Assembly: GCF_027859255.1 (NCBI RefSeq) | Contig: NZ_JAQHXR010000001.1 | Location: forward strand, 310,001-374,000 | Direction: 5' to 3' | Length of the DNA stretch: 64,000 nucleotides | DNA from: Helicobacter ibis | GTDB lineage: Bacteria; Campylobacterota; Campylobacteria; Campylobacterales; Helicobacteraceae | Part shown: positions 1-64,000 of the stretch, piece after piece | Numbering within the stretch: position 1 is the first letter of the stretch | Layout of the letters: the number at the start of each line of letters is the position of its first letter | The notes under the pieces: generated by a model | What the model was told of the DNA's origin: nothing | The model's input: the letters and a program-made list of their open reading frames with translations, nothing else | Database searches by the model: none | Position numbers and translations under genes: made by a program

Positions 1-372
1 CTTGCACATCATTTAGATGATGCAGCTGAAAGCTTTATGATGAATCTTACTTATAATGGTGCTTTGCGTTCTATGCCTCCTATTTATAAGGCTGAAAATG
101 GTTTGTATGTGATTCGCCCTTTGATTTTTGTCAGAGAGAGGCAGATTATTGACTTTATAGCTCATAATAACATATATATCGCACCTGATTGTAATTGTCC
201 TATCATGTGGCAAAATGACGATAAACGCCCATATGCTAGAGAAAATACAAAGCAAATGTTAAAAGACATGGAAGAGAAGAATCCGGATTTCTTTACATCT
301 TTAAAAGTTGCATTAAGCAATGTGCATTTAAATAGTCTTTTTGATGAGAGGTATTTAGATAAGCAAGATTAG
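1..372 (+). CDS. TtcA-like tRNA 2-thiocytidine synthetase, C-terminal part
   Basis: This gene is cut by the window edge: the frame is open from base 1 and 123 codons remain before TAG. The fragment begins with LAHHLDDAAE, matching the GHHxDD motif that follows the ATP-binding PP-loop in TtcA-family tRNA sulfurtransferases. A later PDCNCPIMW stretch is in the place of the C-terminal conserved cysteine that helps hold the Fe-S cluster in TtcA. Family members thiolate cytidine 32 of some tRNAs in the cytoplasm. The PP-loop itself (SGGKDS) would lie upstream and cannot be checked, so another PP-loop ATPase remains possible. The gene ends facing a decayed minus-strand gene, with a hairpin at its stop codon. 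Confidence 0.8.
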   Translation, partial: LAHHLDDAAESFMMNLTYNGALRSMPPIYKAENGLYVIRPLIFVRERQIIDFIAHNNIYIAPDCNCPIMWQNDDKRPYARENTKQMLKDMEEKNPDFFTSLKVALSNVHLNSLFDERYLDKQD

Positions 373-393
373 ATTAGATTATAAATCTTGCTT
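361..393. terminator. Hairpin between convergent genes
   Basis: A perfect 10-bp inverted repeat (361-370 AAGCAAGATT, 384-393 AATCTTGCTT) with a 13-nt loop spans the stop codon of the TtcA-like gene and abuts the end of the minus-strand pseudogene. It probably serves as a terminator for either strand. No clear U tract follows. Confidence 0.5.
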
Positions 394-394
394 G

Positions 395-1187
395 TTAGGA
401 GTTTAGCTCCATTTGGTTTAGGTGGTCTGTATCGCCAAAATGCTCATTTGTAAAATCGTTATCATAAAAGAAGTTTATGATTTTTAGTGGATAGCTTTTA
501 GAAATATTTATCAAATCATCAAATATAGAATCCAAACTTGGTATGTGGGATTTGTAATCTTCTCTTGCTGGTGGGATTACTATATATAAATTATGATTGT
601 TAATCATTGCTAATTCTTGCATTGCTATTAAAAATTGATTTTGCAAATTACCATATGATAGTTGCTTTAGATGTTGTGAGGCTCTTATCTTAGAATCTAT
701 GTTTGTATAAAGAATGTCCATAAAGATTCGCCAGTATAATTTAAAAACTCATTGTAGTTTTGTATTGTTAGACTTCTTTTATAGGCCACTAATTCATTTA
801 GGGAATATGAGTATATGTTATTTAGATATGATATTTATCTGCGGGGGGGGGGGCGATTTTATTATAGTCTATATTGTATAGTAATTTATATATTGTTGCA
901 AAGTGAGATTCGCCACTTAGAATTAAGTTGTATCCCGGAGAGAAGATAGAATAAAATAAGAAAATATTTTTTAGTAATGGCAAATTTTGCACATACAAAT
1001 ATAAACTATATGAAGTATATAAGTCTTGTGAAGTGTTTGCTAGGTTGAATCCATTATTATTTGGTATGTAGCCATAGTTGCCGTGCGATGAACCTAAGGC
1101 TAGATCTTGAATGTTTAGTGATCTTGCCATTAGGCTTATGTATTTTTTGTATTCTAACTTTAAATAGTCTATAAACCAATCTTGCAA
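395..1187 (-). pseudogene. Decayed SGNH-hydrolase-like gene with an 11-nt poly-G tract
   Basis: Two pieces of one gene can be read. The N-terminal piece (1187-822, 121 codons) contains LALGSSHGNYGY, a GxSHG motif like the nucleophile block of SGNH esterases. The C-terminal piece (721-395, 108 codons) contains DSKIRASQHLK and ends with FGDTDHLN, the usual Asp-x-x-His catalytic block. Between them a third frame is open from 834 to about 700 and reads plausible protein (YSLNELVAYKRSL). The coding strand has 11 C (843-853) just before the first break. In all three frames a stop comes within about 35 nt of the tract, so tract slippage alone cannot restore the gene. At least two further frame changes are needed, hence pseudogene. 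Substrate unknown; related Campylobacterota proteins are often in surface-glycan loci (recalled). Confidence 0.7.
843..853. repeat. Homopolymeric tract, 11 G
   Basis: Eleven consecutive G on the plus strand in an AT-rich setting, inside the decayed SGNH-like gene. Tracts of this length are classic slipped-strand phase-variation sites in Helicobacter and Campylobacter. Confidence 0.95.
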
Positions 1188-1212
1188 AAGTATCCTTTAT
1201 CAAAAGCAAAAA

Positions 1213-2418
1213 TTATATCATTTTTGATACTAATTCTTTTGTATCTCTTGCAATTACTAGTTCTTCATTTGTTGGGATTACACATACTTTGACTTTTGAA
1301 TCTTTTGTTGAAATTATCCCTTCTTTTCCTATTGTTTCCAAGTTTGCTTTCTCATCTAGTGTGATACCCAAAAACTCTAGTTGTGATACTATCTTTCCTC
1401 TTATGAATTTAGCATTCTCACCAACACCAGCACAGAAAGATATAGCATCAACTCCTTTTAGAGCGGCTGTATATGAACCTATATATTTTGCCACATGATA
1501 TGCAAATACTTCTCTAGCAAATCTAGCTTTTAAGTTGCCCTCTTCATCAGCAGCAAGTAAATCTCTAAAATCACTCGATAGTCCAGAAATACCAAGAACG
1601 CCCGATTTTTTGTTTAATATATTTGTTATTTCTGCTGTGCTTAGGTTTTCTTTTTGCGCTATGTAGTCTATTATTGCAGGGTCTATATCACCGCTTCTAG
1701 TTCCCATAACTAAGCCTTCTAGCGGAGTTAATCCCATGCTTGTATCTACACTTTTGCCATTTTCTATTGCACATATGCTTGAGCCATTGCCTAGATGACA
1801 TGTTATGATTTTAGAATTCTCAAGTGGAATCCCTAAGAATTCTGCTGTTCTTTTTGATACATAACTATGACTTGTTCCATGAAATCCGTATCTTCTTATT
1901 TTGTATTTTTCGTAGTATTCGTATGGAAGTCCATAAATATAAGCCTTAGGAGGCATAGTTTGATGAAATGCAGTATCAAAGACTGCAACCATTGGTGTAT
2001 TTGGCATTAAATGCTTACAAGCATTAATCCCTAGCAGATGTGCTGGGTTATGCAGTGGAGCAAGGTCAGAGCATTCTTGTATATGTCTTATTACTTCATC
2101 ATTTATTATTGCAGAATGAGTGAAGTGCTCTCCACCATGGACGATTCTATGACCTATGGCTTTTATCTCATTGAGTGAAGATATAATTCCAAATTCTTTA
2201 TTTACTAATGTCTCTAAAACCATTTTTACCGCTACTTCATGGTCTTTTAAGTCTGCATTTTTAACTATTTTTTCACCATTTTTTGGTTTGTAGTGAAATT
2301 TGCCATCATTTATACCTATCCTATCGCATAATCCACTTGCTAAGACTTCTTCTGTTTCTGTATTTATTAGTTGATATTTTAATGATGAGCTACCACAATT
2401 AATTACTAAGATATCCAT
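1213..2418 (-). CDS. ackA: Acetate kinase
   Basis: AckA interconverts acetate plus ATP with acetyl phosphate plus ADP in the cytoplasm. The 401-residue length is typical. The N-terminal INCGSSSLKYQL block (residues 6-17), GHRIVHGGEHF, VFDTAFHQTMP (catalytic Asp), YGFHGTSH, RSGDIDP and the C-terminal PTNEEL motif are all present. An AAGGAG Shine-Dalgarno sequence precedes the ATG. Only one base separates the stop of pta from this start, so the two genes form a translationally linked pta-ackA unit for acetate overflow or assimilation through acetyl phosphate. Confidence 0.97.
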   Translation of the reverse strand: MDILVINCGSSSLKYQLINTETEEVLASGLCDRIGINDGKFHYKPKNGEKIVKNADLKDHEVAVKMVLETLVNKEFGIISSLNEIKAIGHRIVHGGEHFTHSAIINDEVIRHIQECSDLAPLHNPAHLLGINACKHLMPNTPMVAVFDTAFHQTMPPKAYIYGLPYEYYEKYKIRRYGFHGTSHSYVSKRTAEFLGIPLENSKIITCHLGNGSSICAIENGKSVDTSMGLTPLEGLVMGTRSGDIDPAIIDYIAQKENLSTAEITNILNKKSGVLGISGLSSDFRDLLAADEEGNLKARFAREVFAYHVAKYIGSYTAALKGVDAISFCAGVGENAKFIRGKIVSQLEFLGITLDEKANLETIGKEGIISTKDSKVKVCVIPTNEELVIARDTKELVSKMI

Positions 2419-2419
2419 A

Positions 2420-3421
2420 TTATTCTCCTTGTTGTTGTGCTTGAAGTGCTGTTATTGCTATTACACCTATTATATCTTCGCTACTGCAACCTCTAGATAG
2501 GTCATTTACAGGTGCTGAAATCCCTTGTGTGATTGGTCCATAGCTTTCTGCATTTGCTAATCTTTGAACTAGTTTATAGCCTATGTTTCCAGCATCTAAG
2601 TCGGGGAATATAAGCACATTAGCATTTCCTGCTATGTTGCTATTTGGTGCTTTTGATTTTCCTATGCTTGGAACTATTGCTGCATCTAATTGGAATTCAC
2701 CATCGATTGCTAGATTTGGATTTAATTGTTGGGCTATTTGTGTTGCTTGTATTATTTTATCTATATCTGCATGTTTTGCACTTCCTTTTGTAGAGTGAGA
2801 TAACATAGCAACTATTGGTTCTTTATTTACTAGTGCTTTAAAGCTTTTTGCAGAATCTATTGCAATGCTTGCTAATTCTTCAGAGTTTGGATTTTGAACC
2901 AAACCGCAATCAGAGAATATAAAAACTCCATTTTCTCCATAGCTACAATTTGGCACAACCATAACAAAAAATGATGATACAAGTTTTGAATCTTTATTTG
3001 TGCCAAGTATTTGTAGTGATGCTCTTAAAACATCAGAAGTAGAGTTTATAGCTCCAGCTACCATGCCGTGTGCTACCTTACTTTTTACAAGTGCTACTCC
3101 AAAATATAGTGGATTTTCAAGTAACATAGCTCTTGCAGAACTCTCACTTAAGCCCTTGTGCCCTCTTAGTTTCACAAAAAGCTCGACATAAGAATCTAAC
3201 TCATCGCAAGATTTCGGATCAATAAAAGTTGCATTATCTAAATTTAGACCATTTGCTTTTGTTTTTATATCTCTTTCATCACCAACTAGAATGATATTAG
3301 CTATACCTTCATTTAAGACTTTGCTTGCAGCTTCAAGCATTCTTATATCATCAGATTCTGGTAGAACTATAGTCTTCTTATCTTTTTTGGCTTTATTTTT
3401 TATTTCATCTATAAACCCCAT
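2420..3421 (-). CDS. pta: Phosphate acetyltransferase
   Basis: Pta transfers acetyl between acetyl-CoA and acetyl phosphate, feeding the adjacent ackA. At 333 residues it is the short, single-domain (PTA_PTB) form with no DRTGG or N-terminal regulatory domains. Visible family blocks include KKTIVLPESDDIRMLEAA near the N-terminus, FIFSDCGLVQNPN in the middle, and GPITQGISAPVNDLSRGCS near the C-terminus. The ATG is preceded by AAGGAA. It is the first gene of the pta-ackA pair. Confidence 0.96.
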   Translation of the reverse strand: MGFIDEIKNKAKKDKKTIVLPESDDIRMLEAASKVLNEGIANIILVGDERDIKTKANGLNLDNATFIDPKSCDELDSYVELFVKLRGHKGLSESSARAMLLENPLYFGVALVKSKVAHGMVAGAINSTSDVLRASLQILGTNKDSKLVSSFFVMVVPNCSYGENGVFIFSDCGLVQNPNSEELASIAIDSAKSFKALVNKEPIVAMLSHSTKGSAKHADIDKIIQATQIAQQLNPNLAIDGEFQLDAAIVPSIGKSKAPNSNIAGNANVLIFPDLDAGNIGYKLVQRLANAESYGPITQGISAPVNDLSRGCSSEDIIGVIAITALQAQQQGE

Positions 3422-3478
3422 GTTTCTTCCTTAATGTTGAAGTTATAAACATTGTAAGATTTTATATGCAGGATTAGA

Positions 3479-3499
3479 TAAAAAATCGTAAAAAATCGT
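3479..3499. repeat. Short tandem repeat AAAAAATCGT, two copies
   Basis: The unit AAAAAATCGT occurs twice in direct tandem in the 87-nt gap between pgi and pta, followed by a further A/T-rich stretch. It lies just downstream of the pgi stop on the minus strand. It may be part of a termination or promoter region; I assign no function. Confidence 0.4.
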
Positions 3500-3508
3500 A
3501 AAAATTTT

Positions 3509-4774
3509 TTATGAATGTGTAAATTTTTCTCTTAGTATTTTTTTACCAAACTCAACTCCCGGTTGATTGTATGTATCAATTTGTAGCAAGATACCGACAC
3601 ATGAAGTTAGTAGTTCATAATAGAATATTAATTCTCCAGCACTGCTTTCTGTGAGGTTTGAGAGGGTAATTGAATCTACTGGGATATTTTGTGAGATTAT
3701 ACTTTCTTTGGTTGATATGCATTGTAGTTTTAACAATGTGTTAAATGAGGTTTTATTTACAAAATCTGTGCTTTCCATACCTTGTAGGCTAATATTTGGG
3801 ATAAATACTTGTTTTTGAGATAGTTTTTCTGCATTTAGGAATGTTATTGTTTTGTTTTTTTGTCCTTGCATTATTAATTGCAAGAAAGAATGTTGATCTA
3901 TGCTTCCTATTAGTGCAATTGGAGTTAAACCGCGTCTTTTTTTATACACATCTAATTTACCTAAAGATTCTCCCCATAGCTGAACATACCATGAGTTAAA
4001 ATGCCTAAAAACACTACTGTATGAAAATAGTACATTTATAGGGAAGTTATTTTCATTCTTGGCTAAGAATAGCGCCTTTTTTAGAATCTGATTATTTTTG
4101 TCGTTAAAAAAGTTATTGTTTGTAATGGCAGCACCATTTAGGATTGATTGTATGTTATATCCAAGTATGGCAAGAGGTAAAAGTCCTATTGTGCTAAGAA
4201 CAGAAAATCTACCGCCTATGTTTTGGTTTATAGCAAATGCTTTTATATTATTTGCATTACTCCATTTAAATAGTGGAGATTCATGATCGCTTATTGTTAG
4301 TAGATGTTTCTTTTTATTGTTATCTAGTAGTTTATACTTATGTAATACATATTTAAAAAGAGAAGTAGTTTCAATTGTTAGTCCAGATTTTGAAATAACA
4401 ATAAATAGCGTATCTTCATATTTGATTCTTCTTAGTTCTTTTTGAATCATTATTGGATCTGTGTGTTCTAGGAATCTTAATTTGATTTTTCTTCTATGTG
4501 GCTGATGAGATAGCATTGTATCTATTGCCTTAGTGCCTAGAGAGCTACCTCCTATGCCTATTATTATCATGTTTTTAATTGTGTCTATAAACGCTTTATT
4601 TTGTTCCATATATGAAAAGATTTCTTCATTTTTGGCAAAAGGTAAGTCATAGTATCCACTTATATGACTATTTTTTTCTATTAATACCTTTTGAAAGAAT
4701 AGTTCTGAATTCTCTGTGCTAAATAGATTTTGATTTTTTAGAAAATTAGTATAGTTATTATCCAATATAAGCAT
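3509..4774 (-). CDS. pgi: Glucose-6-phosphate isomerase
   Basis: Pgi interconverts glucose 6-phosphate and fructose 6-phosphate. At 421 residues it is the short form usual in Campylobacterota. Signature blocks are IIGIGGSSLGTKAID (about residue 72), ISKSGLTIETTSLF (sugar phosphate binding), GGRFSVLSTIGLLP, LWGESLGK (catalytic Glu), DQHSFLQLIMQG (His) and NQPGVEFGKKI (C-terminal catalytic Lys). Its ATG shares one base with the stop of gap (TAATG), which indicates translational coupling. The pair probably works in gluconeogenesis or central carbon flow. Confidence 0.95.
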   Translation of the reverse strand: MLILDNNYTNFLKNQNLFSTENSELFFQKVLIEKNSHISGYYDLPFAKNEEIFSYMEQNKAFIDTIKNMIIIGIGGSSLGTKAIDTMLSHQPHRRKIKLRFLEHTDPIMIQKELRRIKYEDTLFIVISKSGLTIETTSLFKYVLHKYKLLDNNKKKHLLTISDHESPLFKWSNANNIKAFAINQNIGGRFSVLSTIGLLPLAILGYNIQSILNGAAITNNNFFNDKNNQILKKALFLAKNENNFPINVLFSYSSVFRHFNSWYVQLWGESLGKLDVYKKRRGLTPIALIGSIDQHSFLQLIMQGQKNKTITFLNAEKLSQKQVFIPNISLQGMESTDFVNKTSFNTLLKLQCISTKESIISQNIPVDSITLSNLTESSAGELIFYYELLTSCVGILLQIDTYNQPGVEFGKKILREKFTHS

Positions 4775-5769
4775 TAATTGTAATTACCTACAAAAGAAGT
4801 CATATCTACTAATCTCGTAGAATACCCCCATTCATTGTCATACCATGCACATATTTTTATGTGATTTTCATCTGTAACAAATGTGCAATCAGGAATAAAA
4901 ATTGCACTATGTGGGAATCCTATAAAATCACCAGATACACGCTTTTCGTTATCGATTAACAAAATATCTTTCATCTCACCATTTGCATAATTTGCAAATA
5001 GTTCGTTTATGGATTCTTTAGTTATACCTTTTTCTACTATACAACTTAAATCAACCATGCTAACATCAGGCGTAGGAACTCTAATTGATAGTCCATTTAG
5101 TTTTCCTTGAAGCTCTGGTAATACAAGTCCAATAGCCTTTGCAGCCCCAGTTGAAGTTGGTATCATATTGAGTGCAGCTGCTCTTGCTCTTCTTAGGTCT
5201 TTATGTTTTGAATCTACTAGATTTTGATCATTTGTATAGCTGTGTATTGTTGTCATAAGTCCGCTTTTTATTTTTAGATTCAAATGTAGAATCTTCACTA
5301 GAGGTGCTAGAGCATTTGTGGTGCAACTTGCATTTGAAATTACTTCTTCTCCATTGTATGAGTTATGATTTACTCCATATACAAATGTAGGTGTATCTGT
5401 TGCTGGAGCTGATATGACCACCTTTTGTATTCCACCATATAGATGTGCTTTTGCCTTATTTATATCATTAAATGCACCGGTGCATTCGATAACTACCTTT
5501 GCACCATATGAGCCAAAATTTGTCTCTTTTATATCTCTAGTGCTTACTATTTTTATATTTTTTTGTTTTCCTATGTTTATTATATTTTCATCTATTTTTT
5601 TTATTTCGCTTCCTATATGAACAGAATCGTATTTTAATAAATGTATCAGTGTATCAGTTGGCATTGTTGTGTTTATTGCTACTAGATTGATATCATCTCT
5701 ATTTCCTAGAATCTTGCATACACATAGTCCAATTCTACCAGTTCCATTTACTGCAACTTTTAATGCCAT
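4774..5769 (-). CDS. gap: Type I glyceraldehyde-3-phosphate dehydrogenase, GapB-like
   Basis: GAPDH interconverts glyceraldehyde 3-phosphate and 1,3-bisphosphoglycerate. I start it at ATG 5769 (331 residues), preceded by GGAG at 6-nt spacing. An upstream in-frame ATG at 5802 lacks a ribosome site and would add 11 residues before the Rossmann strand. Seen: VAVNGTGRIGLC nucleotide fold, SNASCTTNAL with the catalytic Cys, and the IHSYTNDQ His. After the second strand it reads VAINTTMPTDT, where NAD-specific enzymes have IND with an Asp binding the adenosine ribose. Loss of that Asp resembles GapB or plastid NADP-using enzymes, which suggests an anabolic role. It overlaps pgi downstream by one base. 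Confidence 0.95.
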   Translation of the reverse strand: MALKVAVNGTGRIGLCVCKILGNRDDINLVAINTTMPTDTLIHLLKYDSVHIGSEIKKIDENIINIGKQKNIKIVSTRDIKETNFGSYGAKVVIECTGAFNDINKAKAHLYGGIQKVVISAPATDTPTFVYGVNHNSYNGEEVISNASCTTNALAPLVKILHLNLKIKSGLMTTIHSYTNDQNLVDSKHKDLRRARAAALNMIPTSTGAAKAIGLVLPELQGKLNGLSIRVPTPDVSMVDLSCIVEKGITKESINELFANYANGEMKDILLIDNEKRVSGDFIGFPHSAIFIPDCTFVTDENHIKICAWYDNEWGYSTRLVDMTSFVGNYN

Positions 5770-5800
5770 TAAGTTCTCCATAAAATAAATTTTTATGAGC

Positions 5801-5806
5801 ATTCTA
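5801..5806 (-). promoter_or_regulatory. Putative -10 of gap-pgi
   Basis: TAGAAT on the minus strand would give a leader of about 25 nt before the gap ATG. A 13-bp palindrome TCATTATTAATGA (5813-5825) lies just upstream and resembles the sequence over the sodB -10. Confidence 0.4.
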
Positions 5807-5881
5807 CAAAAATCATTATTAATGAGTATTAAAAATTACATAAAAATGTTATGAATGCTTGAAATCCCTTAAAATATGTGT

Positions 5882-5887
5882 TAGAAT
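5882..5887 (+). promoter_or_regulatory. Extended -10 of the HU gene
   Basis: TGT-TAGAAT (TG at 5879-5880) is an extended -10 typical of the housekeeping sigma factor in Helicobacter, which has a weak -35 requirement. It lies 33 nt before the HU ATG. A strong TGGAGGT ribosome site is at 5907-5913. Confidence 0.45.
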
Positions 5888-5919
5888 AGTGTGTATTTCA
5901 ATTTTATGGAGGTTCTAAA

Positions 5920-6207
5920 ATGAACAAGGCAGAATTTGTAGATTTAGTAAAAAAAGTAGGAGAATACGAGACTAAAAAAGAAGCTGAAAAAGCAATTAGC
6001 TCTTTTGTTCTAGCAGTTGAGAAAGCTCTAGCTAAAAAAGAAAGCATTGAATTAGTAGGATTTGGTAAATTTGAATCTGTTCTACAAAAAGGTAAAGAAG
6101 GAACAGTTCCGGGAACAAACAAAAAATATAAAACAAAAGATAAGTTCGTTCCTAAATTCAAAGCTGGTAAAGGTCTTAAAGACGCTGTTGCGGCTGCTAA
6201 AAAATAA
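5920..6207 (+). CDS. HU-family DNA-binding protein
   Basis: A 95-residue histone-like protein that bends and compacts DNA as a dimer. It begins MNKAEFVDLVKKVGEY and has the family core IELVGFGKFES followed by a basic beta arm and a Lys-rich C-terminal tail (DAVAAAKK). The arm reads KGKEGTVPGTNKKYKTKDKF, less Arg-rich than E. coli HU, as in Helicobacter HU. A TGGAGGT Shine-Dalgarno sequence sits 6 nt before the ATG. It is transcribed alone, divergent from gap, with tRNA-Arg 47 nt downstream. Confidence 0.95.
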   Translation: MNKAEFVDLVKKVGEYETKKEAEKAISSFVLAVEKALAKKESIELVGFGKFESVLQKGKEGTVPGTNKKYKTKDKFVPKFKAGKGLKDAVAAAKK

Positions 6208-6218
6208 CTTCTTCTTTT

Positions 6219-6236
6219 CCCCTTTTGGGGTTTCCT
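6219..6236 (+). terminator. Weak terminator after HU
   Basis: CCCC-TTTT-GGGG followed by TTTCCTT lies 11 nt after the HU stop. The stem is short, so this is a weak call. Confidence 0.35.
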
Positions 6237-6253
6237 TATTTTACTTTCATAAT

Positions 6254-6330
6254 GTCTTCGTAGCTCAGCTGGATAGAGCACACGATTCCTAATCGTGAGG
6301 TCATGCGTTCGAATCGCATCGTGGACACCA
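6254..6330 (+). tRNA. tRNA-Arg (anticodon CCT)
   Basis: A 77-nt cloverleaf with encoded CCA. The D arm is GCTC-AGCTGGATA-GAGC, the anticodon stem CACGA/TCGTG holds loop TTCCTAA (anticodon CCT), and the T arm is ATGCG-TTCGAAT-CGCAT. The acceptor arms GTCTTCG and CGTGGAC pair except for one T-T mismatch and one G-T pair. It reads AGG codons. Confidence 0.95.
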
Positions 6331-6405
6331 CTTAATTGTTCTTCATATTTGCCATGTGATTTTTTAGTATGTATTATGGGTTTATGTTGCTCTTTATAAG
6401 TATTG

Positions 6406-6440
6406 ATATTAGTATCCATATTCAATAGGGATACTAATAT
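6406..6440. terminator. 12-bp hairpin between tRNA-Arg and the ATPase gene
   Basis: Perfect inverted repeat: 6406-6417 (ATATTAGTATCC) pairs with 6429-6440, with an 11-nt loop. It lies just past the minus-strand ATPase stop and downstream of the plus-strand tRNA, so it may terminate either. There is no good U run. Confidence 0.5.
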
Positions 6441-6445
6441 GTGTG

Positions 6446-9097
6446 TTAATTTGTTTTTGAGAATAATTTCAAAGAGGTTCTAGTTATCTCACCTAGTATT
6501 ATTATACTACTGCTTATTAGTAAAATCTTGCACCATGTCTCTAGCTCTAGTGGCGTGGTATGAAATGCACTTCCTCCAAACTCAACAATTAAAACTTGCA
6601 TTGCAAAAGTAATTATAAATGTGCCTAGCATTATTTTGTTGCTACTTATGTCTTTAAAGATACTATTATTATTTAATTCTCTAGCATTAAAGGCATTAAA
6701 TAATGCAAATAACACAAATAAGGTGAATAAAGTTGTATTCCTCTCAGATTCTGCTACGCTTAAAAAGTTCGTAAAATACTGCAATAGACAAATTGTTGCT
6801 ATAAAGATTCCATTTACAAAAATAGAAATAAACATATTTTTTGTAATGATATTTGAATCTCTTTTTATTGGCTTTTCTTTGAGTAGATTTTTTGAAATTG
6901 GCTCTAAGCCTAAAGTCAAAGCCGGAGGTCCGTCCATTATTAGATTCACCCATAAAAGTTGCAATGCACTAAAAGGTGCTGTAAATCCCATAATAACTGC
7001 AGATAATACAATAATAACTGATGAGATATTAACGGTTAGCTGGAATTGTATGAATCTTTGGAAGTTTTTATAGATTCCACGCCCCCATTCTATCGCTTTG
7101 ACTATTGTTGAGAAGCTATCATTTAATAATACTATATCACTTGCCTCTTTTGATACTTCAGTCCCGCTAATGCCCATTGCAATACCGACATCTGCATTTC
7201 TTAATGCAGGAGCATCATTTATGCCATCTCCTGTTAGCGCTACCACATTTCCTTGTTCTTTTAGGGCATTTACTATTTGCATTTTTGTGCTCGGTGTTGA
7301 ACGAGCTATTATTTTTATCTTTGGTAATAGTTTGCATAGTTCATCATTGCTTAGAGATTCTAATTTACTTGCTTCAAAGACTAGATGGTCTTTATCTATT
7401 ATTTCTAGTTGCTTTCCTATTGCTTGTGCGGTTTTTAGATTATCTCCTGTTAGTATTTTTATGTCAATTCCTGCTTTCATGCAGTTTGCTATAGCTTCTT
7501 TTACATCATCTCTTAATGGATCTAAAATAGCCACAAAACCATCAAAAATCATATTAGATTCAAGTTCCTTTTTATTGCTATTATTAGTATCTAAAAACTT
7601 ATGAGAGAAAGCTAGAATCCTATATGCTTGTTCTTGTAGTTTTGATATTTTTTCTGTTATATTTTTTAAAGTTTTATTGTCCAAATTGCATTGTGCAAGT
7701 ATAACTTCTGGACTTCCTTTACTAAAGCATATTAAATTATTTTCTATTTTTACAACACTAGTCATATTTTTTGTTTGTGAAGAAAAAGGAAATGAATTTA
7801 CAATTTTATGCTTTTCTCGAATCTCTTTATAATCTATTCTATTTTTATGACTAAATACAAGCAATGCACATTCTGTTGGGTTACCTAAGAATTGATAGTT
7901 TGAATCTTTGTATGCAATATCTGCTGTTGAATTTAAGATGCAGTTTAATAACACATCTTCTATTTTATTGTGTATATATTCTTTCTCTACTGACATTTGG
8001 TTTTTTGTTAATGTCCCTGTTTTATCCGAACATATAATATTTACACAGCCTATAGTTTCACATGCTACTAGCTTTTTTACTAGAGCATTTTGTTTGGACA
8101 TTTTTACTATATTTAATGCAAGTAATACAGCGACTATTGTAGGAAGCCCTTCAGGCACTGAAGCTACTATTAAAACGATACTTGAGATAAATGCCTCTGT
8201 TATGTGCTCAATTAGAGTTTCAGTCTCTAAATCTCTAAAGCTTAAAAATATAACCTGTATTATAAAGGCTAGCAATGCTGCACTACCGCCAAGTATAGTT
8301 ATTTTATGACTTAGTTTTTTAAGTTTTTCTTGGAGTGGTGTAGTTGTTTTTGAGCTTGTATTTAATGCGCTTGCAATTTTACCAAACTCTGTATCATATC
8401 CAACAGCAATACACATGGCCTTTACACTTCCTTGAGTGATAAAGCAACCACTATATAGTATGTTTTTGTATGTATTAGTTGAATCTTGGCTTTCTAGTGT
8501 TTGACTTTTTGTTGTGTGTTTGCTCTCTCCAGTTAGACTTGATTCATCGCACATTACACCTAAGCTTTTAGATTCTATAATTCTGCAATCGGCAGGTATT
8601 TTATCGCCACTTTCAAGAATGATTATATCTCCAACTGCTAGTTCATTTTGTGGTTTTAGTGAGATTTCGCCATTTCTTATTGTTTTAATTAGATTTCCAT
8701 TGTTTATATCATTTAATGCTTCAAATGCTTTAGCGCTCCTATCTTCCATGATAATTGTGATGGCTATTGATAGAGATATTGCTATTAGGATCCCTATGCA
8801 TTCTAAGAAGTTGGAATTATTGTGATAAATGTATTCATATACATTGATACAAACTGCTAAAAAAGCAGCAAATAAAAGCAACAATATTATAGGTTCTGTT
8901 GTTGCATAAATTATTTTTTGAATAATTGATTGTTTTTTTACTCTATAAAATTCATTTTTGCCGAATCTTTGTTGATTCTTTAATGCTTGTTCAGAGCTTA
9001 GTCCATATTTTATGTTTGTATTGAAACTTTTGGATAATGATTCAATATCGGCTTGTGCTAATTCTTTGATATTAATATTATTTGTAGTATCGTTCAA
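6446..9097 (-). CDS. P2-type cation-transporting P-type ATPase (PMCA-like; Ca2+ or Mn2+ export)
   Basis: An inner-membrane ATP-driven cation pump of 883 residues, a usual length. Order seen: N-terminal cation ATPase domain (YGLSSEQALKNQQRFGKNEF), actuator loop with CDESSLTGES, membrane segment 4 with SVPEGLPTIVAVLLAL, phosphorylation site CSDKTGTLTKNQ, hinge VALTGDGINDAPALRNADVG, then the C-terminal membrane domain with LWVNLIMDGPPALTLGLEP. The VNLIMD in segment 6 is the PMCA form, implying one transport site. The start is TTG with AAGGGGGCT upstream; no ATG fits the family N-terminus better. The leader (9098-9268) resembles a manganese riboswitch, which would suggest Mn2+ export. Ca2+ cannot be excluded. 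Confidence 0.92.
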   Translation of the reverse strand: MNDTTNNINIKELAQADIESLSKSFNTNIKYGLSSEQALKNQQRFGKNEFYRVKKQSIIQKIIYATTEPIILLLLFAAFLAVCINVYEYIYHNNSNFLECIGILIAISLSIAITIIMEDRSAKAFEALNDINNGNLIKTIRNGEISLKPQNELAVGDIIILESGDKIPADCRIIESKSLGVMCDESSLTGESKHTTKSQTLESQDSTNTYKNILYSGCFITQGSVKAMCIAVGYDTEFGKIASALNTSSKTTTPLQEKLKKLSHKITILGGSAALLAFIIQVIFLSFRDLETETLIEHITEAFISSIVLIVASVPEGLPTIVAVLLALNIVKMSKQNALVKKLVACETIGCVNIICSDKTGTLTKNQMSVEKEYIHNKIEDVLLNCILNSTADIAYKDSNYQFLGNPTECALLVFSHKNRIDYKEIREKHKIVNSFPFSSQTKNMTSVVKIENNLICFSKGSPEVILAQCNLDNKTLKNITEKISKLQEQAYRILAFSHKFLDTNNSNKKELESNMIFDGFVAILDPLRDDVKEAIANCMKAGIDIKILTGDNLKTAQAIGKQLEIIDKDHLVFEASKLESLSNDELCKLLPKIKIIARSTPSTKMQIVNALKEQGNVVALTGDGINDAPALRNADVGIAMGISGTEVSKEASDIVLLNDSFSTIVKAIEWGRGIYKNFQRFIQFQLTVNISSVIIVLSAVIMGFTAPFSALQLLWVNLIMDGPPALTLGLEPISKNLLKEKPIKRDSNIITKNMFISIFVNGIFIATICLLQYFTNFLSVAESERNTTLFTLFVLFALFNAFNARELNNNSIFKDISSNKIMLGTFIITFAMQVLIVEFGGSAFHTTPLELETWCKILLISSSIIILGEITRTSLKLFSKTN

Positions 9098-9100
9098 TTT

Positions 9101-9109
9101 AGCCCCCTT
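9101..9109 (-). promoter_or_regulatory. Strong ribosome site for the ATPase TTG start
   Basis: AAGGGGGCT on the minus strand, 3 nt before the TTG at 9097. Immediately upstream, ATATAGCTA (9112-9120) can pair with TAGCTATAT in the leader, placing a hairpin next to this site. Confidence 0.6.
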
Positions 9110-9139
9110 ATTAGCTATATAGGATAAATTGAACTAAAC

Positions 9140-9177
9140 ACTCATATATAGCTATGTAAGTATAGTTATATATGAGT
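9140..9177 (-). promoter_or_regulatory. Leader hairpin of the ATPase gene
   Basis: A 15-bp stem with one mismatch (minus strand: ACTCATATATAACTA at 9177-9163, TAGCTATATATGAGT at 9154-9140) and an 8-nt loop. Its 5' arm can instead pair with ATATGAG in the aptamer-like element (9264-9258). Its 3' arm can instead pair with ATATAGCTA beside the ribosome site. Confidence 0.6.
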
Positions 9178-9182
9178 CTCAT

Positions 9183-9268
9183 AATTTAAGGCAAAACCAG
9201 ACTTAAGATTAAGTCAGTATGTTGATTTTACCACAAGAGTTTCTTGCTTACTACTCCCTCATATTGTT
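9183..9268 (-). promoter_or_regulatory. Putative yybP-ykoY-like (Mn2+) riboswitch aptamer
   Basis: Read on the minus strand: closing stem AATATGAGG (9266-9258) with CCTTAAATT (9191-9183), one mismatch and one G-U pair; then GGGAGTAG (9258-9251), like the conserved GGGGAGUAG loop of yybP-ykoY; a small hairpin CAAG-AAACT-CTTG; a long arm AAAATCA/TGGTTTT interrupted by ACATACT (the TCAACATACT block is 9225-9216) and capped by GACTTAA/TTAAGTC (9215-9200). The family is known upstream of Mn exporters and P-type ATPases, which fits. Deviations: GGG instead of GGGG, and no clear GCAAGRCC segment. Recognition is from memory, so this stays tentative. Confidence 0.5.
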
Positions 9269-9274
9269 GTGCGG

Positions 9275-9283
9275 ATTGTAGCA
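9275..9283 (-). promoter_or_regulatory. Extended -10 for the ATPase leader
   Basis: TGC-TACAAT on the minus strand, 9 nt beyond the sodB stop. It predicts a start near 9268 and a leader of about 170 nt, beginning just before the aptamer-like element. Confidence 0.5.
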
Positions 9284-9291
9284 AAATTAAA

Positions 9292-9918
9292 TTAAGAATG
9301 TAAAGATTTAATATAGAATTCAACAGAGCCCATACCTTCTTTTTTTGCCCATTCTAGTGCTTTTGATACAAACTCCCAATTAATATGAGAGAAGAATTTC
9401 TCTAAGTAATTTGGTCTAGCATTTCTATAATCTACATAGTATGCATGCTCCCATACATCTACTACTAAAATTGGTATCAGTCCATCTGTAACTGGTGTTT
9501 GTGCATTGCTTGTTTGTTTTATTTCTAGTTTTTTTGATGATGGATTATATACCACCCAGCACCAACCAGAACCAAATAAAGTTGTAGCAGATTGTAAAAA
9601 TGTTTCTTTAAACTTATCAAAGCTACCAAAACTTGAATCTATATCACTTTCTAACTCATCGCTTAAGCTTGTAGATTCAGGTGATACACAATCCCAGTAA
9701 AAGTCATGGTTGTAAATTTGTGCTGCGTTATTGAAGATTCCGCCTTGTGATTTTGTTAGAATCTCAAATAATGACGCATTTTCAAATTCTGTACCTTTTA
9801 CTAAGTTGTTTAGATTGTTTACGTATGTTTGATGATGTTTGCCATAATGGAACTCACAGGTTTCTTTGCTTATAAAATCTTTAATTTCACTAAAAGGTAA
9901 TTCTCTTAATTTAAACAT
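9292..9918 (-). CDS. sodB: Superoxide dismutase (Fe type)
   Basis: Converts superoxide to hydrogen peroxide and oxygen in the cytoplasm. The 208-residue length is typical of FeSOD. Metal ligands are visible: His24 in FHYGKHHQTY, the His of IYNHDFYWDC, and Asp and His of VDVWEHAYYVDYRN. The Gln/Gly pattern (NAAQIYNHDFYW with SGWCWVVY) fits Fe rather than Mn. The stretch GSGWCWVVYNPSSKKLEI is the usual C-terminal domain start. AAGGAG lies before the ATG. A palindrome over its -10 suggests metal-dependent repression. Confidence 0.96.
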   Translation of the reverse strand: MFKLRELPFSEIKDFISKETCEFHYGKHHQTYVNNLNNLVKGTEFENASLFEILTKSQGGIFNNAAQIYNHDFYWDCVSPESTSLSDELESDIDSSFGSFDKFKETFLQSATTLFGSGWCWVVYNPSSKKLEIKQTSNAQTPVTDGLIPILVVDVWEHAYYVDYRNARPNYLEKFFSHINWEFVSKALEWAKKEGMGSVEFYIKSLHS

Positions 9919-9945
9919 TGTATTCTCCTTAAATTGTGTTATAAA

Positions 9946-9971
9946 AACTCTCTCATTATAATGAATGAGTT
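9946..9971. promoter_or_regulatory. Palindromic candidate operator over the sodB -10
   Basis: A 26-bp imperfect palindrome (AACTC..TCATTATAATGA..GAGTT, perfect core 9953-9964) contains the minus-strand -10 TATAAT (9960-9955). The leader to the sodB ATG would be about 30 nt. Fur regulates sodB in H. pylori, so Fur is the obvious candidate. That is inference. Confidence 0.45.
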
Positions 9972-9998
9972 TTAAAAAATTCTTTAACTTTTTATTAC

Positions 9999-10784
9999 TT
10001 ATTTTTCAAACTCTAGCATACCTTCAGTTGGTGAGCTTGCAGTTGCATATGGTTTTTTAGGGATTCTTCCTGCAAGGAAGCTATCTCTTCCAGCGATGAC
10101 TGCATTTTTCATTGCTCTTGCCATAAGTATTGGATTTTTAGCTTGTGCTATTGCTGTATTTGTAAGAACGGCATCGGCACCAAGTTCCATAGCAATAGAG
10201 GCATCAGAAGCACAACCAACACCAGCATCGACAATTACAGGAATCTTAATGGCTTCTTTAATGAAAGATATGTTGTATTTATTTTGGATTCCAAGCCCAC
10301 TTCCAATTGGTGCTGCAAGAGGCATTACCGCACTAGCACCACATTCTTCTAATCTCTTTGCAATTACGGGGTCATCATTTGTATATGCAAGAACGATGAA
10401 TCCTTCTTTGGCTAGAATCTCACATGCTTTTAGAGTTTCTATTGCATCAGGGTATAGCGTTTTTTGTGTGTCTCCTATTATTTCTAGCTTTATAAAATTA
10501 ATTCCAGTTGCTTCTTTTGTAAGTCTAAAGAGTGTTATAGCTTCATTTGCATTCACACAACCAGCGGAATTTGGTAAAAATTCTACATTGCTATTTTTAA
10601 AATAATCAAGTAAATTTTCTTCATTTTTGTTTGTGATATTTACTCTTCTTACAGCAACGGTTATCATTTCTGCACCAGATTCCATTGTTGCTTCATAAGT
10701 TGTTTTGAAGTCTTTGTATTTACCGCTTCCCACTATTAGTCTGCTTTTGAAAGTTTTGTTTGCTATTACTAAGTTATCATTCAT
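9999..10784 (-). CDS. thiG: Thiazole synthase
   Basis: ThiG builds the thiazole phosphate ring of thiamine from deoxyxylulose 5-phosphate, dehydroglycine and ThiS-thiocarboxylate. The 261 residues show the family start [15 protein letters not shown] (catalytic Lys in the first barrel strand), [16 protein letters not shown], and the phosphate-binding end [37 protein letters not shown] precedes the ATG. No thiS, thiF or thiH lies beside it, so its partners must be elsewhere. It follows the NAD(P)HX repair gene by 15 nt on the same strand. Confidence 0.95.
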
Positions 10785-10799
10785 AATTTATCCTTGTTT

Positions 10800-12221
10800 T
10801 TATTTGTGCTTAATGTATCTTAATTGATTTATTAAATCAAGTGGGCTTATAGAGAAGTTTGCATATTTTTTGCTTAGTTTTTTTGATATTAATGCTTGAA
10901 GCATACTTCCTTGAATGCAAGATTGTAATGTCGTATATCCTTGAGCTAATAATCCTCCTATAATCCCAGCTAAGCAATCTCCACTACCACCTTTTGCTAA
11001 TATATTTGTCCCAAGTGGATTTATATATATAGTTCCATTTTGTGCGATTATTTGGTTAGCACCTTTTAGCAGCAGAGTTATATTTGGGTAATTTTGGCTA
11101 AATTTCATTGCATAGTCTATTTTATTTTTCAAAAGAGATTCCATGTCTATTTTTTCACTACAAAGAATCTCTAGAATTTTTAAGAATTCCTTTGGGTGTG
11201 GAGTTAGAATGATGTTTTGCATTGTATCTGCTAGTTTTTTAAAATCTTTATGATAGAAAATATCTGCATCTAGCAAAATTGGAATATTTATATTTAAAAA
11301 TAGTTCTTTTAAAATCTCGTTTGTTCTGCCATATCCCATACCTAAGAGTATTGCAGTTACATTGTGTGATATTGAATCTTGTTGCATTATCTCATGTGGG
11401 AGATTTATGTTTTTGTCAGAAATCACGCTAACAAGCCCAGCTCCACTTCTAAAGGCTGCTAGAGAGGAAATTATTGCTGCACCTTCTTTTTCTCCTAAAA
11501 ATACATTTAAATGTCCAAAGATTCCTTTATGGCAATTTTGCATATCTCTATATGGAGGCTTAAAGTCGCACTTTTCTAAAAGCTTTATATTTGAATCTTT
11601 TTTATAATCGTTATAGCCAATTCCAAGTGGAACTATTTTTATCTTGCCTACAAAATCTTTAGCAACATCGCTAAATAGAGACACTTTTAATGCTCCCATA
11701 CTCAAAGTATAATGTGCCTTAAAGGCTATATATGATTGTAAATTCCCATCTCTATCAATACCGCTTGGTATATCACATGCTATCTTTAGTGCGTTTTTTT
11801 TATTTAGCATATCTATCAGATTTGCTATTTGTATGCTTATCTCACCTCTAAGCCCAACTCCAAATAGAGAATCTACAATGCAATCAAAGTCTAAAGATTC
11901 AATGTCATTTATACCCATTATGGTTATATTTAATCTATTTAGCCTTTTTAGTTGAATCTTATTTAGGTTGCTTTTGCTCCCAAGTGGCATTATTATGTGT
12001 ATTTTGTATTTTTCATATAGCATTCTTGCTAGTGCTAAACCATCAGCACCATTATCACCACTGCCACATACTAGAAGGATTTTTGAATCTTTTTTTAGTT
12101 TTTTGTTAATTAGATTTTTCATGCCAAATGCGGCATTTTCCATTAATAATTCGCTATTTATTAAGTAATGCTCTTCTGCTTTTTTATCTAAGATTCTACT
12201 ATCATAGAAAATATCTTTCAT
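10800..12221 (-). CDS. nnr: Bifunctional NAD(P)H-hydrate epimerase / ADP-dependent NAD(P)H-hydrate dehydratase
   Basis: Repairs hydrated, inactive NADH and NADPH. The 473 residues combine an N-terminal YjeF_N epimerase (residues 1 to about 205, with CGSGDNGADGLALARML and DSLFGVGLRG plus ACDIPSGIDRDG) and a C-terminal ribokinase-like dehydratase (about 225-470, with GHLNVFLGEKEGAAIIS, LTPHPKEF and the LAKGGSGDCLAGIIGGLLAQG nucleotide site). The fused form is usual in bacteria. The ATG is preceded by GGAG. It is divergent from the lipoprotein gene and upstream of thiG. Confidence 0.94.
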   Translation of the reverse strand: MKDIFYDSRILDKKAEEHYLINSELLMENAAFGMKNLINKKLKKDSKILLVCGSGDNGADGLALARMLYEKYKIHIIMPLGSKSNLNKIQLKRLNRLNITIMGINDIESLDFDCIVDSLFGVGLRGEISIQIANLIDMLNKKNALKIACDIPSGIDRDGNLQSYIAFKAHYTLSMGALKVSLFSDVAKDFVGKIKIVPLGIGYNDYKKDSNIKLLEKCDFKPPYRDMQNCHKGIFGHLNVFLGEKEGAAIISSLAAFRSGAGLVSVISDKNINLPHEIMQQDSISHNVTAILLGMGYGRTNEILKELFLNINIPILLDADIFYHKDFKKLADTMQNIILTPHPKEFLKILEILCSEKIDMESLLKNKIDYAMKFSQNYPNITLLLKGANQIIAQNGTIYINPLGTNILAKGGSGDCLAGIIGGLLAQGYTTLQSCIQGSMLQALISKKLSKKYANFSISPLDLINQLRYIKHK

Positions 12222-12265
12222 ATTAACTCCTAACTTGGCGTGTGAAGTATCTTAACAAATTATGC

Positions 12266-12271
12266 TATAAA
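12266..12271 (+). promoter_or_regulatory. Extended -10 for the lipoprotein gene
   Basis: TGC-TATAAA, 27 nt before the ATG at 12298, in the 76-nt gap divergent from nnr. The ribosome site AGAG is weak. Confidence 0.4.
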
Positions 12272-12297
12272 TTCATAAAATAATTTTAGAGATTTTT

Positions 12298-12711
12298 ATG
12301 TTTAGAGTTTTATTTCTTTTTGTTTTTATGTTTTTTACCGCTTGTGATGATTATAGGAATGTTTCATCTTTTGATGATAATTCTACAAATACTTCCACAA
12401 ACAAAACTATACAAGATAGCAATAAAAGCGATGATAATATAACTACTCCTTTGCAAAAAGAATTAAAGCAGAATCTAAAAAAGCACCTAGATTCTTTATC
12501 TAAAGAATTACAAGATAAAAGAATAGATAGTATTGAAGGCAACCAAGCATTCAAAAATCATATGCAGCATTTTGAAAGTCTGTATGATAGAAAGGATCTT
12601 CCAAGAGATTCAGGCTCTGTAAATTTGCAACAAAAATTTGATAAAGCATATAAATTGCAAGAGGAGCAATTAAGAAAATTACAACAAAATACTGATGAAA
12701 TAATGAGATAA
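12298..12711 (+). CDS. Small putative lipoprotein, function unknown
   Basis: I do not recognise a family. The 137-residue product starts with a short hydrophobic signal (MFRVLFLFVFMFFTAC) ending in a lipobox, with the lipid-acceptor Cys at about residue 16 followed by two Asp. The rest is hydrophilic, rich in Ser, Thr, Asn, Asp and Lys, with a Lys/Glu/Gln-rich, probably helical second half and no cysteine. It is therefore likely anchored to a membrane facing the periplasm. It lies 65 nt before pyrH and is probably transcribed from its own promoter. Confidence 0.75.
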   Translation: MFRVLFLFVFMFFTACDDYRNVSSFDDNSTNTSTNKTIQDSNKSDDNITTPLQKELKQNLKKHLDSLSKELQDKRIDSIEGNQAFKNHMQHFESLYDRKDLPRDSGSVNLQQKFDKAYKLQEEQLRKLQQNTDEIMR

Positions 12712-12738
12712 TTTAGTGCTTTATAAGTGATGTTTCAT

Positions 12739-12744
12739 TATAAT
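12739..12744 (+). promoter_or_regulatory. -10 of the pyrH operon
   Basis: TATAAT in the gap after the lipoprotein gene, 32 nt before the chosen pyrH ATG. Confidence 0.5.
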
Positions 12745-12746
12745 AA

Positions 12747-13490
<744 letters not shown>

Positions 13491-13503
13491 TTAAGGAGTA
13501 ATA

Positions 13504-13722
13504 ATGAGAATAGAACAAATTGCATCAAAAGCATTAGAAAGAGTAAATTACGATAGATACTTATTATCAAATATATTATTTGCAAGAATTGATGAGCTAA
13601 GCAAAGGTGCAAAGCCTCTTGTAAATAAAGATGTAAAGGTTGATAAATTATCTGACATTGCTTTATTGGAAGTTGCAGAAGGTAAAATAGGTTTAGATAA
13701 GATAGAAGAGATTCAGTATTAA
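13504..13722 (+). CDS. rpoZ: RNA polymerase omega subunit
   Basis: A 72-residue subunit that aids assembly of RNA polymerase around beta'. The N-terminal MRIEQIASKALERVNYDRYLL is the family helix, and KPLVNKDVKVDKLSDIALLEVAEGKI is the central conserved part. AGGAG precedes the ATG. Its place directly before spoT is common in bacteria and fits the role of omega in sensing ppGpp in some groups. Confidence 0.93.
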   Translation: MRIEQIASKALERVNYDRYLLSNILFARIDELSKGAKPLVNKDVKVDKLSDIALLEVAEGKIGLDKIEEIQY

Positions 13723-13743
13723 TTTTTGTGCTAGGTTTGTATA

Positions 13744-15891
13744 GTGGAGTTTTTTAGAGAAGTTTCTCAAATTTCTAGTCCTCAAAAGGCTATTAGCTTT
13801 TTGGAGAGTATTACGGAGATAACGCCTAGAATCAAAAATGCAATAGAGTTCGCCACAGAAGCTCATAAGAATCAAAAAAGACAAAGTGGCGATCCATATA
13901 TCACTCACCCATTACTTGTGTCTTGCATTGTGGCTCATTTTGGTGGTGATGAAGTGATGATATGTGCTGCATTATTGCATGATGTGGTGGAGGATACTGA
14001 ATATACTTTAGAAGAGGTTAGAAGTAATTATGGAGATGATGTTGCTTCTTTGGTTGATGGACTAACTAAAATCGTAGCTATTAGAGCAGAGGAGTTATCT
14101 CCTTCTCATACAAATGAAAAGCTAGTAATATCCGCACTTAGCTTTAGAAAAATGCTAATTACTTCCATAAAAGATGTTAGGGTATTAATTGTTAAGCTAT
14201 GCGATAGAATGCATAATATGCTAACTTTAGAATATATGCCCAAAAACAAACGGCTAAGAATCTCTGAAGAAACTCTAGTTGTATATGCACCAATAGCACA
14301 TAGACTTGGGATTTCTACATTAAAAAACGAGTTAGAAGATAGAAGTTTTTATTATATTTTCCCTGAAGTTTATAGAAAGATAGATAAATATTTTTTAGAT
14401 AACAAACAAACAATAAGACTGAAGTTAAATGCTTTCATACAAAAGGTAAAAAAAAGCATAATACAAGGCGGTGTGCCAGAAGGTGATTTTTCAGTATCTA
14501 GCAGGATTAAGAGGCATTATTCTATATATCTAAAAATGCAAAGAAAAGGAATTTCAATCGATGAGGTTTTGGATTTACTTGCAATTAGAGTTATAGTTAA
14601 AGAGCCACTTGATTGTTATAGGGTATTTGGTATTTTGCATTTAGCATTTAAGCCAATAATGTCAAGATTCAAAGATTATATAGCATTGCCAAAGGAGAAT
14701 GGTTATCAGACGATACACACAACTTTATTTGATAATTCTGCTATTTTTGAAGTGCAAATAAGAACAGAAGATATGCATAAAAGTGCAGAATATGGAATTG
14801 CAGCACATTGGAAATATAAAACAGGAGGGAATAGTCAGCCAAGCCTTGATTGGCTAAATAAGTTGCAGTTTAAAAACGATTCTGTTGAGGAGTTTTACGA
14901 GCTTGTAAAAAATGACTTATATAGTGATGATATAGTTGTTTTCTCACCAGATGGTGATGATTATTCTTTGCCTATTGGTGCTGTTGTGCTTGATTTTGCC
15001 TATGCTGTGCATACTGAAGTTGGAAATAAGGCAAAAGAAGCATATGTAAATAACCAAAAAACTTCACTTCTTACTACTCTAAAGAGTGGTGATATAGTAA
15101 AGATAATCACTGCAAAAGAGACGATTCTTAGATGTTCATGGATTGATGCTGTGAAAACTTCAAGGGCAAAAAGTCAGCTTAAAGCAAATTGTGCTTTAAG
15201 AATTAAAGAGATAGAGAAGAAAAGTGCTATAAATATCATTGCTACGATTTTTGATAAAAGTGCAAATGAGATAGAACAATATGTAAAAGATAATGAACTA
15301 GATGAGATTATTCCTAGAGCCTCAAGGGATATTGCACTTCTAAAAGATATAAAAAATAGAGTAAAAAATAGCTATCAAAAAGAGGCAGGATTCCTAACGC
15401 AGCTTAAGTTTAGAATCTTAAAACTAAAAGAATTGCATTTTGATAATATTGTCTTGCATACGAATCATACGATAAGTCAAGCAGTTTTTGACTATTGTTG
15501 TCACCCAAAGTTTGGAGATGATATTGTTGCTTTAAAAGTTGGCACAAAAGCTTTTATACACCACAGAATGTGCGATAGGGCGTATTTAGAAATACAAAAA
15601 GGCGTAAAAATGCTCTATGTCGGGTGGCTTGGGGATAAGATTCAAACATATAAATTGATAGTTGCATTAGAAAACCGCAAAGGAATCTTGGCAAATTTCT
15701 TGCAATTTCTAGCAAAAAATGACATTAATGTGTTATCAATCGAGCTTGGTTCGCAAAAAAATACATATGCTACGCATTGTGAGATAAAGTTTGAGTGTAT
15801 GTCATTGGGATTAAAGGAGATTAAGCAGATATTATCAAATCAATACAAAATAATAGACATACATGCATTAAAAGATGCATATGCTAATTAA
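13744..15891 (+). CDS. spoT: Bifunctional (p)ppGpp synthetase/hydrolase
   Basis: Makes and degrades the stringent-response alarmone (p)ppGpp. The 715 residues show an HD hydrolase domain (about 40-190; QSGDPYITHPLLV, ALLHDVVEDT), a synthetase domain (about 240-350; IKRHYSIYLKMQRKG, DLLAIRVIV, FKDYIALPKENGYQTIHTTL), a TGS domain (about 395-455; VVFSPDGDDYSLPIGAVVLDFAYAVH) and a C-terminal ACT-like segment. The start is GTG with AGGT 7 nt upstream, 21 nt after rpoZ. It is probably the only long RSH protein, as in other Helicobacter. That is inference. Confidence 0.96.
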   Translation: MEFFREVSQISSPQKAISFLESITEITPRIKNAIEFATEAHKNQKRQSGDPYITHPLLVSCIVAHFGGDEVMICAALLHDVVEDTEYTLEEVRSNYGDDVASLVDGLTKIVAIRAEELSPSHTNEKLVISALSFRKMLITSIKDVRVLIVKLCDRMHNMLTLEYMPKNKRLRISEETLVVYAPIAHRLGISTLKNELEDRSFYYIFPEVYRKIDKYFLDNKQTIRLKLNAFIQKVKKSIIQGGVPEGDFSVSSRIKRHYSIYLKMQRKGISIDEVLDLLAIRVIVKEPLDCYRVFGILHLAFKPIMSRFKDYIALPKENGYQTIHTTLFDNSAIFEVQIRTEDMHKSAEYGIAAHWKYKTGGNSQPSLDWLNKLQFKNDSVEEFYELVKNDLYSDDIVVFSPDGDDYSLPIGAVVLDFAYAVHTEVGNKAKEAYVNNQKTSLLTTLKSGDIVKIITAKETILRCSWIDAVKTSRAKSQLKANCALRIKEIEKKSAINIIATIFDKSANEIEQYVKDNELDEIIPRASRDIALLKDIKNRVKNSYQKEAGFLTQLKFRILKLKELHFDNIVLHTNHTISQAVFDYCCHPKFGDDIVALKVGTKAFIHHRMCDRAYLEIQKGVKMLYVGWLGDKIQTYKLIVALENRKGILANFLQFLAKNDINVLSIELGSQKNTYATHCEIKFECMSLGLKEIKQILSNQYKIIDIHALKDAYAN

Positions 15892-15900
15892 GGATTACAC

Positions 15901-17115
15901 ATGGATTTAGAATTAAAACTTAAAGAAGCTATGGAAGATATACAGCGTGGAGTGCAAGAGATAATAGGTATAGAATATATACAAAGTCTTGTCAATAAGT
16001 ATCTGCAAGATGGAACCACATTTACCATTAAGGCTGGTTTTGACCCAACTGCACCGGATTTGCATTTGGGACATAGTGTGTTATTGCAAAAACTAGCTAC
16101 CTTTCAAAAATATGGTGCGAAAGTTTATTTTCTAATAGGTGATTTTACTGGCATGATAGGCGATCCAAGCGGTAAGAGTGAGACTAGAAAACCACTTAGC
16201 AAAGAGCAAGTGTTAATGAATGCGAAAACTTATGAAGAGCAAGTATATAAGGTTTTAGATTCTTCTAAAATGGAGATAGTATTTAACTCAAAGTGGCTTG
16301 ATGAACTTGGGATTCGTGGTATGTTGGAGCTTTCATCAAAGTTTTCTGTTGCTAGAATGTTAGAGAGAGATGATTTTGAGAAAAGATATAAAAGCCAAAG
16401 CCCAATTAGTATTGTTGAATTTTTCTATCCTCTTTTGCAGGGATATGATTCAGTTGCCTTAAATTGTGATATAGAATTTGGTGGAACTGATCAGAAGTTT
16501 AATTTGCTTATGGGTAGGCATTTGCAAAAGGCTTATGGTTGCAATAAAGAACAATCAGTTGTTATGTTGCCACTGCTAGAAGGACTAGATGGTGTAAATA
16601 AAATGAGCAAAAGCTTAGGGAATTATGTCGGTATCACACAAGAGCCAAAAGAGATGTTTGGTAGATTGCTTAGTATTTCAGATGAACTTATGTGGAGATA
16701 TTATGAGCTTTTAAGCACAAAATCATTACAGCAAATAGAATCTCTAAAAGAGGGTGTAAAAAATGGCAGTTTGCACCCAAAGGCGATTAAAGAAGAATTA
16801 GCATTAGAGATAATAACCAAATATCATGATGAAAAAAGTGCCAAAGAAGCACAAGAGGAATTTGCTAAAGTGTTTAGCAAAGATGAGCTACCAAGCGATA
16901 TTGAAGAGTTTGTAAAAGAAGAAGGAATTTGGATAGCACAAGTGCTTAGTGAATGCAAGCTATCATCTTCTAATTCTGAATCTATACGATTAATTAAGCA
17001 GGGTGGTGTAAAAATTAACCAACAAAAACTAGAAGATTCCAAACTCAACTTAACTAGTGGAGAATATATAATACAAGTTGGAAAAAGAAAATTTGCAAAA
17101 GTAATTATAAAATAA
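15901..17115 (+). CDS. tyrS: Tyrosine--tRNA ligase
   Basis: Class I synthetase charging tRNA-Tyr. The 404 residues contain AGFDPTAPDLHLGHSVLLQ (HIGH-type motif HLGH), FGGTDQKFNLLMGR, and NKMSKSLGNYVG (KMSKS). A C-terminal S4-like RNA-binding segment (ESIRLIKQGGVKINQQKL) follows. Length and motifs fit the TyrZ-like form common in Campylobacterota. It starts 9 nt after spoT and is co-transcribed with it. Confidence 0.97.
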   Translation: MDLELKLKEAMEDIQRGVQEIIGIEYIQSLVNKYLQDGTTFTIKAGFDPTAPDLHLGHSVLLQKLATFQKYGAKVYFLIGDFTGMIGDPSGKSETRKPLSKEQVLMNAKTYEEQVYKVLDSSKMEIVFNSKWLDELGIRGMLELSSKFSVARMLERDDFEKRYKSQSPISIVEFFYPLLQGYDSVALNCDIEFGGTDQKFNLLMGRHLQKAYGCNKEQSVVMLPLLEGLDGVNKMSKSLGNYVGITQEPKEMFGRLLSISDELMWRYYELLSTKSLQQIESLKEGVKNGSLHPKAIKEELALEIITKYHDEKSAKEAQEEFAKVFSKDELPSDIEEFVKEEGIWIAQVLSECKLSSSNSESIRLIKQGGVKINQQKLEDSKLNLTSGEYIIQVGKRKFAKVIIK

Positions 17116-17126
17116 AGAGGGAAGCT

Positions 17127-18209
17127 ATGGGACTAAAACCTTTAAAAATTGGACAATATACAATACCTTTACCTATATTTCAAGGGGGTATGGGAATTGG
17201 CATTAGTTGGGATAATCTAGCAGGAAATGTATCTAAGTGTAATGCAATGGGTATTATCTCTTGTGTTGGGACTGGGTATTATAAAAATAGAGAATTTATA
17301 CAAAAATCAATCAAGAATCGTCCATTTGATACTATGAATTTTTACTCTAAAGATTCTTTGTTTGAAATATTTAAAAATGCTAGAAAAATATGTGGTGATA
17401 AGCCACTTGGAGCAAATATTTTATATGCAATAAATGAATATGGTAGAGTAGTAAGAGATGCGTGTGAGGCTGGTGCAAATATGATAATAACTGGTGCTGG
17501 ATTGCCTACTAATATGCCTGAATTTACAAGCAACTTTCCAAATGTAGCATTAATTCCCATAGTATCATCTGCAAAGGCATTGAGAATATTATGCAAAAGA
17601 TGGGAGGGAAGATATAAGAAAATCCCTGATGCAGTCATTGTTGAAGGACCTCTAAGTGGAGGACATCAAGGTGTTAGTTATGAAGACTGCTTCAAAGCAG
17701 AACATCAGCTTGAATCTATATTACCACAAGTAGTAGAGGAGAGTAAGAATTGGGGGGAGATTCCAATTATTGCAGCAGGTGGCATTTGGGATAGGGGTGA
17801 TATTGATAGAATGATTTCTCTTGGTGCTAGTGGTGTGCAAATGGGGACTAGATTCTTAGGTGCAAAAGAATGTGATGCAAAATATTACAATGAGCTTATG
17901 TTAAAAGTAAAAAAAGAAGATATAGAGCTCATAAAATCTCCTGTTGGATATCCTGCTAGAGCGATTGTTACTGGTATAATTAAGGCACTAAGGGAAGGAA
18001 AAGCACCAAAGATAGCTTGTATAAGTAATTGTGTCTCACCATGCAATAGAGGAGAAGAGGCAAAAAAGGTTGGATACTGCATTGCTGATGGATTAGGAGA
18101 TGGGTATCGTGGAGATATAGAAAATGGTTTATTCTTTACTGGTGCTAATGGATATAGGATTGATAAGATTCAAAGTGTCCAAGAAATTATAGATGAACTA
18201 ACCAAATGA
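17127..18209 (+). CDS. Nitronate monooxygenase family FMN oxidoreductase
   Basis: A TIM-barrel flavoprotein of 360 residues. Visible blocks are LPIFQGGMGIGISWDNLAG (N-terminal flavin site), GANMIITGAGLPTNMPEF, VIVEGPLSGGHQG (the SGGHxG loop) and IIAAGGIWDRGDIDRMISLGASGVQMGTRFLG (phosphate-binding end). Family members oxidise alkyl nitronates or act as NAD(P)H flavin oxidoreductases. The extended C-terminus with ISNCVSPCNRGEEAK and YCIADGL is characteristic of a subgroup whose substrate I cannot name. The ribosome site GAGGGAA is present. Its stop overlaps the amidase start (ATGA). Confidence 0.88.
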   Translation: MGLKPLKIGQYTIPLPIFQGGMGIGISWDNLAGNVSKCNAMGIISCVGTGYYKNREFIQKSIKNRPFDTMNFYSKDSLFEIFKNARKICGDKPLGANILYAINEYGRVVRDACEAGANMIITGAGLPTNMPEFTSNFPNVALIPIVSSAKALRILCKRWEGRYKKIPDAVIVEGPLSGGHQGVSYEDCFKAEHQLESILPQVVEESKNWGEIPIIAAGGIWDRGDIDRMISLGASGVQMGTRFLGAKECDAKYYNELMLKVKKEDIELIKSPVGYPARAIVTGIIKALREGKAPKIACISNCVSPCNRGEEAKKVGYCIADGLGDGYRGDIENGLFFTGANGYRIDKIQSVQEIIDELTK

Positions 18210-19327
18210 TTAGAATAATTTTTTGTATCTTTATTTATTGTGCTTTTATTAATGCTAGTGATTTAAAGATAACTTCTATTACACAAACAAATAATGGCGT
18301 ATCTTTATTTTTTAATAAAGCTATAAAGGCTAGTGCTTTTAAAGCATTTACGCTAAAAAATAATGATGAGATTCGATATGTATATGATATAAGTGCAGAC
18401 TTATTGGGTAATGCTAGGGTGTTTGAGTTTGAAGGTGATGTTATAGTTAAGATTGCACAAAATGCACCAAACAAGGTAAGGCTTGTGCTAAGCACAAAAA
18501 AAGAACTAAGAGCAAAATGGAAATATGCACAAAAAAAGGCAATCTTAGAAATACCAAATGCAAAAAGTGTAAATAAAGTTTCAATCGCTTCATTGTTTGA
18601 CACTCACAAAAAAGAAAATAAAAGCACAACGAATACAAAAGCAGAATCTACAAAGCAAAAAATAATCGTAATAGATCCTGGTCATGGTGGCAAGGATTGT
18701 GGTGCTGTTGGGATTGATAAAGTATGCGAAAAAACAATTGTATTAAATATAGGAAAGTATCTAAGCGAAGAGCTAAAAAAGCGTGGATATAAAGTATATA
18801 TGACTAGAAGCAAAGATGTGTTTATAAGCCTAAGAGATAGAACTAAATTTGCAAACAATAAAAATGCTGATTTGTTTATATCAATACACGCAAATGCGGT
18901 TTCTGAAAACAAAACAAAGCTTCAAGGAATTGAGAGTTATTTCTTGTCTACTGCTAGGAGTGAGAGAGCTAAGAAGGTTGCTGCATTAGAAAATAAAGAC
19001 GATACTGAAGTTATGAATTATTTCTCTAAACAATCATTCTTAAATACTCTAAACACACAAAGAATCGTAGCTTCAAATAGGCTTGCCATTGATATTCAAT
19101 ATGGTATGTTGCAGTCTGTAAAGAAAAACTATAGCGTAGTAGATGGCGGTGTTAGGGAGGGACCATTTTGGGTGCTAGTTGGTGCTATTATGCCATCTGT
19201 ATTAATTGAGAGTGGATATCTAACTCACCCAACAGAGGGTAAGAGATTGACTAAATCATCATTTCAAAAGGCATTAAGCATTGGTATTGCTAATGGTGTT
19301 GATGGATATTTCTTAAAAAATCCATAG
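18206..19327 (+). CDS. N-acetylmuramoyl-L-alanine amidase (AmiA/AmiC type)
   Basis: A periplasmic zinc amidase that cleaves stem peptides from peptidoglycan and aids daughter-cell separation. The 373 residues start with a signal peptide (MIRIIFCIFIYCAFINA), then an AMIN-like beta domain (about 18-120), a Lys/Asn-rich linker, and an Amidase_3 domain (about 145-370) with VIDPGHGGKDCGAVG, DLFISIHANA and MPSVLIESGYLTHPTEG (Zn ligands and catalytic Glu). It corresponds in position and architecture to the H. pylori amidase linked to coccoid conversion (recalled). ATGA overlap with the upstream gene. Confidence 0.93.
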   Translation: MIRIIFCIFIYCAFINASDLKITSITQTNNGVSLFFNKAIKASAFKAFTLKNNDEIRYVYDISADLLGNARVFEFEGDVIVKIAQNAPNKVRLVLSTKKELRAKWKYAQKKAILEIPNAKSVNKVSIASLFDTHKKENKSTTNTKAESTKQKIIVIDPGHGGKDCGAVGIDKVCEKTIVLNIGKYLSEELKKRGYKVYMTRSKDVFISLRDRTKFANNKNADLFISIHANAVSENKTKLQGIESYFLSTARSERAKKVAALENKDDTEVMNYFSKQSFLNTLNTQRIVASNRLAIDIQYGMLQSVKKNYSVVDGGVREGPFWVLVGAIMPSVLIESGYLTHPTEGKRLTKSSFQKALSIGIANGVDGYFLKNP

Positions 19328-19335
19328 GATAAGAT

Positions 19336-20181
19336 ATGAAAAAACTAACATTCCCTCAATTATTGTTTTCATCTATATTTTTTGTAATAGCAATTTTTAA
19401 TATATTGTTATTGCTATTATCAGGTAGTGTTAGTGAATTATCACAGATGTTTAGACTTATGACAGAGCCACATGGAGTTTATTTTTTTATAGAAATTACT
19501 TTTTTAGTATGTGGATTTATATTTAGTATCTTTAGTATGTTTAGGGTTTATAATCTTCCTAAATTATACATGTTGTTTATATTTTATATGGCTTGTTTAT
19601 TTTTGTATCTTTTGTATTATGAGATTTTTGTAGTTGTTAGGAGTGATTTGGATTTATTTTCTTTAGAAGATACTTTAGCATTTAATAGAGATACTATGTT
19701 TGTCAAACCATATAGACAAATGTTTGTTGATTATATTATGTATATATTTTTTGTTATTTTGCCTAGCATTATTTATATTTTTTCTCTAAACTTTAGCAAA
19801 CAAACAAAAATAGGCAGAATCTTACATCTAACAAAACCAAATTTAAATGTTGTAATAAGCACACTTTTTGCATTTTCTATTGCACCATTTTTTAGTGGTG
19901 ATATATTTGGATATATTGATATGGTAATGTTGGTATTTGGTGTGTGTTTGGTGATATTTATATGGGTGAAGAAAAAGTTAATTTTAGATTCATATGAATA
20001 TTTTAATTTATTTTTACTACTTATTATTTCTTGTGTTATGATTGTTTGTTCGCATAAGTTTGTGGATATTGAATCTTATTTTGAGATTCGCAAGTCCATT
20101 TATGCATTTGTATTATTTGGGTGGTGCAATATGTGGATGGTAAAGTTAAAGGCAAAATCGCTACAAAAGGATATAAAATGA
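19336..20181 (+). CDS. Polytopic membrane protein, function unknown
   Basis: I do not recognise a family. The 281-residue product has about seven to eight hydrophobic helices (near 7-30, 48-70, 76-100, 130-152, 170-188, 194-213, 222-243, 250-270) and few charged residues outside short loops. No catalytic motif or cysteine cluster stands out. It starts 9 nt after the amidase gene and overlaps trpB by ATGA, so it is an embedded member of the same operon. A cell-envelope role is possible from its neighbours but unproven. Confidence 0.8.
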
Positions 20182-21380
20182 AAAAACCATATCTAAAACA
20201 ATTCCCAGATGAGAGTGGATTTTTTGGTAAGTTTGGCGGTAGCTTTGTTCCAGAGGAAGTAAAAAAAGCTATGCAAGAGATAAATGAGGCTTATGATTTA
20301 ATAGCACAAAATTCTGATTTTATAGCAGAGTTACGCAAGATAAGAAAGCACTTTCAAGGTCGTCCAACTCCGATATATTTCGCACATAATCTAACAAAAA
20401 AATATGGTGGCGCTGGAATCTACTTTAAAAGAGAGGATTTAAATCATACAGGTGCTCATAAGCTAAATCACTGCATGGGCGAGGGATTACTAGCTAAGTT
20501 TATGGGCAAAAAGAAGCTAATAGCAGAAACTGGAGCAGGACAACATGGGGTTGCACTTGCTACTGCTGCGGCGTATTTTGGGCTTGAATGTGAAATACAC
20601 ATGGGTGAGATAGATATACAAAAAGAATATCCAAATGTAGTTAGAATGAAAATTCTAGGAGCTAAGGTTGTTCCAGTTAGCTTTGGTGCAAAGACATTAA
20701 AAGAGGCTGTGGATTCTGCATTTGAATCTTATATGAGCGATTTGGAAAATTCTATGTATGCAATAGGTTCTGTTGTAGGACCACATCCATTTCCAAGGAT
20801 GGTTAGAGATTTTCAAGCTATTGTAGGTATCGAATCTAAAGAGCAGTTTTTAGAGATGACTGGGGAGTTGCCTGATATTGTTACTGCTTGTGTTGGTGGT
20901 GGAAGTAATGCACTTGGTATTTTTAGTGGATTTATAGATGATAGTGTTGAGCTAGTTGGGGTTGAGCCTCTTGGTCGGGGTAGTGAATATGGCAATCATG
21001 CTTCATCTCTTAGCTATGGAGAAGAGGGAATTATGCATGGGTTTAACTCTATTATGCTAAAAGATTCATCTGGCAATCCAGCTTCTGTATATAGTGTAGC
21101 AAGTGGTTTAGATTATCCAAGTGTTGGACCAGAACATGCATATTTGCATAGTATAGGTAGGACTAAGGTAGAGTGTATAAGTGATAATGAGGCTATCTCT
21201 GCGTTTTTTGAACTTAGCAAAGAAGAGGGGATAATACCAGCTATTGAATCAAGTCATGCAGTAGCATATGCACTAAAAATAGCAAAAGACTTGAAAGGCA
21301 AGAAGATTCTAGTAAATCTAAGTGGTAGGGGAGATAAGGATATAGATTTTATTGTAAATACCTATGGCTATTCTTTGTGA
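20178..21380 (+). CDS. trpB: Tryptophan synthase beta chain
   Basis: PLP enzyme joining indole and serine to tryptophan. I start at ATG 20178 (400 residues, [21 protein letters not shown]); it overlaps the upstream stop (ATGA) and has AAAAGGAT before it. An in-frame ATG at 20121 lies inside the previous gene. Seen: [14 protein letters not shown] (PLP Lys), [10 protein letters not shown] (catalytic Glu), [11 protein letters not shown] (phosphate cup) and LSGRGDKD at the C-terminus. These are TrpB1 features. No trpA or other trp gene is in the window. A lone TrpB could scavenge indole or work with a distant TrpA. It overlaps pdxA tail to tail by 13 bases. Confidence 0.93.
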
Positions 21381-22279
21381 GCCATTTTTACTGCCATTTT
21401 TACTGCGTTGATATAGCTTTTTATATGTGCTTTATTTTTATAAGCTATATCAAATGCACAGCCATGATCTACTGAAGTGCGTATTATGGGTATATTTAGC
21501 GTTATATTTATACTTTCTTTAAAATATAGGGTTTTTAGCGGTATTAATCCTTGGTCATGATACATTGCTACATAGTATTTTAAATGTTTCCCGTTAAATG
21601 CTACATCAGGCACAAGTGGTCCTTGAAATACTTCTTTGTTTAGCTTGGTATTTGCTATTTTGATTGCTTTTATTATTTCTTTTTCTTCATTTCCTAGCAC
21701 ACCAAAATCACCAGCATGAGGGTTTAGCCCCAATACACCACATTTTTTATCCACAAAAGATGAAATATTTATTAAAAACTTACTTAGAGATTCAGAATTT
21801 ATCGTGTTTGGAACATCTCTTAGAGGTATATGGTCGCTAAATAGGGCTACAAACATTCTAGGAGATCCTAGAATCATTATTGCCTCACTTTTAAAATAAT
21901 CCCTTAAGGCATCTGTATGACCTTTGTATTTTATATTTGCTAATTCCCATGCTTTTTTGTGTATCGGCATTGTTATGATTGCTTTTACTTTTTTTGTCTT
22001 TGCTAATGCAACTGATTTTTTAAAGCTTTTATATGAATATAACCCACTATCTTTATCTATTGTAGAGGGAGATATTGTTGGGATATTTTTATCTATCTTT
22101 TGGCATTTTATATCTTTTGGCATTTTATATCTTATGAGTTTTGCAGCCTTTTTTAGAATCTCTTTATCGACACAATAAATTGGTGTGCATAGTTTGCTTA
22201 TTTTTTTATGTGCTTTTAGGATTATTTCTGGTCCAATTCCATTTATATCGCCTATACTAATTGCTATTTTCAATAACAC
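21368..22279 (-). CDS. pdxA: 4-hydroxythreonine-4-phosphate dehydrogenase
   Basis: NAD(P)-dependent enzyme of the DXP-dependent pyridoxal phosphate pathway; its product is used by PdxJ. The 303 residues include [14 protein letters not shown] at the N-terminus, [39 protein letters not shown] (metal His) and [14 protein letters not shown] (second metal His block). It is shorter than E. coli PdxA but normal for Campylobacterota. pdxJ is not adjacent here, although it is in H. pylori (recalled). It overlaps the upstream DUF2393 gene by 10 bases. Confidence 0.94.
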
Positions 22280-22809
22280 ATTCCTTTACTCTCAAGTATA
22301 TACTGCACTTGTGGGTTTGGAGATGGTATTACTGCTTTAAACTCTGTTGTTTGATTTTTCTCTAGTGGTGTTTTTAGGTGTTCATAGTGTATATAAGTTG
22401 GGAGTAATCTATACTTTATGTATCTGTATTTTTTTGTATTACTTGGTATGAAGTTTGTTGAAATCAAGCAACCTTTAAAATCAACATGGCTGATATTTGT
22501 GATGTTGCCTTCTACATAGTAGAATGAATCATATTGTAATTTTTCGTTTTTGCTTAAATTAAAGTCTATTTTTTTTATGTAGTTTTCCATTATATATTGA
22601 TATGCAATTGGTGCAGAAAAGAACAAAACAACACTAATAAGGAGTAAAAAAAACGCAATAACCCTACTTAATCTAAAGACAACGCTAAGCAAGAAAAAAA
22701 TCAAAATCACAAGAAAAATGCTAATTAATATCAAATAATCTGGTAGTGAGAAAAATTGCAACAATGTTGTTATTTTTGCAAAATATGCTTTTATTATAGA
22801 AGCATCCAT
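22270..22809 (-). CDS. DUF2393 family membrane protein
   Basis: A 179-residue protein with two hydrophobic helices near the N-terminus (about 24-45 and 50-70) and a mostly beta, exported-looking C-terminal domain (about 80-179) containing YYVEGNITNISHVDFKGC. The pattern resembles DUF2393, a family I recall from Helicobacter and Campylobacter. No function is known. It sits between hisIE and pdxA and overlaps pdxA by 10 bases, which indicates co-translation. Confidence 0.65.
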   Translation of the reverse strand: MDASIIKAYFAKITTLLQFFSLPDYLILISIFLVILIFFLLSVVFRLSRVIAFFLLLISVVLFFSAPIAYQYIMENYIKKIDFNLSKNEKLQYDSFYYVEGNITNISHVDFKGCLISTNFIPSNTKKYRYIKYRLLPTYIHYEHLKTPLEKNQTTEFKAVIPSPNPQVQYILESKGMCY

Positions 22810-22817
22810 GTTGTATC

Positions 22818-23504
22818 CTATTTTTTTCTAGAGTTTTTTTCGTCTATACCACTTGTGCCAACTCTTCTTAGTAGCTCTGTCCTTACTTCATCTAATGTTA
22901 TATTGCTAAAACTTAATCCAACTAGAGCGTGATAGAACAAATCTGCTGCTTCATATATTATTTCTTTTTTGTCTTTATCTTTGATTGCAAAGGCTAGTTC
23001 TGAAGATTCTTCTACTATTTTTTTGCCTATTTGATTTTCGCCTTTAGCAAATAGTGATGCTGTATATGACTTTTCTGTGCTGTCAAACTTTTTATCTTGT
23101 ATTGTATTAAATAGATTATCAAATATATCATAGATTTGTGTTGTATCTATGGAGTTAGATTGTGTTTTTACAATGCTATTTTGGTCTATTTTGTTAAAAA
23201 AACATGTAAGATTTCCGGTGTGGCATGCTATGCCATTTTGTTCTACTTTTAATAATAGACAATCATAATCGCAATCAAGCATTAATTCTACTATCTTTTG
23301 TGAATGTCCGCTACTTTCGCCCTTTTTCCATATTCTTTGTTTGTTTCTAGAAAAATAGTGTGCATATCCTGTTTGTATGGTTAGCTGTAGAGATTCTTTG
23401 TTCATAAAAGCACACATAAGAACTTCATTTGTTTTGCTATCTTGTGCTATTGCTGGGATTAGCCCATTTAGCTTATCCCATTGTATGCTACTTAGAATAT
23501 CCAT
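22818..23504 (-). CDS. hisI: Bifunctional phosphoribosyl-AMP cyclohydrolase / phosphoribosyl-ATP pyrophosphatase
   Basis: Performs steps two and three of histidine synthesis (HisIE fusion). The 228 residues have a cyclohydrolase half (1 to about 115; MCAFMNKESLQLTIQTGYAHYFSR, WKKGESSGHSQ, DCDYDCLLLKVEQNGIACHTG with the Cys zinc ligands) and a pyrophosphatase half (about 130-228; SYTASLFAKGENQIGKKIVEESSE, ADLFYHALV). H. pylori lacks histidine biosynthesis (recalled), so this gene argues for a different Helicobacter. It directly follows the SPFH gene. Other his genes are not in the window. Confidence 0.95.
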   Translation of the reverse strand: MDILSSIQWDKLNGLIPAIAQDSKTNEVLMCAFMNKESLQLTIQTGYAHYFSRNKQRIWKKGESSGHSQKIVELMLDCDYDCLLLKVEQNGIACHTGNLTCFFNKIDQNSIVKTQSNSIDTTQIYDIFDNLFNTIQDKKFDSTEKSYTASLFAKGENQIGKKIVEESSELAFAIKDKDKKEIIYEAADLFYHALVGLSFSNITLDEVRTELLRRVGTSGIDEKNSRKK

Positions 23505-24605
23505 TTATTGACCTATTGAAGATGCCCTTTGATTATCTTTTGAATCTAGCCATATATTTGGAGTTGCTCCACCCGGTGTTAAGAAAATTTTAGCATCTTT
23601 GTTTGTTTTTAATGCTTCGTTAAATTGTCCTTGAACTTCAATTTGGCGAAGTTGCAATAGTGGGCTATTTAAGCTTTGACTTATTAGCTTGTTTGCTTTT
23701 GCTTGTGCGTCTGCTTCAATTATTGTTGCATCAGCTACACCCTTTGCAAGTGCTGCTTTTTTCTCTGCTTCCTGTTTTGCTCTTTCTACTTCATATCTGG
23801 CTCTCTCTGCTTCTTGTCTTGCTACTTGCACTCTTTCTATTTGTTCTTTTATTGCAACTGGTAAGACTATCTCTGTTAATTGTATTGATACAAGCTCAAC
23901 AGGTCTATTTTCTAAGCTATTAATATTTTCTCTAAATTTTTGGTCAATTAGTGTTGCAATTTCATTTCTCTTTACAGGTAATTCTTCAGCTGGGAAGCTA
24001 CCAACAACATTTCTTACTATTTCTCTAATTACTGGAGTTATTATTCTTTCTTCCCAGTTTTGTCCCCAAGTTGCTATTGTTTGTGGCACACTTAGTGGAT
24101 CTAGTCTATATTGCACTGCTAATTCTACAAATACTGATAATCCCCTTGAATCTAGCACACTAATGGCTTGATTTTTCACACTACCTTCATCTCTAGAGCG
24201 GATATTTCCCTCTACGCTTGTAAATTCAGCGATTCTAACCTTTGTATTTACAGGGATTATTTTTTGAATCCCGGGGATAAAGAAGTGGATTCCCGGTTGT
24301 AGCGGAGTTTGGCTAAATTCACCAGTTGTGATTTTTACACCAACTTCACCACTATTTATTATTGTAAATGGTTTTAGTAAAAAAATAATTGCTATTAAAG
24401 CAACAATTAAGTAGATTACACCCATTTTCTTGCCGCTAGGCATATTAAAAGCTGGCATTTTTGGTTGGAATCCACCACCTCTATTACCTCCGCCAAATCC
24501 ACCATTACCACGCTTATCATTATTTGTGTTGGCATTTTCTTCCGTGTTGTTTTGTCTGTTGTTTCTGTTTTTGTTCTTTAAATGTTCATTTAAGTCAATA
24601 GGCAT
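23505..24605 (-). CDS. SPFH/prohibitin family membrane protein
   Basis: A 366-residue protein with a disordered Asn/Gly-rich N-terminus (about 1-58, including GGFGGGNRGGGF), one transmembrane helix (about 62-80, GVIYLIVALIAIIFLL), an SPFH (band 7) domain (about 80-250; GEVGVKITTGEFSQTPLQPGIHFFIPG) and a charged Ala/Glu/Arg coiled coil (about 250-300). It is like HflK/prohibitin and may scaffold membrane microdomains or modulate FtsH. The ribosome site AAGGGG precedes the ATG. It lies between ilvE and hisIE. Confidence 0.9.
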   Translation of the reverse strand: MPIDLNEHLKNKNRNNRQNNTEENANTNNDKRGNGGFGGGNRGGGFQPKMPAFNMPSGKKMGVIYLIVALIAIIFLLKPFTIINSGEVGVKITTGEFSQTPLQPGIHFFIPGIQKIIPVNTKVRIAEFTSVEGNIRSRDEGSVKNQAISVLDSRGLSVFVELAVQYRLDPLSVPQTIATWGQNWEERIITPVIREIVRNVVGSFPAEELPVKRNEIATLIDQKFRENINSLENRPVELVSIQLTEIVLPVAIKEQIERVQVARQEAERARYEVERAKQEAEKKAALAKGVADATIIEADAQAKANKLISQSLNSPLLQLRQIEVQGQFNEALKTNKDAKIFLTPGGATPNIWLDSKDNQRASSIGQ

Positions 24606-24615
24606 AAAACCCCTT

Positions 24616-25533
24616 TTAGTTGATATAAGTTAGCCAATGGCTATATTTTGTATTTCTTCCATATACTACATCAAAGTACGCTTCTTGTAGTTTTGAAGTT
24701 ATCTCTCCTCTTTTGCCATTTCCTATGATTCTATAGTCTAGCTCTTTTATTGGAGTGATTTCTGCTGCTGTGCCTGTAAAGAATGCTTCATCTGAAATAT
24801 ATACTTCATCTCTTGTAATATTTCGTCTAAGCACTTCTATACCCAAGTCTTTAGCAATTTGTATAACTGAATCTTGTGTGATAGATTCTAAAGATGAATC
24901 ATTTGGAGGAGTGATTAACTTCCCATTTCTAACTATAAAAAAGCACTCTCCGCTTCCTTCTGCTACAACACCATTTTCATCAAGCAATAATGCTTCTTCA
25001 AAACCGCATTGAGTTGCTTCGTATTTTGCCATTTGAGAGTTTAGATAGTTTCCAACTGCTTTTGCTTTGCCAAATAGTGCTTTTGATGAGTTTCTAGTAA
25101 ATGAAGAAGTTTTCACTCTAATTCCATTTTCTAATCCATCTTCTCCTAGATATGCACCCCACTGCCACGCTGCTATTGCTACATTTGTTGGAGAATTTCT
25201 ATGATATACACCCATAGAGCCATATCCTAGATATATCAATGGGCGTATGTAAGCATTGCTGGTGAAGTTGTTTTCTTTTATTAATTCTATTTGTGCATTT
25301 TGTAATTCTTGTTGATTATAAGGTGAGTTTATAGCAACTATTTTTGCAGAATCAAGTAGTCTTTTTGTGTGAGATTCAAGTCTAAAGATAGCCATTCCCT
25401 TATCGGTTTTATAGGCTCTTGTGCCTTCAAATACGCCATTTCCATAATGTAGTGTGTGAGTTAAGATATGCACCTTAGCATCAGCCCAAGGCACTAGCTT
25501 ACCATCCATCCATATTAATTTTGCTTCTACCAT
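24616..25533 (-). CDS. ilvE: Branched-chain amino acid aminotransferase
   Basis: Class IV PLP aminotransferase for the last step of leucine, isoleucine and valine synthesis. The 305 residues show WMDGKLVPWADAKVHILTHTLHYGNGVFEGTRAY (partly quoted as IlvE entry motif), AYIRPLIYLGYGSMGV, NYLNSQMAKYEA (after the PLP Lys region GKAKAVGNY), EALLLDENGVVAEGSGECFF and AFFTGTAAEITPI. AAGG precedes the ATG. It ends 10 nt before the SPFH gene on the same strand. Confidence 0.95.
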   Translation of the reverse strand: MVEAKLIWMDGKLVPWADAKVHILTHTLHYGNGVFEGTRAYKTDKGMAIFRLESHTKRLLDSAKIVAINSPYNQQELQNAQIELIKENNFTSNAYIRPLIYLGYGSMGVYHRNSPTNVAIAAWQWGAYLGEDGLENGIRVKTSSFTRNSSKALFGKAKAVGNYLNSQMAKYEATQCGFEEALLLDENGVVAEGSGECFFIVRNGKLITPPNDSSLESITQDSVIQIAKDLGIEVLRRNITRDEVYISDEAFFTGTAAEITPIKELDYRIIGNGKRGEITSKLQEAYFDVVYGRNTKYSHWLTYIN

Positions 25534-25579
25534 TACATAAACCTTAAAAATTTAGTGCAAAAATATATCAAAAAAATAC

Positions 25580-26323
25580 TTAAAACAGAAAATTTATCGG
25601 TTCATCATCTATAAAGCTATATCCAAGTAGTTCTATTTTTTGTGCATGTAGCATGATTCTGCTTCCTTCTTGTCCGCCATAGAATGTATCGCCAATTATT
25701 GGGTGTTTTATGTGTGATAAATGAACTCTTATTTGATGTGTTCTACCTGTTGTTATTGTTACTTCTAGTTTTGTTTTTTTGCCTTGTATTTCTAATGGCT
25801 TAATGTGAGTATGTGCGTTAATTCCGCTTTTTGACACTGATACTTTTGCGAATCTATCTTTTTTAATTAATAATGGGAAGTTTAAGTCTTGTTCTTCATC
25901 TACTATTCCGCTTACTATTGCTAGATATTTTTTTGTTACTTTTTGTGCTTTAAATTCTTCTTTGGCTTTTTGGTGAAACTTACTATTTTCTTTAACCAAA
26001 AGCAAAATTCCGCTTGTCTCTTTATCAAGTCTATGTAAAAGAGACCATTCTTTATGCTTTTGTGCTATTTCTTCAGAGCTTAAAAAAGGTGGTTTAGATA
26101 GTGCTAAGATATTTTCATCTTTAAAGATTACTTTTATTTTTGGCTGTTTTTGTATTTTGAATTTCGTATTTATCGGTAGTTCGGCTCTTGCTATTTTAAG
26201 CCTTTTATTATTTATGCTAACTAGTCCTTTATCTATTAGGTTCTTTGCTTCATTGTTTGATATTTTTTCTTGTAATGCTAGTAGTTTATAGGCTTTTTGT
26301 AGATTTTTTGTATTTTCAATCAT
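25580..26323 (-). CDS. RluA-family pseudouridine synthase
   Basis: Isomerises uridines in rRNA or tRNA. The 247 residues have an S4-like N-terminus (EKISNNEAKNLIDKGLVSINNKRL) and the catalytic HRLDKETSGILLLV motif with the nucleophilic Asp near residue 95, followed by KKYLAIVSG and TGRTHQIRVHLSHIKHPIIGD. Site specificity (RluC- or RluD-like) cannot be assigned. Its ATG shares a base with the waaA stop (TAATG). The block RluA-waaA-zinc ribbon-Nif3-glyQ is conserved in H. pylori (recalled). Confidence 0.92.
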   Translation of the reverse strand: MIENTKNLQKAYKLLALQEKISNNEAKNLIDKGLVSINNKRLKIARAELPINTKFKIQKQPKIKVIFKDENILALSKPPFLSSEEIAQKHKEWSLLHRLDKETSGILLLVKENSKFHQKAKEEFKAQKVTKKYLAIVSGIVDEEQDLNFPLLIKKDRFAKVSVSKSGINAHTHIKPLEIQGKKTKLEVTITTGRTHQIRVHLSHIKHPIIGDTFYGGQEGSRIMLHAQKIELLGYSFIDDEPINFLF

Positions 26324-27534
26324 TATTGTCCTTGTATTTTTTGGGCTATTTTGTCTAGTTTAATTTTGTTTATTGTTTTAGAATCTTCTAATAAATTTCT
26401 ATATTTTAACACTACGCTTAGGTCTTTTATATCACATATTACATAGTTTTGTAATAATGAAAATAGTGCTGTTTGGTTGAAAATATATGCTCCTGTTATT
26501 AGTTTGTTGTTAAAAAATGATGGTTCTATTGGGTTATGTCCTCCAACTTTATCAACAAAGCTACCACCTAGTATGACTAATGATGAAATAGCATATAGGT
26601 TATTTAATTCACCTAGGCAATCAATCAAGCCAAATTGTGCTTGTATCGTTTTTTGGATTCCTTCTTTTGATGCTATTTTTAATTCTAGGTTTTTTGCTTT
26701 TAGTATATTTTCTAAGGTTAGTTGAACTTTTGAAAACCTCTCTGGGTGTCGTGGGACAAATAGGATTCTAGGGCTAGAGTCTGATATTTCTAATATTTTT
26801 AGTATTTCTTGTAGGATTATTTCTTCTTCTAAGATTCCTTGTTTTTCGTGTGTGCTAGCTACTATCCATAACTCTTGTTTTGGTTTTTTGTAATCTTTAG
26901 TAATCTGTGGTTTTTGACTTGCTTTTATATTTCCACATATTTCGATATTTCTAGCACCAATGCTTTGTAATCTTTGTTTGTCTATATTTTGTTGTGCTAA
27001 TACCAAATCTACATAGCTAAATAAAACTTTATAAAGAAATGAGAATTTTAAATATTTATCATAAGAGTTTGTTGAGATTCTAGCATTAAGGAGGATTGTT
27101 GTTGCTTGTTTTTGCTTGGCACATACAAGTGGCATGAGCCATAGTTCTGCTTCAAAGAGTGTTAGTGTTTTTATCTTTAAGTTTTTTGTAAATAATGGAA
27201 TAAAAGATTCAAATGGAAGATAATAAACTTGTGCATTTTGAAAGATTTTATTTGCTTCGTTGTAGCCTGTTTGTGTTGTTGTGGTGATAATTATAGATTC
27301 ATTATTGTTTAGATTTATTTTTTCTATTAGTGGTTTTATAGCTCTAATTTCACCAAATGAACAAGCATGAATCCAAATGATTTCATTTTGTGTTTTTGGG
27401 AAGCTTGGTAAAAGGAAGCGTTTTTTAAGGGATTGTCTATATTTTTGCTTGAAACTTAATAAAAATAGGAGCGGTAGTGCTATTATATTTAGCGCCACCA
27501 TAATTACATAATAGAAGGCTACAAATAATCTCAA
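26323..27534 (-). CDS. waaA: 3-deoxy-D-manno-octulosonic acid (Kdo) transferase
   Basis: Transfers Kdo to lipid A precursor at the inner membrane. The 403 residues open with a membrane anchor (FVAFYYVIMVALNIIALPLLFLLSF). EIIWIHACSFGEIRAIKPLI (about residue 50) is the GT30 N-terminal block, and the C-terminal half has VASTHEKQGILEEEIIL, PRHPERF and VILGGSFVDKVGGHNPIEP. The start is TTG, overlapping the stop of the upstream gene (TTGA), so initiation is probably by coupling. An internal ATG at 27501 would cut into the anchor. Confidence 0.94.
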   Translation of the reverse strand: MRLFVAFYYVIMVALNIIALPLLFLLSFKQKYRQSLKKRFLLPSFPKTQNEIIWIHACSFGEIRAIKPLIEKINLNNNESIIITTTTQTGYNEANKIFQNAQVYYLPFESFIPLFTKNLKIKTLTLFEAELWLMPLVCAKQKQATTILLNARISTNSYDKYLKFSFLYKVLFSYVDLVLAQQNIDKQRLQSIGARNIEICGNIKASQKPQITKDYKKPKQELWIVASTHEKQGILEEEIILQEILKILEISDSSPRILFVPRHPERFSKVQLTLENILKAKNLELKIASKEGIQKTIQAQFGLIDCLGELNNLYAISSLVILGGSFVDKVGGHNPIEPSFFNNKLITGAYIFNQTALFSLLQNYVICDIKDLSVVLKYRNLLEDSKTINKIKLDKIAQKIQGQ

Positions 27535-28247
27535 GCCTCTTTAGTCTCCTCGTTGTATAGGATTCTGCCACAATGTGGGCAAGTGATAATATCATCAGAG
27601 CGTATTACATCAGAATATGTCTTGTCATTAATTCTCATAAAGCAACCACCACATGCTTGTCTAGTTATTGATACTACGCCAGTGTTTTTAGCCCATTTTC
27701 TTATTTTTTCATAGAATGAAATTATTTTTTGGTCCATTTTGGCTACTAATTCTTCTTTTTGCTTGAAGATTTTTTCTTGCTCACCTTTTATTTCTTTTAC
27801 TTCTTTTTCTACTTTTTGTTCGACTTCTTTTGCGTTTTTGTTTAGTTCGCTTATTTTATTTTTTAGTTCTTTTATATTGTCATTTTTTGAAGATATAAGT
27901 GTATTTAGTCTTGCTATTTCTTCATTTGCAAATGTGATTTGTTCTTTTGCTAATTCTTCTTCTAGGCTAAGAGCTTTGCTTTCTTTTTCTGTTTTTATTA
28001 GTTTAGTTTTCTTTGCTATGTCTTCTAGTTTGTTTGATAGCTCACTTAGGTGGTTTTCGTTTTTTTGTATTGCCAAAGATAGGTCTTTATTTGTTGCTTC
28101 TAGTTCATCTAGTTCTCTTTTTAGCACTTTTTCTTCATCTAGTATTACATCTAATTCTTTGTTTGCTTCTTTGATTCTAGGTTCAAAAGAATCGATTTCT
28201 TTATCTAGGTTTGATATATCAATTAGCTGTATTAGGTGTTTGTTCAT
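27531..28247 (-). CDS. Coiled-coil zinc-ribbon protein, HP0958 type
   Basis: The 238 residues are almost entirely a charged antiparallel coiled coil (about 10-185) followed by a C4 zinc ribbon, ACGGCFMRI and CPHCGRILY. This is the architecture of H. pylori HP0958, which stabilises RpoN and binds flagellin mRNA and is needed for flagella (established for that protein; transferred here by inference). GGAG precedes the ATG. It sits between the Nif3-like gene and waaA. flgH is a few genes upstream. Confidence 0.88.
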   Translation of the reverse strand: MNKHLIQLIDISNLDKEIDSFEPRIKEANKELDVILDEEKVLKRELDELEATNKDLSLAIQKNENHLSELSNKLEDIAKKTKLIKTEKESKALSLEEELAKEQITFANEEIARLNTLISSKNDNIKELKNKISELNKNAKEVEQKVEKEVKEIKGEQEKIFKQKEELVAKMDQKIISFYEKIRKWAKNTGVVSITRQACGGCFMRINDKTYSDVIRSDDIITCPHCGRILYNEETKEA

Positions 28248-28262
28248 GTTTGCTCCAAGATT

Positions 28263-28991
28263 TTATAGAAAATAAAAAGGATTTTTTGAATCAAAGATTA
28301 TAGCTTTATAACCATAATTTGTCAAAATATCAGCTAGAATCTCCCCAAAATAGCACTCTAGCTCATAATGACCACAATCAATTAGATTTATATTTCTCTC
28401 CATAGCTTCCATTGCTTCATGATACTTTATATCGCCTGTAATTAGGCAATCTACATTGCTTAGGCTTCTTACAAAACTAGCTCCACTACCAGTAACAAGT
28501 GCAATGTTTTTGCAATTTTGACTACTTTTTGTTATTTTTAGAGTTTGTATTTTTAGGGATTCTTTAAGCTTATAACATAATGAATCTAAATTGCTATCCC
28601 ATGAAAAATACACAACAAAACCATCTTGATTAAAAGAATCTATTTTTAGCAGTTTTCTAACTACATATTTTCCAAAATGTGTTTTATCAAAGTTTGTGTG
28701 CATTGCTATTAGTTTTATATTTTTTTGTATGGCAATTTTTAATAATGATGAAGGATAGGATTCAAAGTCTATTTGTTTTAACGGGTAGAAGATAAGTGGG
28801 TGATGTGTTATAAGCACAGAATCTTTAGGAATGCTCTCTAAAATGTTTCTATCTACCTCTAATGATAGATAAATATTGCTAAATTCATCATTTCTGCTAC
28901 CAAGTATAAGCCCAGAGTTATCCCATGATTCTTGCAAGTCAAATGGGCTTATAGTATTTAGAGTATCTAGTAAATTATTTATTTTTTGCAT
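28263..28991 (-). CDS. Nif3-like dinuclear metal centre protein
   Basis: A 242-residue member of the Nif3/YbgI (GTP cyclohydrolase 1 type 2-like) family. Seen: [17 protein letters not shown] at the N-terminus, [11 protein letters not shown] (metal His pair), [21 protein letters not shown] and the C-terminal [13 protein letters not shown] plus DCGHYELE metal ligands. Family function is unclear; proposed roles include metal-dependent hydrolysis. It overlaps the 3' end of glyQ by 17 bases, so the two are co-expressed. Confidence 0.9.
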
Positions 28992-29856
28992 TTTGTAATC
29001 TTAGTTCCCTTTCTTCTTCTTGTTCTTTGTATAGCAATGCACAACTTTTTACTAACTCTCTTATTTTTAGTATGTAATTTTGTCTCTCTAATGCTGATAT
29101 TGCCTTTCTTGCATCTAGAGTGTTAAAAAGATGAGAAGATAGCATAGCACAATCATATGCAGGTAGTGGAAGTCCTGCTTCAAGTGCTCTTTTGCCCTCA
29201 TCTTGCATTTTGTGAAAAAACTCAAAAAGCATTGTAGTATCTGCTACTTCAAAGTTATATTTTGAAAATTCATACTCTCCTTGTAAATGCACATCAGCGT
29301 ATTTGTAGTTTTCATTCCAAGCAATATCTAATATATTATCTACTCCTTGAAGATACATGGCTAATCTTTCTGTTCCATATGTTATCTCAACTGCCACAGG
29401 AGAGCAAGCAACCCCGCCTACTTGTTGAAAATAAGTAAATTGAGTAACCTCCATGCCATCTAGCCATACTTCCCAGCCAAGCCCCCATGCACCAAGCGTT
29501 GGAGATTCCCAGTTATCTTCTACGAATCTTACATCATGGTTTTTTAGGCCTAATCCTAGGTATTCTAGGCTTTTTAGGTATAGTTCTTGTATATTGCTAG
29601 GATTAGGCTTTATTAGCACTTGGAATTGATAATAGCTACCAAGTCTGTTTGGGTTTTCACCATAGCGTCCATCTGTCGGTCTTCTTGAGGGGGCTACATA
29701 TGCTACGCTCCATGGTTTGCTATCTAGGCTTCTAAGCAGTGTTGCAGGGTGAAATGTCCCAGCCCCAGCAGGTATATCATAAGGCTGTATAATAAGGCAA
29801 CCTTCTTTTTTCCAAAATTCTTGTAGTTTTAATAAAAGGTCAGAAAAATAAAGCAT
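28975..29856 (-). CDS. glyQ: Glycine--tRNA ligase alpha subunit
   Basis: Alpha chain of the bacterial alpha2beta2 glycyl-tRNA synthetase. The 293 residues match the family closely: [52 protein letters not shown] (partly), [31 protein letters not shown] region, and [21 protein letters not shown] near the C-terminus. The beta subunit (glyS) is not adjacent, as in H. pylori (recalled). It starts one base after thrC ends on the minus strand. Confidence 0.96.
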
Positions 29857-29857
29857 C

Positions 29858-31312
29858 TTAGCTCCTTATCCAAGATAAAATTTCATTCATAACTTCATTT
29901 GAATTTAGTGTTTTATTATTTACTTCTTCTTTTTGGAATAGCTCTACAATCTGTTTTGGGACATTTATGTTATAAGTTTTTGATATTTTTTCTAAAGATT
30001 CTTTATCATGTGTTGAATCTATATGTAATGCCTTTGCTAGTGTTGGGGCAAATTTCGTCCATTCTGCTGTTGAGCATAGTATGGTTGGGATTACATTTGA
30101 ATCTTGTTGTATTTTTTCATATGCTTTTATGCCACATGCTGTGTGTGGGTCTATTATAATTCCATTATCTGCGTATTTTTTGATTGTCTTAAGACAGAAT
30201 TCATCATCACAAAAAGTTGCTTGAAAATACTTTTGAATCATCTTTAACTCATCGCTATTTACTTGATACTTCTTATTTGTTTCTAGCTCTTGCATTAGCT
30301 CTTTTGTTCTTGTATCGCCAAATAGTGCAAATAGCATTCTCTCAACATTTGAGCTTTTTAATATATCCATAGCCGGAGAGAATGTTTTTTGTAGGCTTTT
30401 GTTGCTTATGTCGTAGATTCCTGTGTTTATGAATTCTGTTAGTATGTTGTTTTTATTTGATGCAATGTATATTGTATGTATAGGGAATCCCATAAGCTTT
30501 GCATAAAATGCTCCAAGTGCATTACCAAAATTACCACTAGGGACTATTATGTTTATTTGTTTATTGTATTTTTTATACATTTCTAAAGAAGAATAAGCAT
30601 GATATATTATTTGAAATGCGATTCTGCCAAAATTAACAGAATTAGCAGCACTTAAAGATATGCTATTTGCTTTTAATTCATTTTGAAAGTTAGAATCTTT
30701 TAATAGTGATTTTAAGAGACTTTGTGCATCATCGAAATTACCATTAATTCCTATGGTCTTTATATTTTTTGCAGCTATTGTTGTCATTTGTAATCTTTGC
30801 ACATCGCTTGTGCCATTTTTGGGGTAAATACATACTACTTGTATATTTGACTTATTGGCAAATCCACTTAAAGTAGCAGGACCAGTATCGCCGCTTGTTG
30901 CGACTAATATTAGGTATTTTTGGTTTGTGTTTTTTATAAAGCTACTAAACATTGTTGAAAATGGTTGCAATGCCATATCTTTAAATGCTCTAGTAGGTCC
31001 GCAGTATAATTTTTGTATATAAAAATTATTCTCTATTTTTTTAATGGGTGCTGGTATTTTTGTATCAAAACTATCGTATGTTAATAAAGATTCTTCTAAG
31101 ATACTAGAATCTATATCTAAGCCTAGTTTGTCAAATATGCTCTTGCATAATTCTTTGTAATCCAAGTTGCTTAGTTTTGCGATGTCATCTTGTGTTAGCT
31201 TTGGTATGTGTGATAGTGTGTATAATCCACCATAAGGTGCATTTGGGTTTAAGATAGCATCTTTAAATGAAATTAAATCAATACCAGAATCTCTTGTAGA
31301 AGTAAATACCAC
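29858..31312 (-). CDS. thrC: Threonine synthase
   Basis: PLP enzyme converting O-phosphohomoserine to threonine. The 484 residues show FKDMALQPF (PLP Lys) near residue 111, [38 protein letters not shown] and the C-terminal [17 protein letters not shown]. The length fits the long ThrC form. The start codon is GTG at 31312 with AAAGGA upstream; a perfect 9-bp hairpin ends at the second base of this start codon. flgH lies 46 nt upstream on the same strand. Confidence 0.95.
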
Positions 31313-31339
31313 GCAAATCCTTTGTGTTTAGATTTGCGT
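31311..31339 (-). promoter_or_regulatory. Hairpin enclosing the thrC ribosome site
   Basis: Minus strand ACGCAAATC (31339-31331) pairs perfectly with GATTTGCGT (31319-31311), with an 11-nt loop. The 3' arm holds part of AAAGGA and the GT of the GTG start. It could terminate flgH transcripts or mask thrC translation. Confidence 0.5.
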
Positions 31340-31358
31340 ATTTTATCCTAAATAATCT

Positions 31359-32090
31359 TTAAAAAGGCCATACAGATTCGACAAGTTTCGTTCCCCAGCC
31401 TTTTTCTGTGCTTCTTTTTAACTCACCTTGAGTGTCATACATTATCTTTGCATCTGCTATGTATTGAGATTCGATGGTATTGTTTCTTGCTATATCATTT
31501 GGTCTTACTACGCCACTTATATGGATTATTTGTTTTTCACCATTTATTAGCACTTCTCTGCTACCTTCTATGAAGTAGTTTCCATTTTGCAATACTTTAA
31601 TTATCCTTGCTGCTATTGTTGTTGAGAATGTTTCTTGTCTATTTTGTGAGCCAGCACCTGTGAATGTTGATGTGCTATTTCCCATATTTAGTCCTATGTT
31701 TGCTAGATTATTCCAGCTATTTATAATGCTTCCAACTCCCTCACTAGCACCACCATAATTTAGCGTTGGAGGCGTTAGAGTGCCATTTGAAGTTTTGTTT
31801 GTGTTTTTGTTTGCTGTTGAGCTTGTTTGTGCTGTTTGATTTATAATTACGGTTACTAAATCATTTAGCTGCATAGCTCTTCTATCTGAAAATAACAAAT
31901 TATCCCCTCTACCAAATATGCTTCCCGGATTCCCAAAATTGTCTTCTTCTTCTCTTGGGGGTAATTCCTCTACATATGCTGGTGGTTTAAATGAAATTTT
32001 TGGCTCTGTATTTGCGCAACCACTTAGTAAAACAATGGCTAAACCAAGTAAAGCAGGCATTATTGCAAGTGTTGTAGAATTTCTTTTCAT
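31359..32090 (-). CDS. flgH: Flagellar L-ring protein
   Basis: Outer-membrane lipoprotein forming the L ring of the flagellar basal body. I start at ATG 32090 (243 residues) because AAAGGA is well spaced there and the signal begins MKRNSTTLAIMPALLG; an ATG at 32126 would precede it with 12 residues. The lipobox LSGC puts the lipid Cys at about residue 25. Family blocks: SIFGRGDNLLFSDRRAMQLNDLVTV region, ANKNTNKTSNG, ETFSTTIAARIIKVLQNGNYFIEG, and IHISGVVRPNDIARNNTI. It is alone among non-flagellar genes and divergent from the phosphate transporter. Confidence 0.96.
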   Translation of the reverse strand: MKRNSTTLAIMPALLGLAIVLLSGCANTEPKISFKPPAYVEELPPREEEDNFGNPGSIFGRGDNLLFSDRRAMQLNDLVTVIINQTAQTSSTANKNTNKTSNGTLTPPTLNYGGASEGVGSIINSWNNLANIGLNMGNSTSTFTGAGSQNRQETFSTTIAARIIKVLQNGNYFIEGSREVLINGEKQIIHISGVVRPNDIARNNTIESQYIADAKIMYDTQGELKRSTEKGWGTKLVESVWPF

Positions 32091-32187
32091 AATTGTCATT
32101 CCTTTGAACTTTGAGATATAATCCATATAAGCAAAGTGTATTCCATATTTGTAGATATTAGAAGTTTTGGTATTTAGGGGGTATTTA

Positions 32188-33765
32188 GTGGATATAAAAG
32201 ATTTTTGGCATTACGAAAAGGCAATGCGTGTGAATAAAGACGATATACAAAGGTTTGGGGTTTTATTTGTATTTGTTTTGTTGATAATTACCATGGTTAT
32301 ATGGTATAGCAATGAAGTTAGTAATCCGATGCTACTTGGTTTTGCAGCTATTGTTGGTGGATATATGGCATTAAATATAGGTGCAAATGATGTAGCAAAC
32401 AATGTAGGACCTGCAGTTGGCTCAAAAGCACTTAGCATGACAGGAGCAATAATCATAGCTGCTATATGTGAGATTGCAGGAGCGTTAATTGCAGGTGGCG
32501 AAGTGGTAGATACGGTTAGATCTGGGATAATATCAATAGAATCCATAGGAGATAGCAAGGTTTTTACTGGAATGATGTTAGCAGCCTTAATTTCTGGTGC
32601 TTTGTGGTTACATTTAGCAACCGCCATTGGCGCACCTGTATCTACAACTCATTCCATTGTTGGCGGAATCTTAGGCACAGGTATAGCAGCAGGTGGATTT
32701 GATGTGGTTAATTGGGAAGCACTAATTAGCATTGTTTCTAGTTGGGTTATTTCGCCAGTTGCAGGTGGAGTTATTGCTGCTTTGTTATTGTTTTTTATAA
32801 AAAATACAATTACTTATAAAGAAAATAAAAAAACCGCAGCACAAAAAAATGTCCCATACTTAATGTCCTTTATGGTATTTGCTTTTAGCTTGTATCTTAT
32901 AAATAAGGGCTTAAAGAAGATTCTGCAATTAGAGCAAGTTACTGCCTTTGGAGTTAGTATTATATTGGGGATTGTTGCATTTTTTGTTGTAAGACCAATT
33001 ATTGCTAAAGCATTGGAAAAACTAGAAAATAAAAAAGAACATATAAATAGCCTCTTTACCATACCGCTTATTTTTGCTGCTGCATTATTAAGCTTCGCAC
33101 ATGGTGCAAATGATGTAGCAAATGCAATAGGACCGCTAGCTGCTATAAATGATGCATTAAAAGAAGGCTTTGTAATTGGGAAGAGTGCAGGAGTGCCATT
33201 TTGGATCATGCTTATAGGTGGACTTGGAATCTCTATTGGACTTGCACTTTATGGTCCTAGATTAATAAGAACAGTTGGTAGTGAGATAACAGAATTAGAT
33301 CAGATTCGTGCATTTTGTATTGCTATGAGTGCTGCTTTAACGGTGCTTGTAGCTTCAGAGCTTGGTATGCCGGTTAGTTCAACTCATATTGCAGTTGGTG
33401 CGGTTTTTGGTGTTGGATTTTTAAGGGAATACTTAAAAAAGCGTTATAAAGAAATGGAAAATAAGATATTAGAAGCACACAAAAATGATGATGCACAAGC
33501 ATTAAGGGAGTTTTTAGACAAGTTTAGAAGGTCTTCTGTTAGAAAAAAGGCAGCAATGATAAAAATACTAGAAAGAAAAGAAGAAAAAGAATTTGGAATC
33601 CCAGAGATGAAGAAGAAGGGTAAAAAGCAACTAAAGAAGGTATATCAAGAAGAGCTAGTTAAGCGTTCAGCAATAAATAAAATAGTAGCAGCATGGCTAA
33701 TTACCGTTCCGGTATCTGCTATTTTTGGTGCATTTTGTTTTTATGTGTTAAGGTTTTTTTATTAG
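32188..33765 (+). CDS. PiT-family inorganic phosphate transporter
   Basis: Cation-coupled phosphate permease in the inner membrane. I start at GTG 32188 (525 residues) because AGGGGG (32176-32181) is 6 nt upstream; a TTG at 32167 is less likely. Two inverted PHO4 repeats are visible, each with the signature NIGANDVANNVGPAVGS (first) and AHGANDVANAIGPLAA (second), plus matching PVSTTHSIVGG and PVSSTHIAVGAVFGVG loops. About ten transmembrane helices and a Lys-rich cytoplasmic segment (about 420-480) are seen. It is followed closely by a PPP phosphatase. Confidence 0.94.
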   Translation: MDIKDFWHYEKAMRVNKDDIQRFGVLFVFVLLIITMVIWYSNEVSNPMLLGFAAIVGGYMALNIGANDVANNVGPAVGSKALSMTGAIIIAAICEIAGALIAGGEVVDTVRSGIISIESIGDSKVFTGMMLAALISGALWLHLATAIGAPVSTTHSIVGGILGTGIAAGGFDVVNWEALISIVSSWVISPVAGGVIAALLLFFIKNTITYKENKKTAAQKNVPYLMSFMVFAFSLYLINKGLKKILQLEQVTAFGVSIILGIVAFFVVRPIIAKALEKLENKKEHINSLFTIPLIFAAALLSFAHGANDVANAIGPLAAINDALKEGFVIGKSAGVPFWIMLIGGLGISIGLALYGPRLIRTVGSEITELDQIRAFCIAMSAALTVLVASELGMPVSSTHIAVGAVFGVGFLREYLKKRYKEMENKILEAHKNDDAQALREFLDKFRRSSVRKKAAMIKILERKEEKEFGIPEMKKKGKKQLKKVYQEELVKRSAINKIVAAWLITVPVSAIFGAFCFYVLRFFY

Positions 33766-33774
33766 GATATTTAG

Positions 33775-34434
33775 ATGGTTTATATAATAGGAGATGTGCA
33801 TGGTTGCTATGATACTTTATGTAGATTAATAGAGAGCCTTCCAGATTCTTATAATAGTGATATTATTTTTGTTGGAGATGTGATAGATAGGGGTGCGAAG
33901 TCTTGTGAGGTTATTGATTTAATAATAAAATATAATTATAGATGTCTGCTTGGAAATCATGAAGAGCTAATGCTTAGATATTATAAGAGACTTCAAGGTA
34001 GTGGAGTGCATTGGCTTGAGCATGGTGGATATGAGACTTTGCAAAGTTATGAAAGAAATGGTGGGTTTGAGAAAATAGTAGAGCATTTAAATTGGCTTAT
34101 GGAGTTGCCTTATTACTTGGATTTGCCTATATATGATGAATCTAATAGGAGACTATTTGTTACTCATGGATTTGGACTGCAGTATTATTCTCTAAGAGAT
34201 ACAAGCAAAGATGAGATAATATGGAATAGACTGCATAAGAGTGATGAGGTTTGTAGTTTAGATTCGAGTGTTTTTAATGTGTTTGGTCATGATGTGCAAA
34301 AAGATGTGTATTTTGGCAAGAGTTTTGCTGCTATTGATACTGGCTGTGTATATTATGCAAAATTAGAGAGTGCATCTCTTAGTGCATTAGAGTATCCAAG
34401 CAAGAGAGTTTTTAAGGTTAGATATTGTGGATAG
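33775..34434 (+). CDS. PPP-family metallophosphatase
   Basis: A 219-residue protein phosphatase-like enzyme. All core metal motifs are present: IIGDVHGCYDTL (about residue 5), FVGDVIDRGAKS (about 37), LLGNHEELMLRYY (about 61), VTHGFG (about 126) and FGHDVQKD (about 165). This fits bacterial PrpA/PrpB serine/threonine phosphatases or Ap4A hydrolase-like enzymes; the substrate is not decided by sequence. It begins 9 nt after the phosphate transporter and ends 3 nt from the convergent lnt. Confidence 0.9.
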   Translation: MVYIIGDVHGCYDTLCRLIESLPDSYNSDIIFVGDVIDRGAKSCEVIDLIIKYNYRCLLGNHEELMLRYYKRLQGSGVHWLEHGGYETLQSYERNGGFEKIVEHLNWLMELPYYLDLPIYDESNRRLFVTHGFGLQYYSLRDTSKDEIIWNRLHKSDEVCSLDSSVFNVFGHDVQKDVYFGKSFAAIDTGCVYYAKLESASLSALEYPSKRVFKVRYCG

Positions 34435-34437
34435 TCT

Positions 34438-35661
34438 TTAAGGATAGATTGTAAAGCTTGGTGATTTATTGCTTGAGTGATAAATTGTTGTGTTGTAGTT
34501 TTTTGAAAAATATTGCATAAGCAGTTTTTGTAGTGTAGGCTGTATGCTAGGGTAAAACCACGCATTATTGCTAATTGCAATTAGTAATTTTGGGTCATTT
34601 TTATAAAATTCATCTCTTGTTGCTTCATAACATATTGCTATATTAAAGTTTTTATTATTTATTGTTGTAGTATTGATTGTATTTGTGTTGTTTGAAGCAA
34701 AATCAACAGCACCATTAAAGAAATATTTATTAATCAAATCAACTAGAATCTTAGGTAGCGGTATTTGTTCTCCAAATGGCACTAGGATTATTTTGTTAAA
34801 AATTTTTACATCACCATTTTCAAATATATATGCACTATTATAGAAGTTATTATCTTCTTGGTTTATACCGCCACTTATAATTGTTATTTGTTTGCTTTTT
34901 TCTTTTAGTGTTTCAATTAGGTTTTCGTATCTATTTAGAGGCAGTGGAAATGCAGTCTCTGGGAGAATTACAATATTGTATTTTTCATTTATTGCTTGTG
35001 AGATTTCATTCATATTGCTAATTACTATTTGTTCTAGTTCATTTTTATCCCATCTTAAGTCTTGGTCTATGTTTGTTTGTATTGTTTTTATTTTTAATGT
35101 GTCATTTGTGTTTGTTTGTTTTTGTTGTGTGGTTAAAGATATTGATAGTAATGCTACAAAACACACTATTGCCATACTTTTGTAATATTTTTGCCTTAAT
35201 GCATATATGCAAAATGAACTAAGAGTTAGAATTAAAAATAAAGTTAGTTTTGTTGGTGGAAAATAGCTATTTATTAGCATTGCTTCAGGTATAAACCAAT
35301 TAAACGAAAATGGGTGAATAAATGATGCTAGTAGTAAAGTTGAGATTCTGTATATATGGCTATCAAAAAAGCATAAAGCTACAAATAAGATTCCATAAAC
35401 AAATGCTACAAACAAAATAACAAATGGTATTAGATATGTAGCATCATAATATCTAAAGCTAAGAGAAATCCAATAAAACCATAAAATTCCAACCAATGCT
35501 CCGCATATAAATGCACTTTTTTTGGTTAGATTCAAGTATAAAAATAAAGCAACAAATGCACAAATGCTAGGAATAATTCTTTGGTGTATGTCAAAATGCT
35601 CTACATAAATAAAAGCACTAAAGCTTAAGGCGCATAATATTGCATAAACTATATTTTTCAT
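34438..35661 (-). CDS. lnt: Apolipoprotein N-acyltransferase
   Basis: Adds the third acyl chain to lipoprotein N-termini at the inner membrane. At 407 residues it is short, as in Helicobacter. About six N-terminal helices (1 to about 165) precede a carbon-nitrogen hydrolase domain with VILPETAFPLPLNR (catalytic Glu), FNKIILVPFGEQIPL (Lys) and NIAICYEATRDEFYK (Cys), then AISNNAWFYPS. It shares one base with yajQ (TAATG), so the two are coupled. Confidence 0.93.
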   Translation of the reverse strand: MKNIVYAILCALSFSAFIYVEHFDIHQRIIPSICAFVALFLYLNLTKKSAFICGALVGILWFYWISLSFRYYDATYLIPFVILFVAFVYGILFVALCFFDSHIYRISTLLLASFIHPFSFNWFIPEAMLINSYFPPTKLTLFLILTLSSFCIYALRQKYYKSMAIVCFVALLSISLTTQQKQTNTNDTLKIKTIQTNIDQDLRWDKNELEQIVISNMNEISQAINEKYNIVILPETAFPLPLNRYENLIETLKEKSKQITIISGGINQEDNNFYNSAYIFENGDVKIFNKIILVPFGEQIPLPKILVDLINKYFFNGAVDFASNNTNTINTTTINNKNFNIAICYEATRDEFYKNDPKLLIAISNNAWFYPSIQPTLQKLLMQYFSKNYNTTIYHSSNKSPSFTIYP

Positions 35662-36164
35662 TAGTTAAAGTTACTAAAACTCACTGCAACTTCAAGCTCC
35701 ATTCCTTTTATGTGGGCTATTATTTTTTGTAACTCATCTATACTCTTTGACTTTACTCGAATCTCGCTTCCTTGTATCTGTGTTGTAGCTTTGAAATTTT
35801 GTACTTTAATCTCTGCAGTTATTTTTTTAGCATTTTTATCATCTAAAACATCGTTGATTGTGTATGTTAGCTTGAGGTTACCGCCACTTGCGTTTTCTTT
35901 TGATTTTTCTTTTAGAACCTTTATTGATAGATTTCTTTTTATTAGTTTTGAATCTAAAATATCTTTAATTGTTTTTGCTTTATTTTCGCTTGTGGCAAGT
36001 ATGTATATTGATTTTTCTTTTTCATTTAGAGATATTTCTTTTGCTTTATCATCTTTAAAATCAAATCTAGTAGAAATTTCCTTTTTTGCTTGTTCTAGTG
36101 CATTTTTAAATTCTTGCATGTCTATTTTTGCAGAAATATCAAAACTATGTTCTTTTGTTGCCAT
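35661..36164 (-). CDS. YajQ-family nucleotide-binding protein
   Basis: A 167-residue cytoplasmic protein of the YajQ family (two ferredoxin-like domains). Some members bind cyclic di-GMP or nucleic acids. Seen: EHSFDISAKIDMQEFKNAL, STRFDFKD, SKLIKRNLSIKV and IRVKSKSIDELQKII plus the C-terminal LEVAVSFSNFN. I start at ATG 36164, preceded by AAGGA at 6 nt; a TTG one codon earlier is also in frame. It is the first gene of the yajQ-lnt pair. Confidence 0.9.
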   Translation of the reverse strand: MATKEHSFDISAKIDMQEFKNALEQAKKEISTRFDFKDDKAKEISLNEKEKSIYILATSENKAKTIKDILDSKLIKRNLSIKVLKEKSKENASGGNLKLTYTINDVLDDKNAKKITAEIKVQNFKATTQIQGSEIRVKSKSIDELQKIIAHIKGMELEVAVSFSNFN

Positions 36165-36279
36165 CAATTATCCTTGTAAAATTTTGCAATAATTTTATTA
36201 TAATTTTTGGAAAATTAGGCTTTTTTTGGGTAGAATATTGTCTTTTATTGTGTTTTTATAATTATTTAAGGTTTTTTAT

Positions 36280-36828
36280 ATGTCTATGTCTAGTTTTTCT
36301 TACTTCGATATTATATTGTTCGTTTTAATATTACTTTTTGGATTCAAAGGTGTTATAAACGGATTTATAAGAGAGTTTTTTGGCTTGGTTGGGATAGTTG
36401 GTGGTGTATATATTGCTTCTTTATATTCTGATAGTTTTGGTGGTTGGATTAGTGATAATATTTATAGATTCGACAATCAGTCTGCAATTTCACTTGTAGG
36501 GTTTTTTGTTGCTTTGGTTGGTTTTTGGATTCTTTCAGTGTTATTATCTGGAATATTCCAAAAATTAGTTGCATTAAGTTATTTGGGCATTGCAAATAGA
36601 ATCTTTGGTTTTTGTTTTGGTGCATTAAAGATTTTTATGATATTTGCTATTATTTTTTATGCTTTATCAGGGTTTCAACTCGCTCAATCATTTATAGATA
36701 AATATACAAATAATAGCCATTTATACCCAGTGTTAGTAAAGACAGGTGTGGCTATTGTTAAGCTAGATTCAGTTCAGGGGATTGCTGATACTGCTAGTAA
36801 AGCTATAGAAAATAATCCTACATTTTAA
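36280..36828 (+). CDS. CvpA family membrane protein
   Basis: A 182-residue inner-membrane protein with four hydrophobic helices (about 8-27, 30-50, 68-92, 105-130). The N-terminus YFDIILFVLILLFGFKGVINGFIREFFG is the CvpA/colicin V production signature. E. coli CvpA is linked to envelope integrity and purF; the role here is unknown. AAGG precedes the ATG in the same 15-base context as pyrH. It leads the cvpA-lysS-glyA-DUF1882-SPOR run, an order found in H. pylori (recalled). Confidence 0.88.
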   Translation: MSMSSFSYFDIILFVLILLFGFKGVINGFIREFFGLVGIVGGVYIASLYSDSFGGWISDNIYRFDNQSAISLVGFFVALVGFWILSVLLSGIFQKLVALSYLGIANRIFGFCFGALKIFMIFAIIFYALSGFQLAQSFIDKYTNNSHLYPVLVKTGVAIVKLDSVQGIADTASKAIENNPTF

Positions 36829-36842
36829 TAAAGGTGCGATAG

Positions 36843-38348
36843 TTGTTTGAGGGTGATATTTATATACAACAAAGAATACAAAAGTCAGATAAGTTAAGAG
36901 AAATTGGTGTTAATCCATATACAAATGGGCTAACTAAGGATTTATCAAATAAAGAGTTTATCCAGAAGTTTGCCTATGTCTTAGACTATGAAGAAGATAA
37001 TAAAAAAGATATAAGCAAAGTAGTAAAAGTAAGTGGTAGAATTAAATTTGTAAGACTTATGGGCAAGGCTGCATTTATAAAAATAGAGGATAATAGCGGA
37101 ATCTTACAAGGGTATCTATCTAAAAATGACATAGATGAAGACTTTGAGCTATTTAAAAAATATATTGAAGTTGGAGATATAGTATTATTAAGTGGATATC
37201 CTTTTGTTACTAAAACAGGTGAGCTTAGCATACATACTTTAGAATTCAAGCTTCTTACAAAGTCAATAATCCCATTGCCAGAGAAGTATCATGGGTTGGT
37301 TGATATTGAAATGAGATATAGACAAAGATACTTAGATTTGATAATGAATAGCGAGGTTAGAGACACTTTTGTTTTGCGTTCAAAGATAATATCTTCAATT
37401 AGAAGCTTCTTTGAAGATAAAGGATTCTTAGAAGTAGAAACGCCAATGATGCACCCAATACCGGGTGGAGCCAATGCTAGACCATTTGTTACATTTCACA
37501 ATGCATTAAATATAGAAAGATATTTAAGAATCGCACCAGAACTTTATTTAAAGAGACTGATTGTTGGTGGGTTTGAAGCTATTTTTGAGATTAATCGTAA
37601 TTTTAGAAATGAGGGCATGGATCATTCTCATAACCCAGAATTTACAATGATAGAGTTTTATTGGGCGTATAAAGATTATAAGGATTTAATAGAGCTTACA
37701 AAGAAGCTATTTAGACATCTTTTTAACACACTTAATCTTCCAAATGTGCTAAAGGTTGGTGATAAAGAAATAGATTTTGGAATCTTTAGAGAGATTAGTT
37801 ATATAGATTCGATTGTTGAGATAGGTAATGTTCCTAGAGATGTAGTTAATGATTATGATAAGTTATATGAATATCTAAAAAATAGCGGAGTAAAGCTTGA
37901 GGGAGATATGGATTTAGGCAAGTTGCAAAGTGAAGCATTTGATGTATTTGTTGAAGATAAGCTTATTAATCCGACCTTTATAACAGAGTTCCCAATATCA
38001 ATAAGCCCTCTTGCGAGGAGAAATGATAATAACCCAGATATTGCTGATAGATTCGAGCTATTTATTGGTGGTAGTGAAATTGCAAATGGTTTTAGTGAAT
38101 TAAATGATCCGCTTGATCAATATGAGAGATTCAAGGCTCAAGTTGCTGCAAAAGAGGCAGGAGATGAGGAAGCACAATATATGGACGAGGATTATATCAC
38201 AGCACTTGGCTATGGTATGCCACCTACTGCAGGGGAGGGGATAGGTATAGATAGGCTTGTTATGCTTCTTAGCGGACATAGTATAATTAAAGATGTAATT
38301 TTGTTTCCCGCACTTAGACCACAAAAGCACAATATAGATAAAGGATAG
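36843..38348 (+). CDS. lysS: Lysine--tRNA ligase (class II)
   Basis: Charges tRNA-Lys. The 501 residues have an OB-fold anticodon-binding domain (about 55-150; [21 protein letters not shown]) and a class II core with [21 protein letters not shown] (motif 1), [26 protein letters not shown] region (motif 2) and [15 protein letters not shown] (motif 3). The start is TTG with AAGG 8 nt upstream, 14 nt after cvpA ends. It is followed after 3 nt by glyA. Confidence 0.97.
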
Positions 38349-38351
38349 AAA

Positions 38352-39599
38352 ATGGGATATTTAGAGAGTTTGGATAAAGAGATTTTTGATTATATAAATA
38401 AAGAGCTAGATAGGCAAAATACGCATTTAGAAATGATTGCTAGTGAGAATTTTACATTTCCTAGTGTTATGGAGGCTATGGGAAGTGTTTTGACCAATAA
38501 ATATGCAGAGGGCTATCCATACAAGCGATATTATGGTGGTTGTGAATTTGTAGATAAGATAGAAGAAATAGCCATAAATAGAGCAAAGCAACTCTTTGGT
38601 TGTGAGTTTGCAAATGTGCAACCACATGCGGGTTCTCAAGCAAATACTGCTGTTTATGCTGCACTGCTTAAGCCTTATGATAAGATCTTGGGTATGGATT
38701 TAAGTCATGGAGGGCATTTAACGCATGGTGCTAAGGTTAGTTTTACTGGGCAAATGTATCAAAGCTTTTTTTATGGGGTTGAACTAGATGGCTATATAAA
38801 TTATGATAAAGTAGCCGAAATTGCACAAGCAACAAAGCCAAATTTGATAGTATGTGGATTTAGTGCATATTCAAGGGAGCTTGATTTTAAGAGATTTAGA
38901 GAAATTGCAGATAGTGTTGGGGCTATTTTAATGGCTGATATAGCACATGTAGCTGGACTTGTAGTTGCAGGTGAATATCCTAATCCTTTCCCTTATGCAG
39001 ATGTGGTTACAACAACTACACACAAAACATTAAGAGGTCCAAGAGGAGGGCTTATACTAACAAACAACGAAGAATATGCTCTAAAGATTAATAAGGCTGT
39101 CTTTCCGGGTATGCAAGGAGGACCTCTTATGCATGTAATAGCTGGTAAGGCAGTTGGATTTGGTGAGAATCTAAAGCCATCATGGAAAGAGTATGCAAAG
39201 CAAGTAAAGTTAAATGCTAAAGAAATGTCTAAGGTATTACAAGAGAGAGGATATGATATTGTAAGTGGTGGGACAGATAATCATCTCATCTTGCTTTCTT
39301 TGTTAAGCAAAGATTTTAGTGGTAAAGATGCTGATTTAGCACTTGGTAATGCTGGTATAACTGTTAATAAAAACACAGTTCCGGGTGAAATTCGAAGTCC
39401 TTTTGTAACAAGTGGTGTAAGGATAGGCTCACCAGCACTTACAGCAAGAGGATTTAAAGAAAAGGAATTTAATATTGTTGCAAACAAAATAGCAGATGTC
39501 TTAGATGATATAAATAATACTAAAAAGCAAGAGCAAATAAAAAGAGAATTAAAGGATATTGCGTTACAATTTCCTGTATATAATCAGGCGATATTTTAA
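38352..39599 (+). CDS. glyA: Serine hydroxymethyltransferase
   Basis: PLP enzyme interconverting serine plus tetrahydrofolate with glycine plus methylene-tetrahydrofolate. The 415 residues contain [71 protein letters not shown] and [18 protein letters not shown] (PLP Lys after the TTTTH run). Length and motifs are standard. It starts 3 nt after lysS. Confidence 0.97.
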
Positions 39600-39616
39600 G
39601 GTAGAGGGATTTTATA

Positions 39617-40162
39617 ATGATAACTGATATGGATTTGAAACTAATCAAGATAATAAGCGATCATTATTGGATAAAGGAGGCTGGTATTGGGCAGAAGATA
39701 CATCACAATGGCAGAATCTTTTATGATAAATTTAAAAGAGTTAATGAACCGCTAAATAGGAATATAATCCAAAGTCATTTAAAAAAAGAAATATTAGTAG
39801 CGCATTCTTTGATTAATGATAGAGATAAGGTTGAGAATATCGTGTTTGATTACAATGGCTTTAATGCAGAGAGATTCTGGCATAAGGCACAATTAATGCT
39901 GCGAGATGAAGGGTTTATTAATTTTACAGCGTATGAGACTAAAACGCCCGGACATTTACATTTATATATACATAAAGGACATACTACTTTTCAAGAGGCT
40001 TGTCAGTTAGCAAAAATGCTAAGTATGAAATTATCACAAAAAATGGCTACTGAATGGAAAGTGTTCCCAAGTGTTGATATACCAAGAAATTTCAATATAT
40101 TGACCATACCATATAAAGTTTATAAAAAAGAGCGTGGTGCATCTTGGTCAAAACATATGTAA
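39617..40162 (+). CDS. DUF1882 domain protein
   Basis: A 181-residue soluble protein. It looks like DUF1882, a Campylobacterota family that I recall beside glyA in H. pylori. Seen: [25 protein letters not shown] near the N-terminus and the conserved [32 protein letters not shown] region (about 95-130), rich in aromatic and His residues. There is no signal peptide or membrane helix. The function is unknown. A ribosome site AGAGGG lies upstream, and it is 17 nt after glyA. Confidence 0.75.
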
Positions 40163-40173
40163 AGGAGTGATTT

Positions 40174-40941
40174 ATGAATGAATTAGATAAAGAGAAAGAT
40201 TTAGAGCTTGATGATTTGCTAATTAGTAATTCAGATGAGGAAGAAACTAAGGGTTCTCAGGGCAAGAAAATAATTTTGCTTGGTGCTGTGGCTATTGTTT
40301 TATTTGCTATTATTATAGTTGTGTTTTATATGTTGCAAGATGATAAAAAGCCTGTGCACAACGCGGTATTGGAGACTGCAAAACCAATAGAAAAAGTAGA
40401 GGTAAATACACCTGTTAGCTCACTACCTAAAGAACCAAGCGATTTTGGTCAAATGCCAATTGATAATCAAAATCAAAGTTCTGATGAGCAGTTTCAAAAG
40501 ATAATAGACCAAATAAAAGCACAACAAAAGGAACAAGCAAAAACTCCTGTTGCCTCTAATGAAACACAAAAACCAAAAGAGCCAGTAAGACAAGAGCAAA
40601 CCATACAAACTCCAAAGCAAGATAAGCCTGTTCAGAATATACAAAAGCCTGCAACTCCTTCTGAAAGCTTCAAGGATATACAAACAAATGATCCTAAGAT
40701 TCAAGGCAGTGAAGCTACAACAGGATTTTATGTTCAAGTTGGTTCTTTTTCTAAGTTTTCTCCAAATAAGCAATTATTAGAGACAATTACTCAATCAAAC
40801 TTTAGTTATCGTATGCAAAAGGCTGGTGATAACAATAGATTATTAATAGGGCCATTTGCAACAAAAAAAGAAGCACAAGATAAGCTTAGTGAAATTAAAG
40901 ATAGAATAAACAAAGATGCATTTATTAAAGAGATAAAATAA
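40174..40941 (+). CDS. SPOR domain membrane protein
   Basis: A 255-residue bitopic protein: acidic cytoplasmic N-terminus (about 1-29), one transmembrane helix (about 32-53, IILLGAVAIVLFAIIIVVFYML), a long Pro/Gln/Lys-rich periplasmic linker (about 60-180) and a C-terminal SPOR domain (about 185-255; GFYVQVGSFSKF, NRLLIGPFATKKEAQDKL). SPOR domains bind denuded septal peptidoglycan, so a role in division is likely (inference). GGAG precedes the ATG, 11 nt after the DUF1882 gene. Confidence 0.9.
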   Translation: MNELDKEKDLELDDLLISNSDEEETKGSQGKKIILLGAVAIVLFAIIIVVFYMLQDDKKPVHNAVLETAKPIEKVEVNTPVSSLPKEPSDFGQMPIDNQNQSSDEQFQKIIDQIKAQQKEQAKTPVASNETQKPKEPVRQEQTIQTPKQDKPVQNIQKPATPSESFKDIQTNDPKIQGSEATTGFYVQVGSFSKFSPNKQLLETITQSNFSYRMQKAGDNNRLLIGPFATKKEAQDKLSEIKDRINKDAFIKEIK

Positions 40942-40966
40942 CAGAGGTTTTTTAGCCTTTGTTATT
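40937..40966. terminator. Bidirectional hairpin between the SPOR gene and prmC
   Basis: AATAACAGAGG (40937-40947) pairs with CCTTTGTTATT (40956-40966), one mismatch, around an 8-nt T-rich loop. The stem overlaps both convergent stop codons. Confidence 0.55.
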
Positions 40967-41786
40967 AAAACTCTATTAAAAATCCTCTATCAAGTCCTGC
41001 CAAGTCTTTATAGAATTCTATTTTTTTATGTTTGTATCCTTTTATAAAATTACTTATTTGTTCTTTTTGATCATATCCCATCTCACATAGCAAGAATCTT
41101 GCTTGTTGCTTTATGCTCACTTTTATTATCTCTTTTAGTATTTCGTCTCCTATATTTCCACCAAATAATGCTTTTTGTGGCTCAAATGATAATTCCTTTG
41201 GTAGAATTTCGTCATTTTTTATATATGGTGGATTTGATATTATAAGATCAAATTTATACTCTTTATTGAAGTCTAAAAGATTACTTTTGTGAAGCGTTAT
41301 ATTGTGTGTTTTGAATCTTTGTATATTCACATATGCGTTAAATAGTGCTTCTGGCGATATATCACTTGCATGTATATTTAGCTGTTTATCTGATAGCTTT
41401 GATATCATTATGCTTAAAATCCCACTACCTATACCTATTTCAGCTATGTTTTTTATATCATGTTTTGATATTAAATCTATTGCAATATATACTAGAATCT
41501 CGCTTTCAGGACGCGGTATTAAAGCACCATTGCTGATATAAAAATCATATCCATAAAAGCTAACACTATTTGTTATATATTCTATTGGTTCATGATTTTT
41601 TCTTTTTTGTATAAAGCTTTTATATAGCTGTATGTAGAAATTTTCTAGTTTTTTATTATAGTTTGTGTGCAAGTAGATTCTATCTTTATTTAGTGCAAAT
41701 GATAATAGAATCTCACTCTCTAATAGCGGTCTTTCAAATTGACCTAAGCTATCAAAGCCAAAATTTAGTGCATCTTTAATTGTCAT
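40965..41786 (-). CDS. prmC: Peptide chain release factor N5-glutamine methyltransferase
   Basis: SAM-dependent methylation of the GGQ glutamine in release factors. The 273 residues have the N-terminal helical domain (with FERPLLESEILLSFAL), the SAM-binding IAEIGIGSGILSIMIS (about residue 115) and the catalytic DLIISNPPYIKNDE (NPPY, about 180). The C-terminus reads AGLDRGFLIEF. It overlaps the upstream M48 protease gene by 11 bases. Confidence 0.95.
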   Translation of the reverse strand: MTIKDALNFGFDSLGQFERPLLESEILLSFALNKDRIYLHTNYNKKLENFYIQLYKSFIQKRKNHEPIEYITNSVSFYGYDFYISNGALIPRPESEILVYIAIDLISKHDIKNIAEIGIGSGILSIMISKLSDKQLNIHASDISPEALFNAYVNIQRFKTHNITLHKSNLLDFNKEYKFDLIISNPPYIKNDEILPKELSFEPQKALFGGNIGDEILKEIIKVSIKQQARFLLCEMGYDQKEQISNFIKGYKHKKIEFYKDLAGLDRGFLIEF

Positions 41787-42987
41787 TTTTGGCTAATTCT
41801 TTATATCCTAATGCTTCTAGTCTTGCTAATAGTGGCGGGTGAGTGAAGTAGAACTTTGCATAAAGTGGGTGTGATAGTGGAAATGATTTATTTTCTTTAA
41901 CTAGCACTAATAGTGCGTCTGCTAAATCTTTTTTGCTTGTTAGAGAAGCACTAAATTCATCTGCTTTATACTCTTGTTTGCAACTAAAATAGCTAATAAT
42001 TGGAGTAAATACAAAACCAACTAAATTACTAAGCAATATTAGGAAAATTATTGTAAAGTGCGGTGTTTGAGAGATGTTTGCTTGTGTAAATATTTCACTT
42101 GGCATATTTGCTATTACAAATAATAAAATAGCTATTAAGCATAGCACTAAAGACATCATTTTATATATGTCATTATGTCTGAAGTGTCCTAATTCATGTC
42201 CTAAAACTGCTAAAAGAGAATTTTTAGATATTTTTTCTAGTAGAGTGTCAAATAATATCACCCTTTTTGATTTTCCAAACCCTCCAAAATACGCATTTAA
42301 TCTACCATCTCTCCTTGAAGCGTCCATTACAAATACGCCATTTGAGTTAAATCCAGCCCTTTGTAGTAGATTATTAATTGAATCTTGTAAATCATTATCT
42401 TTTAATGGCGTAAATTTATTAAACATTGGAGCAATGATTGTTGGATATAGTAAGTTTGTACCAACGATAAAAATAGCAGTTAGCAAAAACGCATATAAGC
42501 TCCAAAATTCTATGTTTATCAAAATCCATGAAAATGCAAGTATAAACAATCCGCCAATTATAATTAGTAACGCTAGAGACTTTAGTTTATCTACTATAAA
42601 TAATGATAGCCCACTTTTTGTAAAGCCAAATTTTTTATCTACAACTAGCGATGAATAAGCTTCTAGTGGTATTGAAACTAGAGAGCTAATAATTAAAAAT
42701 AAAAGAACGATTAAAACACTATTAATAAGCTCTCCAAAAGAAAATAGAGATTCTAAAAGTTTTAATCCAAGTGTTATCCAAAATGCAAACATAATAAAAT
42801 CTATAATCGTGGATATTATTGATAGCTTTTCTTTGATAATTGCGTAGTTGCCTGCATTTTTGAATTCTTCTTTGTTTAGTATGTAAGATTCTTTGTTTTT
42901 TTTGTCTTTTAGAAAATTAATTTGAATTAGTGAAAGATAAACTTTTGGAATACTAAAAAGTAAAGCATATATAATTATAAGATACAT
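41776..42987 (-). CDS. M48 family metalloprotease (Ste24/HtpX-like)
   Basis: A 403-residue inner-membrane zinc protease. Seen: several N-terminal helices, a conserved KFGFTKSGLSLFIVDKLKS stretch typical of Ste24, FVMDASRRDGRLNAYFGGFGKSKRV (substrate groove) and the zinc site LAVLGHELGHFRHND (HExxH) with a third ligand in the C-terminal EYKADEF. The family is known for CAAX processing in eukaryotes; in bacteria it is linked to membrane protein quality control. GGAG precedes the ATG. It is divergent from the MreB-like gene. Confidence 0.92.
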   Translation of the reverse strand: MYLIIIYALLFSIPKVYLSLIQINFLKDKKNKESYILNKEEFKNAGNYAIIKEKLSIISTIIDFIMFAFWITLGLKLLESLFSFGELINSVLIVLLFLIISSLVSIPLEAYSSLVVDKKFGFTKSGLSLFIVDKLKSLALLIIIGGLFILAFSWILINIEFWSLYAFLLTAIFIVGTNLLYPTIIAPMFNKFTPLKDNDLQDSINNLLQRAGFNSNGVFVMDASRRDGRLNAYFGGFGKSKRVILFDTLLEKISKNSLLAVLGHELGHFRHNDIYKMMSLVLCLIAILLFVIANMPSEIFTQANISQTPHFTIIFLILLSNLVGFVFTPIISYFSCKQEYKADEFSASLTSKKDLADALLVLVKENKSFPLSHPLYAKFYFTHPPLLARLEALGYKELAKNDN

Positions 42988-43008
42988 GGATTCTCCTAAT
43001 TTTTTGCA

Positions 43009-43014
43009 ATTATA
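43009..43014 (-). promoter_or_regulatory. -10 of the M48-prmC pair
   Basis: TATAAT on the minus strand, 22 nt before the M48 ATG, in the short gap divergent from the MreB-like gene. Confidence 0.45.
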
Positions 43015-43026
43015 CTAAAAGTTAAT

Positions 43027-43032
43027 TATAAT
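43027..43032 (+). promoter_or_regulatory. -10 of the MreB-like gene
   Basis: TATAAT on the plus strand, 31 nt before the ATG at 43064. Confidence 0.45.
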
Positions 43033-43063
43033 TTAATATTTATTTTTTATATATGGATTATTT

Positions 43064-44065
43064 ATGATTTTTAGCAGAAATGATATAGCTATAGATTTAG
43101 GAACTGTAAATACAATAGTTCGCAATCAAGATGAAATTTTATTTAATGAACCAACTTGTATAGCCTTAGATAGCCGCAATAGAGAAAGAATTATATGTCT
43201 TGGAAGCAAAGCAAAACAAATGATAGGTAGAACACCGCTTGAAATAGAGGTTATAAATCCTTTGCTAAATGGTGCAATTAGTGATTTTGAAACTACAAAA
43301 TTATTTATGCATGCACTAATAGAATCAGCAAAAACAAGCTCTCTATCTCCAAGAGTTGGTATAAGCATACCGCAGAATCTAACGCAAGTTGAGAGACATT
43401 CACTGCATGAAGCAACCATGTTTGCTGGGGCTAAGGAAGTATTTTTAATAGAAGACCCATTTAGTGCTAGTGTTGGTGCTGGGATTGATATTTCTAAAGC
43501 AAAGGCTAGAATGGTTATTGATGCTGGTGGAGGGCTTGTTGAAGTTAGTATTATATCGCTTGGAGGGCTTGTTGTTAGCACTTTTACAAAAGAGGCTGGA
43601 GATTTTATTGATTATGCCATTGTTGATTATTGTAAATATAATAAAAATATAGGCATAAGCAAAGAAATGGCAGAAAGTATCAAACGGAAGATAAATTTAT
43701 TTGGCGAGAGTGAGATAATAAATGTTGGTGCTAAGAATCTAATAAATGGTATGCCAATCCACTTTGAACTAAATTTAAATGAATTAAAAAGCGTCTTAAT
43801 TTCTGGGTTGTATAAGATTAAAGATTCAGTTCTTCTTGCGATAGATAAATCATCACCTGATATGGCAGCAGACTTGATAGAAGAAGGTGCTATTCTAACT
43901 GGTGGAATGGCGCTTATAGATGGCACTAGAGAGTTTTTAGAAGAAGAGTTGAATATGAAAATAACTCTATCGAATGATCCTTTGTTAGATATTTCAAAAG
44001 GTGCTAGTTTGATTATGCAAGATTATGAATCTTATAGCCTAGAGTGGGGCGGAGGGATTGATTAG
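43064..44065 (+). CDS. Divergent MreB-like actin homologue
   Basis: A 333-residue actin-fold ATPase. Seen: phosphate 1 loop DIAIDLGTVNTIVR, GRTPLEIEVINPLLNGAISDFETT (typical MreB segment), phosphate 2 ARMVIDAGGGLVEVSII and the adenosine motif ILTGGMALIDGTREFLEEEL. It is shorter and more divergent than standard MreB, with IVRNQDEILFNEPTCIAL where MreB has a longer strand, and no mreC follows. The next gene, pgeF, starts within its stop codon. This may be a second MreB-type protein beside the canonical one. That needs the rest of the genome. Confidence 0.85.
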   Translation: MIFSRNDIAIDLGTVNTIVRNQDEILFNEPTCIALDSRNRERIICLGSKAKQMIGRTPLEIEVINPLLNGAISDFETTKLFMHALIESAKTSSLSPRVGISIPQNLTQVERHSLHEATMFAGAKEVFLIEDPFSASVGAGIDISKAKARMVIDAGGGLVEVSIISLGGLVVSTFTKEAGDFIDYAIVDYCKYNKNIGISKEMAESIKRKINLFGESEIINVGAKNLINGMPIHFELNLNELKSVLISGLYKIKDSVLLAIDKSSPDMAADLIEEGAILTGGMALIDGTREFLEEELNMKITLSNDPLLDISKGASLIMQDYESYSLEWGGGID

Positions 44066-44721
44066 TGGCATTGGATTATTGGTTGAGTGAAAGTGGGGTA
44101 AATGTAGCCTTCCATGCAGGTTTGGATACAGAATCTAAAGTTATACAAAATAGAAAAGATTCGTTAAAAAATTATCATATAGACAATCTTGCCTATTTAA
44201 ATCAGATTCATAGCAATATCGTTCTTAAAGGCACTAGTGGTGGGTTAATAGGGAATGGAGATGGGATAATTTTGGATAAAAAGGGGATTGTGGGACTTAT
44301 AATGACTGCTGATTGCAATCCTGTGCTTTTATATGACAAAAGAAATGATGTCTTAGCAATGCTTCATGTAGGGAGGCTTGGCGTTGAATCTAGAATTGTC
44401 TTTGAGGGATTTAAGATTCTATCTTTAGAGTATGGCACAAGAGCTAGTGATGTATTTGTGTATGTAGGACCTTCTATTAGAGCTTGTTGTTATGAAGTTA
44501 GAAGTGATGTTTTTTGCGGAGATTCATTAAGTCTAGGCAAAATAATGCGTAAGGATTCTATATATTTGGATTTAATTAAAGTCTTACAAGCACAATTTTT
44601 GGAGTTAGGTTTTAGTGATATTGTTATAGATAAAAATTGCACTTGTTGTTCTAGAGAGTATTTTTCTTATAGAAGAGATAAGGATTGTGGCAGGTTAGGA
44701 TTATTTGCCACAATTATTTAA
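44065..44721 (+). CDS. pgeF: Peptidoglycan editing factor (YfiH/laccase-domain)
   Basis: A 218-residue CNF1/YfiH-like enzyme. Homologues remove wrongly placed L-serine from muropeptide precursors and also act on purine nucleosides. Seen: LNQIHSNIV, GLIMTADCNPVLLYD, AMLHVGRLGVESRIV, YVGPSIRACCYEV and the C-terminal CTCCSREYFSYRRDKDCGR with the conserved Cys and Arg. The GTG start shares a base with the stop of the MreB-like gene. The 3' end overlaps hisS by 21 bases, tail to tail. Confidence 0.9.
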   Translation: MALDYWLSESGVNVAFHAGLDTESKVIQNRKDSLKNYHIDNLAYLNQIHSNIVLKGTSGGLIGNGDGIILDKKGIVGLIMTADCNPVLLYDKRNDVLAMLHVGRLGVESRIVFEGFKILSLEYGTRASDVFVYVGPSIRACCYEVRSDVFCGDSLSLGKIMRKDSIYLDLIKVLQAQFLELGFSDIVIDKNCTCCSREYFSYRRDKDCGRLGLFATII

Positions 44722-46011
44722 GATACTTAGTGTAGATTCTATTGTCTCTGTGTTTTGAGAACCATCAAGCATGTTTTTTAGTGTTAGAGTATTTGTTTTC
44801 TCTTCTTCTTCTCCTAATATAATTGCCCATTTATAATTTTTATTATTTGCATATTGGAGAGATTTTTTTGGTTTTACTACTTCTCCATATACTTCTATAT
44901 TTAGTCCATTTTCGCGTAAATTTTTAGCAATTTTATATGCATATTTTAGGTTATTTAGCGGGATTATTATTGCATTTGCTGGATTGTTTGCTTTTATTAA
45001 TTGTAGAGATTCTAGCCCTGCTAGAAGCCTATCTAGTCCTATACTTGCTCCAACCCCACTTATATTATCACTTGAGAAATTAGAAATTAAATTATCATAT
45101 CTTCCGCCAGAACATACAGAGCCTAAATCTTGTAAATCATCTAGTGTTGTTTCATAAATTATACCTGTATAATATCCAAGTCCTCTAGCTATAGATAAGT
45201 TTATTTTGTAGTTTTTGCTAGGTATTATATTTTCTAATAAATTACATAGTTCCTCTAATTCAGCGATTCCTTCTTGTAGCTTTGAATCTAGAATTTTATA
45301 TTTTTCTAATTTTGTAAAGATTCCATTTGTGCAACCTTCTTGCTTGATATTTAGAAAATCAATTAAAAATTCTATATCTTTGTCGTTTAGTTTGAGTTTT
45401 TCGCTTAGTTCTAGCTTTACAGAATCTAGTCCTATTTTGTCTATTTTGTCTATTATCCTTAGAATCTCAACTACTTGATTTTCTAAGCTTAAATAACTAC
45501 ATAGACCATTAAATATTTTTCTATTATTTATGTTTATTGTAAAGTTTTCTAAGCCAAGATTCTTTAATGAAGCATATATAACTTGTATGATTTCACAATC
45601 AGCACCAATGCTATTTGTGCCTAATATATCAAAATCACATTGTGTAAATTCCCTATATCTGCCTCTTTGAGCCCTCTCTCCTCTAAATACATTCCCTATG
45701 CAATATCGTTTAAAAGGTAATCCAAGCTCGTTTTTGTATTGTGCTAGGAATCTAGCTAGAGGGACGGTTAAGTCAAATCTCAATGCAACTTCCCTATCTC
45801 CGTGGTCTTTAAAGTGATACATTTCTTTTTGTATTTCATCGCTACCTTGTTTTTTGAGTATTTCTGCATATTCTAAGTGTGGTGTTTCAATCGGTGGGAA
45901 TCCAAAACTCTCAAAGCTTTCTATTAGGCTTTTTATCATTTTTGATTTTGCATATGCTTCATGTGGTAATTTGTCTTTAAAACCGCTTAATGTTCGTGGA
46001 GTTATTGGCAT
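44701..46011 (-). CDS. hisS: Histidine--tRNA ligase
   Basis: Class II synthetase for tRNA-His. The 436 residues show SGFKDKLPHEAYAKSKMI at the N-terminus, GFPPIETPHLEYAEIL (motif 1), RFDLTVPLARF and CIGNVFRGERAQRGRYREFTQCDFDILG (motif 2 region), ARGLGYYTGIIYET, GSVCSGGRYDNL and SIGLDRL (motif 3), then the anticodon-binding domain. AAGGAAT precedes the ATG. It overlaps pgeF at the 3' ends. Confidence 0.97.
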   Translation of the reverse strand: MPITPRTLSGFKDKLPHEAYAKSKMIKSLIESFESFGFPPIETPHLEYAEILKKQGSDEIQKEMYHFKDHGDREVALRFDLTVPLARFLAQYKNELGLPFKRYCIGNVFRGERAQRGRYREFTQCDFDILGTNSIGADCEIIQVIYASLKNLGLENFTININNRKIFNGLCSYLSLENQVVEILRIIDKIDKIGLDSVKLELSEKLKLNDKDIEFLIDFLNIKQEGCTNGIFTKLEKYKILDSKLQEGIAELEELCNLLENIIPSKNYKINLSIARGLGYYTGIIYETTLDDLQDLGSVCSGGRYDNLISNFSSDNISGVGASIGLDRLLAGLESLQLIKANNPANAIIIPLNNLKYAYKIAKNLRENGLNIEVYGEVVKPKKSLQYANNKNYKWAIILGEEEEKTNTLTLKNMLDGSQNTETIESTLSILNNCGK

Positions 46012-46114
46012 TTTTATTCCTTGAAGTAATATAGTTTTTACAATTTTATTATATTTTATGTTTTGTTTTGGTAAAATGGCAACTTTTAATTTTAGAATTT
46101 TTGAGGTTTTAATT

Positions 46115-46321
46115 ATGAAAAAGGGAATTCATCCAGAGTATGTTCCATGTAAGGTTACTTGCGTTACAAGCGGTAAGGAAATTGAAGTTATGAGCATTAA
46201 GCCAGAGCTAAGAATAGATATTTCTTCTTTTTGTCATCCATTTTACACAGGTTCTGATAAAGTTGTAGATACAGCAGGTAGAGTTGAGAAATTTAAGCAA
46301 AGATATAATCTAAATAAATGA
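46115..46321 (+). CDS. rpmE: 50S ribosomal protein L31
   Basis: A 68-residue large-subunit protein. I start at ATG 46115 (MKKGIHPEY) with GAGG 8 nt upstream; an ATG at 46058 would add 19 unlikely residues. Of the four zinc cysteines of E. coli L31, only the equivalents of Cys16 and Cys40 are present (CKVTC and SFCHPFYTG); the other two are Thr and Ser, so zinc binding is probably weak or altered, as I recall for H. pylori L31. The stop overlaps the rsmI start (ATGA). Confidence 0.95.
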
Positions 46322-47127
46322 TCACATTTTTAGCGACACCTATTGGTAATTTAGAAGACATTACCATAAGGACGCTAAATGTGTTGAAAATTAGTGATAT
46401 CATTCTTTGTGAAGACACGAGAATTGCTAAGAAATTAATACTTCTTCTTATTGATAAGGGGTTTTTGGATATCAAAGAGTATAAATATATCCCATATCAC
46501 ACTCACAATGAAACAGAGTTTCTAAAAAACATAGATAAAGAATTTTTTAATCAAAACATAGTCTTTTTAAGTGATGCAGGTATGCCATGCATTAGCGATC
46601 CGGGGGTTATGCTTATTAGGTATTTGCAAGAAAACAATATTAATTATGATGTTTTTGGTGGCATTAGTGCTTCTACTTTAGCAGTTGCATTTAGCGGAAT
46701 AGTTGAGAAAGAATTTTTATTTTTAGGATTCTTGCCACACAAGCTTCAAGAAAAAACAATATTTTTAAGAAAGATAGTTAATTATTCCTATCCTATTGTT
46801 ATTTACGAATCTCCGCATAGATTATTAGAGACTTTAGAGATTTTATGTGAGATTGATTCTTCTTTAGAAATATTTTTAGCAAAAGAATTAACTAAAAAAT
46901 TCCAAGCAACCTATAAAGATAGTGTGCAAAATATATACAATATGTTACAGGATTCTATAATCAAAGGCGAGTGGGTCATGGTGATAAAACCATGCTTTAG
47001 AGAGCAAAACACAATAGGAGAGGGTGAGGTGCTATTAATGGATATTCCTCCAAAGATAAAGGCAAAAATACTTGCAAAAATAAATGGCAAGTCTGTAAAA
47101 GAAAATTATGATTTATTGTGTGATTAG
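46318..47127 (+). CDS. rsmI: 16S rRNA 2'-O-methyltransferase (C1402)
   Basis: SAM-dependent tetrapyrrole-methylase-fold enzyme that modifies 16S rRNA C1402. The 269 residues show [20 protein letters not shown] (N-terminal block), [30 protein letters not shown] and [12 protein letters not shown] with a shortened C-terminus. It overlaps rpmE and is followed after 9 nt by rlmB, an arrangement also found in H. pylori (recalled). Confidence 0.95.
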
Positions 47128-47136
47128 GGATTTGTT

Positions 47137-47826
47137 ATGATTGTGTATGGTAGGCGTATAGTCGAACTTGTGGTAAAAAGGCACAAAGAGTTAATAAAAA
47201 CAATTTATCTATCCAAAGAAATTGATAAAAAATTTTTTCATTCCTTAAAGTTACTTAATAAACCAATTATAAAATTAGATTCCAAAAAAGCCCAAAGCCT
47301 TGCTAGAGGTGGGAATCATCAAGGATATCTATTAGAGATAGAATCTTTAAAGCAAACATCGCTAAAAGAAGTTTGTCAAATGGAATTTGTACTTGTATTG
47401 TGTGGTGTAAGTGATGTTGGTAATATTGGTTCTATTTTTAGAACCGCTTACGCACTTGGTGTATCTAGTATAGTTATTTGTGGTGTTAATAATTTTAAGC
47501 AAGAGGGTGCGATTCGTGCATCGGCTGGAGCTATGTTTGATATGCAGTTTTGCGTAGAGAAAAATGCATTAGATGTCATTAATGTTTTAAAGAATTCGCA
47601 ATTTATTTTGTTCGGAACTAGCATTAATGGTGAAATTTTGGATAATATACCAAGACAAGAAAAGATAGCCTTATTTTTGGGTAATGAAGAAGTTGGGCTT
47701 ACAAATAAGGTTATATCAAAAATGGATCATGTTCTGACAATCCCATTTAAGCGTGATTTTGACTCTCTTAATGTAGGTATTGCAGGTGGAATTTTAATAG
47801 ATAGGATAAACTCATGGAAGAATTAG
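47137..47826 (+). CDS. rlmB: 23S rRNA 2'-O-methyltransferase (RlmB/TrmH type)
   Basis: SPOUT methyltransferase of 229 residues, likely modifying G2251 of 23S rRNA. Seen: the substrate-binding N-terminal domain, then VLCGVSDVGNIGSIFRTAYALGVS (motif 1), ALFLGNEEVGLT (motif 2) and IPFKRDFDSLNVGIAGGILIDRI (motif 3), which form the SAM knot. Motif 1 has DVGNIGSI instead of the common DPHNLGAI. It overlaps the next gene by 13 bases. Confidence 0.9.
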   Translation: MIVYGRRIVELVVKRHKELIKTIYLSKEIDKKFFHSLKLLNKPIIKLDSKKAQSLARGGNHQGYLLEIESLKQTSLKEVCQMEFVLVLCGVSDVGNIGSIFRTAYALGVSSIVICGVNNFKQEGAIRASAGAMFDMQFCVEKNALDVINVLKNSQFILFGTSINGEILDNIPRQEKIALFLGNEEVGLTNKVISKMDHVLTIPFKRDFDSLNVGIAGGILIDRINSWKN

Positions 47827-48680
47827 AAAGCTTAAAAAAAATAGGTGCAAAAGAAATATCAAAACATACTCACATGGCATTAAATAAAATTTCTTCTATA
47901 TTAGAGTGTGATTATGCAGAATTAAAGGATAGGGCTACAACTATAGGGCTTATTAAAATTTTAGAACGAGAGTATGAGGTAAATTTAGAAAAATGGCTTA
48001 GTGAGTATGATGAATATTGGAATAGCCATGAAAAAGACGAAGAAGAGTTAGAGAAGTTAATAAATTTCAAAGTAACACATGAGGCAACACAGCAAAAAGA
48101 TTCCACAGGCTTTGTGGTTATAGCTACTATATTGGCAGTTATTATTGGGGTTGGATTTTATGTTTATTTTAATTTTAGTAATGTTGCTACAAATTTGGAC
48201 AATCAAATACAAGAACTAGAAGTAAAAACAATAGCTCCAAAAGAATCAAACAAAACAGGAGCATTAGATTCCAATGTAAGCTTAGAAGTTGAAAGACAAA
48301 TTACAGATATAAACTCTACCATACCAGTTACTACCACTTTAGATTCGTCTGCTTCAACTCCGATAAATGAAGAACCAAAAACAGAAGAAAAAGCAGAAAA
48401 TAAGCTTACGCTAAAACCACTAGAAAATGTATGGGTTGGAATTATATATCTAGACACCAAAGAAAAAACTTCACTAGTAACTAATGAGCCATTGGAGATA
48501 GATACTAAAAGAGAGCAGACGATAATAACAGGTCATGGAATGATTGAAATAGCTACAAAAAATAAAACACTAGGTAGCAAGATGGCTGATAGAATGCGAT
48601 TTTATGTAGATTCTACTGGAGAGATAAAAGAAATCACTAGTGCAGAATACAACAAATATAATGGAGGAATAGGGTGGTAA
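47814..48680 (+). CDS. RodZ-like membrane protein, putative
   Basis: A 288-residue bitopic protein. The cytoplasmic N-terminus (about 1-75) reads like the helix-turn-helix of RodZ (KEISKHTHMALNKISSILECD, then YEVNLEKWLSEYDEYW). One transmembrane helix follows (about 101-120, GFVVIATILAVIIGVGFYVY), then a low-complexity periplasmic linker (about 125-200) and a beta-rich C-terminal domain (about 205-288; VWVGIIYLDTKEKTSL). This is the RodZ layout, but similarity is weak and read by eye. It overlaps rlmB and the next gene, so it is translated in the same operon. Confidence 0.6.
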   Translation: MEELESLKKIGAKEISKHTHMALNKISSILECDYAELKDRATTIGLIKILEREYEVNLEKWLSEYDEYWNSHEKDEEELEKLINFKVTHEATQQKDSTGFVVIATILAVIIGVGFYVYFNFSNVATNLDNQIQELEVKTIAPKESNKTGALDSNVSLEVERQITDINSTIPVTTTLDSSASTPINEEPKTEEKAENKLTLKPLENVWVGIIYLDTKEKTSLVTNEPLEIDTKREQTIITGHGMIEIATKNKTLGSKMADRMRFYVDSTGEIKEITSAEYNKYNGGIGW

Positions 48681-49495
48681 TAAAATCATTATTTCTCTTC
48701 TTTGTCATTTTTAGTCATATAATTTTTGCAAATGAAGTAAATAAAGCCATAGTGTCGTTTATAGGTGATGATAATTATAAAATCAATCAAAAGTTTATAG
48801 AGCGTATTTTTGCTAACGAACATGAGTTTTTATATCCTAATAGCAAGGCTAATTTACAAAAAATAGCACAAACCTTAAAACAAAATGGACTTTTGAATCT
48901 ATCGTTTAACTCCCCAATGGAGCTTGAAGTAGCATTTTATGTATCGCATAATCCAAGTGCATTTATAGGTAGTCTTTATGATATTTTGCAAAGTATGGGA
49001 TATTATTATTTTTTGGTAAAGCAAAGTGTATTAGAAGGAGATAGGTTTAGATTCGTCCTATCAATGAATACAGAATATGCAATAGACCCAGTATTGTTGC
49101 AAGGAAAGCTAAGAGATTATGGCTATGTGGTATCTGATATAGAAAGACGAAGCATAAGTCAATGGATATATAACATTAATGCTACTACTTTTGCAATGCC
49201 AAAGTCCATACCATTAATCCCAAATGTAAAATCAAGTGAAGCTAGTTTGCAGGGTGAATATTGGTATAACATAAATGTAGGTTCAAAAATATCTTTGAGT
49301 GCTAATTATGGAGTATTATGGTATCCAGAAGTTGTATTTTATGATAAAGACTTGAGGATTTTAGAGATTTTTACTTCACAAAAGCAAACAAGAGCTATAG
49401 ATATAGATATACCAAAAGATACGAAATTTATCAAAATTAGCGATACATATTTACCAATTATAATTAAAAATGGTCTATCAGTAGTGCTTGAGTAA
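48674..49495 (+). CDS. Exported protein, function unknown
   Basis: I do not recognise a family. The 273-residue product begins with a signal peptide (MVIKSLFLFFVIFSHIIFA) and is otherwise hydrophilic, mixed alpha and beta, with many aromatic residues (for example YGVLWYPEVVFYDKDL) and no cysteine. The start is GTG, 6 nt after GGAGG, inside the end of the RodZ-like gene. Its coupling suggests that the two proteins work together in the periplasm. That is inference. Confidence 0.75.
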   Translation: MVIKSLFLFFVIFSHIIFANEVNKAIVSFIGDDNYKINQKFIERIFANEHEFLYPNSKANLQKIAQTLKQNGLLNLSFNSPMELEVAFYVSHNPSAFIGSLYDILQSMGYYYFLVKQSVLEGDRFRFVLSMNTEYAIDPVLLQGKLRDYGYVVSDIERRSISQWIYNINATTFAMPKSIPLIPNVKSSEASLQGEYWYNINVGSKISLSANYGVLWYPEVVFYDKDLRILEIFTSQKQTRAIDIDIPKDTKFIKISDTYLPIIIKNGLSVVLE

Positions 49496-49510
49496 TTTTG
49501 GGAGGTAGTT

Positions 49511-50719
49511 ATGTTTAGTGAAATAGAGTTTGATAAGATTAAAAGGTTGCCAAAGTATGTTTTTGCTTCTATTAATGAAATAAAGTTGCAAATGAGACAA
49601 AATGGAGAAGATGTAATTGACTTTAGTATGGGGAATCCAGATGGTGCTACGCCTCAACATATAATAGACAAATTAACAGAATCAGCACAAAAACCAAAAA
49701 ATCACGGATATTCTGCTAGTAAGGGAATCTACAAATTGCGTCTAGCAATAGCTGATATGTATAAGCGAAAATATAATGTAAGTTTAGATCCTGATTTAGA
49801 AGTATGTGTTAGTCTTGGTTCAAAAGAAGGCTATGCACATTTAATACAAGCTATCGCAAACTATGGAGATACCGCAATAGTTGCAGAACCAGCATATCCT
49901 ATACATTACTACGCTTTTATTTTGGCAGGTGCAAATGTAGCTACATTTGGGCTAAAATGGAATGATAATTACGAATTAGATGTTGAATCTTATTTTAATT
50001 CACTACAAGAAGCATTAAATAATACAATGCCAAAGCCGAAGTTTGTCGTTACTAACTTCCCGCATAATCCAACAACAATAGTGGTGTATAAGGAATTTTA
50101 TGAGCGTTTGGTAAAGCTTGCAAAAAAAGAGAGATTCTACATTATTAATGATATTGCATATGCTGATTTGAGCTTTGATGGATATGTAGCACCATCTATT
50201 TTAGAAGTAGAAGGCGCAAAAGATGTTGCAGTTGAAAGCTATACGCTATCTAAAAGCTATAATATGGCAGGTTGGAGAGTTGGGTGCATTGTGGGCAATC
50301 AAAGATTAGTAGGTGCATTGCAAAAAATAAAAAGTTGGCTTGATTATGGGATATATACTCCTATACAAATTGCATCAACGATAGCTTTAAACGAAGATCA
50401 AAGTTGCGTAAAAGAAATATCAGATAAATACGAAAAAAGAGCAGAAGTTTTAATTGATAGCTTTAAAGCTGCAGGTTGGGAAATGAAAAAACCAAGAGCT
50501 AGTATGTTTATATGGGCGAAGATTCCAAAATGTGTAGAACATTTGGGTAGTATGGAGTTTTCTACTAGATTATTAAAGGAAGCAAAAATCGCAGTAAGTC
50601 CCGGGGTTGGGTTTGGGAATCATGGGGATTTGTATGTGAGGATTGCATTAATTGAAAATGAAAATAGAATCCGTCAAGCTAGTAGGAATCTAAAGCAATT
50701 TTTAAAGCAATTTTCATAA
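49511..50719 (+). CDS. Class I PLP aminotransferase (AlaC/LL-DAP aminotransferase-like)
   Basis: A 402-residue fold-type I aminotransferase. Seen: VIDFSMGNPDGATPQHI (N-terminal substrate strand), HGYSASKGIYKLRLAIA, CVSLGSKEGYAHL, VTNFPHNPTTIVV (PLP Asn), NDIAYADLSFDGY (Asp/Tyr) and ESYTLSKSYNMAGWRVGC (Schiff-base Lys and following Arg). The group contains alanine and LL-diaminopimelate aminotransferases, and substrate cannot be chosen by eye. GGAGG precedes the ATG. Confidence 0.92.
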   Translation: MFSEIEFDKIKRLPKYVFASINEIKLQMRQNGEDVIDFSMGNPDGATPQHIIDKLTESAQKPKNHGYSASKGIYKLRLAIADMYKRKYNVSLDPDLEVCVSLGSKEGYAHLIQAIANYGDTAIVAEPAYPIHYYAFILAGANVATFGLKWNDNYELDVESYFNSLQEALNNTMPKPKFVVTNFPHNPTTIVVYKEFYERLVKLAKKERFYIINDIAYADLSFDGYVAPSILEVEGAKDVAVESYTLSKSYNMAGWRVGCIVGNQRLVGALQKIKSWLDYGIYTPIQIASTIALNEDQSCVKEISDKYEKRAEVLIDSFKAAGWEMKKPRASMFIWAKIPKCVEHLGSMEFSTRLLKEAKIAVSPGVGFGNHGDLYVRIALIENENRIRQASRNLKQFLKQFS

Positions 50720-50729
50720 GTTATAAATT

Positions 50730-53141
50730 ATGAGAAAATGTGATCATTGTCATTTAGAGTTTGATGATGATTCTTTGCATATTGCAAATATAAATGGTAA
50801 AGATAAGTATTTTTGTTGCAATGGATGTGAGGGTGTGTATAGACTTTTAGATAGTGAGGATTTAGGTGGGTTTTATGATAAGCTTGGGAGTAATACGCTA
50901 AGTCCGGTATCTAAAAATACAAGCTCACTTAATCAATATGACACAGAAGCATTTATAGAAAAGTATGTTAGCAAAGATGGTGATAAATGTAGCATTTCGC
51001 TTGTTTTAGAGAAGATTCATTGTGTTGCTTGTATTTGGCTTAATGAGAGGATATTATTAAAGCAAAATGGAATCTTTAGCGTTAATATAAACTACACAAA
51101 CAATAAAGCAAATATTGTATTTGATATAACAAAAATAAAACCATCACAAATAGTAAAAATAGTGCGACTAATAGGCTATGATGCACATGTTTATGACGCA
51201 TCGTTGCAAGAAAATTATGCAAGAAAAGAAAAAAGAGATTATTACATAAAGTTAAGTGTTGGAATCTTTTGTGTAATGAATATTATGTGGATTGCCGTTG
51301 CACAATATGCAGGATATTTTAGTGGAATCTCAAATGATATGAGAGATATACTAAATGTAGCTGGGTTTGTGCTATCTACGCCTGTGTTGTTTTTTAGTGG
51401 GATTATTTTTTGGCGTGGTGCTATTGCTGCTTTTAGGCATAAAATGCCAAATATGGATTTGCTTGTCATTAGTGGTGCGACTTTGGCTTATGTTTATTCG
51501 ATATATGCAAGTTTTACTGGTGGAGAGACTTATTTTGAATCTGTTGCTATGATTATTACTTTTGTTTTGTTTGGGAAATTTTTAGAAATAAGGGGTAAAA
51601 ATAGTGCTGCTGATAGCCTTGATAGGCTGAATTCTCAAATGCCACTTGATGTTAATGTTATAAGAGATTCTAAGAGTGTTCGTGTGCCTGTTAGGGAAGT
51701 AGAAGTAGGTGAGATAGTATCTGTGTGTGCAGGTGAGAGGATAGCATTAGATGGTGAGTTAATATCTGAAGTTGCATTATGCGATGAAAGCTCTATAAGT
51801 GGTGAATCTGAATTAGTAGAGAAAGCAAATGGAGATAGAATCTATTCTGGGACTATGGCTATTAATTTTGCTTTTAATTATAAAATAGGTAAACAATTTA
51901 AAAATTCTATTATGACTTCGATTGTAAATATGGTAGAAGATTCTCTAAACACTCGCCCAAAGATAGAAAATCTAGCTACAAATATTTCTAGGTATTTTTC
52001 TCTTGTGATGTTTGTCGTGGCTGGTATTGCATTTTGTGTTTGGTATTTTGCATTAGGTTCATCATTTGATAGAAGTTTAATGGTGGCTATATCTGTTATT
52101 ATTATCGCATGTCCTTGTGCATTAGCACTTGCTACACCACTTGCATTGCTAGTTGGGATAGGTGAGGCGATAAATAAAAAAATACTCTTTAAAGAATCTA
52201 AAATGTTAGAGACTATATCTCATGCTACAACTCTAGTTTTAGATAAGACTGGAACAATTACTAAAGGTGCTTTATCTATTAAGTTTATGAAAAGTTTTAT
52301 GAATCTTAAAGATTCTAACTATGAATTACAAGTCTTAATACAAATTATAAACCAAAATTCACACCCAATATCTTTGGCATTAAGAAATGAATTTAGTTGT
52401 CATTATGAGTTTTTAGAATTTACATCTATAGAAGAAATAAGCACAAAAGGAGTGGTGGCAAAAATAAATAATGATTTATTTTTGGCTGGGAATTTTGATC
52501 TTTTATTGGAGTATGGAGTTGGCATTAGTAGTGAAATTTTAGATAATGATTATGAGGGCAGTATTTTTTGCTTTGCCAAAAATGACAAGTTGCTTTTATT
52601 TTGTGTATTAGAAGATGAAATAAAAGAAGAAGCATATGAATCTATAAGTAGGTTAAAGGGATTAGGCTTAAGAATCGTGCTTTTAAGCGGGGATAACAAA
52701 AGAGCCTGTGAAAAAGTAGCTAATAGCCTAAAAATAGATGAATATTATTATAAACAAACTCCGCTAGACAAGGCAAATTTTATAGATAGATTACATAAGG
52801 AAGGCGAAGTTGTTGTTATGGCTGGTGATGGAATAAATGATTCTGTTGCACTTAGCAAGAGTGATATTGCGATTGCTATGGGTGGTGGGATAGATTTAGC
52901 AATAAGTGTAAGTGATGTGGTTGTGCTAGATTCTAAGATGAGTGGAGTTTTAGATTCTTTTATAATAGGAAAAAATACATATAAGTTTATAAAGCAAAAT
53001 TTAGCAATTTCTCTTATTTATAATGCTTTTACAATCCCTCTTGCGATGGTTGGATTTGTTATACCTCTTATTGCTGCATTATCTATGTCGCTTAGTTCTT
53101 TAGTGGTTGTTTTAAATAGTTTGAGGTTAAAAAATATATAA
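50730..53141 (+). CDS. Copper-transporting P1B-type ATPase (CcoI/FixI-like)
   Basis: An 803-residue heavy-metal pump. The N-terminus carries CDHCHLEF and FCCNGCEGVY (a Cys-rich domain typical of CcoI/FixI) and an HMA-like domain with IHCVACIWLNERIL. Further motifs: DESSISGESELV, transmembrane CPCALALA, phosphorylation VLDKTGTITKG, QNSHPIS region (HP motif) and AGDGINDSVALSKSDIAIAMG. CcoI proteins deliver copper for cbb3 oxidase assembly. No cbb3 gene is nearby. It starts 11 nt after the aminotransferase gene. Confidence 0.9.
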   Translation: MRKCDHCHLEFDDDSLHIANINGKDKYFCCNGCEGVYRLLDSEDLGGFYDKLGSNTLSPVSKNTSSLNQYDTEAFIEKYVSKDGDKCSISLVLEKIHCVACIWLNERILLKQNGIFSVNINYTNNKANIVFDITKIKPSQIVKIVRLIGYDAHVYDASLQENYARKEKRDYYIKLSVGIFCVMNIMWIAVAQYAGYFSGISNDMRDILNVAGFVLSTPVLFFSGIIFWRGAIAAFRHKMPNMDLLVISGATLAYVYSIYASFTGGETYFESVAMIITFVLFGKFLEIRGKNSAADSLDRLNSQMPLDVNVIRDSKSVRVPVREVEVGEIVSVCAGERIALDGELISEVALCDESSISGESELVEKANGDRIYSGTMAINFAFNYKIGKQFKNSIMTSIVNMVEDSLNTRPKIENLATNISRYFSLVMFVVAGIAFCVWYFALGSSFDRSLMVAISVIIIACPCALALATPLALLVGIGEAINKKILFKESKMLETISHATTLVLDKTGTITKGALSIKFMKSFMNLKDSNYELQVLIQIINQNSHPISLALRNEFSCHYEFLEFTSIEEISTKGVVAKINNDLFLAGNFDLLLEYGVGISSEILDNDYEGSIFCFAKNDKLLLFCVLEDEIKEEAYESISRLKGLGLRIVLLSGDNKRACEKVANSLKIDEYYYKQTPLDKANFIDRLHKEGEVVVMAGDGINDSVALSKSDIAIAMGGGIDLAISVSDVVVLDSKMSGVLDSFIIGKNTYKFIKQNLAISLIYNAFTIPLAMVGFVIPLIAALSMSLSSLVVVLNSLRLKNI

Positions 53142-53162
53142 ACTTTTTAAGTTGTTACAAAG

Positions 53163-53183
53163 ACATTATAATTATAATAATGT
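53163..53183. promoter_or_regulatory. Candidate Fur-type operator and -10 of the iron ABC operon
   Basis: A 21-bp imperfect palindrome with outer arms ACATTA/TAATGT and a perfect 14-bp core ATTATAATTATAAT (53165-53178). It contains two TATAAT -10 candidates (53167-53172 and 53173-53178). Position and AT-rich dyad suggest iron control. That is inference. Confidence 0.4.
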
Positions 53184-53210
53184 TTCTTAATTTTATGACA
53201 AGGAATTTTA

Positions 53211-54215
53211 ATGAAATTTAAAATGCTTTTGGTATCACTTTTTAGTGTTGGTTTTTTATTTTCACAAGAATTGACTATTTATTCTCATCGTCATTATGAT
53301 ACGGACAAGGGGATATTTAAGCTTTTTTCCGATGAGACTGGTATTAAGATTAATGTTGTTCAAGCAAAGGCAAATGAATTAGCAAAGAGATTAGAAGTTG
53401 AGGGTAAAAACTCAAAAGCAGATTTATTTATGACTGCTGATGCTGGTAATTTGGAGCAAGTTAGGGTGAATGATTTGTTTGTTCCTGTTACCTCTAAAAC
53501 ATTAGATGAGTTATCTCCTAAAGAATTAAGAGGTAAAGATAATACATGGTATGCTTTTACAACTAGAGCTAGAATCATAGTAGCCTCAAAAGATAGAGTA
53601 AAAGATGGTGCTATAAAAACTTATGAAGACTTAACTAAGCCAGAATGGAAAGGCAAAGTGCTAGTTAGAAGTTCGAACAATGTTTATAACATCTCTCTAC
53701 TTAGCTCTATGATAGATTCTATAGGTGAAGAAAAGGCTAGAGAATGGGCAAGTGGCATAGTTAAGAATCTAGCTAGAACACCAAAGGGTGCAGATAGAGA
53801 TCAAGTGCGTGCAATTTATGCTAAAGAAGGTGATGTTGCTATTTCTAATAGTTATTATTTAGGACATCTTGCTAATTCTAAGAATGAAAAAGATGTAGAG
53901 GCTTTTAATTCTGTTAAAGTTATTTTCCCAAATCAAGATGATAGGGGCACTCATATAAATGTAAGTGGAATTGGTGTGTTAAAAACCTCTAAAAACAAAG
54001 AAGTAGCAGTTAGATTCATAGAATTTATGCTAAGTCCTAAAGCACAAGAAATGCTAACTAACCAAAACTATGAATATCCTGTAAATAAAAGTGTAAAACC
54101 TAATAAACTTCTACAAAGCTGGGGCGAGTTTAAAATAGAAAAGCCAAACTTTGAAGCATATTATGGTAATGCTAAAGAATCTTTAAAGATATTTGATGAA
54201 GTTCAATGGAAATAG
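53211..54215 (+). CDS. Iron(III) ABC transporter, substrate-binding protein
   Basis: Periplasmic ferric-ion binding protein of 334 residues (FbpA/AfuA family). It has a signal peptide (MKFKMLLVSLFSVGFLFSQ) and begins ELTIYSHRHYDTDKGIFKLF. The adjacent tyrosines that bind iron are in AISNSYYLGHL, and an earlier conserved block is SHRHYDTD. An AAGGAA ribosome site precedes the ATG. It heads a three-gene operon with permease and ATPase genes. Confidence 0.93.
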   Translation: MKFKMLLVSLFSVGFLFSQELTIYSHRHYDTDKGIFKLFSDETGIKINVVQAKANELAKRLEVEGKNSKADLFMTADAGNLEQVRVNDLFVPVTSKTLDELSPKELRGKDNTWYAFTTRARIIVASKDRVKDGAIKTYEDLTKPEWKGKVLVRSSNNVYNISLLSSMIDSIGEEKAREWASGIVKNLARTPKGADRDQVRAIYAKEGDVAISNSYYLGHLANSKNEKDVEAFNSVKVIFPNQDDRGTHINVSGIGVLKTSKNKEVAVRFIEFMLSPKAQEMLTNQNYEYPVNKSVKPNKLLQSWGEFKIEKPNFEAYYGNAKESLKIFDEVQWK

Positions 54216-54225
54216 GAAATAGCAT

Positions 54226-55827
54226 TTGAAATTTTTAACTAAAAAATGGTCTGTTGTTGCTATTTTTGTGTGCATTTTGGTGCTATTGCCAATATTTGCC
54301 ATAATATTGCATGTGCCATTTATTGATATTAATACCTTAGTGCATTTATCCAAAAATGTGTTGCCTAGATATATTTTAGGTAGCACATTTATTTTGTTTG
54401 GGACATTATTGTTATGTCTTGTTTTTGGGCTTTTGAGTGCTTATTTGATTGCTTTTTATGATTTTTTTGCTTCTAGATTCTTTGAATGGTTGCTTATATT
54501 ACCATTGGCTATTCCTTCTTATGTTATGGGATTTATTTGGGTTGATTTGTTTGAATTTGGTGGAGTTATACCAGAGTTATTTGGGGTTGATAAGCGTATT
54601 GATATAATGAATCCTTATGGTGCAATTATTATTTTATCTTTTGCATTATATCCATATGTTTATTTCTTTGCTAAAAATACATTTTCATATGGGCTTGGCA
54701 ATATATTACTTAGTGCAAAATCTCTAAAAGTATCTAATTTAAAAATATTTTTTAAGATAGTTTTGCCTTTTTGTAGAGTTGGTATTGTAGGTGCATTATT
54801 ACTTGTTGCTATGGAGACTTTGAGCGATTATGGTCTTGTGGCGTATTTTGGTGTGGATACATTTAGTGCCGGTATTTTTAGGACTTGGGGGAGTGGTGGA
54901 GATAGCACTAGTGCTGTTGCTTTAAGCGTTGGGTTATTGATATTTATCGCAGTTTTGATGTTGTTAGAGTATTACCAAAGAGGAAATAGGGCATATACGC
55001 AAAATACATTCATACAAACCCCAAGAGATAAATTAAAGGGAATAAAATCATTTTTAGCATTTTTATGGTGCTTTTCTATGGTGTTTGTTGCATTTATTGT
55101 GCCTATATGGTGGCTTTTGTATTGGGTTAAGTTTGATTTTTTGATAAATTTAGATAATGCAATGTTGCCTGCATTTTATAGCTTTTTTGTATCGATTGTT
55201 AGTGCTATTTTGATTGTGTGTGTATCTTATTATTTATGCTTTGTTGTGCGTATGAATGATAACAAACTATCTAAAATAATAATATGGATAACAACTCTTG
55301 GATATTCTCTGCCCGGTGCTGTTGTTGCTGTTGGAATCTTAGTTATACTTGGTGTTTTAAATTATGTGTTAGATTTTTTATCTTTTGAATATGCTGTTGG
55401 TGGTGGGTTTTTGGTTTTATTTTTTGGCTATTTTGTGAGATTTTTGGCTTCTGGTATTTTTTCTGTGCAAAGTGGATATGCAAGAATCTTAAAAAATATA
55501 GATTATGCTAGTTTATCACTCAAAGTCAAGCCATTTTGTATTTTTAAAAATATACACTTTCCTTTAATAAAAAATTATTTAGCATTATCAATCGTTATTA
55601 TTTGCATAGACATACTAAAAGAATTGCCTATTTCAACTATATTATCTCCAAGTGGATTTCAAACTCTATCATCGTTGGTGTTTGCATATAGCGAAAACGA
55701 GCTAATTTATAATGTATCTTTACCATCGTTAATTATTGTTTTATTTGGAATCATTCCTGTACTTTTAATGAATTATTTGCAAAATAAGAATAATCAAAAG
55801 GAAATAAATGGCGATTTTAAAAATTAA
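54226..55827 (+). CDS. Iron(III) ABC transporter, permease protein
   Basis: A 533-residue fused inner-membrane permease (FbpB/AfuB-like) with two binding-protein-dependent transport domains and about twelve helices. EAA-like loops can be seen in each half (for example SAKSLKVSNLKIFFKIVLPF and DYASLSLKVKPFCIFKNIHFPL). The start is TTG with AGGA 8 nt upstream, 10 nt after the binding-protein gene. It overlaps the ATPase gene by 20 bases. Confidence 0.93.
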   Translation: MKFLTKKWSVVAIFVCILVLLPIFAIILHVPFIDINTLVHLSKNVLPRYILGSTFILFGTLLLCLVFGLLSAYLIAFYDFFASRFFEWLLILPLAIPSYVMGFIWVDLFEFGGVIPELFGVDKRIDIMNPYGAIIILSFALYPYVYFFAKNTFSYGLGNILLSAKSLKVSNLKIFFKIVLPFCRVGIVGALLLVAMETLSDYGLVAYFGVDTFSAGIFRTWGSGGDSTSAVALSVGLLIFIAVLMLLEYYQRGNRAYTQNTFIQTPRDKLKGIKSFLAFLWCFSMVFVAFIVPIWWLLYWVKFDFLINLDNAMLPAFYSFFVSIVSAILIVCVSYYLCFVVRMNDNKLSKIIIWITTLGYSLPGAVVAVGILVILGVLNYVLDFLSFEYAVGGGFLVLFFGYFVRFLASGIFSVQSGYARILKNIDYASLSLKVKPFCIFKNIHFPLIKNYLALSIVIICIDILKELPISTILSPSGFQTLSSLVFAYSENELIYNVSLPSLIIVLFGIIPVLLMNYLQNKNNQKEINGDFKN

Positions 55828-56776
55828 TAATATATATAAATCATTTGGTAAGACAGATGTCCTAAATGGTGTGAATCTATCTTTAGAGCATGGAGAGATA
55901 ATTAGTATTTTAGGTGAGAGTGGATGTGGTAAGAGTTCGTTTCTTGGTGCTATTTCTGGATTTTTTAGCATTGATGGTGGTGAGATTTATATAAAAGATT
56001 GTCTAGTTTCAAGCAAAGATAGATGTATATCTCCACAAAATAGAAATGTTGGAATCTTATTTCAAGACTATGCTTTATTTCCACATTTAAGCGTTAGAGA
56101 TAATATCTGCTTTGGTATCTTGCAACTAACCAAGCAAGAACAGAAAAAAAGACTAGATGAGGTTATAGATATTTTGCAGATAAGTTCTCTTTTGGATAGA
56201 TATCCAAATGAGCTTAGCGGTGGTCAAGCACAAAGAGTAGCATTGGCTAGAACTATAGTGTTTAGACCAACAATTATTTTGTTTGATGAACCATTTTCGA
56301 ATCTAAATCATACCTTAAGTGTTCAAATGAGAAGAGACATAAAAGCTATAATAAGGGATCATAACTTAAGTGCGATATTTGTTACACATGATAAAGATGA
56401 TGCATTTTTCTTATCGGATAATATTGCACTTATGAAAAATGGCAAAATAATAGACACAGGTAGTCCTAATACCCTATACCACAACCCAAAGACAATGGAA
56501 GTAGCATTATTTTTAGGGAATGCTAGTTTTATACATAATTGTGAGAATATGCCATATGAACTTGTGAAATTTTTAGAGAAGAAGAATTTTATTGTTCGAA
56601 CTTGTGATTTTTGTCTATCTACAAGTAAAACAGATATACCAGTAGAGGTTATTGAGAGCGTGTTTTATGGTGATTATTATGAGATTACTTTGAATCTTTT
56701 TGGAAACATAATTAGCATAAATAGCTCTAAAGATGTAAAAAGCGGAGAGATTTTATATTTGAAATTGGCTAACTAA
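55808..56776 (+). CDS. Iron(III) ABC transporter, ATP-binding protein
   Basis: A 322-residue ABC ATPase (FbpC/AfuC-like). Seen: Walker A GESGCGKSSFLGAI (about residue 35), Q-loop LFQDYALFPHLSV, signature ELSGGQAQRVALARTIV, Walker B IILFDEPFSNL and H-loop FVTHDKDDA. A C-terminal TOBE-like segment follows (about 270-322). It completes the fbpABC-type operon, which ends at the tRNA-His gene on the other strand. Confidence 0.94.
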   Translation: MAILKINNIYKSFGKTDVLNGVNLSLEHGEIISILGESGCGKSSFLGAISGFFSIDGGEIYIKDCLVSSKDRCISPQNRNVGILFQDYALFPHLSVRDNICFGILQLTKQEQKKRLDEVIDILQISSLLDRYPNELSGGQAQRVALARTIVFRPTIILFDEPFSNLNHTLSVQMRRDIKAIIRDHNLSAIFVTHDKDDAFFLSDNIALMKNGKIIDTGSPNTLYHNPKTMEVALFLGNASFIHNCENMPYELVKFLEKKNFIVRTCDFCLSTSKTDIPVEVIESVFYGDYYEITLNLFGNIISINSSKDVKSGEILYLKLAN

Positions 56777-56777
56777 A

Positions 56778-56855
56778 TGGGGTGGGCGATGGGAATCGAA
56801 CCCACGACCCTCAGGACCACAATCTGATGCTCTAACCGACTGAGCTACGCCCACC
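56778..56855 (-). tRNA. tRNA-His (anticodon GTG)
   Basis: Cloverleaf with encoded G-1 (56855), perfect acceptor GTGGGCG/CGCCCAC, anticodon arm CAGAT-TGTGGTC-CTG (anticodon GTG), T arm GTGGG-TTCGATT-CCCAT, C73 and encoded CCA (56780-56778). G-1 opposite C73 is the tRNA-His identity feature. Confidence 0.95.
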
Positions 56856-56878
56856 ATTTGAAGTTGAAAATTAAGAAG

Positions 56879-56956
56879 TGGTCGGGGCGAAAGGATTCGA
56901 ACCTTCGACCCCTTGGTCCCAAACCAAGTGCGCTAACCAGACTGCGCTACGCCCCG
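56879..56956 (-). tRNA. tRNA-Pro (anticodon TGG)
   Basis: Cloverleaf with acceptor CGGGGCG/CGCCCCG, D arm GCGC-AGTCTGGTTA-GCGC, anticodon stem CTTGG/CCAAG with loop TTTGGGA (anticodon TGG), T arm GAAGG-TTCGAAT-CCTTT and encoded CCA. It lies 23 nt upstream of tRNA-His on the same strand, downstream of htpG, so the two tRNAs are probably co-transcribed. Confidence 0.95.
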
Positions 56957-57005
56957 ACAAGTAAAAAGATAAGTCGAAATTATATTTTATAAAACTTAAA
57001 AAGTC

Positions 57006-57031
57006 AAGAATCCTTTTATAAAAGGATTCTT
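57006..57031 (-). terminator. Rho-independent terminator of htpG
   Basis: A perfect 26-bp palindrome (arms 57006-57018 and 57019-57031) starts 4 nt after the htpG stop and is followed on the minus strand by GACTTTTTAAG, a T-rich run. In RNA the central bases would form the loop. Confidence 0.75.
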
Positions 57032-57035
57032 AAAA

Positions 57036-58907
57036 CTATAATGTATTTTCTATTATTTTGTTGATTCTAGCTACAAAAGAGTTTATATCCTTTATTTTTC
57101 CGCCTTCTAGTAGCTTTGCTTGTTCTAATAATAAATAAGCCATATCTTCATCATTGTTCTTGCTATCTATTAGCTTTTGTATTATGTTGTGATTTGGATT
57201 TAGCTCTAGTATTGGTTTTTCTTCTGGTAGATTATTATTCATACCCATTTGTTTCATCATTTTCATCATTGCAGCATTTGGATTATCACTATCCTCCATT
57301 AAGCAGCATGGATTATTTACAAGTCTGCTACTTAGTCTTACTTCTTTTACCTCATTTTGAAGTATTTTGCCAATTCTTTCTAATACATTTTTGTATTTTT
57401 CTTTTGTTTCATCATTTATTTCATCTGTGCCTACTTCTTCCATCGCTTCTTTGCTTGTAATGCTTCTAAGAGGAGTTTTATCAAACTCATGCACCATAGG
57501 CATTACGATTCCATCTATTTCATCACTAAAGAATAGCACTTCAATATCTTTTTGCTTATAACTCTCTAGTAGTGGAGAGTTTTTAAGAAGCTCTAAATCC
57601 TCACCTTGCAAGAAATAAATTGACTTTTGATTTTCTTTCATTCTTTCTTTATAGGTTTTAAAAGAAATTTCTTTGTCATCACTCTTGCTTGAGGTAAATC
57701 TTAAAAGCTCTAGTAGTTTTTCTTTGTTTTCAAAATCGCTGTAAACACCTTCTTTTAGGCATCTTCCAAATTCTTTATAGAACTTTGAATATTTTTCGTC
57801 ATTTTTTTGCAAAGATTCAATTTCGCTTAATATTTTCTTTGTAGAAGCAGATTTAATAGTTGCTAAAATCTTGTTTTGCTGTAAGATTTCCCTACTTACA
57901 TTAAGTGGTAAGTCTTCACTATCTATAATACCCCTTACAAAGCGTAAATATGGAGGTAAAAGCTCTTTGTCATCATCTGTGATAAACACTCTTTTTACAT
58001 AAAGTTTTACACCAGATTTATAATCTACTCTATAAAGATCAAAAGGTGAATTTTGTGGGATATAAAAGAGTGTTGTATATTCTAAGCTACCTTCTACTTT
58101 TGTATGAATCCAAGCTAGTGGATCAGCACTATCATAGCTTAGAGATTTGTAGAACTCTTTATATTCTTCTTCTTTTAAATCCTTTTTGGCAACTCTCCAA
58201 AGGGCTGAAGCTTTGTTGATTTGCTCGTTTTTTTCTTCTATGATTTCCTTTTTAGAATCTCCCTCTCCTTCTGTTTTTGTTTCTGTGTAGTGCAAAAAAA
58301 TAGGGAATGGAATGTGATCTGAATATTTTTTAACTATTTCTTCAATTCTCCAGCGACTTGTAAATTCTTTTTCGTCTTCTTTTAGATAGAGCTTTATTTC
58401 GCTTCCATGTGAATCTTTTGTGCATTTTTCAATCTCAAACTCACCGCTTCCATCACTAATCCAAGCATAAGCTTCTTCTTCCCCTGCTTTTTTTGTAGTA
58501 ACAATAATCTTGTTAGCTACCATAAATGCTGAATAAAATCCAACACCAAATTGTCCAATAAGTGCAGAATCTTTTTTCTTGTCTCCACTTAGTTTTGATA
58601 AGAAGTTTTTTGTGCCACTTTTTGCGATTGTTCCTAGATTTTCTATTAAATCTTGTTCATTCATTCCTATACCACTATCACTTATTGTTAGAGTATTTTT
58701 CTCGCTATCAAAGCTAATATCAATTTTTGGGGTAAAAGAAAATGATTTTAATTTTTCATCTGTTAGTGTTAGATATTGTAGTTTATCAAGTGCGTCAGAA
58801 GCGTTGCTTACAAGTTCACGCAAGAAAATTTCTTTATTAGAATATAGAGAATGAATCATTAAGTCCAGTATTTGATTGACTTCTGTTTGAAAAGTATGTT
58901 TTGCCAT
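57036..58907 (-). CDS. htpG: Chaperone HtpG (Hsp90)
   Basis: ATP-dependent Hsp90 chaperone of 623 residues. Seen: FQTEVNQILDLMIHSLYSNKEIFLRELVSNASDALDKL region at the N-terminus, ISDSGIGMNEQDLIENLGTIAKSGTKNF (ATP lid), GQFGVGFYSAFMVANKI, the middle-domain VKLYVKRVFITD and RGIIDSEDLPLNVSREILQ, and a short C-terminal dimer domain. AAGGAG precedes the ATG, and a candidate -10 TACAAT lies at 58933-58938 on the minus strand. Confidence 0.97.
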   Translation of the reverse strand: MAKHTFQTEVNQILDLMIHSLYSNKEIFLRELVSNASDALDKLQYLTLTDEKLKSFSFTPKIDISFDSEKNTLTISDSGIGMNEQDLIENLGTIAKSGTKNFLSKLSGDKKKDSALIGQFGVGFYSAFMVANKIIVTTKKAGEEEAYAWISDGSGEFEIEKCTKDSHGSEIKLYLKEDEKEFTSRWRIEEIVKKYSDHIPFPIFLHYTETKTEGEGDSKKEIIEEKNEQINKASALWRVAKKDLKEEEYKEFYKSLSYDSADPLAWIHTKVEGSLEYTTLFYIPQNSPFDLYRVDYKSGVKLYVKRVFITDDDKELLPPYLRFVRGIIDSEDLPLNVSREILQQNKILATIKSASTKKILSEIESLQKNDEKYSKFYKEFGRCLKEGVYSDFENKEKLLELLRFTSSKSDDKEISFKTYKERMKENQKSIYFLQGEDLELLKNSPLLESYKQKDIEVLFFSDEIDGIVMPMVHEFDKTPLRSITSKEAMEEVGTDEINDETKEKYKNVLERIGKILQNEVKEVRLSSRLVNNPCCLMEDSDNPNAAMMKMMKQMGMNNNLPEEKPILELNPNHNIIQKLIDSKNNDEDMAYLLLEQAKLLEGGKIKDINSFVARINKIIENTL

Positions 58908-59029
58908 ATTTACTCCTTAATTTTTGACCAAAATTGTATCAAAGTGTGTAATAAAAATCAATAAAGTTTATATTAATGGACTAAAGTATATTTATATATT
59001 TACAATAAAGACATAGTAGCAATGTGATA

Positions 59030-59698
59030 TTAACTATATAGTTTTAAAAATTGTTCAGCCAATATTAAATCTTCTATACTATCACAATCTAGACTATCTA
59101 TATCATTCATAACAAAACATTTTGTATTAACAGGACATAGGTTATTTGTTTGTAAAAATGAATCTTTTTTGATTATATATATGGCACCATTACTTAAATA
59201 TACTTTTGGCAATTTTTGTCTTGGTAGAAAAGGATATGTATTGTTACAAATTCCAGTTAAGCCGTTTTCGTTTATTATAAATGCTTTTAATATTTTATTG
59301 TCGTGTTGAGTGACGCTAATTAGTGCATTTGCGTTTGATTTTGTGAATATTTTAAATGCTTTATTTATATGTTTTGTGGTTCTTAGTGGGGATGTTGGTT
59401 GTAGAATCATAAAATTATCAAAATTATTATTGTTTTTTATGGTATGAAGTAATACAGACTCGGTTGAGCTATTATCTTGTGCTAGTTTTTTTGGTCTTTT
59501 TAATGTATCTATACCGCAGTCATTTCCAAACTTTAGTATTTTGTCATCATCGCTACTTAGGACTATCTTATCTATATACTTAGATTCTTTGGCTGCTTTA
59601 ATAGTCCAAAAAATCAAAGGCTCATTATTTATAATATACATATTTTTATTTTTAACACCTTTTGAGCCGCCTCTAGCTGGTATCAGTGCCAAAGTCAT
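59030..59698 (-). CDS. neuA: Acylneuraminate cytidylyltransferase (CMP-sialic acid synthetase)
   Basis: Activates sialic acid with CTP to CMP-sialic acid. The 222 residues show [18 protein letters not shown] at the N-terminus (nucleotide-binding motif), [23 protein letters not shown] and [13 protein letters not shown]. Length fits a single-domain NeuA; no fused acetylesterase is present. Its start overlaps the neuC stop (ATGA). It is the last gene of the cst-neuB-neuC-neuA cassette. CMP-legionaminic or CMP-pseudaminic acid synthetase is the alternative, but the adjacent sialyltransferase favours sialic acid. Confidence 0.88.
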
Positions 59699-60810
59699 AT
59701 TATATCTTTAAATGTTTTTTGTTTTTCAATATCAAATATCGTTTTTCTAGTAAGTAGTTTTTTAAATCTCAAGGAGCTATTTACTGTAATTTTTGAATTT
59801 TTTTGTATAGTCTTATTTTTTATTTTTGCAATCGAATCTAATATACTATTGTATTTTATTTCTGTTTTGATTGTTAAGTTTTCCCCAACTCTACCTTGTT
59901 GTCTGCTTCCAAGCAATATGGCAGGAATTGATAGCATAGGAGCTTCTTTTAAAAGACAGCTTGAATTTCCTATTATAAATTGTGAATGTTTAAGTAACGT
60001 TATAAAATATTCAAATCTTAGCGATGGAAAGATTCGAAAATTATCTAACTTTTTTAATTTCTCATAATTTTCTAAAATAAATTCAAATCCTAAATCATTG
60101 TTTGGATATATTATTATATAATTTTTTCTACTAGCTTTTAAAGCTTTTACCAATACTTCACTTTGTCTTTTTATATCTAAAATTTCAGTGGTTACTGGAT
60201 GAAAAAGAACTATTGAATATTCTTTGTATGGAATATTGTAATAAGATTTTGCCATTTCTATACTAATTTTATTGTTATATAGTATTTCTAGGTCTGGTGA
60301 TCCTATTATAAAAATGCTGTTACTATGCTCTCCCATTTGTATTAGACGCTTTCTGGCTATTTTGTCATTTACTAAATGTATATGTGCTAATTTTGATATA
60401 GAATGCCTTATGCTATTGTCGATTGTCCCAGATATTTCTCCTCCTTCAATATGTGCTACTAGTATATTATTGAAGCTACCTACGATAGCGGCTGCTAGAG
60501 ATTCTAGTCTATCTCCATGGACTATTATTAGGTCTGGTTTTTCTTCTGCTACATACCTTGAAAAGCCAGCAATGGTAGATGAAATGGCTAAATCCATATT
60601 GTAATATTTGTCGTGATTTATAAATTCAAATACATTTTTAAAGCCTTCTTTGTATATTTCTTTAATGGTGTATCCAAATTTTTTACTTAGATGCATTCCG
60701 GTTGCAAAAATCATAGTTTTGTATGAATTTAGGCTGTTTGACACATGAATTAATGATTTTATTTTAGAAAAATCAGCCCTTGTGCCTGTTATAAAAACTA
60801 TCTTTTTCAT
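59695..60810 (-). CDS. neuC: UDP-N-acetylglucosamine 2-epimerase, hydrolysing
   Basis: Converts UDP-GlcNAc to ManNAc and UDP, the first step to Neu5Ac. The 371 residues match the NeuC class: [18 protein letters not shown] (N-terminal nucleotide site), [44 protein letters not shown] and [30 protein letters not shown] (C-terminal UDP site). LegG/NeuC homologues for legionaminic acid look alike, so substrate rests on context. It overlaps neuB upstream and neuA downstream by ATGA. Confidence 0.88.
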
Positions 60811-61841
60811 TGAAAATCTTCTAGATGTATTTGTGTATTTTTATTTATATCTTTAGTTGCCATTTTTCCTATTATTATATCAAACCATTCTGCACCCAAC
60901 CCACCTTTTAAAGGTCTTTTTACCCAGATATTATCACTACTAAATATTTCACCCTTTTTAATATCTTTTATGCTAACCACACTAGCAAATGCAAAATCAA
61001 TAGTAATTTGTTCCTCTTTCAATGCCTCTTTTTTGCCACCCCTCATTTTGTATAAAATTTCACTTGAATATATTAGCTCTTTAAGTTGAAATTCGTCCAT
61101 GGAACAACAAATATCTGGTCCAACTCTAGTGTATGTATCTGTAAAATGTCGTTCTATTATACATGCCCCAAGCGATATAGCTCCAAATGCTGCCAAGTTA
61201 TTTATACTATGATCACTTAATCCAACTAAACAATCAAATTCTTTTTTAAGTTCTAGCATAGCATTAAGTCTAATTAAATGCGGAGGTGTCGGGTATAAAT
61301 TTGTAGTGTGTAATAGTGCAAAGCTTATTTCATAGTCAAGCATAATTTTAACTGTCTTTTTTATGCTTTCTATATCATTCATGCCAGTGCTGACTATCAT
61401 TGGTTTTTTGAAGCTTGCTATATGTTTAATTAATGGATAGTTACTCGCTTCACCAGATCCTATTTTATAAGCACATACCCCTATGTCTTCCAAGAAGTTT
61501 GCAGCTTCTTTTGAAAATGGGGTGCTAAGGTATGTAAGTCCTAATTTTTCAGCGTATTCTTTTAATTTTATCTCATCATTTTTACTAAGAGCACAATTTT
61601 TCATAATATCATAAATACTGATATCCGCATTTCCAGGAATTACTTGTTTTGCTAATGGTATCATTTCGCTATCTACTATATGTGTTTGATGTTTTATTAT
61701 TTTTGCACCAGCTCTTTTTGCACTATCTACCATAATTTTTGCAATTTCTAGGCTACCATTGTGGTTTATTCCTATTTCTGGCACAATAAGTGGTGTATGT
61801 GAATCTGATATTACTAAATTATTAATTATTAGTTTTTTCAT
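60807..61841 (-). CDS. neuB: N-acetylneuraminate synthase
   Basis: Condenses ManNAc with phosphoenolpyruvate to sialic acid. I start at ATG 61841 (344 residues, [11 protein letters not shown]) because it overlaps the sialyltransferase stop by ATGA; an in-frame start at 61877 would give 12 more residues within the previous gene. Seen: [69 protein letters not shown] and [12 protein letters not shown] (metal His), plus a C-terminal antifreeze-like SAF domain (about 290-344). Confidence 0.93.
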
Positions 61842-62653
61842 TGTTGTGTTATCGCTATTGTTTGTGTTTTTGACCAAATCCTTTTTTGATAGCTTTGTTG
61901 GTTTGGTATTAATATATCATTTGTATAGTTAGAAGGCTTATTCTCTATTTTTATTTTATTTTGTTTATTTTTTGGAGCTAATGGTATATATTTTGTTATT
62001 GGACTATCATCACATATGCTGAAAATCTTTATTCCATAATTATTTTGCAGTATCTGTAACATTTGTATATCAATTTCTTTTGTATGCAAAGAGCCATTAG
62101 GCTTATTATTGTGACTAAATTCTGGCACTAGTTTGATTATATTTGGTTGTTGTTTATTAAATGCGTATTGATATCCATTTTGATATAAATCAATACCAGC
62201 TAAATATATTTCTTTATATCCTAATGCAGTTGCAATGGCACACATGTATGTTCCACTTGTTACTCTTTGTTGTTTGTATATTTCATTGAACTTCATAAAT
62301 ATATCAATTTCTTTTAAGTTTTGTTTTATGTATTTATATCCTAGTTGTGCAGCTGGAAAAAATTCGTTAAATGTATTAATAAAGTGTTTTTGTAAACTAT
62401 CTATTCCTAAATTTGCACAAAATATATTTTGTATTTCGTATTCTTGGTTTGAATTTAACATTAACGCAGTATAGTATTGCTCAAAAAATATTTCTGATAT
62501 AAAAAATGCTATTGATACTCTTTTTCCTAAGTAATATTTATCTTCAAAATAAAATTGATTGCATCTAAATGTGTCAAAATCATCCGGCAGTCTATTGTAA
62601 TTTATTTTTAGAATAGAGCCACCATTTCCAGCTATAACAACCTTATTGCTCAT
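61838..62653 (-). CDS. GT42 sialyltransferase, CstII-like
   Basis: Transfers sialic acid from CMP-Neu5Ac to a galactose-ended acceptor, presumably lipooligosaccharide. I start at ATG 62653 (271 residues) with GGAG upstream; a TTG at 62692 inside a T tract is in frame. The match to C. jejuni CstII (recalled) is close: [58 protein letters not shown] (Arg), [16 protein letters not shown] (two catalytic Tyr) and SLHTKEID (catalytic His region). The residue matching CstII position 51, which affects mono- versus bifunctionality, is Ile here. First gene of the cassette. Confidence 0.9.
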
Positions 62654-62681
62654 AGCAAACTTGCTCCATAATTTTTTTAGA

Positions 62682-62687
62682 ATGATA
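62682..62687 (-). promoter_or_regulatory. Candidate -10 of the sialic acid cassette
   Basis: TATCAT on the minus strand, 29 nt before the chosen ATG (62653) and 3 nt downstream of the 13-T tract. A change of tract length would alter the spacing to any -35 element. Confidence 0.35.
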
Positions 62688-62690
62688 CTC

Positions 62691-62703
62691 AAAAAAAAAA
62701 AAA
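62691..62703. repeat. Homopolymeric tract, 13 A (13 T on the cassette strand)
   Basis: Thirteen consecutive A on the plus strand in the gap divergent from uvrA, just upstream of the CstII-like gene. It is the longest single-base run that I found in the window. Confidence 0.95.
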
Positions 62704-62732
62704 CAAAAGCAAGGGCTAAAATTTAGTTTTGA

Positions 62733-62738
62733 TATAAT
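62733..62738 (+). promoter_or_regulatory. -10 of uvrA
   Basis: TATAAT on the plus strand, 29 nt before the GTG start. GGGGA at 62756-62760 is the ribosome site. Confidence 0.5.
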
Positions 62739-62767
62739 TTTGTAATTTTAACTTTGGGGATTTACTG

Positions 62768-64000
62768 GTGAAAAAACAGCATTCGGCACTTGATTATATA
62801 ATCATTACAAACGCAAAAGAAAATAATCTAAAAAATCTAAACTTAAACATACCAAAGAATAAATTGGTGGTATTAACTGGTCTTAGTGGCAGTGGGAAAA
62901 GCACATTAGCGTTTGATACTCTATATGCAGAAGGTCAAAGGCGATATATTGAGAGTTTATCTAGTTATGCTAGGCAGTTTTTGGACAAGATAGGAAAGCC
63001 AGATGTAGATAAGATAGAGGGTTTAACACCAGCTATTGCAATTGATCAAAAAACAACAAGCAAGAATCCTAGATCGACGGTTGGGACAATTACAGAGATT
63101 TATGATTATTTGAGATTGCTTTTTGCTAGAGTTGGCACTCAACATTGCCATTTGTGCGGTAAGACTATTTCTAAAATGAATGCAAGTGATATTATCTCTG
63201 AAGTGCAAAAAATAGAAGAAGGAAGCAAGATTTTAATCCTATCTCCATTAATAAGAGAAAAAAAAGGGACATTTACTGATAAGTTAGAATCTTTAAGACA
63301 AAAGGGATATGTAAGAGCCCAAATAGATGGGATTCTAACTAGGCTTGATGAGAATATAGAATTGTCTAAGACAAAAAAACACACAATAAAGGTTGTAATT
63401 GATAGGCTTGTGGTGAGTGTTGATAATAAAGATAGAATAGCACAAGCAATAGAAAAGGCACTAAAAGAATCTTATGGTGAGGTCGAAGTTGAGATTTTAG
63501 GTGATAGTAAAAGTGAAGTAGTACATTTTAGCGAACATTTAGCTTGCTTTGATTGCAAGGTGTCGTTTAATCCATTGGAACCCCTTAGTTTTTCGTTTAA
63601 CTCACCAAAGGGTGCATGTCCAAAATGCGATGGACTTGGGATTAGATATAGCATAGATGTAAAAAAGATTCTAGATTCTAGTCTTCCTTTGTGTGAGGGT
63701 GGGATAAAGATTATTTATGGATTTAATAAAAGTTATTATAATGAGTTATTTTGCACAATGTGTAAGGTTTATGGAATAGATAAAAATGCACTATTTGAAG
63801 AGTTAGATTCAAGAGAGCAGAAAATTATCCTCTATGGTAGTGGTGAGGAAGTTGAATTTTTGTGGAAAGGCACAAAATTAAAGCGACCTTGGAGTGGGAT
63901 AATATCCATTGCTTATGATATGTTTAAGGATAATAAAGAGCTAAGCGATTATATGAGTGAGAAGGTGTGTGAGGATTGTAATGGACATAGATTGCTTCCT
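62768..64000 (+). CDS. uvrA: Excinuclease ABC subunit A, N-terminal part
   Basis: Damage-recognition ATPase of nucleotide excision repair. Cut by the window end; 411 codons are present and open to the last base. The start is GTG with GGGGA 7 nt upstream. Seen: NLKNLNLNIPKNKLVVLTGLSGSGKSTLAFDTLYAEGQRRY region (Walker A of ATPase 1), SSYARQFLDKIGKPDVD, AIAIDQKTTSKNPRSTVGT, CHLCG and the zinc finger CFDCKVSFNPLEPLSFSF to CPKCDGLG, then CEDCNGHRL at the edge. It is divergent from the sialic acid cassette. Confidence 0.97.
   Translation, partial: MKKQHSALDYIIITNAKENNLKNLNLNIPKNKLVVLTGLSGSGKSTLAFDTLYAEGQRRYIESLSSYARQFLDKIGKPDVDKIEGLTPAIAIDQKTTSKNPRSTVGTITEIYDYLRLLFARVGTQHCHLCGKTISKMNASDIISEVQKIEEGSKILILSPLIREKKGTFTDKLESLRQKGYVRAQIDGILTRLDENIELSKTKKHTIKVVIDRLVVSVDNKDRIAQAIEKALKESYGEVEVEILGDSKSEVVHFSEHLACFDCKVSFNPLEPLSFSFNSPKGACPKCDGLGIRYSIDVKKILDSSLPLCEGGIKIIYGFNKSYYNELFCTMCKVYGIDKNALFEELDSREQKIILYGSGEEVEFLWKGTKLKRPWSGIISIAYDMFKDNKELSDYMSEKVCEDCNGHRLLP

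Follow-up and report, generated by a model that had tools for sequence, protein, structure and literature searches.

The minus-strand leader of a P-type ATPase gene in Helicobacter ibis is most probably, at a rough probability of 0.87 judged from its sequence, a cis-acting Mn2+-sensing riboswitch, a variant of the yybP-ykoY class without the P4 helix that would control translation of the ATPase. It lies in the window (the whole stretch of 64,000 nucleotides that was analysed; all window coordinates below refer to the minus strand) between the superoxide dismutase gene sod (9918-9292) and the gene of a PMCA-type (P2B) cation ATPase (9097-6446; TTG start at 9097, 883 aa). A candidate sigma-70-like promoter (9275-9304), recognised by consensus match (TTTACA, 18 nt and TG-TACAAT as extended -10; 10/12 matches), has its upstream hexamer inside the 3' end of sod, and the promoter motif TGCTACAAT (9283-9275) quoted in an earlier note on this DNA is present. 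The sequence AAGGGGG at 9103-9109 provides a ribosome-binding site. The leader folds better than 200 of 200 dinucleotide shuffles (z -3.66), and the pair of motifs L1..L3 occurs once in the whole genome. The earlier note had taken the leader for a Mn2+-riboswitch type preceding a P-type ATPase, which is supported by the core motifs, by covariation and by the finding of mntP with a new covariance model.

The aptamer (9170-9264), of the three-way-junction Mn2+ riboswitch type, reads AUAUGAG-GGAGUA-GUAA..P2..AAUCA-ACAUACU-..UGGUU..UUAAA-UUAU-GAGA-CUCAUAU. Alignment and covariation delimit the switch helix P1.1, in which the 5' strand AUAUGAG (9258-9264) pairs with the 3' strand CUCAUAU (9170-9176), the core being AUGAG/CUCAU; the 3' strand is at the same time the 5' end of a downstream hairpin A. 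Between P1.1 and P1.2 (GUAA, 9248-9251, paired with UUAU, 9184-9181, likewise placed by alignment and covariation), GGAGUA of L1 (9252-9257, invariant in alignment A2; GGAGTAG at 9257-9251 in the DNA, as quoted before) stands opposite GAGA (9177-9180, conserved in A2) or AAGA, as in the yybP-ykoY core. The conserved A of L1 would make an A-minor contact, a role taken from PMC6754395. P2 is a hairpin, GCAAGAAACUCUUGU (9233-9247), of variable sequence with compensatory changes, and the P3 arm (GGUAAAAUCA / UGGUUUUGCC, 9190-9232) has an apical stem GACUUAA..UUAAGUC and the tip GACTTAATCTTAAGTC (9215-9200, present as quoted). P3 further contains the asymmetric bulge of that core, ACAUACU (L3, 9216-9222), a putative metal-binding site of which the first five bases are invariant in A2. 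It is identical to L3 of X. oryzae, where the third base (A48) contacts Mn2+ via its N7 and the L1 A docks on P3 (PMC6754395); the third base here corresponds to A48. All motifs of the earlier note, including a small hairpin at 9247-9233 and ACATACT at 9222-9216, were found at their minus-strand places. A conserved junction linker, UUAAA (9185-9189), occupies the place of P4 in canonical members. Since a short conserved linker joins P3 to P1.2 and P4 is absent in the 38 aligned sequences, the element is a three-way junction.

The element precedes the orthologous ATPase gene in 11 Helicobacter genomes, all of one genus, and its fold is supported by covariation. In a structure-fitted alignment, changes on both sides were found in 22 of 29 pairs, and none of 500 shuffles did as well. 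The covariation score was 0.514 versus 0.228 in shuffled alignments (sd 0.008), with 330 cells carrying both-side changes versus 90 in shuffles; paired cells made up 95.9%, versus 24-43% in slid controls. A structure-independent MAFFT alignment agreed (0.348 versus 0.208 shuffled, sd 0.009). The blocks TGAGGGAGTAGTA, CAACATA and ATTATGAGACTCATATATAAC are near-invariant in the Helicobacter leaders, while P2 and the P3 tip vary with compensation; the compensatory changes that the earlier note had thought worth seeking among orthologous leaders are thereby present in relatives.

The likeness to the yybP-ykoY class (RF00080; E. coli mntP, L. lactis yoaB/yybP, X. oryzae yebN) comprises L1 GGAGUA/GAGA, L3 ACAUACU, the order P1.1-L1-P1.2-P2-P3, P1.1 as switch helix, exporter genes downstream and a predicted ON response. 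P4 is present in the solved four-way structures, whereas here a short UUUUAAAUUA-type strand closes a three-way junction. In E. coli mntP, which reads CAUUUGG-GGAGUA-GCC..P2..GUGUCA-ACAUACU-..UGGCAC..P4..GGC-GAGA-CC with GGCGAGACC at the L1 3' side, a P4 hairpin stands where the window has its linker, and the loss of P4 is the main difference between the two. The window element also departs from the class in its occurrence in Helicobacter and in being unmatched by the RF00080 model. At the gathering cut-off of 45 bits or at E up to 10, RF00080 gave no match in the window, nor in the whole genome. Over 397 genomes of the phylum it did not match the element and found one canonical member elsewhere, and 0 of nine loci from a pattern scan reached the gathering score. 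The Rfam check proposed in the earlier note therefore failed on the leader, yet the E. coli mntP leader (L061:1968-2058) itself scores 44.9 bits, 0.1 bit under the cut-off. As this is a proven switch, the Rfam threshold misses real members and absence of a match is weak evidence. P4 takes up about half of the RF00080 model length, and the 3' strand of P1.1 lies outside the model.

A covariance model, R1, was built from 38 sequences; its E-values are rough. It matched the window at 9171-9264 with 80.9 bits (E 2e-17 in its own genome, the window sequence itself being among the training sequences). Two riboswitches outside its training set were recovered by R1: that of E. coli mntP, at E 1.4e-6 with 30.5 bits, and, at E 0.0021, a canonical RF00080 member from Campylobacterota. 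A canonical RF00080 Mn2+ riboswitch of 54.7 bits in another Campylobacterota genome (L046:1501-1632, G232) precedes a GDT1-like gene, recognisable by an AEIGDKTQ motif. R1 matches were obtained in 10 of 397 Campylobacterota genomes, every one within the same Helicobacter genus. The ATPase was found in 13 genomes of this genus, the window's own included and one on a truncated contig, and members of the genus without the ATPase gave no R1 match where searched. One Helicobacter orthologue (L008, G015; 62% identical) has no riboswitch and another gene closely upstream; this leader may have lost the element or never had it.

Outside Helicobacter the element is widespread in Clostridia. When 84,980 species genomes were scanned with a sequence pattern, 37 loci emerged, in Helicobacter (named species: pullorum, apodemus, mesocricetorum, valdiviensis, burdigaliensis, turcicus and sp. 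11-8110) and in many Clostridia; two of them (L078 and L086) were false and were dropped, the rest of the element being absent. A looser pattern, GGAGTAG..ACATACT, searched over 121 genomes of the family, gave scattered extra matches, which were treated as chance because the covariance model gave no support. R1 matches were found in 74 of 291 Clostridia genomes. In the same 291 genomes no RF00080 hit passed the cut-off; of the 21 that fell short of it, several lay at R1 loci. Against RF00080 the clostridial copies reached about 19-37 bits at best, and one match (22.1 bits, 1.9e-4) covered P3/L3 only. Downstream genes were assigned to classes by BLAST against representatives whose identity came from Pfam. 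The gene next to the 58 clostridial copies encodes MntP in 36 cases, a P-type ATPase in 13, a Na/Ca exchanger in four and an ABC ATPase in four, with one unassigned, which places the element upstream of Mn2+ exporter genes, as in the core class. An ABC-type ATP-binding protein downstream (L076, L123, L126, L127) is unusual for a Mn2+ switch. Directly behind mntP, at L072:2204-2311(-), L093:6112-6219(+) and L071:316-423(-), the element occurs again in a weaker form that R1 scores at 27-33 bits; in L072 and L093 this second copy directly precedes a P-type ATPase gene, so that each exporter seems separately switched. Two R1 matches on the same strand, about 50 bases apart (G444:C60:4834-4925 and 4978-5065), may constitute a tandem riboswitch.

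The ATPase controlled in the window belongs to the PMCA-type Ca2+ P-type ATPases (NCBIfam TIGR01517, 687 bits, cut-off 507; also Pfam). MntP and GDT1 exporters were both searched for in the window's genome and are absent, which leaves the ATPase as a good candidate Mn2+ exporter; judged by its family and genomic setting, it probably exports Mn2+ and possibly also Ca2+. The same aptamer class could accordingly respond to Ca2+, or to Ca2+ together with Mn2+, as its physiological signal and switch on a Ca2+/Mn2+ export pump. The family of the pump is named for Ca2+, Na/Ca exchangers follow 4 of the 58 clostridial copies, and for the mgtA riboswitch of S. pneumoniae tighter in vitro binding of Ca2+ than of Mn2+ is reported (PMC9495176). 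That riboswitch, also of the yybP-ykoY class, is described in PMC9495176 and PMC11434433 as a three-way junction that binds Ca2+ too, and mgtA as a Ca2+/Mn2+ ATPase under its control (PMC9495176 citing Martin 2019). By these descriptions it resembles the Helicobacter element in its three-way junction, its Ca2+/Mn2+ P-type ATPase and its activation by metal; mgtA is reported there to be activated in transcription, whereas translation is the level that we infer for Helicobacter. On the other side, MntP, whose family exports Mn2+, is encoded next to 36 of the 58 copies; the Mn2+-selective part of the solved members is L3 with its N7-donating A (PMC6754395); and mgtA is reported to be activated more strongly by Mn2+ in vitro. 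We therefore regard Ca2+ signalling as unlikely, while taking it seriously.

In the reading that we prefer, a Mn2+ switch of translation, the aptamer acts on three hairpins downstream. Hairpin A (CUCAUAUAUA / UAUAUAUGAG, 9141-9176; arms 9176-9163 and 9154-9141) competes with P1.1 and is the proposed ligand-free OFF structure. Hairpin B (UAGCUAUAU, 9154-9146 / AUAUAGCUA, 9120-9112; 9112-9154 in all) is proposed as the anti-sequestor of the ON state, and hairpin C (GUUCAAUUUAUCC, 9134-9122 / GGGGGCUAAAUUGAAC, 9107-9092; 9092-9134 in all) is predicted to cover the ribosome site and the start codon in the OFF state. CUCAUA is common to P1.1 and hairpin A in 11 of 11 Helicobacter leaders, so that the two helices are mutually exclusive. 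For this competition L. lactis provides a precedent, as its P1.1 3' segment partitions to the terminator without metal (PMC11087558). In the clostridial examples that were folded, hairpin A is an intrinsic terminator with a strong stem and a U-run, and 48 of 58 clostridial copies have a run of five T no more than 130 bases away. Since A is a terminator there, A means OFF, and since CUCAUA is common to P1.1 and A, metal must disfavour A.

Hairpin A of Helicobacter differs from the clostridial one in having no U-run. Instead, its 3' arm is complementary to a downstream stretch in 11 of 11 species, giving hairpin B, and in 10 of 11 species at most 2 of 500 shuffles were as good. The stretch just before the 3' arm of B is complementary to the Shine-Dalgarno sequence and start codon in 11 of 11, giving hairpin C. 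The arms of C change together between species, UUUAGCUUC, UUUGGCUC, CUAGCUUC, GCAUUUGGCUC and GUUCAAUUUAUCC each occurring with its own partner; for C alone, 0.8% to 16% of shuffles (up to 80 of 500) did as well. The ribosome-site hairpin of the window (9092-9107) reaches codons 2-3 of the ATPase (UAAAUUGAAC) and is longer than in most relatives. When the platform was folded with CUCAUA free, A and C were obtained, in the window as elsewhere, and when CUCAUA was removed, B was obtained in 8 of 11 species. In minimum-energy folding, sequestration of CUCAUA gave no flip to B in the window, L007 and L009. Hairpin C of the window is very stable, and its modelled ON state lies 10.7 kcal/mol above A and C with ligand energy excluded. 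Switching in these three leaders would thus have to be kinetic. Such a switch could operate because the strands of B are transcribed before the 3' strand of C; this is the least certain step.

We infer metal binding, the identity of the metal and the order of strand exchange from this arrangement. Metal would bind where L1 (GGAGUA/GAGA) meets the bulge of L3 (ACAUACU); this would close the switch helix P1.1 (AUAUGAG/CUCAUAU) and withdraw CUCAUA from hairpin A. The freed 3' arm of A would then pair forward with AUAUAGCUA to form hairpin B, whose loop would hold the anti-ribosome-site strand, so that C could not form and translation would be ON. In the absence of metal A would form, B could not, and C would cover the Shine-Dalgarno sequence and start codon (OFF); the net effect of Mn2+ would thus be to turn the gene ON.

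The earlier note had predicted the same sign, and this is supported, as are its mutually exclusive downstream hairpins; its wiring was different. There, metal closes the stem AATATGAGG/CCTTAAATT and A forms (ON), while otherwise B arises next to the ribosome site (OFF). The two strands are complementary in the window, but 78.2% of this stem was paired in the observed as in the shuffled leaders, it shows no covariation and it uses bases of P3. The pairing ATATGAG/CTCATAT holds as the P1.1 switch helix, whereas its assignment to the ligand-free state does not. Hairpin A can hardly be the ligand-bound ON form, being the terminator in Clostridia and needing the same CUCAUA as P1.1. B is assigned here to the ON state, and the third hairpin, C, which the two-hairpin design had missed, hides the ribosome site and explains sequestration directly. 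We consider that wiring very unlikely.

Slightly less credible still is a conserved leader that only resembles L1 and L3 and serves as a protein-binding site, RNA thermometer or attenuator instead of a metal switch. It would account for the lack of an Rfam match, but L1, L3, P1.1, P1.2, P2 and P3 all follow the canonical arrangement, covariation is strong, E. coli mntP is found by R1 although the model was trained without it, and the genes downstream are mostly Mn2+ exporters. Chance structure has a negligible probability: the spacer DNA is AT-rich, and its AU-rich palindromes would by themselves say little, yet conservation with compensatory changes across two phyla already refutes it.

Helicobacter ATPases share about 51-55% identity with the ATPase of clostridial L081 (Clostridium transplantifaecale), which bears the riboswitch, while that of the window shares 32-33% with homologues elsewhere in Campylobacterota. 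The L081 leader has the same aptamer consensus and P1.1-versus-A competition, its ATPase being 52% identical to that of the window; in clostridial copies, unlike in Helicobacter, a U-run after hairpin A makes it an intrinsic terminator. In a tree rebuilt without L095 (an unrelated long protein) and L015 (a doubtful long branch), the Helicobacter ATPases group with clostridial L081, L115, L119 and L142 (100/100), and a topology that keeps the Campylobacterota proteins in one group was rejected (p-AU 1e-7). This suggests, as far as protein and leader sequences can tell, that riboswitch and ATPase gene were transferred jointly between Clostridia and Helicobacter; as paralogues from several types of ATPase may be mixed among the homologues sampled, the tree supports transfer but proves neither transfer nor its direction. 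We lean towards a P4-less subclass of Mn2+ riboswitch, common in gut Clostridia and invisible to Rfam, that was carried with the ATPase into an enteric Helicobacter clade, where its output was rebuilt from a terminator into a three-hairpin translation relay.

The riboswitch class is already known, and the three-way junction has a precedent in the reports on mgtA. The features that appear to be new are the occurrence in Helicobacter, the extent of the subgroup that Rfam misses, and the relay platform. No paper on a manganese riboswitch in Helicobacter was found in the literature searched, which covered few subscription papers, in agreement with the earlier note, which named none.

Enteric Helicobacter thereby gains a probable manganese-sensing RNA that annotation pipelines miss, and a likely Mn2+ exporter is named for a species without MntP. 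With R1 matches in 74 Clostridia genomes and none over the Rfam cut-off, Mn2+ riboswitches probably have a considerably wider range than is known. The same switch helix underlies the clostridial terminator and the Helicobacter relay, which together offer a testable case of an aptamer that would have moved between phyla with a changed output.
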